Shown in pieces: positions 1 through 64,000 of a stretch of DNA of 64,000 bases. The stretch is taken from positions 1,267,330 through 1,331,329 of the forward strand of contig VXAZ01007874.1 in assembly GCA_013399875.1 (NCBI GenBank). Reading direction: 5' to 3'. The position numbers and the translations under genes were made by a program. This stretch comes from Gymnorhina tibicen. Taxonomy: Eukaryota > Chordata > Aves > Passeriformes > Artamidae. Position 1 is the first letter of the stretch; each line of letters starts with the position of its first letter. Under the pieces are notes generated by a model, which saw only the letters and a program-made list of their open reading frames with translations, had not been told where the DNA came from and did no database searches.

Positions 1-3000
1 GGAAAATTTTGCTTAATGAAGTTTCCTTGGTTGTTTTCCTTTGTAATTCTGAAGACATGCTACAGTTCAACAAAAATATATTTTCAAATTATGCATTTCT
101 GTGATTATTCATACTTTTACTAGAAATAAGCATTTTAAATTTGCTTGAATAACAGATAGCCATGTTTCAAGATTATTATTTCCTTTTTCATAAAATTAGT
201 ATCCAAGAAGATTTATATGTTTAAGTAGGAATGGGCTCTGTAGTATGTACACAATTCTAGGCTGTCCTTGGGCAACCTTAGATATTCTCAAGGATTTGAA
301 TTACAGTCTGTGTCAATGATTACCAGATTTCTTTCCTCCTCACTCACTTCCCTTTTGTTCACACTTGTAATTCAAACTGCTTCTACAGAATCTTCTCCAG
401 ATGTCCTCATGCCAAATGAAAATCAATGTGTCAAAACCATCTCTTCTTTCCTCTCAGCTCCTTCCCTCCTGTTTTGCTGTAACTGTCAACAATTCCACCA
501 TCCCCCTGTTCCACAAGCCTTTGAGTACTGGTATCATTTTCAGCTCTCCTCCACTTGCAAAGCTCCACACACCCAAGCACATGCTTAATGTTAACCCTAC
601 TGCCTTCCCTAAAATCTCTCTGCAGCAAAGTTTCAAAATAGACATCAAATAAACATCAAGTGCCACAGACTGTCTGAACGAAATGAGGGTTTACCAGCCA
701 CAGAAAGTATTACCTAAATCTGACAGATGAGAAAATGAAAATCCTTAGGCCTGCAAAACAGGTTGCATTTGCTTGCTCATATCAATTATTGATCTTCTGG
801 TTTTCTACATACAAGTATAGAAATATGGGAATGATACACAATGCAAAATAATCATTAGCAAGACAACAATAATTTAGGCACTTAGTAAAAAAGAAAATGC
901 CATCTCTCTTAAGCAAGGCTGCCTACTGTGAATCTTAACACAATATCTTATACAACTCCTATTTCAAAGTTTGAAGACAGTTATGTCTTTATTATAAAAC
1001 ATATAACTTAACTAGCCCCCATTACTGGACTTGTTTAGTCACTTATTCATCTTAGTTCTTGTTACTACTCACACAACTCTGCTTGGCACATGGGCACAAG
1101 CCCTTTGATTACAACCTTTAGATCTAACCCTAGAACATAAGATGAAAGTCTTTCTTTCAGATATGATTTCAAGGTCATTTTATCTTTTGAATGAGAGTAA
1201 AAAAAAAATGACAGAAACTCTGTTGTATTTTTACTCCATTTTAGAGTCCCTGGACTTCATGTCAGGGGCATCTTCTTGAAGCAAACATTTTCCTAGGCAG
1301 GAATAACATACACTTGAATATAGGGCTAATAAAATTACATTGTATGCATCATGAAAGACACGGGATTTAATCTTTTTTGTTTCCTTTGGTCCATCTTAAT
1401 TCAACACAAACATGTGAAAGATACTTCCCCCTGCTGAGGTAACAAAGGGACCCATTGTGTTTTTTATGATTTAAGAAATTCTCCAAAACAAGAAAGTGTA
1501 ATATATATTGTGCGATATGAAATGTTAAAGTTGAAAGAGGTTATCCTAGTTTTCACAGGTAACATTTTCAAATACAAGAGACAATCTTCTACGTATATTT
1601 TAAATTTAAAAAAAAAACAAAAACATTGCCTCGAGCATCTTATGCAAGCTGCCTGAAATAAGATGACCAAGCCTTAACACTTAGTAAAGTTTTCACTTTT
1701 TGAAGTCACAATTTGCTCTCATCTTCTAACCTGGCTACTGCATTTTTTCATGCAGCAGTGCACTTCAGAACCATAGCATGAAGCAGAGAGGGCTTTTATG
1801 AAATAACAAACAAAAAGTGTCAAGAAATTCAAACCCACTTATCAGGAAACTGATAAAGACAAAGAAAACAAACAAACAAGCCCCCCCAGACAGTGACAGC
1901 TCATTTTATTTCAGATAAGCACCATCAACCTTATACCAAATTTCTTAGTTATTTTTATATAGAATTATATGTTATTCACTGTCAAGAAGGTTAAAGTATG
2001 TTATAGATATTTAACACTTATCTAGTGTCAATGGGAAAAATCTTGCCTAATCTCGGTATTTCTCAACCATTAAGCAATATAATTCCCTCAGCGCTGATTA
2101 CAAAAAAATCCATGAAAATATTTTCAACTTACAGGATATGATCACTCCTGAATGGTGCACTTGACTGATGATTTTTGACTGAGAAAATAGTTTCCAGAAG
2201 GAGATGATTCATGTAAACCCAAAATTTCATAGACTATAGCACAGGAGTTTTTTTGAGGTTTGTGGGGGGGAAACATTCTCAAGAGATTAAGTGTTGTTTC
2301 CACTGTCTTTGAACTTATCATTTCCTAGTTAAAGGATGTTTTCATTGTCTGCTGCTCACATCTTTATAAGGACCATCTGAGTGTGTCATTTTGCAGGCTA
2401 TCTTCCTCTCCGTGACTCAGTGAGTTCTGTCTGTCAGTTCAGCTCATAAATAAGGCAAACAAGCACAGAGCCATATGGGAATATAAGTACAACTAATTAC
2501 TGACTTATTTTCATTTCAGCCAAACTTGGATTTCATCCTAGTATTTCCTTCACATAAGCCATCATGTCACATGTTCAGGCAAAGCAAGGAACATTTATTT
2601 TCTAACCCTTAAAAGGGCCTAATAATGACTTAGCTGTCCAACTCCCCAGTTTTCACTGCTGGTATTTACATCCACATTTCCTACCAGGGAGCCCATTTGA
2701 ATCAAGCTTGATTATTTGTGGCATGAAGAGGTGGAGGGAGAGCCAGTCCCAGCCTGTACACAGGCTCCATTTTTTTCGAAATAGGCAATGGTTTGGAAGA
2801 TAATGCACTCACTCCATGTCAGCACAGTGCAGGAACACAGGTCAGAAACTAATCTTCCCTCAACTGAGAAAAGTCTTCCATCAGGCACAGTTCCACCCAT
2901 GGATTTTGCAGCAGAGAAGATACAAGTGACAACATACTAACCCACCCTAGCAAGATGATGTGCTGGAAAACCGTAACATTGGCCACCGTGAGCAAAGTCC

Positions 3001-3168
3001 TCACTAGTACAGTTTTAAAAACTCGGTGTATGCTGTTTGCTGGTCAATCTTGAACATTTAAAAGCTACTTTTCTATTTATTTACAGTGGTGGAGTGGGCT
3101 TGGTGTTTCTTCCCTGCTGGTTTTGGTGCTCTTTCTAAAAACAGCTCTTTCTTTTGCTTTCGTTGCAG
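1..3168. other. Intergenic DNA, no gene seen
   Basis: AT-rich, unstructured sequence. Open frames here are short, low in complexity and unlike any family I know. No repeat family, RNA gene or CpG cluster could be recognised. Confidence 0.6.
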
Positions 3169-3261
3169 GTGGTTGGTACAGAAGTTAAACAAAAGCTTTT
3201 TAGAACCCTCGTACACTTAAAGATCATTCAAAGAAAATCCAAAGACAACTGTGAAGAGTAG
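3169..3261 (+). other. Exon-like open segment with 3' splice site and stop (candidate terminal exon)
   Basis: A long pyrimidine-rich tract (3146-3164) ends in a good acceptor, cag at 3166-3168. Thirty open codons follow (beginning VVGTEVKQKL) before a TAG at 3259-3261. The segment has no start codon of its own, so it could only be a last coding exon or part of a long non-coding RNA. An AATAAA lies downstream near 3828. I do not recognise the peptide and see no partner exon with a matching donor. Chance is a real alternative. Confidence 0.2.
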
Positions 3262-6200
3262 GAAGGCAACGTGTGAAAAATCCCAAAACATCTGGGACAG
3301 TAGCAGACAAGATAAAGAGAGTATGAGTACCAGAGAGAAAAATACAAATGGAAATTTTTATATTTGCAAGAGACATGAAAAAATGAAGACTCACACGGAG
3401 TACTTCATTCCACTGTGAAGAGAATTTTTATATTTAAGTCAAGCTTACTTGTGCTAGGTTTTGGTTGTTGAATTTTGGTTGCTTCTGCAGGACTTTCATA
3501 TGCTGACGAATTTTTAGAGCCTTACTTTTTTCTCCAATTTAAATAATGGTCTCGTCATTCAAATGCATTTTAATTTATTGTATTTTTATGCTTCATTTAC
3601 TAACAACCCTCATAACAATTTCATAATTTCATTAATTGAGGCACAGAGCCTGTATTGGAGGAGTACAATGGCTAGACAAGTTAGAAACAAGTATTCTCCT
3701 AAATTTCAGACTTGTGGGTTTTTATTCAAAATCTTTTCAGTCTCAGCACAAAGAAACAGCCCATCTTTCTCAACATCGATCATCTGGACAAGCTCATGAT
3801 TTTGCTAAGCACAATAGCATCCACATTAATAAAAAAAATTCAAATCCCTTCAAACTAAGTACATTACAAAATCAAGTTAAGGAAGAGAGTAGCATTTGTG
3901 TAGAAACAAACAGTTGAACACAATACTTGGCTTTTGTTCCCTTGTTAGATTTACTGAGAAGGTAGAAGCCAAAACTATTTTCTTTTGTTGTTGTTGTTGT
4001 TTTTGTTTTAACTTAATGCCAATATCCAGAAAAAACATCTGGTTATTCTACACAATATTAAAACTAAAATTGCTAGAGAACAGAACATCTTTCATAAAGA
4101 GTACTGAATGTACCTCTCAACTTTGTCAGGTTTTATTTTCACAATTATTAGGGCTGTTTGCTGCTTTTTTAATGTCTTTCCACAGAGAGGCAATTCTTGC
4201 ACAGGAATAAGTCTTGGATCTAAGTCACCTACTCTTACCACCCGCTCAGTGACAGCAAAGCCTCATTTCTTTTGAGGGACATAATTACTGTTAATTCATC
4301 CACACTGCTGACAATCATTTAAATATCCAGGCTTTGAGAAACACTGAGATCTGAAAGGTGTTTCGAAGTATGTTTCCTTGGTGGTATATTGTAATACATA
4401 TGCCACGGCACAAGAAGAACAAAAAATGAAAAAAAACCCAACCCAACCAGAATTCCCCATCCTGGCTTTTCCTACAGGATGCAGCCATCATCAGGATCAA
4501 TCTAGTTTTTAAACAGCAACTGAACTCATCTGGATCATCATGCAAGATTTTTGTGTAACTCAATGCTTACATGATTTTGTTATAAATTTTGGCAAATAAC
4601 TGATGACTTAATCTCAAATAACAAAGTAAAACTCAAAATTCCATATGCATTTAAAAAAATCACATACGTGAATATATTTCCTTTTTGTTATGTCAACATA
4701 GATCGCAGATTGCAGCTGCTCAAACATGGAAATTGCAGCACAGTTTTCACAATTAGTATCAGACCAAAAAGAAGGAGGGAAGATATCTAGAGACCACACT
4801 TATTTTGGCCACTTTTTCTAAAATATTCTGGGGTTTACTATGCTAAACAAATTTTAATAATATTTTATTATTTTTCCTATTTTTTTCTTACATTTAGCTG
4901 TCCTCCATCAGAATTAATTCAAAATAAAAGAACATTAGCTTTAATAATTTTATTGTAGGTTCCTTTGACTGTCTGAAAACAAGTAGTTTAATTCATGAGA
5001 CCCATTCCCCAGCTGGTATGTATCATTAAAATACTACTGATTACACTGGAGCAATGCCATTAACATCTAACAAGTCCTTGAACTAGGAAAATTCATAACA
5101 AATGAGAAAGCTACCAGATTAACAAGCAGAGTACTTCAGAGAAATATTGAACAAAATCTGTACAGATGGTCATGCTATATTTATTTGCAATTTGGCAAAA
5201 AGTCCTGAGAACTCAGAAATATCTGAAAGCCTGAGATGAGGGACAAGTTGCACTAAGAAGTAAACCCCTTATATTTTATAAGTTCTGCAGTGTTACAAGG
5301 GTAGCAAAAGCTTTTTGTCCTAGTAAGCTGTTGCTCCAAAGTGGCATCTACTGCAAGCATGCAAATAATCAGATGAAGATGGAACAGCAGCAAGGCAGCC
5401 CATTACACACACAAAGCAGAAAACGAGAAAATTCAATAGCTACTGTGTATAGCAAACAGTGTCTATGCACCACATGAACTTGGAATCCTTCTGAAGATTA
5501 AAACCTCTTAACACAACTCATAAACAAAATAATTCTGATATCTGTTTTACTTGTGGCTATGGCAAAGTACAGGTTCAATTTTATTGTAACAATCCTTTCA
5601 TCTTGTAACCCAATACTATGGTTCCAGCTTCAAATACAAAAGCAAATGCTTAAGGAGTTTAAGTCTTTTTACCAGTAGGATTTGTTTGTTAGGGGGGTTT
5701 CAAACTTGCTCAATATTGTTTTGTTTTAATAGCTTCACATTTTTAAGAATTTGATTCTAAAGCAAGAAGTTGCTAAATCAGAAAACAAATAATTTGTCAT
5801 TATCTGCCTATACAGAAATGCTAGCAAATAGGACAAAGCAGACAATATAATAAACTTGGGTGTGATCCTAGAATACTACTTCACCTAAAATCGCAATAGG
5901 ACAAAGGAAAAGGCATCACTGTGCTCAGAGCAGTCTCTGTGGCTCGGCTGCCAGCTCTCTGGGTCTGGGAGGGTATGACAGGGGTCTCAGCAAACACTGA
6001 CAATCAGGATGACTGTTCCACTCAATGGCCAAACTTCTTTTAGCTTTCACAGGCTAACTTTTCATCTCTTACCATACCTATATACCTCTCATGTCGTATA
6101 TGACACCCATGTGATATGACCAATTATAAACCGCAGTTTACTTTGATTTAACAGACGGGTCTAAATGTAAGAGTTTTTATGAAAGGTACCTCCATTAAAT

Positions 6201-6714
6201 GTTCTCTCCCTTTATTCATTAGTGTATATCACCGCAAAATTTTTGACTGAGGCTTGTTCCAAATGTGACAGGAAATTTTATTTGCCATAACATGTTATAA
6301 CTATCATCACTTAACAAATTCTAATGGCAAGGGGAAAAAAAGCCCTCTAAATATATCCTCCAATAACCATAGCCCACCTTTGTCAGGAATACTTCCAGGA
6401 ATGCATACATTATATACTTCAAATATTACATCTTCAGGGCTTTTGCTTCTTGAATCATGTCTATGTGCTGCCTCTTTTGACAAATATCCCAAACAAAGTT
6501 TAGTTGTACTTACCAAACAGCAAGTGCGTAAACCATTAAATTGTGGCTCTGTGAGTGGATACAAGAACATGTATCTGCAATTTGCACAGATCTTGCTTTA
6601 TGTTGTTAAGTTATTAAAGAAATGAAGCAGTCACAGACCTGGAGTTGTCTTCTATAGTCTTTTCCAAAGGCATAAACATAGACTAAAGGACAATTCTCAG
6701 CACAGAAAAGGGTC
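3262..6714. other. Intergenic DNA, short TTG repeat only
   Basis: Apart from the weak MIR-like piece near 3.6 kb and a (TTG)5 run at 3985-4000, nothing supportable is visible. A small GC-richer patch at 5930-5990 has no recognisable motif. Confidence 0.55.
3604..3660. repeat. Possible MIR/L2-type 3' tail fragment
   Basis: The order 'aacaaccct ... ttcatt ... gaggcacagag' resembles the conserved tail shared by MIR and L2 elements. It is short and degraded, so a chance match is possible. Confidence 0.3.
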
Positions 6715-7480
6715 AGGAGTGTACACAACTGAGTGGGCAGGGGAAGGCATTTTTCTCTTATTGATCAATGACCTGGAGAAGGGGGAGAATTTCCCAGTCT
6801 GTGGATATCATCATGCTCTTTCAGGCAGTCAAATGCCATGCCCTCCCAGGTAGCTCGAGTGACCCAACTCTGTAAGCAGGGGAAAAAAAAGCAGAAAAAC
6901 TTCCACGCAAGTAAGTGTAATAGAAGACGCTGCAGGAAGGGGAGTGGGAAACATGGATGGGGTGGAGGCAGGGACAATCTAAAACATGCCATGATGACAC
7001 TGAAATTGGGACTGGCAGTTACAGCTTAAGGACATTGGAATCATCACTGGCTCTTCTCTGAAATCAGTGACTCAGACAGTGACAAGCCAAAAAAGCTAAC
7101 AGATCATCAGATGTCATTCAGGAAGGGTATGGAAAACAAGTTTTTCATTTTGTGACTATAAAAAAATCTTGCTATATCCACATCCTGCATGTAGGTCTGG
7201 TCATCTTGGAGAAGAACTATGAAAAGGATGTAATCAACTTAGAAAAGGCCCATGAAAGGCAGCTGAAAATATCAAGTAGATGCAGTAACTGCCTTATAAG
7301 GACAGACCTAAACAGGCTGGGAAAATTCAGGGGGAAGAGGGAAGGCTGGAAGGGTACAAATATAATCAAGGTTCAGATAAACCTTCAACTAATTTATGAT
7401 CTGAAACCCAGAAACAGAGATAGGACAGAGTTGTACTCTCTAGGATGCCAAAATAACAGTGCTGGATACTGAGGAAGGAA
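6715..7480 (+). mobile_element. Ancient L3/CR1-type LINE remnant, 3' part of ORF2
   Basis: The sequence follows the 3' half of an L3/CR1 non-LTR retrotransposon in forward orientation. Around 6760-6780 it encodes a match to the conserved 'INDL(D/E)' stretch just upstream of the reverse transcriptase FADD motif. The 'tcactggctcttctctgaaatcagtga' region follows (about 7040-7070). The late ORF2 block with 'ttctggtcatcttggag', then 'aaaaggcccatgaaaggc', 'ccttataaggacaga' and 'aggctggga' (about 7190-7325) comes last. Frames are broken throughout, the catalytic FADD is not legible, and the 5' end is missing. It is long dead and much older than the CR1 copies near 59 kb. Confidence 0.8.
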
Positions 7481-7499
7481 GGGCAGTCCATCATGGGGG

Positions 7500-7521
7500 A
7501 AAAAAAAAAAAAAGAAAAAAA
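7500..7521. repeat. A-rich run
   Basis: Fifteen A residues, one G, then six A residues. It sits between the L3/CR1 remnant and the following GC-richer segment. Confidence 0.9.
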
Positions 7522-7549
7522 TTTGGGCAAGTCCAAACAATGAATTAAC

Positions 7550-8185
7550 AATGGTTCCTTTTGCTTTTGCTGCTCCTCAGTTCTTAATCCATTTCTTTGG
7601 TGTGAGTTCCTCCACTGGCCACTGTCACTTTGGGTGTTGCACCTTCTCCTATGCTTTCTCTGAAGTCCTGTTCAGGCAGGTTTTCATTCCTGCCCCTGCT
7701 CAGATGCCCGCTCCAGGCCTTGCATCTCTCCTGGTTCTCCTCCTTTCCCTGACATCTCTTGTTCTCTATTCCTTCTGCCCAGGTGTGTTTCTTGTTTCTC
7801 CTTTGCCCCTGCTCAGGAGTCCCTCCTGCCCTGGCATTATCTCTTGCATCTCATGTTTCTTTTCCCAAGGGGATAGTGCCCTTTCTTAAACAGATTTTTC
7901 CAGAAGCACCCCAGACTCCTGACTGGGCCAGTTCTGGTGCACAGGGTGTCCATTGCAGAACCAGGAGTGTCTGGCACGAACAGTCCCTGACCCACATGCA
8001 GAGAGGTCTCCCTGCAGTATCCCTGCTACCAAACTCCTGGTCCAATACACAGAGAGAGAGGGGACTATCCCATCTGTGTTCATCCTAACTGGCCTTTCCT
8101 TAACACTGTTGGAGGCACCCATGGGCTTTACATAGTAAGTCATTTTTTTGGGTTTGACTATGCCGTCAGCCATGAAATATGTCAA
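7550..8185 (-). mobile_element. Possible decayed LTR (endogenous retrovirus-like), antisense
   Basis: This roughly 600-base block is richer in C and T than its surroundings and looks unlike the neighbouring desert. Read on the minus strand it has a run with 'gtgacagtggccagtggagg' and 'agaactgaggagcagc', which recalls the internal part of avian ERVL-type solo LTRs. I could find no TG...CA ends, no target-site duplication, no polyadenylation signal in the right place, and no gag or pol. The assignment is tentative; it could also be a region of unrelated unique sequence. Confidence 0.3.
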
Positions 8186-10684
8186 GGCTCCTTTAAATCA
8201 AAACCATGGCCTGAGACAAATATGAATACATGTATTTGTTCAGAGCTTTGATGAAGTCTTGATTTCATATATGAAGCTTCTGCAAAACCCATTTATCTGC
8301 ATTTGCCTTACCTAAGTGTATATGCTGACCCCACAAGAATTTTAAGTGGCTGGGGAAATTAGTATTTTAAAAATACAAAAGAAATGGTTATCCATTACAA
8401 CACAGTTGTAATATTCTTTCTTACCAAGTACCAAGTTTTGAACATCCTAATTACTGTGCTCCAGAAGGAAATTTCAGTCCCCAGCCTTGTAATAACATTT
8501 GAATTTCCACCAGCATGGAACCTCCATTTGAACTCAAATAGATTTGTAAAGTAGTGTAGCTAAAACCATCTTATTTTTCTACCTTTTAAAACAGTTTAAC
8601 AAAACAATTTGTTTCACTGTCTATTTTAAAGATTTACCAAAGCACTCGTGACAGAAGTTCCCCTAGCTATAAATTTCCTTAAGATATTATTTCAATAATT
8701 TTCTCATCTAAAAGAAAACTTGCAGCTGTTGTGTTTTGAAAAATTTTGGCAGGGGTGTATTTGTATGTTGTGAATGATGTCACCATCTTGTGACAAGCTA
8801 CAAAATGCTTTTGGCTGGGTCCGATTTTGTCTAGGCCACAATTATCTACATTTATTTTAAACTCTTAATTGAAATATGTCTTTGAAGGGAACGTGCATGC
8901 AGACATACAGCAATGAAAAGTAATCCCTTTCGCTTGCTTCATTTGAGCAGTTAATTCATGATACCAAACAATACCATATGTTGCTTCTCAATAGAAGCAT
9001 TTAATTAACACATGGGATCAGACAGATTTATATGGAAGCTCGATTTTCATCTTCACCTCTTGAGAAATATTTTCCCAGCACACATTGTGTCTCAAATAAT
9101 TGTTTTCTGTAAGGAGAATTTTGTTCTAAACAGGGCTGATCCATTGTGTATCAGTTTTAACAGTCAGCAAAGACATTTGCATAAGGTCTCAAATAGGACA
9201 AGAAAAATCACCATAGAAGCAGAGGTTGTGTGAGAAGCTCAGGGGAAAAAAGACCATGCAGCTGTCAGGCATCCCTCCAAAAGGGCTGGGCATAAAGAAG
9301 GAGAAGTGGAAGCACGCAGAAGGGGAGACTGAAGATTGACCAGGCTGCCACCTCTGCAGAATTGAATTTTGCCATCTCCAGGCCTGAGGACTAAATAAGT
9401 TAATTCAATTTGTTTAATGAGCTGGAAAGCTTCTAACAAGCCCTGCTTTTAAGCGTCTGGTCAGGAATACAGAAATCGTTCCAAAGCATTAAATCTACTA
9501 CTTGCAGAGAAGAGGAAATGTTCCCTTGGGATAATGATTAAGGGTGGCGAGGGACAGAAAAGGACACAGTGCTGTCAGGAACCTTAGCACGGCAAAGCAT
9601 TTTTCATTGGAGCATCCAGTCTTTTCAGAAATGTTAATTACCTTTCCTGTCTCCAAACACACTCTGCCCTATTTGGGAGCGATCCAGGTAGGAGGCCGGA
9701 AAACAAGTTTCCACTTAACAAGGGTGTTCACGAATTTTTTTTCCCAAAATTTTGATTTATTTTCTTGGAGAAGTAGTGAGGATTCTGCCCTCAGACTACT
9801 TTCCCCTTGAAAGATAACCATGAAGGAAAAACGTAAATCAATCTGATATTATTATGTACAAGAAATCCCTCAGTATTTTTCTCAAAATTTGTTTCTGCTC
9901 AAAAAAAAATTCAATTTTTTTTACTTCAAAAGACATTTCTAGTGGCTTTAAAACTCACTGAGGACACTGAAGGTATATGCTAATCTTAGACTTTAAATAG
10001 AAGCCTTGCTTCAGCTGTATTCCAACTATTGTATGAATCTTGACAAATACAATTTTTGAAAGCATATAGAATTATTATTACAAAGAACTGTAATAAAATG
10101 TTTCATACCTTTTTTTTTTTCCTGAAGTGAGTGACACTTAAACAGCATATTTGACTCTCAGGAATTTCAGCAAATTACAGTTCCCCAAACAGAATATTGA
10201 TTTCCATCTACCGGATTATGTTCCTCTGCACATTATCTGTTGTCTTCTAAAACAACAAATACTCTTGAAGAATTTATTTTAAAATATATTTGACCATCCA
10301 AGTTCCAGTTTTATTTGTACTCTTTCAACTTGGACTCTTTCAACTTGGCATAGTAATAGGGAAAAAGCAGACTCCACTATATCATTCAAAATTAATTATC
10401 CATACAAAAGAAAAGCGGTAATACAGAACATATTTCATATTCCAAGAAATATTTAATGTCCTTGAAACGTTTTTCCAAGAGAGTTAAAGCTATTGGTATG
10501 GGTCTGAGCAGTGCAAATTCTGACTAAAATAAAAGCTGAAATACCTCTTTTCCTACCCCCAAAGAAACCAGGCCACAAAGCAAGTTCTGTGCTCTACACC
10601 AGCAGGTGCGTGTCCAGCAACCATATTCCATATTCCCAAATGCTTCGAGTTTCTCCAATGAAGAAATCTCTCAAGTGAAAGAGC
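8186..10684. other. Intergenic DNA, nothing recognised
   Basis: AT-rich sequence without a supportable gene or repeat, except a 15-base tandem duplication at 10319-10348. Confidence 0.55.
10319..10348. repeat. 15-base tandem duplication
   Basis: The unit 'actctttcaacttgg' occurs twice head to tail with no mismatch, which points to a recent slippage-type event. Confidence 0.9.
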
Positions 10685-10700
10685 AAAAAAAAAAAAAAAN
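10685..10700. repeat. Poly-A run ending in an undetermined base
   Basis: Fifteen A residues are followed by the window's only N (10700). Homopolymer length here is uncertain, so this is probably an assembly or sequencing ambiguity. Confidence 0.95.
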
Positions 10701-13700
10701 TCAGCTTTCTCCTTTCTTTTACTTGTTATTTTAAAAATATCTTATTTCTGGTAATAACACACTTGGTGAGATGGAGAAAGAAAATAAAATCCAAGTCCCA
10801 TGGTTCTTAATGAAGAACTCCAGATGCAGTGTTTCTAGGATGTCAGGATTATGGAAAAACCAGCCTAGCTAAATACTTACAGCTGATCAATAAGACAGAA
10901 TATCATTTCTTTGTACATTACAGGTCAAGTCTCTGGTTCTGCAAATGTGCAAACCATTCAAAGCCGCCTGTTCTTCCTTTTCAACATTACTAAGCCTCAT
11001 CTCCCAAAACCCTGTAACAGAGGAGCTCTCAAGTCTTGCAAGCAGCATATACAATCTTTTCTATAAATCAGTTCTCACTTTCTGTGACGTGACTTTCCTG
11101 GTAAGACACTACACCCAGGAGCTGGAACACAGCAGGAATTACAAGACACTGCCCGGTGCTTGTCAGCACATAGAAACTGGGCCACTTTGTTTCCTGGTTG
11201 CTGATAAAGCCCGAAGTCCAAGAGGAACAACAAGAGGACATTAAAAATGCTGCATGAATAGACCTTCTATGAGACATTAACTGTAAAAATGAGTAACTGA
11301 TCCTCTTTGCTGAAAGGACAAGTTGAAAATGCTCTATTTTTATTAAACTCTGACTAGTGTGATAACAGCCCTGATACAACCTGCTGAAATGGGAACAGCC
11401 CTTTTTTTCCTGGCCAGATGCAAGAGAAACCATTCTGCTTGCAGGTACACAATGAGGCTACCAACTGCTTATCTCTGCTGGTGCTCTGATGCACCTGGAT
11501 AATAAGAGCAACATTAACTACTGTGGTAAGAGACAGAGAAGAAAAAAACTGAATTAGAATTCTATAGTATGACGTTTTAGCTGTGAATGCTATTACCCAT
11601 TAGTCACCATTATCATTAAAATTTTCCACAGAGAAATGTATTTCTTTATTAATTAAATAATTGCAATTGATGCTGATGCTGTTTATGCCACTCTAAGATT
11701 TAGAGATTTGATAAAGAAATATAAAACACTGCCCTACATATTAACTTTATTTGCTACATTGCAATTTTTTCAAGTTTGATTCCTCTCTATTTTCCTGTAA
11801 CCTATGGACTAAAATCACTCTTCACTTCATTCATTTCCAGGTTCTGTCTCATTGTGCCTGCTACAAGAACTATAAGTAATCAAAGTGCAACCCTCTTCAT
11901 CACCTTCAATTCTTACTCAAATTGTCCCATGAAGATGACTTATTTGCTCCAGCAGTGTTGCTGGGAAGTATGGAATGGTGTAACTTTACTATTCAGTCAG
12001 CATTATGAACCATTCATTGAAAATTGCTACATCAAGATATTCTTAAAAATAAAATCTTTTCTAGAAAACAGAGCCTTAGAAAACTAATACAAAATTTTAA
12101 AAACCCAGAATATCTAGTTTTTTGAATGTAAAAATACCATGAAGAATAATGGGGTATTTAGTTTTTGACTTTTGCATCTTATTCTTTTGCCTTTTCATTT
12201 TGCTTGATGTCAAGTAGCACTTTGAGACTTCACAATTAAGAGCATCACCAGCTTTCAGTGCATTCCACCTTTTTTTTCCTTTAGGATCTGTTCGTTTCTC
12301 AGATGCCATAGGAAAGCCAGAACTGTAGCACCAGGAGTTTGTCCTTATTTCTTATTGTAACACAGAGAAAACAATGGCTAAATTTCTCAAACACTTAAAC
12401 CACTTCACAGTGTTCTGATCCCTTATTACATGCAGTAATTAACCCCACAGATATTACAGCATAGGCAAATATTTTTAACTTCCAGGCCCTTGTGGGACAT
12501 TTGACATTGACTTTGGGAAGAAAAGGGCACAGGCAGGACAACTCTATGCACCAGGAAGTCTTTGAAGGAAATCAATGCTCTATTACATAAACAGAGAAAA
12601 GCTTCTTTCTGATAGAACAGCTCAGAAAATTTAATTTTCTTCTCTCTTTCCATGCCAGAAGCAAGGCCTTGGTGAATGCCTAGATGTGATAATGCAGCCT
12701 GCTAGAACCAAGCTGCAGTGCTGTGACAGAAAAGCACGCTGCTCCTAAGAGCATCGCTGAGCTGCACTGGACTCAAATACAGTGTTGTATTTAAAACAGA
12801 GCAAAGGTCTACTTTCGGCCACAAAAAAATCATAGAATTTTCATCCATCTGCTCCCCATAAAACACTGCTGTGGCCATCTCTGAAAATGCAGAATAATAA
12901 CTTAAAACAAAACAAAACAAAACAAAACAAAACAACCTGTTATTTTGAGGGAAGATGTTTGAAAAAGCCAGCTCTACGTCTGTGCGAGTTGAAAACTTAG
13001 TGACCTTAGTCACTTCATTGATGGTCATCTCTTCTGAAATTTGGAAAAAAAACCCTCAAACCCTAAAAATCTTTTTTTTTTCCGAATATAAAAAAATAAA
13101 AATATGTAATTATAACACATCTGTTATGTATCAGAACAATTACTGGCACATCTGTTAACATTTAGTTTTCCCCAACTCTTCATCCTGTCCCCCTAGATTA
13201 TGGTTTCTTTGAGATGAGACTAATTTGTTCTGATGGGTTCTCTCTTTGCAGGTGTTCCTATGATGCCCAACACCTTGTTCCAATTTTCTTAGAGCAGGCA
13301 GCCTTTTGGTCATGAGGAGAGTTCTGCTCATGACGATTACATGAGCAATGCACTAAATTGCTCCAGACAGCTTAGCTTGGAAATGCATGAAAAAACAGGT
13401 CTCACATGGGAGAAATGGCAAGAAAAACAATCTCAGCTTCTTGATTAAAGTGACAGACATTAAACCTGCAATGAGAATCAACCAACTTCTTAAAATAATG
13501 AAAACTACTAACCACTTAATTTCTCTATGCAGTTAATTTCCTCCATGTTCCCTATATCTCTGAACACATACCAGACTTTGGTTTGTTTGGGGTTTTTTAA
13601 AAACAAAATTGCCCCACAAAAATACCCCAGCTGAGAAAGTAAGAGTTCACTGTTTGCCCCTAGAATTTCAGCCCAAATATACAATGATTCAGGTAAGCAT

Positions 13701-14771
13701 TATGGAACCACTAGCTCTTTTAATATAGTTATATATTTTTACACACATAAGTAAAAATTTTGGTGGGTTTTGTCACTGATTTCAGTGGGGACAAAATATC
13801 CTGAAATAGGTATTATGATTGATAATTAAATTCTTTGAGAGGAAGGAGTTATTCCATACCCATAAAAGAAACAAGGACAATTATTAGCCATGTCTAAGTC
13901 TGACATCAGTAAGACAATTCCAAATATCATGTAAGAATAATTAGGTTGCGCTAAACATAAGTTATTGCAAAACAATCTCTTGTGTTTGTGATGCCAGATA
14001 CTTCCAAGCCTGAGCAAATAACAGGAAGTACAGCTTGTAAAAAGTGCAATGACCATTTCTAGAAATGAACAGGCAAATATTGTGATGAGCAATTTTATTT
14101 TAAAATGGATCTTATTTTGAAATCATAACGCAGATCTTATAAGCATTTGTATAGTTTTCTCTCTGTAAAAAAAAATTTAAATAGTCTGGTTTTGTTACCA
14201 GGTCAAAGTTTTTCATAGGAAGCCAAAAATATATTAATGACTACAAAAGGGAATTGGTTACAGGCCACATCCTACAGTGAACTACAAAATCTTATGAAGA
14301 AATACATCTTAATAAAGTTAATACATAGTTGATAGCCATATGATGTTCTTTTAATTTTTTCTAAGTCCTACATGTAATTCAAAAAATGTTAGTCTAGAAT
14401 CCATCCAGGTTAAACATAAGATTAACTTTGTGAATGTAATTAGGGCGAGGAGCTGGCTTGAAAGAATGTCTCTAATTTCCCTCAGTTTTTCACCCTGCAA
14501 TCATTCTCGTTCAAATGTCAGATACTGCCAAATTCTACAAAATATTTATCATACAGATGGTAAATATCAGGAGGTTTTGTTAGGTTTTTTATGCTTTTGC
14601 ATCATTTTTGCTAATTGGATTCAATAAACAAAATTAAATTCTCATAGTTTTCCTATGCAAGGTGCCTATGTGAATCCCATTATCCATGATTTTTAAGTTT
14701 AGTCTAGAACAGTGCTGCTCTTTATATCTAACAAGTTCAGCCTACACCTTAGCATCAGAGTGGCTTTCTGA
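10701..14771. other. Intergenic DNA, one simple repeat
   Basis: No gene-like frame. The only clear feature is the (AAAAC)n run at 12904-12935. An acceptor-like 'tctctctttgcag' at about 13240-13252 leads into a 14-codon open stretch, but nothing else supports an exon. Confidence 0.55.
12904..12935. repeat. (AAAAC)n pentanucleotide microsatellite
   Basis: About six near-perfect copies of AAAAC in a row. Confidence 0.95.
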
Positions 14772-14892
14772 AATTCATTACAGTTCATCCTCACAGCACA
14801 CCAGCAAGGTCAGAATTTACCATCCCTATTTTTAAAGTGGCAAACTGACATCCTGAGTAAACAGAATTTTAGGGAGGACTAGAATCAAGCAC
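14772..14892. repeat. MIR/L2-like ancient SINE/LINE tail
   Basis: The order 'ttcatcctcacagcac', 'ccatccctatttttaaag' and 'tggcaaactga', then 'gagtaaacagaattt', follows the conserved MIR/L2 core-to-tail consensus (ttcatcctcacaacaa ... cccattttacagatgag ... aaactgag). Divergence is high, as expected for an element that predates birds. Confidence 0.55.
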
Positions 14893-17800
14893 AACTGCTC
14901 TGACGTGGTGCTGCTAAACTAGCAAAGGCAAACCTTTTTCGGCCTGGGTTGTCTTCCACCCTCTGCCCTCCTCCACTGTGTTCCTTACACATTTGGGCCC
15001 TGATCACGAGGTGCTGACCACGTGCTTATTCTGCCATGGGTACCAGAGATCTGTCACTATGCTAAACTATTCTCCTCATCCCTAATAGTTTGTAATTTTA
15101 TGAGCTACAACAGGTATTGCTTAGCTCTAGTCAACTCTGCCTTTATTAAGAAAAGGCATAAAAAGCCCAAATATTACTTTTGTTTTTCTGTACCCTTGTA
15201 CTCTCTAGTTGGGGATTTTTTGAGTCAGAACTGTGATATACTATGAGAAAGGCTCAAAACTTCCAGTAATTCTAAAAGCAGGAAATACCAATGAAAACCT
15301 GTTTCTCAGGGGACACCCAACCTAAATACATGGATCTGAAAAATCCAGATAGTCAAAAAAATAATCTATTGCTTGGGTATTCAGCTATAGTGGGATTTCT
15401 GAGCACATTTTGTACCATGTTTGATGTGTTATTATCAGGTCCAGAAGTGGTTTAGACAATCCCTTCAGAATGTAAATTAAAATATGCAGTATCTACATTA
15501 CACAGAGGCTTTTATCTCAAGTGGGACATTATTCTTTTTACCTTGAACTTCGGGAACTGAACTACCTGAACTACTACCTTAAGTAGTCCAGGTTTCAGAT
15601 CCCAAGAGCAACTTCTTAACTCTTATTACTCTAATAACAATACTCCAGTAAGAAAAAAAAATCATTTATTGCAGAAATGTAAAACAAAATTACTCCTGTG
15701 GTATCCAAAAATGCTTTGTATTTCAGAGATGTCTTTTCCTACACGAGGCATTTTACTTTTCCACCTAACTCATCTAGTGTATCTTAATTATCATCCACCC
15801 CTTTTCTCAGTTATATTCTCTTTTCTGGCTGAAGGAGACTTATGATAGAAACCCTAATTTTTAGTTGAACTGACGAGCAGACATTCAGACTCTCCTGTGC
15901 AGTAACAGAATCTCTAGATTATGACGATATTCATAACTTCTACAATACCTCTAAGATTTTATTGCCTACTTCTGAAGAGTAAATATACAAGTTGATTTTT
16001 CAGTGAAACACTGGAAATGGGACCAGAACACATAACATAATAGAAGATCAAAATGAGATGGCACTGATTTGATTTCTCTTTTCAGTAAAGCCACTTCAGG
16101 CTAATCTATCTTTATCATGGCACACCTGGAAGCTGCACATCCTTCAGTTTTTACAATTTAATTAAATAGCAAAGCATTGACAATAAATATATATTTCAAA
16201 CTGCAATCAGCCTCAACTCTTACTCCAGAAATAATTCCTCTGACTACAATGAACTGTAGGAAAATAATTCTGCGCATCAAAATGAGAAATTGCAGCACAA
16301 TTACCAGCTGCTTTCATGTCTGAGAACATGTTTTTCATTGGCCATTCAAGCCTGGACATGCACTATATCCACACAGATAAGTCCTCTTCATTTGATTTCT
16401 GTTCCTCCACCGATTCAATGCAGCATTTAAAGTCACAGTGTAGTTCAGAAGCACAAGGGTGAATGATACCTCTTTCTGAATGCATTCAAAGGAATGAATA
16501 ATACAAACACGTTCAAGTGAAGAAATGCTTAAAATAACTAAAAGCTACTGATCAGGTACATTTTGCTTCATACGATCCAAGAGGATTTCAAGAACTCATG
16601 TTATAGCTTTGCACATGAACGCTCTCCTAGATAACATCTAACTTGCCTCTGTATTAAGTAATCATGCAACATCCTTTTTCATCAGACAGTTCCACAGGAT
16701 TCAGCTTTTTGACCAATACTTAACATTCATATAATGCCATCAATTCTGCCTTTAAAGTCCTACCTTTAAAACTCCAGCACTTCTTTCAAATCAATTAGTC
16801 CCTTAACATTTAGTATGTCAATAATTCACTTGGATCCACATGAGCAATGGATAATAAAAACCTGTTGTCTTGAATCTGAGGGCAGTGTGTCATGGCCATG
16901 ACTATTTGGCCTATCTACTCCAAACAGGTACAGCCAGAAGCTAGATGGGAACATTTTTTTGGTTTTTTCAATTTGAAATTGAATTCTGCCCATTCACAGT
17001 GGCCAGTTATGAAGCAGATGGTAAATGAAAAAGCGTGAATAAAGCAACAATTTGCTAATATCAAACCTACAATTTTCCCCTTTGTTTTTTGTGTGCCAAG
17101 AAAGCGCCAGAGTAGACATTACCTATCAGTGCCAAACAGCTTAAGACAAACTCCTGACGCCTAACAAAAAGGCACTTATTCTCAACATCTGATTAGTTAC
17201 AAGTACATCATTTTAATGTTTATCACGACCTTCTGCCATCACCAGTCTTTTCCTCTGCATGCTGTTAATGTCTATTCCCCATGGCATTGCGGCCCCTTTC
17301 TTGCATCCAAAAGAAGCTCTCACTGATATTTACAGAGATCACCCCACTATGGCAGTTCCTCAGCTGTTAGTGCAGTTTCTTCAGATTACTCCTGCTGAGG
17401 CACTGTTTCCTGTAATTTGTTTTGTACTGCTATTCAGAAAAACAATATGTGAAAAAGAGTTCTATATTCAGGCCAAAGACAAAAAACTTAGTCTTTAGTC
17501 ACCCATAGGCATAGAGAGATAAAAAGGGAAATTTTTTCAAAGGAAAAAAACCTGTGTAAAAGACCTGAAGCTTAAAATGCAACACTCATTGTATTACCAT
17601 TTGTCTCTAAGTAGGAGTCCAGTTGTTCTAAGAGGACAATACAACTAGTTTTATGTTTTGCTTGAATTCATCATTGCTACTTCACATAACTTCTGCAGAA
17701 AAGCACAATTAGAAAAAAAAAAATCACTTTTTACTGAGAAATAGGATTTCTCTCTAGAAGACACAGCAATAGATAAGTTGCAACCTCATACTGAAAAAAT

Positions 17801-20800
17801 TACCATTCTGCTTCAAACTATTACAAATTTTCTTTTTCTTAGAAGTTATTGGCCTACAAACTGCACGTCATCCAAGGGACAACAAAGCAGACAAACAGGG
17901 TACAAGCAATGAGGCAAGATCTGGGAGCCCCAAACAAATGAAGGACGAGACACGAGCCTTTATTAAGAGCAAAAGGCAAAGCTTAGAGCTGGCTCATATC
18001 ACTAGATTGTCATAGTTGGCACTGGCAGGAAGGGATTTCACTATTTATTGGGCAACAGCTTATATTACAGAGGCTTTACTGACTACTATCTATAGGAAGC
18101 TATGGCAGATTCCATCAGCAGAAGTTGACACAGAGCCAGCCTCCAGTTTTACACTTTGCCAGAAGTCAAGAGACATCAGACACCTAATGACAAACAGCAA
18201 CTCTTTGGAAGCTTTAATACACTTCAACTCGCAAATGCTTCTGAGATGGTTTATCTCTTTTGGAAGTATAAGAGACATTTATGGCTCTTCAAGACAGTAT
18301 TTTACAAATTCTAGCAATGCTATTTGCCTTTCAGTCTAGATTATTGCATTTGTGCAAAGAATACAAGCTGGTGATTGACAATATTTCCTCTATGTATTTA
18401 TTTCATTCAAATTCACAGAGATTCCTTGTTTGTTCATGTTTCAGAAAGTAATTAAGTATAGGAACTCATAATAACAGCAGAAAGAATGGGATTCTTTGCT
18501 CAAAGAGGACTTCCTGTCACCAGGAAATTAAATGTTTCTTCTGGCAGACAGTAAAGTACACACAGAAATAAAAATTAATCTGTAGGCTTACACTTACATG
18601 CTTTCTCAAAGTTAATTAAGAAGGAAGGTTACCCAAGGTTCAATGAATGAGGCAATACCAACTTAGGAAGTGATCTCAACTTACAAGAGAGGAAAAATAC
18701 AAAATTTCAATTGTTGAGCAGATAGAATAGATTCTTATATTCTCTGATATCTTGAAACTGTGACTCTGAAGTCCTGAATGAACACTGACAGGGTTTACAC
18801 AGAGGAACACACTCCCAAAGATGAACAAAGTGACAAAAGATTGGATAATTAATAAAGAACCAGGATAGGTCCTGTCTGCTTATTAGCCCGACTTGCCTAA
18901 ATATCAAGAACACACAGGGTGAAAACCTGTCCCCAATTCATGCATTGGCAGTTCGAGAACTGAAACTACATAGGTGCAAAAATTTCCCAAGTTTCCATGT
19001 CAGTAAAAATAACCATTTAAAAAAAAATAAATATTAATTTCTTTAACACTACCAGTGCTATAAAAGGGGAGAAAAATGAATAAAATTTTTGGGTGACAGT
19101 AGTTTCTCAATCATCCTGTAATTAGTGACTTTGTCAAGGATTAACTTGTGGATGTGTTCTACCTTTTTATTTGTCATTTTTACCCCAAGATAGAACTTAA
19201 GAGTGACAGTACAAACCTAGCAGCAGATGTTACTTGATTTAAGGGAAGGGCAGGAGGGTGAAGACTTCAGAAATTATTTTCTGACAGTCATTCTAACTGC
19301 CTGCACTATTAAGCTTTGATATTCAAATAAAATCCAAAACAACATTTATCACCTCTCTGCAACCCCATTTTTGCTGAAGACACATTGATACTTGGAGAAG
19401 TGAAGAACCCACTTCTCAATAATAGCTTGGACTATGTATCTTAGAAGTTGGTGGCACAGAAACAACTTACCTCCTGGGAATAAATCTAATTAGGAAATCA
19501 GGACTAGTATAACCCTAGAGACTAAAAATACCTGGGATGTAGGATTTAGCTCTTCTAAGAACAGTGTGACAGGAGGCCATGCAGGGGCATTCTGCTAGAT
19601 TCAGTCACACAAATGTATCCAGAATAAAAATTCTGCAGTAGAACATTTACAGTCCTGCTTCGGTTAAGGTGCTTTCTGCAACACACAATTACTCATTTTC
19701 AAAGCTGTCTCTGTCACCATCCAAAACACTGGTTTAGGAAAAGTGCTTTAAATACCTATATTAATTTCACTTCATTCCAGTAAGCAATGACTAGAAAAGA
19801 CGAGCACACACTTTCTGGAAAATCTACATCAAAATTATCCTTCAATGCCATAAATTCTTTAAAATCTAGGATAAAACAATCTAATAGATCACCAATTATT
19901 CTTTAAGGCATTTTTGGGAAGTTCACATACTTTGGATACTCTATAACTAAAATACCATCCATGCAGGGAGACAGAGAAACAGTTCATTGCTTTCAAATAT
20001 AGTTAGGGCTCCAACTAGTCACAGAAATTTTTGTACTCCTTTTTCATGCTTACAGCCCTGGGATCAGGACTGAATTGTTAAGCAAACTTCTTCAAAACTT
20101 TACCGGCATCAACATGACAGAGCTGCACAACTCATTTCCAGATTCATTTTCTCTAATGATTTTGTATAATACGTAGGCTCTAAAAATACTCCACAAAAGC
20201 TGAAAAGCATAAAGCTAGCTAATCTTTATGGCAGGACAAGTTATTTTTGTCATACACCAAGAAAAAGATTTATGCATGTGGTAGAAACATGAAATAGATT
20301 TGCTTTACTGTAATAGACTTTGCTATTTTATTTTGACCTTTTAAAATGCTTAGATAAGGTCAGAGTAAAATTAACAATCAGTAATCACCCTCTGCAACAC
20401 AGTAAGTCTAAGTAAATCCATACGGCTGCTACATTAAGAATGGCATAGGCCACTGCACACAAATTTAGGAACGCCAGTAGGTCATCAAATGCTTGCTAGC
20501 TGCAAAAATCAGTTTGGAGCCACTTTTATCAAATGCCAGGAATAAGGAGAGAAATCCTGCATGTTTACTCCATGCTGCTCTGGCAGGGAGCCAACAATAG
20601 CAAAGGAACTTGGAACTGCAGGACTAAATCCCCATTTGTCTCACCCTTGTAGTCCTAAAACTGTTTACACAGATAAAAGGACTGACAATTGTATTAAGTG
20701 CTGTGCACTGAATTACTGAAAGCTTCCAAACACCCTTTTTTAAAGAAACTTATTGCCTTAATAAATCAGCTTCTTAACAGACAACATGAAAATTTATGCC

Positions 20801-22292
20801 ACTAGTAAAATATGCATAAAATATGGTGAATTTGTTGTTCTGTGGCATGGTATGTTTCTGTCTTACTTTGCACAAGAAACAGTCTCAGAGAATTACCAGC
20901 CTTACACAAGTTACCAGCCTTACCTCCTACACAAGGAGAAATATAATCCAGAAGATTTACAGTTTTTGTATCAAGAAAAAAAGAAATTATGTGTGCAATG
21001 TGAAAGGAAAAATAAGAATGACAGGTGGCAGATTCAAAACTGTTTGAACACAAGTTCTGTAGTTACTGCAAATACCAACTGCTGTGGAGAAGGCTAAAAT
21101 AAGCAGGGAACAGAAATATGTTTTAACTGCTACACTATTTACTTTTCTAAGTAATGTGACAGTAGTTGCACTTAAAATATCAGACTAAATAAAAGCAAAA
21201 GGATTTAGAAAGCTATGTTAGAAGACTTTGTGATTGATTCTTCACATTTCTCCGACACAGAGTTTTTTCACATCAGAAATATTATTAAGAATCTATAACC
21301 AGCCTTTAATATGGTCTTCCCATGCAGAGCATACAATAAGTGCTTCCATGGTTAATTTGGTGCATTCCAGACACATGGTTTCACAAGAGGAAACAGTAGG
21401 GAAATCATCACAAGGTATTCCTGCTCTCCACACAGTCCCCTTAAGCCAGTTGATTTTGACAGAAGCATATGCACACCATATCACAGAGGAAGCAGCAAGG
21501 GCAGAGTCAGGAGATGGAAAGAGTACTTGAAACTGGTACTATCACTAAATGCTTCAAAATTAAAGACCCAGGCACCCAGCAGGTAGATAGTTGAAATGCC
21601 GGCTTCTGCAGCCTTCCCTGGTGCTCACAGCCTTCCCACATTCACCCCATTTCTTATCCCCACTTATTTATGCCAGAATAACTAGTATAATTAAAAGCCT
21701 AAAATGTACAGGGTTAAAAAATGTAAAGTCTTCCTTCTTGGTATGCTGCTTTTACCCTGAATTATTTCAGACATTCAATTTACAGAGTTCTACAAAAACG
21801 CTTTCTCTGTCAAACGTGATGCAAGGGGAACTGCAATCACAACATTTTTAAGACAGCTTTGCTACAAGAACGGCATCTCATGGAACTAAACAGAACACAA
21901 GGGAGAAAACAAGTCCTGCATTACAGCTTTGTTACTCTACACAGTGACATTTCCCACAGATGTCACTACTAAATATCAATAAAATGGAACAGCACAGAAT
22001 AAACAAAAGATAAATAACATGTCATTTGGCATGGGTCATACCTCAGGTGACAATGCTTCAAGTATCAGTGCAACAGCAAAATAATAGCAATGAACTTGGA
22101 AGAGATAAAACAAAGAAAAGTCTAACTCCCATAAACACACATCACAACCTACAGGATTTTGTCAAGGATTTTCAGCCTCCAGTAGTCTGAAGAAAAAAAA
22201 AAAAAAAATCAAGATTCTAAATATGTATTTAGAAACCTTACCAGAGAATGGAACAAGCAAATATATCGGCATTCAACAACTCTTACGAGTTT
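14893..22292. other. Intergenic DNA, nothing recognised
   Basis: About 7.4 kb of AT-rich sequence with only spurious short frames. An 18-base tandem duplication lies at 20893-20923 and a 16-base poly-A at 22193-22208. Confidence 0.55.
20893..20923. repeat. Tandem duplication, 18-base period
   Basis: 'ttaccagccttac' is repeated after the spacer 'acaag', giving an 18-base unit duplicated almost fully. Confidence 0.85.
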
Positions 22293-22299
22293 AAAGACT

Positions 22300-22728
22300 G
22301 CAAAGGGTATGCAAGGGCCCTGAGAGGGTCTGTCCTGCAGGCTTGTCTGCCTGGGCTGGGGGCCAAGGCGGGGAGTGCAGCTGCAGCCTGTCCAAGCTGT
22401 CCCCCTCCCTTCACTGCTTGCGCAGCCTGGGCCAAAGCCCCTTCCCGTGGGAGCTGCTTTTCAGCTGAGCCTCTACCATCAGCCCCTGACCCGAGCTGCA
22501 CCTCCTGCTGTGGTGCAGCCCAGCCCCTGCCTCATCCTGGGCCCTATTTAGCCAGCCCACTGTGCCCCATAGCCTGGCCTGACCTTGTCTCAGTGGCCCT
22601 GCTTGGCCATCCCAAGGTTGTGTTTGCCCACAGTTCTCACTCAGGCACTGCTGTCTGCTGTATCACCCTCATCTCATGGCCCACCCTCTCTCGGGGAGCA
22701 GCCAGCCCTCGCTGCTCCATGTCTGTCT
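22300..22728. other. GC-rich block of unknown origin inside AT-rich desert
   Basis: Roughly 430 bases with strikingly high G+C, rich in CAG/CTG and 'agccc' words but poor in CpG, bounded sharply by AT-rich DNA. It is open for 160 codons on the plus strand (22248-22730), but the translation is an Ala/Ser/Pro/Cys-rich string typical of open GC-rich non-coding DNA. Low CpG argues against an active promoter island. An old LTR or another transposon fragment that has lost its CpGs is the likeliest explanation, but I cannot name a family or find ends. Confidence 0.5.
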
Positions 22729-22730
22729 AA

Positions 22731-25700
22731 CCTTCTTTTCCTCTAGTACTCTTGAGGGAATATAAATGACAGGACATGATTTACACTGGTCTAATTACAA
22801 CAGAAGTAACTCTTATCCAGCTAGTTTAACAAAATGAAGCTGAGAGGAAAGTATAAAAAAAAAACATTATTAGGTCAATCTGACATCTGTTGTAGGCAAA
22901 GATTTTTTATGAAAATTAGACTCTGTGGTCACTTGATTTGAAAATAAATATGGAAAAGATGGCATCTGTCACCATTGACATGACAGCGAACACAACAGAA
23001 AAATTTGAGCTCTGCCTAGAAATTGAAATAGCTGGCTGGCAATGCTTGTATAGGGTTAAAATCAGCTGTGATGAAACAAGACGATATCAGCCAAACCATT
23101 GAAGCTTAAAGGGAGCAGATTCTTTAAGAAACTTTATAAACGTAACTTGATAATTGTGAAGATTTAAAACTCTGGGATGAGTATTAGACTAATCCGGACA
23201 CCCTTCAAGGGAAAGATACTGTTGTTTCGGTAGTTCTACTCATAAATTGTTCAAACTTATTCAAGTCACATAGCTCTTCCCCAAGATATTCTGTCAAGTG
23301 ACAGGCCTGCACTATCTCAATTTCCCATTCTTTAGAATGGGACCACTATGTATTACACTATATTATATCTTACACTATCAGATGCAGTTCCAACTGTTAG
23401 AAATGACAAATCAAGAGATTCCATGGAATTATATTCCAGAGAATCTTTGTTTTTCTATCAAGTTATTTTTAACATATGACATTTCTTAAAAGTTGTTTGT
23501 CATCAGGGACACAGTCCATTTCACACAGTTCTCCAGATTGCAATATCATCTTTTCCATCAATAGTTACTTGTGCTAGAAAGAACTGGGCTCTTTAACTAA
23601 GAGCTGCTCAAAGACCAGACAAAATGCAAAGCAATGTAACAACCTGGTACTTGACTTGACATAAACCTTCCAAAACCAGCCACTTTTGCTGGAGCCAGGG
23701 AGGAGGAGAGAAGGCCATGAGAAATTACATGAGCATTTACAATACATGAGAAATTAATTTTCCAATGAGTATCATTTCATGCATATCCCTAATCTGGGAA
23801 AAGTCTGATCTCTCTTCACCACAAAAGGAATTACATATCCCAAGGCCAGGCTATCTGCTGGATCTAATAATTACTGGGTAACCAGAGACATGGGATTAGA
23901 ACAGAACTGTTCTAAACAACTTCTGTTGTGCCAGTTTTCTGACAAAAGGCACTTTTTTCATAAACTACCTTGGCAACTAACAGTGCTGGATCTGTATACC
24001 AGCAGGAATCATAGGAAAGCAGTGCAGTAACTTGTTCTTCCATTAAAACCAACTGGGACTATGGAAAGCTGATCCTGAGCTTTTGCAGCACGTCAGCACA
24101 TGTTATCACATTAGCAGGGTTCTGATGTACATAAGCATCCACACCAAGTTACAGGAGGAGAAACCAGAGGGGGGGGTAAAAAAAATGGTAAAGAAATGCA
24201 ACTCTTCTATGGATGCTCAGTTCTGCAGTAAGACAGAAAAGAGGATAAGTAATCAAATATGGATAAAAATAGAATGAAAAGTAGAAGGGTGGGAATATTA
24301 AAGTGATTAGGAAACAGAATGCAAAAGAAATAAACTGTAAGAGAGATAAAAGAAGTTAATGGAGCAAAAAGTAAGAAATGGAACAAGTTGAGTGTGCATA
24401 AACATTAATTATGGATAATTCAGATTCCTTGAGCTCTAGATTTTTGTTAGTGATAACATTGACTGATTCAGTTACAGATATTAAAAATTAATTAAGAACT
24501 CAAACTCAGACAAAACTAAAAATTCCTGCCTATGACTGAACTGGGTTGAGCAAATAAAGCTGGTAATCAATTTGGCCCTGACAACTTTCATGGCTAAACA
24601 CTGGCAAGAATGAGTAGCTTGATAGCTTCGGGGTGATTCACAACCAGCTTGACTATCATTCCTCATTTAAACTGATTAACACAAGTAGATATCAAAATAT
24701 CTGCAGCTTGACAAGTGAAACATGCAGTTTTACATAACAGTTTCAAGTGATTGAGAAAACGTGTGTGTGTGTTGGCAATAAAGTATGTTTTCCATGTAGA
24801 ACTATTATTTGCAGTCCTCTAAACCCACAATAGAAATTATGTCAGGCTACACACAGAAAGATGTAGTTCAGCAGGCAATTTCTTAAACACGTAAAACGTA
24901 CAGTGGATCCAATTTCTGCCATAACAAACAGGACCTACCTTTGGTTCTGCTTAGGAAAAGCAGCAAATGAAGTCTCTCACTCTGAATCCAAAGGCTTCAG
25001 CAGCACAAAGAGGAATGATCTGCAGCTAGGGGCTAGATGCATAAGCTCTGGCAGCATCTCTCTCTCCTAGAGAGAAACTGCTGGCCTGACACAGGGCTTC
25101 TTAATATGTCCTTAATGAGTCATCTTCATTGCCTACATGCAGGGACTAGAGAAATGAGCACATGCACACTTCTCAAAATTATACCCTCATCTTAGCACCC
25201 CACTATTAAAAATGCAGGGTAAGCAGAAAGTAAGGGAATAGTAGAGCTAGAGCTACTGCAGGGTGGGCTCTTGTGACTGCTTGTTTTATTTTTACTGCTT
25301 TCTAGTCCGTGTAGATTATTGGTGTTCCACAAAAAGCCTACCAAAAACATACAGCACAGATTCCCACACACACAAGTAAACAAAAAATATGAAGAAATAG
25401 AAGTAATAAGGAAACTTCAAAGCTTAAACACATTTAATTTGGCTAGAAATGTAAAACATTGTGGCAAATGACACAAGAGATTCTGATACGGTTTTTCAAA
25501 AAAAAAAAAAGAAGAAAAGGGTAATTTTTAAATTACATCTCTCAGGATCAGTGTATCTTCATACGAACAGTATGACTTGAATATGTAGTTTCAATACCCA
25601 GAGGTTCAGCTGCCTAAAAAGCAAGATCAGTTTACTGTTTCTGAGCTCTTCATCTGCTTACCACTGTGCAATTCCACTCCTCACTGCTGTAGCCTCAAGA

Positions 25701-28700
25701 ATTTTATGACATACTAACCACAATAGCACAGTTATGGACACGTATATTGTCATTTAGACAGAAAAGCAAACATAGCTGCTCCTTTATCTAAAATTTTGGG
25801 CCTGAGCATTAAGCAAGAATTTACCTTTAGACACTTCATGTTTCCTTCTTAAAAAGGAAGGCTTTCTTTCTAATGGAAGATGGGAAAAATTACACATCTA
25901 AGTATTTCCAAGGATTCATCTTAGTCTTCTTTAGTTCTGCAAAATTTGAAGGGGAAGGAAACATATGGGAAAAAAAAATTTCAAATTTTGATAACATATG
26001 GAGAATCCACTGAAACCATTCAACATAAGTTCTAAAAAATAAGTAAAATAATTACATAAGCATTTCAAAAAATGTTATTTTAGAATTATTCTATTTATAC
26101 CAGTGCACACTCATAAAACAGACAAGTATCTTATTTTGGTGAGATAGAAATGCTTGAACAAATGCTTTAGCATTCCATCCCAAACATTCAGCTCAATTTT
26201 TTAATCTCCTTACCAGTAATATGAGCTGTAAAACGCATTCACTTCCTTTCTTTTTCTGCTGTGCCCAGCCATTCCCCAGCTCCTTCTCCAACAGTGACTT
26301 CTCACTGTGTGCGTGGAGCTGGCGTCCTCCCAGCAGGTAATTAATTGGCTGTGAGGGGTAATTTTCAGAGAGATTGAAAACACCTGAGTGGGAGGAACAG
26401 CTGTGGGGTTGATGGCAGAATAGATGCTTCTGCTCTCACCCCACACAGTCAGGGTTCAAATGACAAAGACCTAAGAGCTCTGTGCTACCTTGGAAATTTA
26501 AAATTCTTACGGAATTTAAAATTCTTAAGGTCTCATGATGCTCTCTCACCTGTTAGCAGGAAGCTTCTTAGCTGAGGATGGCATCTTCTCTCTTTTGAAG
26601 GAGGGAGGGAACAACAAAGAGGGTCTCAGCAGGAGGATACCCCCTTCCACTTTTCTTCCCACTTTACTCTTTTCCAGTGTGATTTATCTCTTGGGTGAAA
26701 AAATGCTATTGAGGGACTGAGGCAAATAATTTCAATGCGTTCAGGAGAAAACAGGAAACTTAAAACCTCACTTATAAGAACCATACTGGAAAACAAAAAA
26801 GAAAAAATTGGTCTCCATTTCGGAAAAATGCACAGTCAACCCCTCCTGACCTCAATAGTGTAATATTGCAGTCAATACTTGTGTCTCTTCTTTTTCAAGT
26901 TTATTCTGTTTATTTTGGGAAGTTCAAAACAAAAACCACATTCAGTTCTCTTGCACATGGCTTAGATAAAATGTGCATTACCTCAATACAAGCACTACAG
27001 GTAATCTGGAAAATTTAAATAATCCCTATGATGAAGGAACTGATACTGGCTCATGATGCTGATTTAAAAATTTTGATAATCTATTTCTGTCACCTCACAA
27101 ACTAAAACTAGAAAATAATCTAAATACAATGCAAAAGGGTCTGATTAAATTACTTTAAAGTGCACAGATGTCTAATTTTATTTTAATGTATTAATTTAAT
27201 AAATACCACTTATAGGTATTTTTCTGCCTTTTTGTCACATCAGTACCATGCTTTATAAATTTAAATTACCTGCAAAGATGAGGAAAAAAAAAATGTGATA
27301 AAATATGACTAGAAGCCAAAACTAACTGTCAATCCAATACTAAATATAATCTTAGCATGCCAGGAACAATTTTATTTCTTAATACTGCATTTATCCCACC
27401 TTGAGTAGTTAGATTTTCACTCCGTGAAGCTAAATATGAATCTAAGAAACCTGCATTACTGCCCAGCTTCAGTAAAGAGAATCAAAGGCATTCCATCATA
27501 TATTCTCATTCAATGTTAAAGTGTCATAAGTACTTTAATCTTTCCTTATGAAAAAAAAGGGAAATCAGAAATTCTGATTGACTATTTAATTTCTTACTAC
27601 TCAGTATTTCTTTGCACTAATGATTTACACATAAAATATTCTTTGTTTTCTGTGTTTTTAGACCATGCAAGGTAAGGAGACTTGGCGAAACATTGGATTT
27701 AGCACTTTTAAATGATCAGTATATTCTCTTCCTTCTATGCCCTTACATATGGATCAGGAAACAAGCTCTCTGGCTATTTTAAAGTGAAACTGGTAATATT
27801 TGACGACTTCCAGAGAAACAGATGGATAAAAGGTTTAGCAAGGAAATATTTAATCAGAAGAGATTTGGCAAATTAATCTGTAAATGAATCCTTGCATGTG
27901 TGCTCTTTTCATTACAGGGAAGAAACATCCCTGCTGCCAATCATTTCCCAGCATTTTCAGTGCCAAAGTGCACCTTACCCCACACTGCCCCACCAGACTT
28001 TACTGTTTTAGCAACAGCCTCCTATACTTACAGGCCAGATAATAGAACAGTTTACATTACAACAAAACCAAACCAACAAATTTCCCATTTTGACTCCCCT
28101 GAGTATTCCTGAGAAAGATTCTGATTCTGGAAGTTGTTGACTAGAAAAATCCAGAGGTTACCTAATAAGGGAGTTGGAGTGTGACTTTGATGTTCCAGAC
28201 ATGAATGATCTGGGGGCATGTGTCTAATCTTACAATTCAGTGAAGTGAGCAAGGAAAAAGAATAAATCTGAGCTGTTAACTGGACATATTGTTTTCCAAA
28301 AAAACCCCCACCAGACTGTTTTTTTCAAACCAGTTCTATAATGGCCTAAATTCACATCATAGCAATACCTTACAAGCCCTCACCATAATGTTAGCTTTTG
28401 AGTATTTATAGCTCCACTCTATATCACAGGAAAAGTATGCAGTCTTATACTCTGGCAAGCAGAGATCACAGTGTCAGGAAACTCTATAGTCACTTTGCTA
28501 TAGTGCAGTAGCTTCAACAAAGAATAAAACACAAGCCTTAAAAAGGCAAAGCATCCAGTGTGTGGAACATCTTAATCTGTTTCAGAAGAATTATTTAACC
28601 AAGAGGTAATGATTTCACATTGGTGATTCTTTTTTCTCATCAGCTTCCAGGCATAGTCATAATTTATATGTAATTCTGAATAGAAATCTAGGCTGAGATG

Positions 28701-29924
28701 ACTGCTTGAAACTCTAGACAAGTTTTCTTTCCAGCCCTTCCTGAGCTTATAAAATGGAACAGGTGTTACAGTAACTGGACTTGTTCCTTTCCCCTTGAGG
28801 TAACTCTGTGCCACAAAGAAATCGAGAAGCTCTTGCCTGCATTTCTCCAAGCATATTAAAGAAGTCTTTACTGTGAAAATATTTCATAGAAAAATAGCAC
28901 TAATTTACTGCCATTTACCACAGCTGCCTTCTATCCAGTTCACACTGAAACATAATTACGCATGTGACATACCTGCAGGGAAATCTCCACTCACCATACC
29001 AATAGCATTAAAGTAACAAATAAATTTGGGGAAGGTACAACATAACTATTCCAAGACAAGCAGGTGGTTCTATGTCTAAATTCCTCCATTATGACAGCTG
29101 CATTTCATCATTTGTGTGCACTACATGAAAAGAATTTTATATTAGAAATCCAGTTTAGAGAGATCTCTAAGGGGTTAAGTAAAAATTATATCCTTTCTCA
29201 GTCTTCCAAATCTTTAGGAAGGATATTTTCTGTGCCTCTGAAGAATGAAATGTAATTATTTGAAATCCTGTTGGGATTTGTTTACACTACTGTAAAATTT
29301 GGTATGTCATATACTCCAAGCCTGGTATGACTTTAAATAAACAGTACAGTTGCTATACTTTCCCATCCAAATATTATGCCTTATCTCTGATATAAATGTA
29401 AATGCATGTTCATGGTGAAGAAGAACATCTACCATCTATGCATGTTCCTGGCACACAAAGACTATGAGAGACATTGCAATTTTGCTGCCAGTTTATCCTC
29501 ATGCTCTTCAGAGCAAGGGAAATGTGCAGATCCTCAGCTGGTATTAACTGAATTTTCAAAGGTATAGGAGTGACTATTATAATTATTCATATCAGCCTCT
29601 ATTCCTGTCCCTTTGAAATCCTTAAAACAGCTTTTTTATTATAAAGTTATGAGTGCTCTTTAAAGTTTAAGTATGTTCAATGAATAGTTGTTATTATTAT
29701 CATAAATATACCATACCTACAACTCTCATATATAGTCCTTAAAATAAGAAAGCACAGAGCCAAACAGGCACTAAAATGAACAGTTCTTAATCTTTCTCAA
29801 TACTGCTCAAGTTCATTTGTAGCATACATTTTCTGGAATTATATGTTCTTAGCTCTTCTAGAGAATTCTCATCAGATGAAACTAGGAAACTTTGGAGTAT
29901 TGGTATTTTTACTTTAAAATCCAG
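22731..29924. other. Intergenic DNA, nothing recognised
   Basis: No coding exon is supportable. Small items: GT run at 24761-24771, A-run near 25498-25510, and a 17/18-base tandem duplication at 26492-26529. Isolated splice-like boxes at 26295-26336 and near 27662-27671 have no support beyond the splice consensus. Confidence 0.55.
26492..26529. repeat. Tandem duplication around 'gaatttaaaattctta'
   Basis: 'gaaatttaaaattctta' is followed directly by 'cggaatttaaaattctta'; two near-identical AT-rich copies head to tail. Confidence 0.85.
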
Positions 29925-30020
29925 GAGCCTGAATCACAGTTCTCCATCCTATGGCCAGCTATGGGCTAATCATTTACACATGAACCTCAGTTGACTTCTT
30001 ATACTGACAGCAATGTGGAA
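29925..30020. repeat. MIR-like ancient SINE fragment
   Basis: 'gggctaatcatttacacatgaacctcagttgacttc' and the following 'atactgacagcaatgtgg' keep the word order of the MIR core (gggcaagtcacttaacctct ... cctcagtttcctcatctg ... aaatggg). It is heavily diverged. Confidence 0.45.
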
Positions 30021-30384
30021 ATATGTGATTTATGTGATTTATGAGGTAGAGAAAGTTTAATCCATTAGAAGAAAACTACTAAGTCAAGCACACCACATTG
30101 TGGGCTAAGACGTAAAAGGCTCATTCCCGCCAGAGATTCATTCCTTTCTGGATCAAACCCTTCTTTGCCAGCAACTGCCCACCCACATAGATTATAAAGG
30201 ATTGTGTCAGCCTAAATCTTAATGTAATGTTAAGAGAGAAAATTGGATGTTTTCTGCTGACTTCTGCATAAGGGCAAATTTCACCCAGAATGTAAATCAG
30301 ATTTTTTATATGATTCACTTTGTTTCAGGAAATTACCTAATAATTTCTGATGTTGTCAGAAAGATTATGGAATAAACAGATTCT

Positions 30385-30448
30385 GTCAGGGGGATAGCCT
30401 AAAAGATTTCTTGAGGCCTCTTCCAACCCTATTTTTCTACATTCCTAC
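30385..30448 (+). mobile_element. CR1 LINE, extreme 3' end only
   Basis: 'gatttcttgaggcctcttccaaccctatttttctacattccta' corresponds to the CR1 tail (gaggtcccttccaaccc ... attctatgattcta) in forward orientation. CR1 copies are normally 5'-truncated, and only the tail is recognisable here. Confidence 0.65.
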
Positions 30449-30809
30449 AATTTTGGAAAGATGCTAAAATTTTCATACTGTAGCTGGAATCTGAACCAGA
30501 GTATTGCTTCACTATCCTGAATGGCAAATGTGGAGCCTGAACACCAGACCATCAAAAGCTGAGCATTAAACTCCATGACATACAAGAGAGGAAATGTTCC
30601 ATCCAACTCCCCTGTGTCTTTGCTGGAATTCTTGAAAATCCTGGCATTGTTTCTCTTTTCAGACAATCCTGTTAACACTAGGAAACCACAAAAGTCCAAA
30701 GAACCACACAGCAATATGATTAGTAATATACTTTGTGCACTACACAGAGAGTAATGAACACAGAACGTAGTAAAAGCAATGTTCTAGTATATGTGTCCTT
30801 AGGGCTCGG

Positions 30810-30880
30810 ACAGAGGAGAGGGAACTGAACTCTCGAAATTCCTGGGGTAACTTTGGGCAAATTACTCAAAATGAGTCTAG
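30810..30880. repeat. Possible MIR core fragment
   Basis: 'cctggggtaactttgggcaaattactcaaaatgag' resembles the MIR core (ctgtgtgaccttgggcaa(a/g)tcactt). Short and uncertain. Confidence 0.4.
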
Positions 30881-33800
30881 AATGCTAATTTGTTATTTTG
30901 GAGTGCTTCTGTGTGTTTTTAGTCAATTTGCTTTCTTTCTCCATGTTCCAAACTTATCCCAAAGGTGAGTCCACACCCTCTATACCTTGATCTTTCATTG
31001 AACCAGTGCCATCGGGAGTATCCTCACTGCTCATTCTTTCAGGACAGCACTGGGCTGAGACATTCAAACTCCAAACCTGAACCTATAATAGATGTCTTCA
31101 TTTGAGAAATAGTGCTAATGAGTCCTGTACTAGGGCTATAACAAAACTGTACAATTTCCAAGACCCTAGCTGGTATTTCTAATAGCTTTACACTGCGTAT
31201 TTCCATAAGACAATTTAGTAGAGCTGTCTGGGGATATCAGGACTGTTCTGCACTGTGTAATGTAACCAGAGCCTTTATAGTCCAGTTCTCCATCTAACAC
31301 AGGACTAGTATTCCCTTCTTTATAAAAATGTAACTGCAAGAAACCTTCACAAAAAATATTGTGACACCCAGGTCACATTATTGGGAGTGAAGGGAAATAC
31401 CCTAGAATGAGATAACTGGGATATAGGCATTAAAAGAATACCATTATTTTGAGCGGGGTAGATTTGTGTCCATAAAACAAAGCAAAACCACAGCAACTCC
31501 ATAGCACTAGATAAGAGAGAGATAGGTTCTCCACAAAAGTGGAGAATGCCTTCATCAACAGAAGATCAGATTGTCACAGAGGGGAGACTGGTTAGCCAGT
31601 CATTGCTGGGTTGGTGCACGATAAAGAATGTTCACAGGTAAAGCTGTCTTTAGTATACCTCTGCCTCAGACTCTGGAAAAAACAGGTGATGTTTTCATTC
31701 CAGGCTTATGTTTTACCTCTAGGCAACAAAACAATGCAGAAAAGTTTCTAAAGCTGAGCAAATCTAGGAAAAAAATCTAGAAAATGCAACACTTTGATCA
31801 AACTAGGCTCCCTCTAACCATAGCTAAAGCCACATGAATCCTAAAAAAACTAAGAGCAAAAGAGGGATGAAAGAAGGGGATGGGGCTTTATATGAATGCA
31901 TACTCCTCTAAGATGAGATAGAACACCCATCTCTGATTTGTGAGAATTCATAATGCAATAAAATTGTAGTGTTGTGAACGGATTGATACAGCTCTGCTGG
32001 GATTGCTTACAGAGTGTAAATACACTGAAATACCTCAGAACCTCTTTGCACTTCAAAAGATGTTTCTCTGCAGTGTAGACAGCCCTAGTAAGTAAAGCAG
32101 CCCATCCCAGCTGACCTACTTCAGCAATTCTAAACCACAATTATCCCTTTGTGTTATTGTTATGTGCATAAATAATTTTTTTTTAAAACTTGCAAAACAC
32201 AAAATACTCCTTCCCAGAAGGGAAACTGTATAGTCAGAACATCTCATTGCTCTTCGAAAGAAGACAATTATGAATAATATGATGGGAACTTTCAGAACAT
32301 ACTGCATCAATCAAGTTCTGCATGAGTAATTATAATAATGTTTTGTAACATCATTAATTTTGCCTGCAGAACATGTCTCAGATTTCTGAAACACAAGATT
32401 TGTTCCCCAAAGGACATTAGCCCTCAGCATAAGTTCTTGGCTAATTTCTATGATTCTGCTGAGAACATGTGAGTAGTAAAGAAACATTTGTTTTCTGGGC
32501 TAGGATTTGGGTGTTGAGGTCACAGAAGGTATTGTCTGCAAGCTGGCTTCTATGGAAATTGCTGTTTTGAAAGATTTCACAAAAGCATCCAAGTTGTTAG
32601 GTGTAGGAAGGCTTGTTTCAGTAAGCATTAAAGTTCCTTCTCCTTCCAGTGTGAAGCCAGCTCACTTCTTTCTCTTTACTGCTTCTCAAATGAGAATCTA
32701 TCTATTTGTTATGACTATATCTTCAGATTTCAAGTTTGGTGGGGTTTTTTTATTATTTTTCATGTTAGTATCAAAAAGAAAGGAATTAATTTCTCTTCAA
32801 AAGTCAACATGCTGAGGATAGCTTTACTGTTATAAAAAAGAACAAGATTAAGGCTTACCTTCAAAGGGCAGAAATTGGAAAAATGAGTCAAAGAACTAGT
32901 TTGTTACAGATCACATAAACTTGCAGTAGATTCAGAATTATTACAAGGATTCACATATGCAATGATCCATCAAGCATTTCATAAAAACAGTGAGAAGGAA
33001 AAGATAAGCTTTAAAGAAAGGCCAGCAGTTGCCCAGATAAGACACATGGAGGAAAACAGATGCAGAACCAAAATGGGGAAGAGAGGACTAGAAAGGAGAC
33101 AAGGAACTAATTATTTGGACTGACATCTCCATGGGAGATACCAGAAATGTGAGATGGTTGTCAGTAACAATATGACCTTAAGATAGGTTTTAAGCAAGAC
33201 AGTCGTGTAACAAAGCCCTTGCTTTTCGGAAACAAATCTGCTTCTGCTTACTTTTATGTGGGTCTGCCTCACCACACAAGAGGTACAGCCTGGCTTCCAG
33301 GATACTTATGAAATTAAATTCCTTTTTAATGAGGAATCCTATTAAGTCTTTTGTTAATTACACCCTTTTGAGTTAAACCAGCTCTGAATTAACAATTTCA
33401 CCAGAGTTAACAAGCAACACTTTACAAACCACAAAACTTTTATTCCTATTTTTTGTAAGGAATTTGAAATTGATCTGTTTCAAATGCAAAACAAGTCAGA
33501 TGAGATGGAAAGAATGAGATTTGGCCTAACCTGTTTCCTGGCAAGGAATTCAGTTTGAATATAATATTTTCTCCGTCCAAGAAAATAAAATAATATACAG
33601 GATTATTCTCTTCCTCAATTTTGTGGTACTTCCTTACCTTCCCATCCATTCATACCTGTTCCTTGTCTCTCCCCTACCACTGCACTACATCCCAAAGACA
33701 TCCTTTGGTGTATATATTTAATGAAAAATTCATTCATATGAGAGTGAAAAGTCTTTATACATTTTTTACTTTTATTATTTCAGACATAAATTTTGCAGAT

Positions 33801-35207
33801 GCCTAGCCTGATGATTTATTAGACATTTCTCTACTAACCATGGTTTCTATTGCTATCTTCCTACTTGCTGTGTTTCACAATAGTCCAAATTTTTCTTGAG
33901 ACATAATTAATACCTGGGGAACAGAACACTTTCCTTGCATTCTGTAGGTCTTCAATCCTCCCATGCATCACAAAGAAATCAAGAAAATAAGAGTCTTGTG
34001 AAGCTGTATAGTAAATATATTCTTCATGGAACAGTATGTCCTAATAAATGACAGTGACATGAAACCTGTTTCTGATGATGTGTAAGTGTTCTGTATTCCA
34101 AGTTCATAAGGAATTCAGCTGTCTGCTCTTCTTAGGTAAGTTTGAACTGTAAGATTACCAATGCAATATTTTAACATAATATAAAGATGAATGTAGGCAG
34201 CCTCCATAATTCATAATGCCCTTCAATTGCTCTCCCTTGGAAAATGGAATCAATAAATGAGTTAATACTATAGCATTTACATGCCTTTATCTATTATTCT
34301 TCTCTTGCTCTGTATATTGTTGATCATCTTACACCAAAATAAGCTTTTTTAATCGAATATTGAGGCATCAGTAAAAGATGAAAAACTCTTAAATGTTCAG
34401 GCTTGAGGTTTTCCATGTGACAGCTGGCCACTAAATTTAGACCTGGAGCAAAGACTGTTCTTATATCTGCAAGTCACAAGGTTTTCACAATGTCTATCTG
34501 CTATACTTGAGCATGAATAGAACTGGGAGATGTAAACCAAGCAGGTGTGTTTGTACCTCTGTACTGCCCAGGCTCTGGTCACAACCCCTACAAGCAAATC
34601 ATTTCTTAATAAAATAGTTCCCCTAGAATGCATACTGGAAGGCAACACCAAGAGATTCAAGTGATATTCAGATATGGGCCTAACATTTTCCTTAAGATAA
34701 TATAAGGCTCAAAATTCCTTTCCTGGGTAAGGCAAGACCCAATCTGATGGACAAGCTGAATAGGAGCCTCAGAATGTTTACTTACAGTATTAGCCCCCAA
34801 TAACAATTTCCTTAGGATAAAATAAATGAGGGTATTTTTTCAGTATTCTTTTCTATTTTTTCATATTTATTATATAAATTTTTACTGCAAAAGTGTCACA
34901 TTAAATTTTTAACATTAAAAATTTTAAATAAAACTTCCACTTGCAGCAATTCCAGAAAAATCTATACTTTTGTTTGTAAACACCTCTTGCAGAGGTGTTT
35001 GACTGCAGCTGCCTATGAAACACCTTCTGAGTGAGAAATATTTGGCTGTGTTGCATGACTGTTACCAGAATAATTTAAGAAGACTTAACTGAGATTTTCA
35101 AAAAGGGTAAAATTTCATATAGTCCTCACCATTTACCTTGAAGATACAGGCTCTGAGACATGTATGCTGTAAAGCAGCTCATCAGTCTCAGCAAGGACAT
35201 AAGAAAT
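30881..35207. other. Intergenic DNA with one short perfect hairpin
   Basis: No gene or dispersed repeat could be recognised. A perfect inverted repeat sits at 34978-35000. Confidence 0.55.
34978..35000. repeat. Perfect inverted repeat, 10-base arms, 3-base loop
   Basis: Arms aaacacctct and agaggtgttt are separated by tgc. Each arm carries AGGTGT in opposite orientation, the core of a T-box half-site, so this could be a protein-binding palindrome as easily as a hairpin. No experimental support can be seen from sequence. Confidence 0.8.
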
Positions 35208-35209
35208 AA

Positions 35210-35285
<76 letters not shown>
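35208..35285. repeat. Compound microsatellite (TAA)n-(TAG)n
   Basis: About fourteen TAA/ATA-phase copies (35208-35250) switch cleanly into about eleven TAG copies (35251-35285). Both blocks are pure, so the locus is probably polymorphic in length. Confidence 0.97.
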
Positions 35286-35796
35286 AACAGTCACAGGTTT
35301 AGGAGGTTTAAGTTTGTAAAATACACCTCCCCAGTAGAAGGGGTATGATGCCTCTCATACAAAGTATACAGACATCTAAACTTTGCAAACAACCCTGGTA
35401 TTTCTTAAACAGTAGGTTCCTGTCTTCCCATTGAGTCCATTAGAGTTATTCAAAAGAAGAAAAAGAATAAAAGGCATCTTTTGGTGTCTTTTGGTGAAGT
35501 CTGACAAAGTTTCCACAGAAGTCTGCATGACAGTCTTCCACTAAGGCTGCATGACAACAGTGTGGCAGCTGTAGGGTCAGGCCTGGGATGAGTGCTGTGG
35601 GTAACATCAGTGACCTCAAAATGCCTGAATCTGCAGACAGCAAAGGCGCACACACAAACAAAAGAAAGGAAAGGATGAGAAGGATGATCTCAGAGACTCA
35701 ATCACTTTAGCCCATAGTGGACTTCACCATCCCCTCTGTTTTGCCACCGACTAATCTACTCTCCTGAGCATAGACCATAGAAAAGCCTAGGGTGGG

Positions 35797-36300
35797 AGAG
35801 AGTCTGGAAATCATTTGGTTTAATCTTCTGTTGCAAATAGGGCTTTAGGTTATGTTATCCAGGACTCTGTACAGATAGGTCTTAAATATTTCCTGTGAGA
35901 GACACTCCACCACTTCTCTGGGTAACCTATTCCAGTGTCTAATTGCTCTCATGAAGAAGAGTGACAAAAGAACCTCCATCTTATCTATAAATACCCTCCA
36001 GTATGGCAACACTGTAATAAGATTCCCTCCCCTGAGCACCCTTTCCTCTAGGTTCAACAAACCAATTTCCTTCAATTTTTCTTCATTTTTCAAGTCCTAG
36101 AACCCTCTAATCATGCTGGTAATCCCCTGCTGGATCGTTTCCAGCTTTATAATGTCTCTTGAAATGGGGATACCAAAACCGGACAGTGTTCCATGTGTGG
36201 CCTAACAAGTGGTTGAGTAGAGCATAATAATCACATCCGTTAAATACCTTGGTTACACTTCTGCTGACACAGCCCAGGCCATGGACGTGTGGATGTGTAC
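35797..36300 (-). mobile_element. CR1 LINE fragment, antisense, ORF2 end plus 3' UTR
   Basis: On the minus strand a frame at 36093-35845 carries the CR1 ORF2 C-terminal signature RAIRHWNRLPREVVE (residues about 49-63 of that frame), followed by the usual LxxF.xxLD-like tail. Upstream sequence (36093-36300) matches the CR1 block with 'ccagctttataatgtctc' and 'ggccta', but is frame-broken. The copy is 5'-truncated and moderately diverged, older than the two near 59 kb. It is not a host gene. Confidence 0.9.
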
Positions 36301-39300
36301 GCCAGAGACTTAGCTACATGTAAACTATGCTTATATACATAAAAATTCCAGAAATGGTATCTTGACATTCCCAGCGTGGCTTATTCCTTACTTGGTCTAT
36401 GGAAAGCACTTCTATTTTTTGGTCTCCATGGCAATTCAGGTTGTTTTTAATTAGAAGGTTGTTACAGTATCTCCAGGCTGAATTGTGCAATAGTAAAGGA
36501 AATCAACTTTGAAAATAGAAAAGACTTGTGTTGAGTAGATTAAACAAATTGTCCTTTTTACAAAAATAATTTTCTCCCTGTCCTAAATTATTGTTGCTCT
36601 GGGTCTACTGATTCAATATTGAATTTTAGCTCCTAGTTTTGTAGGGAAACCACAAAGAAAATTACATCAATAAATCTATCCACTGTGTATTGAACATCTT
36701 ACCCAGGTGTTGAATAAAACATATGCACAAATTAAGAGAAAAATTTTCATCCTTTTAGAACTACTTAAGTTAAAAGTAGTCTAAAAAACTACTTAAGAAC
36801 TACTTAGTTTGGAATCAATCGTAAGCAATGCTCATCTTACAAATTACACTGGTTAAGTGAAGGAGTAGGTCACAGTGACCTATTTCCAAAGGAGCATTTG
36901 TGCTACCGTGGTAATCCTAAATCATCGTCATTCACACTTAGTGGTAAGTACAACATGGAACAGCTGCAGCAAAAAAGTGTAGGAGGCTTAGACCAGAATT
37001 CAGTACAGGATACGGTTAGGATATTGAATCAGAAGCTGATCATAAACAGAATTTCTAGTAATCTCTTAGACCATTAGATTTATAGAAATAGAAATTTATA
37101 GAATCTACTGTAAAGCCTAGTAACACAAAGAAATCCCTTCACACAGCACAGCCAAAAGTATGTAAAGTGTGTCCTTGGCACATTCAATTCTTTCAATTTC
37201 AGTACATCCTGGAGCAGATGGAAGCTCTCCTGATGAGACTTTTCCTTCCTCTGCATAGGAGTCCCCCATATCAAAATAGAGTTGCTTCTTTCCTGTCACT
37301 CATTGTTCTGGCCCTGCGGGGTTAGGAGATCATTTTGCAGAGCCGGGCATCTCTTTAATTAAAGATATCCTTTTAGGAGATAGCTCTACAGCATCTTCAC
37401 AAGGGCTAGACTGGGTGGGGTTTGCTCAGATTTGGCTGATTTTAAAGAGCATTTCTCCTTCAGAACAGCACTATGGCACGTAAAAGGAATGCATTTCAAG
37501 CTATTGCAGCTTGTGTAGGCATGTGATAACTAAAACTACTGAATTGTGAAAGTTTTGTTTTGCTGATACGCCTATAAACATCTACTGTAAGTCATATCCT
37601 TTGACCAGGAGGAACTCATAGCTTACACTTAAAAATCTGTATTTAGATAAATATAAAAACTGGAACTCTTCTATAGATAATAGAGATGTCTTTGTAAGTG
37701 CTTGCTCAATCTTTGCCTTTAATCTTTAATGCCTTTGTGCTTAAATCTGCATGCCACAATTTCATAACTGTCTTTTTCCTATACATAATTAACAGATTTC
37801 CTTTTAAATAACCTAACATCAGTTGGTTATTTAAAACAACAAACTTTAATTGGTTATTAATTCACTAGTTTAGACTTTCCTGAATTTAAGTGACTAATTT
37901 GAAAGACAGCTGTCTCAGCCAGAGAAATGGGTCAAACAGAAATTTAATATGCACTGCAAGATTGATTTTTTTTGATGACTTTACTAAAGATTCTCTGAAT
38001 AGTTGGTCAAATTCAAAATACCAGTATGTTACCATAATTAAATGTTTCTTACTTCTGGAGTTTGATTCAGAATCATTAATTACTCAAAGATTACTCAAAG
38101 ACTTCCCATATTCCAAGGATTCTGCTTTTGAATTTTGTGCCTTAATTAAAGAAAAAACCACAACCCAAACCAAAGCAGAACTCAGCCAGCTTCGGTTGTG
38201 GTTACAAGTATTTTGCAAAGCTATATTATTTAATTAGGAAATTTAATCAGAGAGAGATTGTATGGCTTAATATCTAGTTGTGCAACAAAGAGTACAGCCC
38301 ATTTTTTGTGTTATGTTTTGAGATAAAAGTGGCTTGAAAATGCTGAGGCTTTGCTGAGCAATCTAATTGCATGTCTTTAATTAGCATATAAACTAACTTC
38401 ACAATACACGTCCTCAGGACAAAGCCTGTCTTAAAAAATCTGTATTCCTGTCCTTTATTGAAAATGCTGATCTGCCATGTAAGGAATCGGCACAGGATTT
38501 AACATTTCAAATAATTACATATAATGACATCTAATATTTTGCACAGCAAAATACACTGACAGCCACATTTGAAAAGCATGATATTATTAGAGAAATTAAG
38601 ATAATTAGAAAAATTAGAAAAAAACCTTTTAAAATATTCTGATTCTGTTAACTGCTAGGCATCCTCTTCAGTGCAATAAAAAGAGAAGGCAGTGGAGAAC
38701 TTACTGGTGAAAAAGCAAAATGTGGATGGCTGTCATTTAGGTCAAAGATAATTCTTCACTGACTGGTTTCCACAAGCAGTATAAACCTATTTGGCTAAAC
38801 AATATTCTCTCGTTTGGCTAAACATAGTTCTCTATGAGTGACATTTAAAATTGGCTGTTGTGAGATAAATATATAATCCTGATATCCTTGGTGATGGCTT
38901 TGCATGTGTATCTTACATTTTAAAACACAAATGGGCCTCAAAAAAGCTATGGAAGGACATGGGGCAACTACTTGGCATTTAGTGCTAACAGAACAAACCA
39001 TTTCAATGACCAACACAAATACATGGAAGTAGCAGTGGCCATAGAGCAAGCAAAGAGCGGTACCTGAACAAGATTATAACCTTTTCTATCTATAATTATT
39101 TCACATACAGCTGCAGGTATTTTCTTTGGATCAGCTGTGAGTCAGTTCTCAGTGTACTCCTGTCTCTGCCCCTCAATCATTTCAGAAGCACTCATTCAAT
39201 TTTTCTGTCTTTGAGAAGACTGCAGAGCTGTGAGAGACTGTATTCTCACATCAGTCACAACAGAAAATCACATCCTCTCTGTGGCCCCCTGTTAATACCT

Positions 39301-42300
39301 TGGTGAAAATGGCAGCACAATGGCAGCCCTGCACACATCCAAAGCATATCCCAGGAATGAGCATTCTGGATATACGGCCAAAGAGAGGTGTCAGGAGAAG
39401 AGACTAACAAAGAGTTGCATTCTGATCCAGTCAGTCATGCACATCAAATTCTTGGAACTATAGAACATGGCATGTACCCAGAGGCTACCAAGGGATTTTG
39501 AAGCCTCAAACTCTCCAAAAAATGGCAGTCTCAGTTTGTAGAATTGCACTCTGAATTCACCACGCCTCTCAGAATTCTCTGAAGGGAGAGACATAGAAAA
39601 TCCTTTTATTGTGGTTTCTAACTTACTTTGCAAATTTCATTTTTCTGAACAGCCTGTTCAAACCATGGAAGACCACTAGTGACATTTTTAATCTCTAATT
39701 TAGAAAAAAAAATCCAGGAAAGAGAACCTAAAGGTAGTGAGATGATCCATAGCAATGATTTTGCATTTGGTACAAACATCATAAGGTTGCTTTACAAACT
39801 GCAGGCCAAACACCACTACAAAGATTTCCACTATTAATGTTAGACACAATCTCTTAACTTTAAATTGTAACAGATTTTTTCAAATGCTCCAGATGTGCAT
39901 ATGTCCGCAGGGTAGAAAAGAGGGGCAAACAAAATCTACGCCCTTTTTTTGATCGTGAAATATTCCAACAAGATGAAATTTAAGAAAACAGTGCATGTGT
40001 CTGGATTATTTCAAAATCTATTTAACCAAACTTGAATCTCCAGGGGGTATATTTTCAGATTCCTTAGAAAAATAAGCCAAAGGCTTTAGCGGATACTGTT
40101 AAAAACCACCAACAGCTAATGAGAACAACATTTTTACTCCATTCATAAAACTTATCAAACTCATAAACTAGAACACAGGAAGAAATTATTCCCTATCTAT
40201 CGGTTTAGAGAAACTATAGTTATTACTTACTGTCCACTCTACATGCTAAATAAATAAGTAAATAGTTAACAGCTTCTTGGAAATGTTGCAAAGTTTATAC
40301 TTTCTCTCTAGTTTCAGAGAAGGCAGTAAGGAGGCTGCAGAGAAAGTAGATAACATGTGAAGTGAATGAACTGTTACAGATATGCTCTTCTTTAAGGTAT
40401 TACTAGAGAGACGAATTTCATCGGGCACTTTAGGGAATTAAAAGGACACTTTTGGGTACCTAGTAATATTAATGTTTGAGCTTTACATTGGTAGAGAAAC
40501 TTACTACACATAGATGATATAACTATGTGCATGGTACACTAAGCAAAAAACTTGAAATATTAACAGCTAAATCATCAAGGAAAACAATCCACCAGAAGCA
40601 ATGTCTTTGAGCTACATCCACCCAACATACATTGCACTGCATGTGACTCAGGAGCTGGTGGACTCTGCTGCTACTGAGAAATATAACATTTTAAACACAG
40701 GATAAATACTTTCTGCACCTTTCTAAAGCAAAAGAATTCTTCTCAGAAGCCAGAACTTTCTCAGATCATTAGTGGCTCCTGGTAAGCAGTCCAGAGCATT
40801 TATACTCCGAGGGATTCCCACAGTCCCACAGAAGGTATGAACAGCTGGCTCAAGATTCTGGACAGCCTTCAAGATAAACGCTGAGTACAGTTCTAAGCCA
40901 GCAACAGCAAACAAGTGTAGGGGGTAGGGGTTGGAGAGGCAGCTTAGCATGCAGACAGGTCACTGCACAAGCCCAGGCATAATAAGCACCATTCATACCA
41001 AAACTCATAACGCAACTCAACACAAGTTGATCTTCTGACACTGTTGTTTCCTCTGCCTTACTCATTCTTTTCATGCAAAACCAGACTTTAATAAGTTAGG
41101 CAGGGCTTTTTGGTGGTTTTTGCAATCATTTTGTATTACAAACCAAGATAAACTACTCATTATTTTAAAGAGAGAAACTTGTTTGAGACTATGGAAGATG
41201 TGCATTGAAAATCCTTTTATTACCTCTTCAGCCATCTTCAACATTTCTACTTCAATATGCTGAAGGTCAATAGAGAAAAAGCACCAGCCTGGGAGAACAC
41301 AAGAGCAGGCAAGTGTGGTGTCAGCACCTCTGTTCTGTCCAGGACAGATGTGCTGAAAGGCACAAGTGGCTCTCCAGCAGCAGGGATGCTAAATTTTCTT
41401 GTACTCATTGGTGATAACATGCTGGCTCCAAAACCTAATTGTGTGTGAGATCCAATAGTCATTATATACAACAGTCTGAATTTACGGAGCTATATTATTT
41501 ACATCAGAAAAAATATCTGAAATAATTTGCCTGTCTTTTAGAATTACCTAGCCTTGAGGAAAATTTATACAAGCCAGTGGAAAAGAATTCCATCATGTAC
41601 ATCACAAATCAATTGGCTGACTATGAGGCTGCTTTTAAGCTGCTGTGGTAGCTCCTGAACAAAAATAGAGAGTGGAATTTTGCTTTTTTTTTCCTTACTA
41701 AGGGATATTGATGCATTTTTATGCCACTTGCATTCTCTTTGTGGGCTGTTCTTCATGCTAGAGAGCTAAAGAAAAAAATATTAAATGAAGAGCTGCTAGC
41801 AATGAGCATATTACAGATTTCTAGATCTAGCAATATAACCGAAATGTGGTATTATGAAGAAAAGGCTTAATGAATAAAATCTGTTTAGACCAATGTTTTG
41901 AAGCTGTGAATAAAAATTACTTTTTAAAAAAAGATGCACCCATAGAATTGATGAAAAAAATCGCAGTTTAGAAATTACCGTATGTGACAATCAATAACCT
42001 GTTCTTAAATCACCTTTAAAAGTTCCTTGAACCTCTTAGAAAGTATAATGCAATAACTTCACAAGAAAGACACCTAAGTCCATGTGGTCCAACTGACTTC
42101 CATCCAGATTTCTGATGGAACATCAGGAACAGCTGCTTGAGCAGTGAAAGCTCTTCCAAATTCAAAAGCCTTCTCTTGGGTCTGCTGTAGCCTAACACAG
42201 TTGCTGCCAGCTGTAGTTGCTGGGGCAAGAAAACAACCACTGAAAGAAGCAGCTGCAAAGTCCTCCAGAAAAATGTGTGAAAGGAAGGAAAATGTGTCCC

Positions 42301-42379
42301 AGGGAGATGGAGCAACATTTAGATTTGCACTTCACCCTGTCAGATTCAAGCACATTCATCTAAATGGTTGCAGAGCTTG
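36301..42379. other. Intergenic DNA, nothing recognised
   Basis: No exon is supportable. Small tandem duplications at 38078-38100 and 38790-38835. A stretch near 38360-38400 is dense in TAATT and ATGCAT-like words, but this is expected in AT-rich DNA. Confidence 0.55.
38790..38835. repeat. Tandem duplication, about 23-base period
   Basis: 'tttggctaaacaatattctc' is repeated as 'tttggctaaacatagttctc' after a 3-base spacer; two copies with two or three differences. Confidence 0.85.
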
Positions 42380-42432
42380 GTCATAGAAATGTTTAGTCTG
42401 AAAAGAACTACTGAAGTGTCTTTCATGAATGT
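42380..42432 (-). mobile_element. Possible CR1 3' end, antisense
   Basis: 'tcatagaaatgtttagtctgaaaagaactactgaagtg' resembles the reversed CR1 tail (tcatagaatggttaggttggaaa(g)gacctctgaag). Only the tail is visible and divergence is high. Confidence 0.4.
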
Positions 42433-44705
42433 TACCCAGACTTCAGCTTTTCATCCTGTATTATGCCAGGCATTTAAAAAAAAAAAAAAAGAATATTATG
42501 TAATGCTCTTTATTGCATGTCTCCAGGACAGAGATTAAACTGAACCTAATAACAACTTACTCATATGGCTTTCATCTGCTAGATAATGTAAAAACATTTT
42601 ATACAAATATGTGATCAATGTGTCCACCAAACAGGCAAGGACAGGAGTGTGAGTACATGAAGCAGGCATTCATATCACCGAAGCTGTCAGACAAGATAAG
42701 CAGAACAATCTCCTTACTACACATGAAGGATGACCAGCAAAGCCAAAACCAAGACAAGAAGTAAGTACTGTGACAACCTTTTGGGAAGGGAGAGGGCATT
42801 AGCATAAAAATATCACACACAGTCAAGGAAAATCAGAGAAGGAAGAAATTACCACCTTGGTCTCACATACTAAGAACCACAAAGGATTTAATCAATAGTC
42901 CCAACTATATCGCATCAGCTCTGCAGTATTATATGCTCAGGGATAACATGTTATAAACCAACAGCTTTGTATAATTAGTAAAGTATAAGGAGTAATCATC
43001 GTCAAGAAGTGTGTTGTTGACAAATTATTTTGGTAAGGTTAATCTTCTAAATACTCATTACAGCAATCTATAATTCCTTTTTCTTTATCCACATATTCAC
43101 CAGCAGCAACATTTTAATAAAGATGCATTAGGTGAGCTATAGAATGCATTGGCTGGTCTCCAGCAAATCATTTCAGTGCACAACAAGCTGTCAGCATGTC
43201 CAGTCCCACTAAATGCAACACAATTACTTATTTTAACAGGTAAAACATTAAGAAGTTTTGCTTATCATGGGAAGTTTTGACATCAGATCTTTAATCCTAA
43301 CATTTTATCTTTTGAATAATCAGAAAAAAAATCACTAAGACCACAGAATCACAGTAGTGACATAGTAAACTCCCACCATGGAGCCACCTTCCCACAGTAT
43401 AGGCAAATTAACTCTGCCCAGTAGAGAAAGCAACTACAGGATATATTCATTTTATTATTATGGCTATCTCAAGTTACCATGATCTGTGAGATCATACTCA
43501 TGTCTCTGAAGTCTCATAACTGCAGAAGATTTATCCAAAAAAGAAAAGATAAGAATTAAGGAACACATTCCCAAAATTTATAAGCATGCTTTCTGCACAA
43601 TCCCTTGGGAATACTTTTACATCTTATATTACCTCTTGAAACCACCAAGCCCTATCCAAAGCAGTCTGCACAGGTCACAGTCCTCCACAGAAGTGGGAAG
43701 GAAAGTAAGGAGATTCCAGCTTGCTGCATATATTTCATTTCTCAGTTTTCAGACCTGTTGTCCAGGTGAGCTCAACATAGGCACTCAAAGAGCTGGAGGA
43801 CAGGGGCTGATGAGGCAGGAACAGAGAGAGTCACTAACTACAGCCTTAAATATTTTCAGTCTACAGTAGCTGCAAAATATCAAAATCATAACACTGTGAT
43901 TTTGCCAGAGAGTTAAAACAGTAGTTGTGTTCTAAGAATTTAGGGCATAGAAAATTAAAGACATTATTTTGGTTTCTATTTCTTGCTGCTTTGCTTTTTT
44001 TGGAAATTCTCCCAGGACATTTCGGGTTGGTCTCTACACTTCCTCAATTGGTCTATGAGGATTTCCAAAATCCAAGCTACAAATGAAGATGTATATTTTA
44101 TTATCACATCTAACACTGTGAACTATTAATTAAGGAAAATGTGATGTGTTTATATTAGTCAGAATCACATAATTTACAGGGGCAGACACAGCTGCTTGAG
44201 GAGTGAAAAAAACTGTATTCTCTGTGGACAGAACATGATTAAAACATTGAACATTTCTCACATCCTTCATAGCATTAGGCAGGGGACTGACTATAATTTG
44301 AAGACTAAGCAGTAAACTCAATAAAAACCCCATTCATTCCTTCATATCCCCCTAATACTGTAGTTAAACAGAGAGCCCTAAACCTGTAAGAAACCACACG
44401 GAATCATCAAGCTTACTGTTGGCTGGCCACGAAAAACTGTTCCAATGATTGGATTTTAAATCACTGATTCAGTGATTGTAAGTCATTTGTTCCACTGAAA
44501 TGCTGAAATTTACCAGTTTTCTGTTTCTGGGAAAATGGGATAAAAGGCACTCTAGGGTTCAGGAGCAAATGTGCTTTTACAGGATATTTTTCATCTGTCA
44601 TCTTGACCATTTATTTAATTCCCTATCTGTCAGTGTCTGTTATTTTTTCTCTTACCTGTAGATTAAACTTATTAACACAGGACCAATGACTTGGAGTTTA
44701 TGCTC

Positions 44706-44731
44706 CCCTGCATGGCACAACGCATGCAGGG
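44706..44731. repeat. Perfect inverted repeat, 9-base arms, 8-base loop
   Basis: ccctgcatg / catgcaggg surround the loop gcacaacg. The arms contain the GCATGC-type word. No neighbouring transcript is evident. Confidence 0.85.
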
Positions 44732-45154
44732 CCCAAGAGACAAGTTCCTAAACACTGCAATAACACCATGAAATACCACTGACAGTCATCAGTTGAGCTA
44801 TATCTCCCTGATGAACACACTGTATCAATGTGGCTTAGAATGAACGACAGAACAAGGTCAAACTAAAGATTACAGCCCACCTTCCATGTAATGCTGTGTG
44901 CCTTGATTTAAAAGCTGTGTTGGGTTCTAGTATTTTAATGAAGCACAGCAACCATATACAAGTTTTACTGAAAATCCATTCGCAGTCAGAATACCCATAC
45001 TGTAATTGTGCGGTTCTCCATCAAGAAAAGTATCTAGCCAGAATTACAAACATGCATCAAATATCCTACAGTTGGAAGAGGATGAGGAAAAAGGAAGCCC
45101 TTTCCTTTCTCTTCCTGGTATATTAAAATATAAAGCCTTTGGAGCCAGCTCAGT

Positions 45155-45200
45155 CTTTTCAATATGCATTTGGACAGTGCCCAGCACAAAGAGCCCAAGT
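45155..45200. repeat. Possible ancient amniote repeat tail
   Basis: 'catttggacagtgcccagcacaaagagccc' resembles the 'tacagcgcctagcacaatggggcc' motif shared by several old sauropsid SINE/LINE 3' tails. A single short match. Confidence 0.35.
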
Positions 45201-47157
45201 CTCCAATTAAAGTGTTTATTCTCCCTCACAACAGGAATGAATATGTATTGAATATATTCAATAGACATTAATTCACCACACAGCTTAGGGTGATATTTCC
45301 GTTTCCTAAAAGAAGAGGAGAGCTCAAAAGGAAGTCACTTGGGCTGTAAAGAGAAGTTTATCATATTCCACTTCCTTCTGTGACGATTTTTCTTTTTATA
45401 GCTACCTGATTTATTGCACCATACAAAGCTCAGTTGCCAAGTAAAAGGGAATCTGAGCAGCAGCAGAGGCTCCTCTCCCAGATTTTAACTCCATTCTCTC
45501 TCTGGCCCACAGTGTCCACGCAGCACATGTTTGCAGCAAGCAAACCGGCCTACAGATGAAATAAAGATAATCACAGCACTCAAGTCTGCACTCAAGAGAA
45601 AGACGCTGGTTTCCCACATTCTGAGGGTGTGCCTTCCCAAAGAAACAGGAATAAACCACAGAAGCTGCACCTCTAATCCTTTTCTCACTCAAATTCTATG
45701 GTAGGAAGGAAGATACGGTTTATGCCAGTGTATCTAACATCTGAACTTTAAACTGACACCGGCACTAAGGCACCTCTAGCCTGATCATCTGTATTTCTGT
45801 CAGATAATAAGAACAGATGGTGATATTTGATACAAACTAATCAGCTAACTTAGCAAAGAGCTGGGTATACATTTTCATAACAAGGCATCTGATGAGGCTT
45901 GATAAATAAAATTTCCCATGGGAACAGAATACTGGAAACACCATCCTTATAATAGAAAAATATAACTAATTCAATAAAGAGCAAGCAAAGGTAACCTTAA
46001 TTATAGAAACCTCAGTGCTTACAATCTTTATGCTCCTGGAATTACATTTGCAAAATATAATTGCCAAAAGGTGACTTTCCCACAGCTAATAAATGCCAGC
46101 AGACAAATCAGTCATGAATGTCCTGTTCTTTTCCTAGAGAATCCTTTTGCAGTAATACAAGCATTAGCAAATAAAATAATTGGAACTAAAGCTGGTGAGG
46201 AAATTTTTATTAAGTGCTCTTCTTCAGAAAGTACTAATTTTTATTATCATTAACATTGGGGGTTTTGGCAGAGAAGACTTGATTGATGTTTTTCCCCCCA
46301 AAAAAATCCCCAAGCTTGAAGTGTCCAATTTCTATGTCATTTTTCACAGAGAAGATTAACCCTTTTTTTTGCCATTACTTTTGGCTGTCAGAAGAGTGAT
46401 CTAAAAATCTTCAGGCCAACTATAGAGAGCTTTGCTTGCTGATTTCTCTTTTTTCATTTTAGAACTAAAATGTATTTCAGAGATTATTTTTACCCTTCCA
46501 TCTGAATGTATTTTTACTTAGGAAAATATTAGAGTTATTATAATGGCATCTCAGCTGTGCTGAGAATGAGCAAATAAGTTTATTTAGCAGAGCAGGATAC
46601 AATAAAACTTGCTTTGTTTTGTCTGATGTCTTGCATATGAGAGAATATCCATTACTGACCAAGAGTCAACAATGAGTTCAGTTATAAAGTGAGTTAGCAG
46701 CTAGCTCTGCACATCTTAGAAAGCTTAGCCTTTTTCTGTGCACTCTTTGAATGGGCTTTCTCAAATACACACTCTCCACTGTGCAATTCATTTTAAGTGC
46801 TATTCATATTATATTCCAGAGCAGCTTAGATTGTTCTTCCCACAAGATACTCAAGATCACAGGGTAAAATTGCTTTGGTGTCAATGCAAATTCATGGGAT
46901 TTTGGTATTCCAGAGCTGAACACTTAATTGAGCCACTATCACTCTCTTTGGTTCATTGCTCAGACTGTAGATGAATTTCACCTGAGAAAAACAGGATTTC
47001 ACAGTGCAAGAGCTCTTCCTCTCTTGCAGACCACAAAAAGGCAACAAGGAAACAATAACTACAGAACAAGAGCAACAGTCGATAGGCCCATTTGGTGTTT
47101 TATCAGGTTTCCCTCTCTAGGATAAATGGATTACTCATATCATGGAGTAACTCTCAC

Positions 47158-47255
47158 CAGCATAGAATAAGTCATTCAGGCTGGAAGGAACTTCTGGCTG
47201 TTTTGTAGGCCAACAAAGCAAGGTCAACAGATGCCCAAAGCAAGGTCAACAGAAA
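47158..47255 (-). mobile_element. CR1 3' end, antisense, with internal 22-base duplication
   Basis: 'catagaataagtcattcaggctggaaggaacttctgg' is the reversed CR1 tail, and 'gcccaaagcaaggtcaacag' matches the next CR1 block (gctcaaagcagggtcaactaga). The 17-mer caaagcaaggtcaacag occurs at 47214-47230 and again at 47236-47252, so the copy has suffered a local duplication. Confidence 0.7.
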
Positions 47256-50200
47256 TAACTATGTCAGCAAAATATACATTAGCCTTAAAAGATACACAAA
47301 TCTAGTAACTTTCCCTGTTAACTTTTACCCTTTGAGGTTCTTAAACTTGATATCTTTAATATTGAAGACAACAAGTGAACTAACAGCATCAGAAAGGTCT
47401 TCCAAGCAAAATGCTGTTCTGTTTGGTAGTGTAGTATGACACCTGTTTCTTTGGGCTCATGTACTAATTTCTCAGCAGGAAGGCAAGAAGCAGAGGTATG
47501 TTTACTTGAACAGCTGAAGAGCAGTGCAAAGAGTTAACGATGGGAAGATCATGACCTACAATAATCTTCTCTATTGCCAGCTGGTTTTAAAACCTGTATC
47601 AATTTGAAACTCTATCATATATAACAAAGAACTAGGAATTTCTTACTTAGTGAAGTGAAAGATACAAAGTCTCTACCTGATGCTTCAAAGAGAAATTAAA
47701 AACAAAAATATATTTTTCTTTTTGTCTGCATGGATCTTATTCTTAGCAGAAATAATCCCCACCAAAATAAAAAGGGTTTTATAGTCTTCTTCACATCTTT
47801 CAGCTAGGGACCAAGGTCAGTGCAAACAACAAGCTAGGAGGAGGTAAATGGGGTGTAGTCCACAATTCATGGTGGACAGCCAGTGCCTGTCCTTACATTT
47901 TGAATTCTTGGTCACAATGAAGTAGTGCTGAAGAAAATCTTCATGTCCAGGCTCTGTTTAAATAAAAAACACTGTTGGAAAAGGGAAAAAGAAAAAAAAT
48001 AATTAAAAAATTCTGGAGTGGAGAATTGATTGCAAATTAAAGAAAAAGCATTTCTGACTTGAAAAGAAGAGTAGGAAACACTCCCCATTTTACTGACAGA
48101 AAAATGACAGAATTAATGACAGTATCTCATAAAACTCCTGTTATTAATATTATGCGTCACATTTCAAATATGAAACAACATGATGGACACAAGCAAGTGC
48201 TAGATAGATTCCTTCTCAGGGAAAAAGAAAAGTGTGGGAAAATACAAATGGGAGGGGTAAAGAAACTAGTGCTGACCTTTGTTCAAGGTTCCCAAGAGTA
48301 AATACAAAGCAAATTGTGTCTTGCATTGTGGCAACCTTTTATGGTGCCCTACATTTGATTTGTGAACCCTGCTGTACTCAATAACAGCAGAAAAGAGTGA
48401 GGATATAATCCCTCTTCAATTCTTCAGTAATTCTAAGACAAAACCCACTTAAGTGTGAGCTATTTTATTTACCAGTGCAATGCCCAAGAGATTTTTTTCT
48501 GTTATTCTTTTTCCTCTCTCATTTTTTTCCTTTACTCTTTTCCTTTCTCTCTCTTTTTTTCCTTCTTTGGTTGCAGTTTTGAGCAGAATATCAAAATGAA
48601 CTAAACAAAGCTGAAAAGGAAAAGTTGCATTCTTTTTCAGGAACAAAAAATGGTCCTCCATTATGCTGTTCCTCACGAGATATGCATACAGTCTTCTGCC
48701 TATATGCTTTTAAATGTCTTAACAGTGTTTCAAAATTATTCTTCATTTTGCATTCATTAGTGTTTCTCAAAGTATATGTGCTGCTACCTTGAAAACCATT
48801 TCTCTCCTAAAAATACTGCATTTTTTGTATTCTATTATTTTAGTTCTAAGAAAACTCACACAATAAATATTCTCAGACACTAAAAACACTAAGGCATAAA
48901 ATGAAAAAGCCACTGGCCCCACCCTGCAAAGCCACTCAGCTGTGTACAGAGATCTTCCAGGAGCATTGTTGGTGTTTTAAAACACCATTGAATTGCTGCC
49001 AGATGTGCAAGATATGAAATTAGTTTATTGCTGCAGGGTGAGATTTTCTAGAGAAAGGTCCAACCCTCATGATGTTTACAGGCATTTAATACAACACAAT
49101 AGAAACTCAGAATGTGGCTAATGTAGATATGAGTAAGAAAGTTTTTTCTAAGAATTAAGGGCATATAAACAAATATTTCAAAGAGAAATTACTAAGTTCT
49201 TCCTAGAATTAGGAAAAACAAGAAAACTTAGATTTCCTCACAGACACAAACAGGACTTCTACATTACCTTTCTTGCATCATAATAATTCACTACTGATCA
49301 AAACAAAGATTTTGCAATCATTTACCATTTTAGACAGGTTTTTTTCTCCTCTGAAGCGGAAGAATAGACCCTTCCAAACCTTTTATTCATTAGACATGAA
49401 AGACACCACCTCCTCAGTCCCATCATCCTACTCCATTATGAAAAGTGGGGACTCAGCCATTCTCCTAGCACTGTCTGTGTGTTATGAGATACACTCCTCC
49501 TTCTGGGTCTGCATGCTAAAAGGTGAATGAATGAGCCACGGGTTTATAGAATCCACTAAACTGTCAGATTCTTCAGAGATTATCCACTAAATAAAATTGG
49601 ATCTAGAGTTCTACTTTTTCCAAAACCTGCTCATTCCAAAATAGGGCACTGATATTTGTCACTCCGTTACAAAGCAGGGACAGAGCCTTTCAAAAGGATG
49701 CTGGCATCCTAAAAATACCAGTAAAAACAGGGATAATGTCTCAAGTGGACAAAGCATCATTATTTCATTTTCTTTAGCTTGGATAGCTCATGGCTTGGAT
49801 TTACCTCATGGTGGTTCCCTAAAGAAATAAAGTTTCTCACAGAAATGTTTTTCACAGCTCTTGTTTATGAATTTCACTGCCAGACAATACGACCATGCCC
49901 AATAATCCTTTTTACATCATTATTTTTGCAATTATGTATTTGGCAACAAGGTACAAAACAAAAACCAGAATAGAGCAATTGGTTTCTTACCAGAGCCTTT
50001 TTTTATTTAAGCTTTTCAATAATTTTTGAATCTACTCTTGACAAACAGTACAATCCAACAAAAAACCCATATAAGAAGGATTTCCTTTATCCTCACAAAA
50101 AATAAGGTCAACCAACCAACCAGAACATGCTCTCTTAGTTAAAACAGATCAGATTTAGACATTGCAAAGAACTCCAGCCCCCTCTTGTGACAAATGATCA

Positions 50201-50262
50201 GAAGACAAGCATAATTTCATCTCGTGATACTGCACAGTTTGAAGCTGTTTCCATCCCAATAA
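47256..50262. other. Intergenic DNA with polypyrimidine tract
   Basis: No gene seen. A T/C-rich tract occupies about 48499-48571. Confidence 0.55.
48499..48571. repeat. Polypyrimidine tract
   Basis: Interrupted runs of ctttt, tcctttc and tctctc over about 70 bases, nearly free of purines. Low complexity; no exon begins after it. Confidence 0.8.
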
Positions 50263-50340
50263 AATTCCTTTCACAAGATTGTGAGGCTGGAAGGAAATAA
50301 CTTGGCTTCCTGTAGTCACAATCCTCTCTGTCTTAATTTA
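50263..50340 (-). mobile_element. CR1 3' end, antisense, degraded
   Basis: 'tcacaagattgtgaggctggaaggaaataacttgg' corresponds to reversed CR1 tail (tcacagaattgtgaggttggaagggacctctgg) with several changes. Confidence 0.5.
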
Positions 50341-53300
50341 GGTAGAAAGGTAACATTCAGATAAAACAGCACCAAGAACAAGAAGGCTTTTTTTACCAAT
50401 CAGCATTAATTCCTTCCACCTCTGTCACTTAAGGGCTGTTAAGCCTACTGGATATAAAGAGTAGTTTTGGTATAACATCTTGTTCCAATGGTGCATAAGG
50501 AACACAGCTTTCAGGACCTCCATAACATTAGCATATTCCCTTTAATCAGAGCACTTTTTGCATAAATTCTTTATGAATATGATTGGCAAAAGGGCAAAGG
50601 ACTAAGAAAGGAAGAACACATGGCAAAATGCCCAATAATTTTTGGCCTGGTCTGACATATCTCTGTATATGCATCTCTCTAGATACATATAGATAAAACT
50701 ACTCATAGACTTTTTATCTCCAAAATTACAGTTCAACAGTGAAGAGAATACCAGCCTGCACTACACTGACTGACTGTACAAATGGAGCAATTCAGCACTG
50801 GTCTATTGGGAAACCAGCAGCAGCCATTTTCACTGCTGTTAAAGGAAATTTGTCAGAGACCTATTTAGGGCATGAAAAGGCTAATAACTTTCAGGACTCA
50901 GGCAGGATCCGAAACATAGGGTAAATTATCATGGTTCAAAAGGATTAGACTGACCCTTCCTGTATATCATTTCTAATCCAGGATTTTACCCACAGGTAGG
51001 TTAAATACATTGTAGATGTTCTGCAGATGTAGAAGTGGTTTGTCCCTGCTATGCAGACTTGAAGAAGCATTTGGGGTCCTGAACATGACCAGTGTTCAGA
51101 GCTGTGATGGGCTGACAACTCTGTACAGACATACTTGTCCAAGCTAACAAACCTTCTACTGAGTATAACTGGGAAAGTCCATTGCATCCAACTTGCACAG
51201 CGACACTCAAAGTGCAAACCACTTTCTAAAAATTTTCCAAATACAAATGCTCTGAACCACTCCCCCAAACCTTGATGGCATTCCAAAATTATCCATATAA
51301 CCCTTCATAATAAAGACACATCCATTAAGACAGAAGAGCTCTCTTAGTTATTTTCAAAATGTATAGTCAGGAAAGTGCAGTCATCAAATGTGTTTGAAAA
51401 CGTTTTTAGGTTCAGAGCATCTCAGTAGCTCCAGCTTGCATGTACATACAGTGCAAAGTTTCACTGGAGGCTACAGAGATCTGTGCAAAGCTGCACAAAG
51501 CTTTGAAGAGAATTGCTAAGAATCAGTCTTCTAGAATATCAGAACTGGAATTGTTTAATGCCATTTCTGTGAACTGCAGATGGACAAAGATCAAAAGTTT
51601 CAGATTAATTAAGATGATCACTTGTACATACAAACAGGCTATCTACTCACCCCAGACCTTTTCAAAACTAATGTACCAGATCTCAGCAGTTCAACTCAAA
51701 TTAGTCCATTGACTGGCTTTGCTCAAAGACTGAGCACACAAGAAAATTCAAAGATGGCAGAAGAAAAATAATATCACTTATGCTTCTTGTAGAACCAAAA
51801 GCATAATCCTCCAAGTACCTCTTTGAGTGAGCCATCTGCTCTGAATAGGCAGTTTAAATGCCAATTCACTAGAAGATTTCCCTCAGCCTCATCTCTTGTT
51901 TCTCTAGTTTCACCATCTGTTTAATTCTGGTAATTTCCTCCCTGACACCTTTTTTTTACTCTATCAGTGAGCACAGGTTTTTCAGCATTTGGATTTTAGC
52001 TAACATGAAAGGATGCCAAGTACGACTTACAGATGCTGTAGTGATGGATAATTCAGTTTGAAATCATGGAAAAATGTATTGTTTTAAGTAAGTATAAAAC
52101 AGATGTGTAATGACATGGCAATACTCTTGGCTAAAACTATAAGTGCAATTTAATTTTTCATTCAATATCCTGTCTTCAATTCTGTAGCCTGCCCTTGCTC
52201 CTACCTCTAGCCATGCTTGTCACTGGTACAGGTAGGTACCTACACATTATGTCTACACAGCCTTGAGCTCTGTAATGTCATGTGGTCACACATCTCTTTT
52301 CCAGCTGGTAGATAATATTTTACCTATTATCAATCCACTTCCTCTCCCACTTTTCTTCCCCCAGAAAAATCCTAACAAAAGTTTCTGCTGTGATGTAAAC
52401 CCAGACATTTACACATACACAAAGTCTGCAGTACTGATACAGACCTTAATATAAAATAATGTGAAATCATTCAAGCACTTTCACCTTCAAGTAAAACAGA
52501 AGAGATTGATAGCATTATAACAGGATGTGACAATGGCCAGTTTATATTCACAGTAGCAACTCTATAGTGGAACAGCAAGAGTTACTTGCCATGGTGGTCT
52601 ATTTTAGGATTGAAAGCTCAAGTATTATTGTTACCTTTATTCTCCACCTCAGAGCAGTGACCTAAAGCAGTGCTTAATGCCAATAGTCTTTAGGGACAAT
52701 CTCAGAGCCCAGCTGCTGCCATCCCTTGTGTGAGATGAAGAGCTTTACCAGCAGTGTCTCTGAGCTTCTGTTGCTGTGAATACACCACTTCTTGCTCTTG
52801 GTGCCCCCTGCTAGATATACAGGCAGCTTAGGAATGCAGAAATTTGTGTTTGAGTCATAACATGATCCTATTTACTCATCTATCACACCTCTTCACCAGA
52901 TTTTCACAGCTGTTTGCTGTTTCCATCCACACAGCACTCCAAAGCGGCAGGACATGGGCACTGGATGCAGGATCTACACTTCTGAATGGAGAAAGCTCAA
53001 GTGCTGGTTTCTCATTTAAAGTAATCTAGTGATCTCAATAAAGGAATCAAAACATTTTAAGGCCCTTCTGAAAGTATATTAAGCTCTTGGAATAGCCACT
53101 GATGGTGCGAAAACAAAGATACAACAAATAGATGGGATAAATTGCAGTAAGGCAGTGCTGCACTCACTGGCAGACCAAGTCATCAGACCAAAGACCCCTT
53201 CTCTGACTCCCCTGAAGGCATGGACAAGCAGTCAGCGTATCTCTACTTCTGCAGTACTCTATTCCCACAGATATCTTTGTATGTTTTTTATGGTGTGGCC

Positions 53301-55960
53301 TAGAAATTCCAGGTAGAGGCAGTACATCATAGTAGAGCTTGAAGTGGTCCTTAGAGACAGAAGTTGGAACTCAGTGTGCTGACCTGATTTGTTCTGTGCT
53401 GAGCAAAACCCAGAGGATAGGAACTAATATTAAGTATTGGGAAGACTTTCCTGAAGCAGTAAACAATGTACCGGAAGCAGAAGAGAAGCTGCAAATAGAT
53501 CCAAATTTAGCACTAATGAATGTGGTTCCAAAATAGTGGATATCAGTGCTGAAACATAAAGGTTCTTTTAAGCCACCTTTCACATTCCAAAATTAGAGAG
53601 AGGTGGAAAACACACTTTTCCCAACACAATGCTGTTATGACCCACAGCATGTCACTAGATGAGCTTGCTAATATACCATACATCATTTTAACCTTGATAC
53701 ACAACACACTGTATGTTAAAATGAGGAAATCCAGAACAAATGTAAGGCACCTTCCATCCTGTTTGTTAACTGAGTGTGAGATTGTTTCTGATCGGATGAA
53801 CTTCATGTTCAATTCTTTACCTCTTCATCCCACCACAGTTTTGCTCTTTACTAACTAAGCAATTATTCTTCTAACACAATGCAGCCCCGCCACAGGAGAT
53901 GACCCCACCTGTAAAAGGTTTCAAACAGATACCTGTAGTTAGATTATAAAAATATTAAACCAATCAGCAACAGATAGCCACCCTTCCTTGAACTGAAACA
54001 TACCCAGCATACAGCATGGGATTGCTGGGTTATAGTACTATTAGCTCTATACTACCTTAGCAGAGCTCCCTCAGCTTTTAACCAACCTGACGCTCTTCCT
54101 GCATTTGTACTTTGCTGAACACAAGCAGGCTCGCAGCTTCCTGTGTGATGGTGATAACATATGTCTGACTTTGTTGTTGTCAGCTGGAGTGAAGGGGAAG
54201 ACAATGCCCTTTGAACTGTGAAAAGCAGTATAAAGCTTATCAGATCCTCTCCAGATATCACTGAAGGAAATGGGCTGGAAGAGTTTGCCCCACATAGGAA
54301 ATATATATAAAAACCTGTCAGTACTAATCTTTTTGAAATGTCATTAAAAACATACTTTTGCAAATCTGAGTCCCTGCTAGACAATGTCATTTGTACAAAG
54401 TGAACTGAAGTAAAAGCGGAGAGGAAGAACTGTACACCACACATTAAACTTAAGTACATAGCACTCAGTAGTCAGTAGTATCAAGACCCATTCATTTTAC
54501 AGTGCCAAAATAAACTGGTTTCAGTGATTATTTTTCTGGTCCTTTTCTGAAGTTGAGATTTAAAGGTCAGGTACTGTATAAAACATTATACACAACTTTT
54601 CCAACTAAACAGTTCATTCGGGGGTTTTGTTTATCTGCAAAGCCTTCTAGATGAACTGCAGCAAAGTAAGATCATGGAATGACCCCCACAAAAACCCCGC
54701 ACATAATAAAAAAATATATTTTCAGGCTAGTGTTAGGGTAATGTCCTTACTGCCCTGCCAGATACTGTAGACAGCATTAGCATATAAAACTCTAAATAGG
54801 AAACATGCAGTTTTATATTGATAAAACACCTATCTGATTTACCTTGTACTATACAGTCACAAAAACAGTTAAACAGCACAAACACAAAAGTTGTAAAAGA
54901 AAAAAAAAATCACTTGGATTTTTTTTAATACGATGGTTGAAAAAAAAATCCAAACAAAATACTAATAACAAACGCAAGGTAGAAAAGATTATGAGCACAG
55001 ATTCAGGAAACTCAATTCTTCCTTTTGATGTGCTCACTTTGTGGTTATGGCAATATCAGTTAAAAAGCAATTTTTCATTATCTTCACTGACATAACTGGG
55101 GAACATTTCTAGTTATTACAACTGGAGATGAATACAAGGGGGGAAAAAAGGAAGTATAATCCCTATTCCTCAATTTAGGTAACTGAAAGAAGAAAACAAC
55201 CAAATCTGCAGATGTCAGGTGAAGCATCAGCAACAGCAGTGCTTCACAATCATTTTGTAGAAAAGATTTTAATTTGCTGTGGGTTTTTGTTGCCCCTACA
55301 GCAGCATTAATACACAGTATATAAAAAAACCTTGTGTTTCACACTCAGAACACTCACCCTCTTAAACAATGGTTAAATCAATTAGAAGTCATGAAGTAAC
55401 ACTGGAGACAATTCTGATGGTGTCAATATAAGAATGTAAGCAAGAGTAAATATTATTCTCCATATTATTTAAAAATCTATTTTAAACCAACACCCGGGCT
55501 AGTTTATTGGCAGGACTGAACACACAACGTTCCACTGCAAATCTGCCTCAATTTATCAATGCTGTGCTCTGTTCCAGGTCTCGGTCACAATGGAAGCTTC
55601 ATATTTCCAGTAGAGAGGAAAAGGAGAAGTCAGTTTTTCTGATATCGGGTCTTTGTTGGGTTTTTTGTTATATTTATAGCTTTTGAAATTATGTGGAAAG
55701 AATGCAGCTGGCTGATGTCTGCCAGAGACCTGTACCCATGCGGCTTTACTCAGAAACTACTGTCCACTTTCAGGAGCTCACCAAAATCAGTTTTCTATTG
55801 GACAAATCCAAATCCCAAACTTAGGACTGTTGCTTAGTGATAGTTAGAAAAGCAGAAAGTAGCTGATCAGAACTCCACTGTGTCACTGCCAATATATACT
55901 GAAAGTCCTAACTTCCCCTCCTTGAAAAGGGGGATCAGTCTATCAGACAAGGCAGGGAAG
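50341..55960. other. Intergenic DNA, nothing recognised
   Basis: No supportable exon or repeat, apart from a CTCF-like motif at 52799-52814. Confidence 0.55.
52799..52814 (-). promoter_or_regulatory. CTCF-like binding motif
   Basis: On the minus strand tctagcagggggcacc fits the CTCF core (CCASYAGRKGGCRS) with one mismatch. Such motifs also occur by chance in 64 kb, so occupancy is unproven. Confidence 0.35.
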
Positions 55961-56036
55961 ATGAGAAAGGAAACACTCCTAAGAGAAAACTGAGGCACTG
56001 AACTATTTTGCTCAAGGTCACTCAGGAAGCCTATTA
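55961..56036 (+). repeat. MIR-like tail
   Basis: 'aaactgaggcactgaactattttgctcaaggtcactcaggaag' follows the MIR tail consensus (aaactgaggcacagagaggtta...cttgcccaaggtcacacagcaag). Confidence 0.5.
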
Positions 56037-58373
56037 AAAAAAAACCACGATGATGAGCTTCTCCTTAGTCCTGGTCTACCACATTTTTTTTGGTCTTACT
56101 TTTTAATTCTCACAATACTTAGGTTTTTTCACCACTAAGTTACTATCTCTGACAGGAGTTATAGCTTCTATTTTCATTATTTGCAGGAGATTTCAGAAAT
56201 ATTAAGATTACATATATGTTTTTTACTTGCTCATATTTTATTTAATTTTGTTTACTATAGAGACTTTCTCAAAAAAACCCCAAGTATTCACAGACCAATA
56301 TATAAAGTAGCAAGGTAAAAAAGTCATCTTTCTGCTCTCAGACCCAATAAATCTTGACAAGATGACAACAGAGGGGCAAAGTTCCCTTTCCTGTATTATT
56401 GCACACAGCTTAAATTCTGGAAATCAGAGACCTCTCAAGTATACAGAAAATAGAGATTTGACCTTCCACAGAGGTGGGAACTGAATTTTTTTTCTACTGT
56501 CTATTTCAAAATGAAATTCAGAACTGGGATCCCACGGTATTCAAAATTGCATCCCATGAGGGCAAAATAATCCAGTGTTACCTGGACACTTCATGGTAAC
56601 AATTTAGAGAGACAAACACAGATGGCTGATGCCACCCAGCTGTACCTTTTACACAGCCAGCAAATCCTAGGAGTTCAAGAAGGTTTTGTTCAGTGACACT
56701 AAAGATGAAGCTGTCATTGCCTTAAAATGCAATAAAACAAATTAAGAGGCACATGTCATCTCAAAAAACATTAGGAAAAAATACACACGGTTATTTCTAA
56801 AGACCATTAATCCAAGTGGATCCTGAGACACAGCACGAGAGTGCCCATACTAGGAATATGCTATTCAAGCCTCTGCTGGCAGTAATCAGTACAGGCTGAT
56901 CTGTTCTAACAGGGAATAAACCAGAGTCATTTCAAATTCTGTAATGTTATAAGGGACTGAGGGTTAAGAACACTTGTACTCTGAGGCTAGTAAAGCCAGA
57001 CAGAACAAAAAGTGAATAAATACCAGACCAGATCTAGAACAGGAATAGTTCAAGAGGCAGTTTGTAAGAGCAAATTGATACATCTTGTGTCATGTCATGT
57101 AATTCTGTAACTGCAAAAGGGAACTGTTTGTCATGTGTTACACGTAATAAACAAATTGAACAACATTCCCTGGGCTGTCACTAAAAGGGCTCCCTATACT
57201 ATGACCTGGGAAAAACATGTCCAAAATATGCTCAGTGTAGCTGTTAATCTGTAAAATTTACTGCAACAGGTTCTTTTCTGAAGCTCTTTCTCTGAAGAAG
57301 TTCAAAATAAGCTGTAACTTAATCCTTTAAATGTATTTTTAATTCCATGCTTCAAAAGTTTAGCAAGGTACAAACATTGTCAGGTACCATTCTCAAACCT
57401 AAGATTAAGAATTGTATAAATCACAAGACCATGGACTGATCTTATCCACTCTTAGGATTCTTCTTCCTGCACAGCAGATGCAAAACATTCCTGCATGGCT
57501 ATTAACTCTATAACATTTTATGCCTAGCAGGAAAAGAAAAGTGAAAAATAACTTTTTATTTACTAAAACATGATTCAGAAGAGATGACACCATGGTGAAG
57601 ACAAGGAAAAGAACATGAACAAGCTGGTCCAGGAGATTTTACAAGAAATCTGTGATACCTAGCTAAAAATGATATCTTGAGGACTTTGCTTAAGAAGGTT
57701 AAGCACCTAGGGATGTTGTCTACTGATCCTCTTCCAGCTCCCTTCCCTTTATCCTCATTCTGCTGGCAGGATTAGTTTAAAGATTATTTAAAATTAGTTG
57801 AAATAATTAACTCTGAGGACTATTTGGCACACAACTTAGTTAGAAACAGCCACTTCAGTTGTTCCAGTTTGATGTGTGCACTTGAGCTGACTCAAGTCAC
57901 AGCTGTGACCAGCCCACCTGAGTTGTTCTCTGTTGTGGCTGTAACAAATCCCTGTGCAATTGGTGCCTTTCACATGACAGTTCTCTCTTACTCAGGCCCC
58001 TTTCTTTCATGAGCATTCAAAAACCTTTCTGTCTAACCTTGTTCTCACCTCTGCACTGATCTGGATTCTGCAGCTTGATCAGCTTTTCTTCATTAACACT
58101 TTTCCTTCACCATCTGGCACAGGGAGTGTTTATCCATTTTGGTGTGGCACAGTGCCAGATCCCAGAACCTTATCCCACCTCCTCTGGCAACCCCGAGCCC
58201 CTCTGCTGACCCTTCCTGCCTGTCTGGGAGCTCTGCTCCATCTCTGTCACATTCCAGCTGGACTCAATCACTTCTGAAACAAAAAGGCACTTCAGAGAAG
58301 CTGAGCACAGGACAGGAAGAATTTCTTACACCTTAAAAATACATACATGGGATTTAAAACTCCATTACCACAT
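56037..58373. other. Intergenic DNA, nothing recognised
   Basis: No gene-like frame. Sequence becomes richer in C from about 57.9 kb towards the CR1 copy. Confidence 0.55.
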
Positions 58374-58588
58374 TATCATAGAATGGTTTAGGTTGGAAGG
58401 AACCTTAAAGCCCATCCAGTTCCAACCCCCCGCCATGAGCAGGGACACCTTCCACTATCCCAGGTTGCTCCAAGCCCCATCCAACCTGGCCTTGGACACT
58501 TCCAGGGATGGGGCAGCCACAGCTTCTCTGGGAAGCCTGTGCCAGGGCCTCACCACCCTCACAGGGAAGAACTTTTTCCTGATATTAT
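58374..58588 (-). mobile_element. CR1 LINE, antisense, young 3' fragment
   Basis: The plus strand begins 'tcatagaatggtttaggttg' and continues through 'gaaggaaccttaaagcccat', the canonical avian CR1 3' end in reverse. Read on the minus strand it encodes the end of ORF2 (RPWHRLPREAVAAPSLEV). It is 5'-truncated at about 58588, next to an AT-rich tract. High identity to the consensus as I know it suggests it is among the younger insertions here. Confidence 0.95.
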
Positions 58589-58730
58589 ACAGGTAATATA
58601 TAATTTCCATAATATTATAGATATTATAATATATATTATAATACATACTATAATATATATTATATGTACCGTAATATAATATAAAGTATACATATATATC
58701 TCTATATACACACACTATATCCAGTAAAAA
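58589..58730. repeat. AT-rich low-complexity tract
   Basis: Irregular repeats of 'ataatat', 'tattata' and 'catatata' over about 140 bases, ending in a short 'tacacacac'. It abuts the 5' truncation point of the CR1 copy. Confidence 0.9.
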
Positions 58731-58939
58731 CTACATCAATTACTCTTCTGTTCCCAAAAGTGTCGTAACTATCAGCTGTTTGAAGAATTGTTACAAGTAT
58801 TTAACAGAGAGGGTAAATAAACGCATTTTTGCAGGCTGGAGGGAGTGCAACAGTTCCCCCTAGCGACCGCAGCACATAGCAGAAACCCTGCTGGTGAAGG
58901 TTTTCAGGACTGTTCAGCCTTTAAAAAGCACGTAATAAA

Positions 58940-59165
58940 ACACGGTTAATCTCAAGCGCGTTCCGAGCGAACGGAGGAACGGCGAGGGCAGAGGCCGGAG
59001 CGGGGTGCGGCAGAGCCCCTTGGCTTCCCGGGAAGAGCTGAGGCCGCGCCGTTGCCATGGCGACCGCCCGCTGAGGGGCTGCGCGCGGGGCCCGCACCCC
59101 CGGGATCCCGCGTGTTTCCCCCGGGAATGGTGGCTGTGTGCGCCCGTCACTGAACCACGGCATCC
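58940..59165. promoter_or_regulatory. CpG-rich promoter-like island
   Basis: This is the only dense CpG cluster of the window outside a recognisable transposon. It holds many CG dinucleotides, GC boxes such as 'ggagcggggtgcgg', the palindrome cttcccgggaag (59024-59035) and an X-box. It is about 0.9 kb upstream of the ZSWIM2 RING exon on the same side as that gene's 5' end, so it is most simply the ZSWIM2 promoter. Transcription could start on either strand. On the minus strand an ATG in the X-box opens a 45-codon frame (59057-58921), probably incidental. Retained CpGs argue that the island stayed unmethylated in the germ line until recently. Confidence 0.65.
59051..59064. promoter_or_regulatory. 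RFX X-box
   Basis: gttgcc-at-ggcgac matches the X-box consensus (GYTNCC, 1-3 bases, RGNAAC-like) as an almost perfect palindrome. RFX factors use such sites 5' of ciliary and testis genes. The location in a CpG island upstream of a spermatogenic gene supports function, at least ancestrally. Confidence 0.7.
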
Positions 59166-59168
59166 ACT

Positions 59169-59546
59169 GGGCTGCAAAACACCTCCGAGGTCATCGGGCC
59201 CAACCCGTGACCCAACACTAGCGCCCCAACACTTGTGGCACGTCCTGTCTTTCTTTAAACGCCCCCGGGGCCGTGACGCCGCCACCTCCCTGGGCAGCCC
59301 GTTCCAATGTCTAATCACCCTTTCTGTGAAGAAATCCATCCTAATGTCCAACCTAAACCTCCCCTGGCACAGCTGAAGACTGTGTCCTCTCGTCCTGTCA
59401 GTTGTTAGCTGGGAGAAGACGTCCCGTCGGGGAGTTGTAAACAGCAATAAAGTCTCTGGATGAACAACCCCAACGCCCTCAGCTGCTCCTCGTCACCCTT
59501 GTGCTCCAGCCCCTGCACCAGCCTTGTGGCCCTTCTCTGGACTCGA
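59169..59546 (-). mobile_element. CR1 LINE, antisense, ORF2 end plus 3' UTR
   Basis: 'ctccgaggtcatcgggccca' followed by 'gtgacccaacac' is a reversed CR1 tail. On the minus strand the frame 59447-58914 begins inside the element and encodes the ORF2 end ([16 protein letters not shown], residues about 40-55) before running into the CpG island by chance. It is 5'-truncated at about 59546. This copy separates the CpG island from the ZSWIM2-related exons, so it inserted in a promoter-proximal position. Confidence 0.92.
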
Positions 59547-59547
59547 G

Positions 59548-59593
59548 ATGTTTATAGATCAGATATGTAAATGTTTATAGATCAGATATATAA
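59548..59593. repeat. 23-base tandem duplication
   Basis: 'atgtttatagatcagatat' occurs twice head to tail (units at 59548-59570 and 59571-59593, one mismatch). It begins exactly where the CR1 copy stops. Confidence 0.9.
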
Positions 59594-59639
59594 ACACACA
59601 GAGCAGGTGTGCTTAAGTCAGAGAAAAGACAACCTTGGT

Positions 59640-59835
59640 GTCAAAAACAGCCATGCAAGACCCATCCCACACTTCAAGAAACCCCCACGGTTCCTACCGG
59701 AGCCCCTGGAGCACCGGGAATGGAGACATGAACCCCAGCAGGGACACGCAGCAGAAATCAATTACATTGTCTCCTGCTGCCACTGCAGTTGTCCCATTTT
59801 CTCCTCACTCTCGAGTATATTACTTACCTCAAAAT
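59640..59835 (+). pseudogene. Possible remnant of ZSWIM2 first coding exon
   Basis: An open plus-strand frame (59571-59852) contains a Pro/Glu/Arg-rich stretch and then EWRHEPQQGHAAEINYIV. It loosely resembles the N-terminal region of ZSWIM2, where a Trp/His/Gln-rich segment precedes a hydrophobic Tyr-Leu-Leu-type stretch. After that the likeness ends, and the SWIM zinc finger (CxCx...CxH) that should follow is not visible before 60.09 kb. Position between promoter island and RING exon is right. The similarity is weak and could be chance. Confidence 0.25.
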
Positions 59836-60094
59836 TCAACAGGCTGAATTAAAACTCACCACAGCAACAGAAAATTAGTGGGTTTGGCTAGATTAGTTCT
59901 TTTGGCAGTCCGGAGAGCAGGATCAGGTCACTGAAGAAATCAGTGGCACAAATATAAGCTGGGAGTGAGACTAAACCCTTGATTTAAATTTATTTTTTAA
60001 AACCGATTTAAATTTATTAAAATGAATTTGCTACAGTAAGATTACTCAGCTTCTTTCATATAATCACACAATTAATACTTTCTCTGTAAAACAG

Positions 60095-60790
60095 TTTAAG
60101 ACTCTTACAATGAAGAGAATGACAGATGCATTGATCAGGGAGAAACTGATGAAGAGGATGTTTGTCCCCTATGTCAGGAGGCGTTGTTAAGGAAAATGTT
60201 TCTGTTCCCTTAGTGCAGGTTAGGCATAAAATTTGTTCTCTGCCTTGTTATACTTCTAATGATAGAATAAATGCTACAAGATCTCCTAACACAGCTACCT
60301 CCAATACACAAGAAGAATACCTGACAGTTGTTACAGCCCTTTTGCAATCTGGGAAATGTGGCAATCAGAGGAGTTAAAATGTGGAGAGGAAGGAGGAAAG
60401 GAAAAGGAAAGACTACTTAGTATTGCTGTGTGATTTTTCTTATTTGCTTCTGAAGAGATAACAGAAATTGGAATTTATTTTCTGTAGATACATCTGTGGT
60501 AATGTTCACATTAAATACATAAAACTGCGGGCAGACCACCAAGATGAACTGGAGAATGGCTCTGCAGTGAAGTGTCCACTTTACAGAGAAAAACACGCAC
60601 CTCTTACTCTAACAGAATTTAGAAACTGAACAACTTGTGAAAACAACAAAACAAGACTGAACAGGCACCTTGGAAACACTTGTAATAACTGCAGAGCATT
60701 TCCAGCATAGGAAAGTGCTACAATAAATATTTTTAAACCAGTATTTTGACAGTCTTTGAGTGTATCTTATAGCTTGTCACTTATCTCTCT
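60095..60790 (+). pseudogene. ZSWIM2: ZSWIM2 pseudogene: RING finger 1 and start of ZZ finger
   Basis: Intact ZSWIM2 (MEX) is a testis-rich E3 ubiquitin ligase with SWIM, RING, ZZ and second RING domains. Here exon A (about 60095-60218) reads NEENDRCIDQGETDEEDVC then PLCQEALLRK. Its donor is cag|gttagg, the intron is 60219-60487 (269 bases), and the acceptor is ttttctgtag. Exon B (60488 on) continues CRYICGNVHIKYIKLRADH, then KCPLYREKHAPLTLTEFRN, then RLNRHLGNTCNNCRAFP. This matches the family's CPIC..., CRFGCGN.HIKCMK, KCPLCR.EFAPL and CNNCK.FP.EGKCY in order and spacing. Lesions: TAG at 60211-60213 two codons before the splice site, TGA at 60627-60629, and one base lost near 60705-60706, with the frame resuming as IGKCY at 60707. 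RING ligands Cys became Tyr at 60516 and 60582. From 60750 only traces of the ZZ finger remain. The retained intron rules out a processed copy. Confidence 0.85.
60219..60487 (+). other. Intron of the ZSWIM2 pseudogene
   Basis: gt at 60219-60220 and ag at 60486-60487 split an Arg codon (ag|a) between the RING cysteine and the CGN motif. The intron itself is partly open in one frame by chance (60162-60377). Both splice sites still fit the consensus despite the broken reading frame. Confidence 0.8.
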
Positions 60791-60843
60791 GCCTTATTGT
60801 AAGTAACTGATTATGATGCCTAAAACCACAAGCCAAACAATAG

Positions 60844-61086
60844 TAAAATGATAAAAAGTGGTTACCTTCAGTGAAGGTCCTTCAGGTGCAAGTATGGCAA
60901 AATGCACATGATACAGGACTCCAACAATTTTATAAGTTTAACAATTTTGCATATTTAACAGAAATCATCCAATTAGATGAACAGTTAACTAAGCAAACCC
61001 CCCCTTTTGGTTCTGCCCCCCTACTGAAGCCCCCCACAGCTTCTAGCCCCACATTTATCATGTCTACAATACCTGGAAAAAAATAA
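60844..61086 (+). pseudogene. Coding-like open segment, possible later ZSWIM2 exon
   Basis: Open from a TAA at 60844 to a TAA ending at 61086. The translation includes VQVWQNAHDTGLQQFYKFNN, then EIIQLDEQLTKQTPPFGSAP, and ends MSTIPGKK. Amino-acid composition is more protein-like than that of other frames in the window. It lies immediately 3' of the ZZ remnant on the same strand, where the ZZ-to-RING2 linker should be. I cannot align it to a known part of ZSWIM2 and see no convincing acceptor (only a poor 'taccttcag' at 60862-60870). Confidence 0.3.
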
Positions 61087-61914
61087 AATGTCTTTGGTTC
61101 ACTATAGAGGCAAGACTAAGTAGGATTCCAGGAAGGTTAGCTTGCTGTTCTAAAATCTACGAGAAGGGGTAGGAAAAGCACTTGAGTTATTTAAGGAGCT
61201 ATATAACTATATAATAGTAGTCTACAGAGCTACAAATATATGAAAAATGTATAAAAAGCAAAAATCTTTTTGGCATCAACTTCACCTAGAGAGTAGACAA
61301 CATATGCTTTGTACACAAACATCCACGGCAAACAAAGCAAATGGTTTTAAACTTGCTTTTGGTGCAGTACGTCTCCAAATGATTCTGTAGTGTGCATTTG
61401 GATTGACCTTCTCCAAATAAATAATTTAGCTACTACTTTATCATAAAGGGTTAAAAGCTTATTAACTTAGCTCCTTATTCTGTTGATGTCCTTTTGGTTT
61501 TTTTCTGAGGTGTACCAAATATGCTGAATATCACCTATGGCATGAGTCTTTCACTGGCTTTTGCCATTCTCCACAGTTTTTATTTTTAGACAGGTATCAG
61601 ACATTTTCCTTTTTGTATCCTACTCTGAACTATTTAATAATTTTAATTCCAGTTTTACAAATCACACTAGATTTGATTTATTCAGCTAAAAGCTAAGTAC
61701 TTACAGAAAGATACTAAGAAAAGCAAAAACAGCACTATAAAAGAAAGGTTCATCATCCTTTGCCTCTATACATTGCACCACAGCACCCTTACAGGGACAG
61801 CAGATGCAAATATATCCTACCTTACCCTACCTTTCCCATATCTTTATGTAGATAAGCCCTTGCAGCTGACAATGTGGTCCAAAATAAAGGGCCATAGGAA
61901 CCAATATGAACTGA
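61087..61914. other. Intron-like or intergenic DNA
   Basis: AT-rich sequence with no open frame of note. I searched for the second RING (CxxC...CxHxxHxxC...CxxC) and did not find it. Confidence 0.5.
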
Positions 61915-62163
61915 GAAGATTATGGACGTTCTTTGGACTCTGCTTGTAAAGGGCATAAACCATCAGTTCCAGCATCTTCCCCAATTAAACCGGACTGGAC
62001 CTTACTAACTTCTCACTGTTATTATCCAGGGTACCAGTCACCTTCTGTACGAGGTGTACCTGGGACTATTACAGCCTGGGGAATTCTGTCAGCACAGAAC
62101 AAATTCACTGAGAGTCCAGGCCTTGAACTAGAGCATAGCAACTGCAAAATTAAGGAGTTGTGA
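61915..62163 (+). pseudogene. Coding-like open segment, possible ZSWIM2 C-terminal exon part
   Basis: Open from after a TGA at 61912-61914 to a TGA at 62161-62163. The translation contains HKPSVPASSPIKPDWTLLTS, then YYPGYQSPSVRGVPGTITAW, and ends HSNCKIKEL. Pro/Ser-rich, disordered, plausible for the poorly conserved C-terminal half of ZSWIM2. No catalytic or structural motif, no start, and no clear splice acceptor. Could be a degraded last exon that continues with frame loss into 62241-62432. Confidence 0.3.
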
Positions 62164-62240
62164 AAATGAGTATGTGCGGTGCTACAGATAGCTGGTTCTT
62201 TCATACCATCAGTGAGTTTAGATTACTGTAACAATCACAA

Positions 62241-62432
62241 ATGCATCTACTTGTCTTGGAAGTTAATTTTGCTGCCATGTTGTCTCTAGATTTCCAGAAA
62301 AAGCAGCATTTCAAATCTGAGAGTTGTCTCACAAACAAGGAGATTGTCTCCAAGGTCCACCTGAAGACTACAAGAAGCTTTTCTTCACAAGAAACAACAG
62401 ACAATGTGACCATATCAGAATTGGCAACCTGA
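62241..62432 (+). pseudogene. Coding-like open segment 3' of the ZSWIM2 remnant
   Basis: A 63-codon plus-strand frame whose second half (FQKKQHFKSESCLTNKEIV, then SKVHLKTTRSFSSQETTDN) is hydrophilic and protein-like. With the preceding segment it may be one decayed terminal exon interrupted by a frameshift. There is no family match, so chance is quite possible. Confidence 0.22.
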
Positions 62433-64000
62433 AGGAGGATAACATTCTTTTGTCATGGGAATTATGGTGATGACAGAAATACATTTAATGATATTTAGAA
62501 AAAAAGTGTTGTGAGATGTCCCTAAACAATATATGGCTTCAAAGAAACTCAAAAGTTCAGGCATCAATAACTTTTTCAAATTTTTATTATATTGCATAAG
62601 CTGTAACATTTTACAAATCTTAGTTACATTTTCAGCAACAGATACACTGATACTGTAGTAAATACAGAGATGAAAAGACACCTCTGACAAAATATAAAAA
62701 GGTAGAAATACTTCAAACCAGAATGCCGAATATCAAGAATGTTTTACATAAACGATATCCATACTAGAGAGTTTTTGAAAATGATTGCCAAGGTCATGAA
62801 GCGTTTGTTGAATATAAGGCTCCATAATTCAAGGTGGTGAGCACAGTCAGTGCCATGAATTCACCTGCCTTGATCCAGAGCCAAGGCTTTGTATTAATAA
62901 CATGCTCTAATGAGCACTAAAAACTGCCTTTCTACACAATGACATGTAAAAATACTACTGTTCTAACATGGACTGAAGTGCAACAAGTGCTTCAAAGGAA
63001 CTAAATCAATTACCTGGGGAATAAAGTACCAGGATGTTTTGGGGAGGGGGAATATAGGAATGTTCAGTAAATCCTAAAACTGACTGAAAAAATTTCATTT
63101 GGTAAAACAGTTTTCAGGCTGAGTGCTAGAACAAAAAGCAATGACAGTTTTGCCCTGCCAGTCTTGAAAAAACCTGAAGCTTTTTTTTTTTCAGAACACA
63201 ATGAATACTGCTTTTAAAAAGAAAATGAAGCTCAGATTCAAGTCATTTAAACCACCTTTCATATAAATTCTTTAACGCAAATGTAGCTGCCTACTGTTAG
63301 AAATGTGGCACAAATTTGTACAAACTACTATAAAAGAATGCTCGTTTTTAACTCCGTAGGCATAGTAATATGTTTTCATTATATCACTGAATTTAAAAAA
63401 AAATTAAAAATAATTTAAAAAACAATGCAGGTTAAGCTCCAAATTGAGATAAAAATTGGTTCTAGAAAATAAGAATTACGTACCCATCTCCATACACTTT
63501 CTGCTGCTACTGGCAAACAAAGTTAGCAGCTGAAAAAAGGAGTTTTATCATTATAATAGTGTTTATATATCAACATATATTAATTTCATTTTTGAAGTTA
63601 ATATCCCAGTCAGTTTCATATCTGTAAGTCCAGTGACTTCAAGATGCTTGCACTTGACGTATGAAGCTGAATCAGATCCCGTATGTGCATTTTTAAAAGA
63701 CACTACTGTTCAGATTGCTAAAGATATATATTTTTTATTCCTTTTCAAACATAAAATACAAAAACCAGGGTTTACAACAATTACCATCATCATCAACATG
63801 CAGGAGTCAGTATTCCAACATAAAGAACACTAGATCTGCCTTTTAAAAGATTATAAAAGCTACATAATTGTATGAATTCAGGGGTTTTTTGGCTAACAGA
63901 AAAAAACCATAATGTGCTTTTCAGATAGTCAAGTGTCCCACTGATAAAATAAGTCTGATGAAAGAGAAAGGCACTTCAGCAGGCTAATTTATCTCCAGAT
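62433..64000. other. Intergenic DNA, nothing recognised
   Basis: AT-rich sequence with short T- and A-runs (for example 63180-63191). No exon of FAM171B, the expected next gene in amniotes, is visible. Confidence 0.5.

Follow-up and report, generated by a model that had tools for sequence, protein, structure and literature searches.

The 64,000-base stretch of Gymnorhina tibicen DNA analyzed here (the window) holds, on its + strand, the broken remains of an intron-bearing ZSWIM2 gene. The protein encoded by ZSWIM2 is an E3 ubiquitin-protein ligase with SWIM, RING, ZZ, and RING-H2 domains and is testis-specific in mouse and human. Three exons lie in the expected order, their splice phases agree, and their introns are homologous to those of other birds; with at least five frame breaks and five lost cysteines, the locus does nothing as a protein. 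We put at about 0.87 the probability that this is the bird's own ZSWIM2, dead and decaying without constraint. Such a unitary pseudogene would occupy the ancestral position, and the genome would have no intact copy elsewhere. Its loss could have spread if the ligase was dispensable for male fertility, and the likely history would be the drift of a dispensable gene.

Seven ZSWIM2 proteins (pigeon, duck, emu, ostrich, alligator, crocodile, and turtle) were used as tblastn queries against the 64-kb window and find the same three blocks, in order on the + strand, at about 60109 to 60219, 60447/60480 to 60704, and 61508 to 61585. With the pigeon protein, the E values are 1e-10 (60109 to 60219), 7e-23 (60447 to 60704), and 6e-7 (61508 to 61585). 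An earlier note on this DNA recognized two ZSWIM2 exons and proposed aligning the region to ZSWIM2 of other species, emu and crocodile among them; both exons are recovered by tblastn and by profile, and the third block adds a ZZ finger remnant (61510 to 61593). A profile of 19 sauropsid proteins, run with hmmsearch on a six-frame translation of the window that ignored stops, matches exons A, B, and C at E values of 2e-11, 5e-29, and 5e-5, against 0.9 for the next-best place in the 64 kb. By these values, the RING and ZZ segments are closest to ZSWIM2. Pfam searches of the three exon pieces give no family above the cut-off and one chance match (E = 0.08); only direct comparison with ZSWIM2, and not Pfam alone, identifies the pieces. 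The structural features are as follows.

60098 to 60218, + strand: exon A remnant (start of the RING finger), readable from about 60109
60219 to 60487, + strand: intron between exons A and B, GT...AG kept, first ~70 bases homologous to a pigeon-like intron
60488 to 60723, + strand: exon B remnant (rest of the RING finger and start of the ZZ finger)
61510 to 61593, + strand: exon C remnant (ZZ finger), with both its acceptor AG and its donor GT preserved
61594 to 61645, + strand: first part of the intron that follows exon C, homologous to an ibis read-through (P0146)

The locus resembles ZSWIM2 in exon order, splice phase, and RING and ZZ sequence, with 98 of 142 residues identical to pigeon. 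It differs in having at least five breaks in its frame, in the loss of five cysteines that likely bind zinc, and in that the first and last exons are not found in the window. Neither the SWIM domain (exon 1) nor the C-terminal RING-H2 was found there by profile or alignment; the C-terminal part, with the last exons, may lie past base 64000. The profile search finds no exons after C in 61590 to 64000. In that interval, the pigeon protein's following 150 residues reach a score of 37, versus 30 to 33 in just four shuffles, and we make no claim for this candidate. Exon A is itself incomplete: in a whole-exon alignment its first ~35 codons are mostly unrecognizable, with a weak extension back to 60041 (6/22 residues identical), and its 5' half alone scores 23 against a shuffled mean of 23.9 and a maximum of 33 (30 shuffles). 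CALCRL, the only neighbor gene sought (with a human query), has no tblastn match in the window better than E = 0.46, and no neighbor gene was found within the window.

The lesions come from aligning the locus, with frameshifts permitted, to exon sequence that was typed out from bird proteins of the intact and vulture types.

60211 to 60213, + strand: exon A, nonsense codon TAG in place of Tyr
60501, + strand: exon B, lost Asn codon
60516 and 60582, + strand: exon B, Cys to Tyr at each
60603, + strand: exon B, 6-base loss (two codons)
60627, + strand: exon B, 2-base loss that makes TGA
60640, + strand: exon B, lost Thr codon
About 60646 and about 60705, + strand: exon B, 1-base losses
61520, 61538, and 61547, + strand: exon C, Cys to Tyr, Cys to Trp, and Cys to Ser, respectively
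61574, + strand: exon C, 1-base loss

In total, the exons carry a single nonsense codon and four supported frameshifts, plus a fifth that is weak; there are also in-frame codon losses and five lost cysteines, which are likely zinc binding by the RING and ZZ consensus. The weak frameshift is a 2-base insertion at about 60107 in exon A, where the alignment scores 136 with it and 135 without. Four of the lesions reported in the earlier note are present as described, namely, the nonsense codon at 60211, the one-base deletion at about 60705, and the Cys-to-Tyr changes at 60516 and 60582, which it assigned to RING ligands. The TGA that it gave as a second nonsense codon, at 60627, is also there but is better read as a 2-base loss. 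Allowing frameshifts raises the exon B score from 210 to 250, and in the shifted frame EQLV is read, in agreement with the QLV of intact proteins; thus, this TGA is more likely the product of a deletion than of a point nonsense change. Exon C likewise scores 121 with frameshifts and 104 without. The expected donor of exon B, whose position at 60724 we deduce from the phase of exon C, reads TA at 60724 to 60725, neither GT nor GC. An intact reading frame and the zinc ligands are absent at the locus, and with the frame broken and the ligands lost, it is a pseudogene and not a gene.

For amino-acid replacement, invariance was taken from 133 full-length vertebrate ZSWIM2 rows, two LOW QUALITY ones being kept in, and differences were counted against pigeon in 43 columns at ≥97% identity (invariant) and 99 variable ones. 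The window is changed at 12/43 invariant and 32/99 variable residues, whereas the corresponding counts are 0/43 and 16/99 for duck, 0/43 and 22/99 for emu, and 1/43 and 14/99 for sandgrouse. These three birds are among the 133 rows, which slightly favors their low counts, although one row in 133 cannot fix a 97% column. Change from pigeon thus amounts to 31% and falls on invariant and variable sites alike; because it ignores invariance, it has the pattern of a dead gene. Overall, the locus is a disabled coding sequence without constraint.

A CpG island lies upstream of the exons and contains a candidate regulatory motif.

58800 to 59160, strand not assigned: CpG island (by CpG observed/expected), probable ZSWIM2 promoter and exon 1 area
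59051 to 59064, + strand: GTTGCCATGGCGAC, RFX-like X-box, one mismatch from the X-box palindrome

CpG observed/expected is 0.84 to 1.08 in three 200-base steps (starts 58800, 58900, and 59000), compared with 0.15 for the window. Matches with up to three mismatches are ordinary in number (four in the window, 2.5 expected); GTTGCCATGGCGAC alone has a single mismatch, and a match as good occurred in 1 of 3,000 shuffles of 58801 to 59165. Hypomethylation of the island may persist in the germ line, and the island is possibly a still-living promoter, to judge from its base composition. A rival explanation holds that the remnant has been reused as a noncoding RNA transcribed from this retained promoter. 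The CpG ratio across 58800 to 59199 and the RFX-like X-box within it are in its favor; however, no Rfam family reaches its gathering score in the window and the island could serve another gene, and we consider such reuse unlikely. Exon 1 was also sought in the island. With the ostrich N-terminus, the observed score was reached by 3/400 and 0/100 shuffles, but with pigeon, duck, emu, and flamingo, 10 to 46% of shuffles reach the score, and a signal that exceeds shuffles with ostrich only is not claimed. Other features were noted nearby. CR1-like repeat remnants, whose family and extent are judged by eye, are found just downstream of the island (about 59161 to 59551) and at 35848 to 36096; their minus-strand readings hold RHWNRLPREV and another 10-residue stretch. 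An AT-rich inverted repeat at 58596 to 58693 has two 48-base arms that are 75% complementary.

Among the matches listed, ZSWIM2 models are unflagged in Columba, Pterocles (partial), Anas, Dromaius, Struthio, Eudromia, Nothoprocta, and Tinamus (shorter), with further unflagged short or partial models from pigeons, geese, ducks, and tinamous. The same matches include models marked LOW QUALITY from Sarcoramphus, Phoenicopterus, Theristicus, Chlamydotis, and Morus and partial ones from Ciconia and Ciccaba; the models of these seven birds each cover 22 to 43 of the invariant sites and are changed at 3 to 9 of those covered. Among the named rows of the matches listed, ZSWIM2 of songbirds, parrots, falcons, and landfowl does not appear. 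These are the best 120 of 272 and 120 of 323 proteins, with clusters at 90% identity showing one name, and do not represent copy counts. For ibis, bustard, and sandgrouse, the order was looked up in the taxonomy, and the placement of the other birds is general knowledge. None of 227 ZSWIM2 proteins contains X, which was presumably stripped from LOW QUALITY models, and stops or frameshifts in those models appear only as missing residues.

The earlier note's statement that ZSWIM2 has been lost in this bird therefore needs to be widened. The locus is unable to code for the protein, but since five other Neoaves have LOW QUALITY models, the loss is seemingly not particular to this bird, and ZSWIM2 looks broken in several other modern birds also, making this one case of a wider gene loss. 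The same observation bears on a second rival, in which the locus is a duplicated, intron-bearing pseudogene and an intact ZSWIM2 lies elsewhere in the genome. LOW QUALITY models in five other Neoaves among the matches listed are what is expected if the gene itself decays in the group, and although this is indirect evidence, we regard a duplicate as improbable.

In a tree of 18 rows, from which stork P0196 is excluded, the window groups with Neoaves at a modest bootstrap support of 77, and its branch, at 0.39, is the longest in the tree, ahead of one of 0.15. Pigeon and duck differ at 16 sites; there, the window agrees with pigeon at nine, with duck at five, and with neither at two. At the protein level, the missing residues of the LOW QUALITY models do not coincide with the window lesions, which hints at separate losses in different bird lineages. 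P0124, P0146, and P0152, and also P0145 and P0150, are LOW QUALITY models; those from king vulture, ibis, and gannet are without a residue at the same ZZ-exon proline, perhaps reflecting a frameshift shared among them. Their gap is one codon from the exon C lesion of the window, and a shared ancestral frameshift was set aside as unproven. A more elaborate proposal is that ZSWIM2, otherwise retained from sharks through to ducks and pigeons, has undergone several independent deaths among the Neoaves, each lineage carrying lesions of its own, and that its CpG-island, RFX-type promoter stays unmethylated in the germ line of this bird at least and still transcribes. We offer this as speculation that is, taken whole, rather doubtful.

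The splice junctions and their flanks separate the decayed gene from a retrotransposed copy. Exon A ends TGC AG|GTTAGG, keeping its donor, and exon B begins A TAC after TTTCTGTAG; thus, the intron interrupts an Arg codon in a phase that agrees between the two exons. Exon C starts G TGT after TTTTTTTCTGAG and ends AGA CAG|GTATCAG. The intron start after exon A scores 73 against P0188, a 24-residue pigeon-like read-through (maximum of 28 in 30 mononucleotide shuffles), and the end of exon C with the following intron scores 84 against the ibis read-through P0146 (maximum of 35 in 30 such shuffles). Because the sequence past exons A and C is homologous to intron read-through of other birds, the copy kept its introns. 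A processed copy, which the earlier note had also argued against, is ruled out by two such introns, the one between A and B bounded by GT/AG and the one following C opening with GT. A working gene marred by sequencing or assembly errors is likewise very unlikely, as that note held, for although a single assembly is the source, four supported frameshifts and a stop fall within ~430 coding bases and the 31% change from pigeon spans invariant and variable sites.

Read as the bird's own decayed gene, the locus joins bird unitary pseudogenes that are already known. STK33 is one of these, being broken in all 28 neognaths of one study (PMC4509753). Like ZSWIM2, it is a proposed spermatogenesis gene that is kept in palaeognaths and has decayed with indels and stops in other birds, but ZSWIM2 is unflagged in ducks, pigeons, and sandgrouse, which suggests that its loss was later and patchier. 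WDR93 and CFAP46 are similar in that the same gene was lost in distant bird lineages; they differ in being ciliary genes, lost in landfowl, geese, and others (PMC10445033). No report of ZSWIM2 loss in birds was found by title among papers naming ZSWIM2 or in general bird gene-loss searches, which covered main texts.

The earlier note suggested that the loss could bear on sperm biology, and the mouse offers little encouragement for this. In a knockout study, mouse Zswim2 is testis-specific, and Zswim2 knockout and Rnf148/Rnf151/Zswim2 triple-knockout males are fertile, with litter sizes like those of controls (PMC9277888); a strong effect of the loss on sperm is thus not expected. The fertility of these males leads one to predict little effect, in keeping with a dispensable gene drifting away. 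A testis ubiquitin ligase thereby joins the list of genes shed by birds. The most useful feature is the patchy pattern: models are unflagged for pigeon, sandgrouse, duck, ratites, and tinamous, and the LOW QUALITY label falls on those of vulture, flamingo, ibis, bustard, and gannet; this distribution is usable as a natural test of the importance of ZSWIM2 for sperm.
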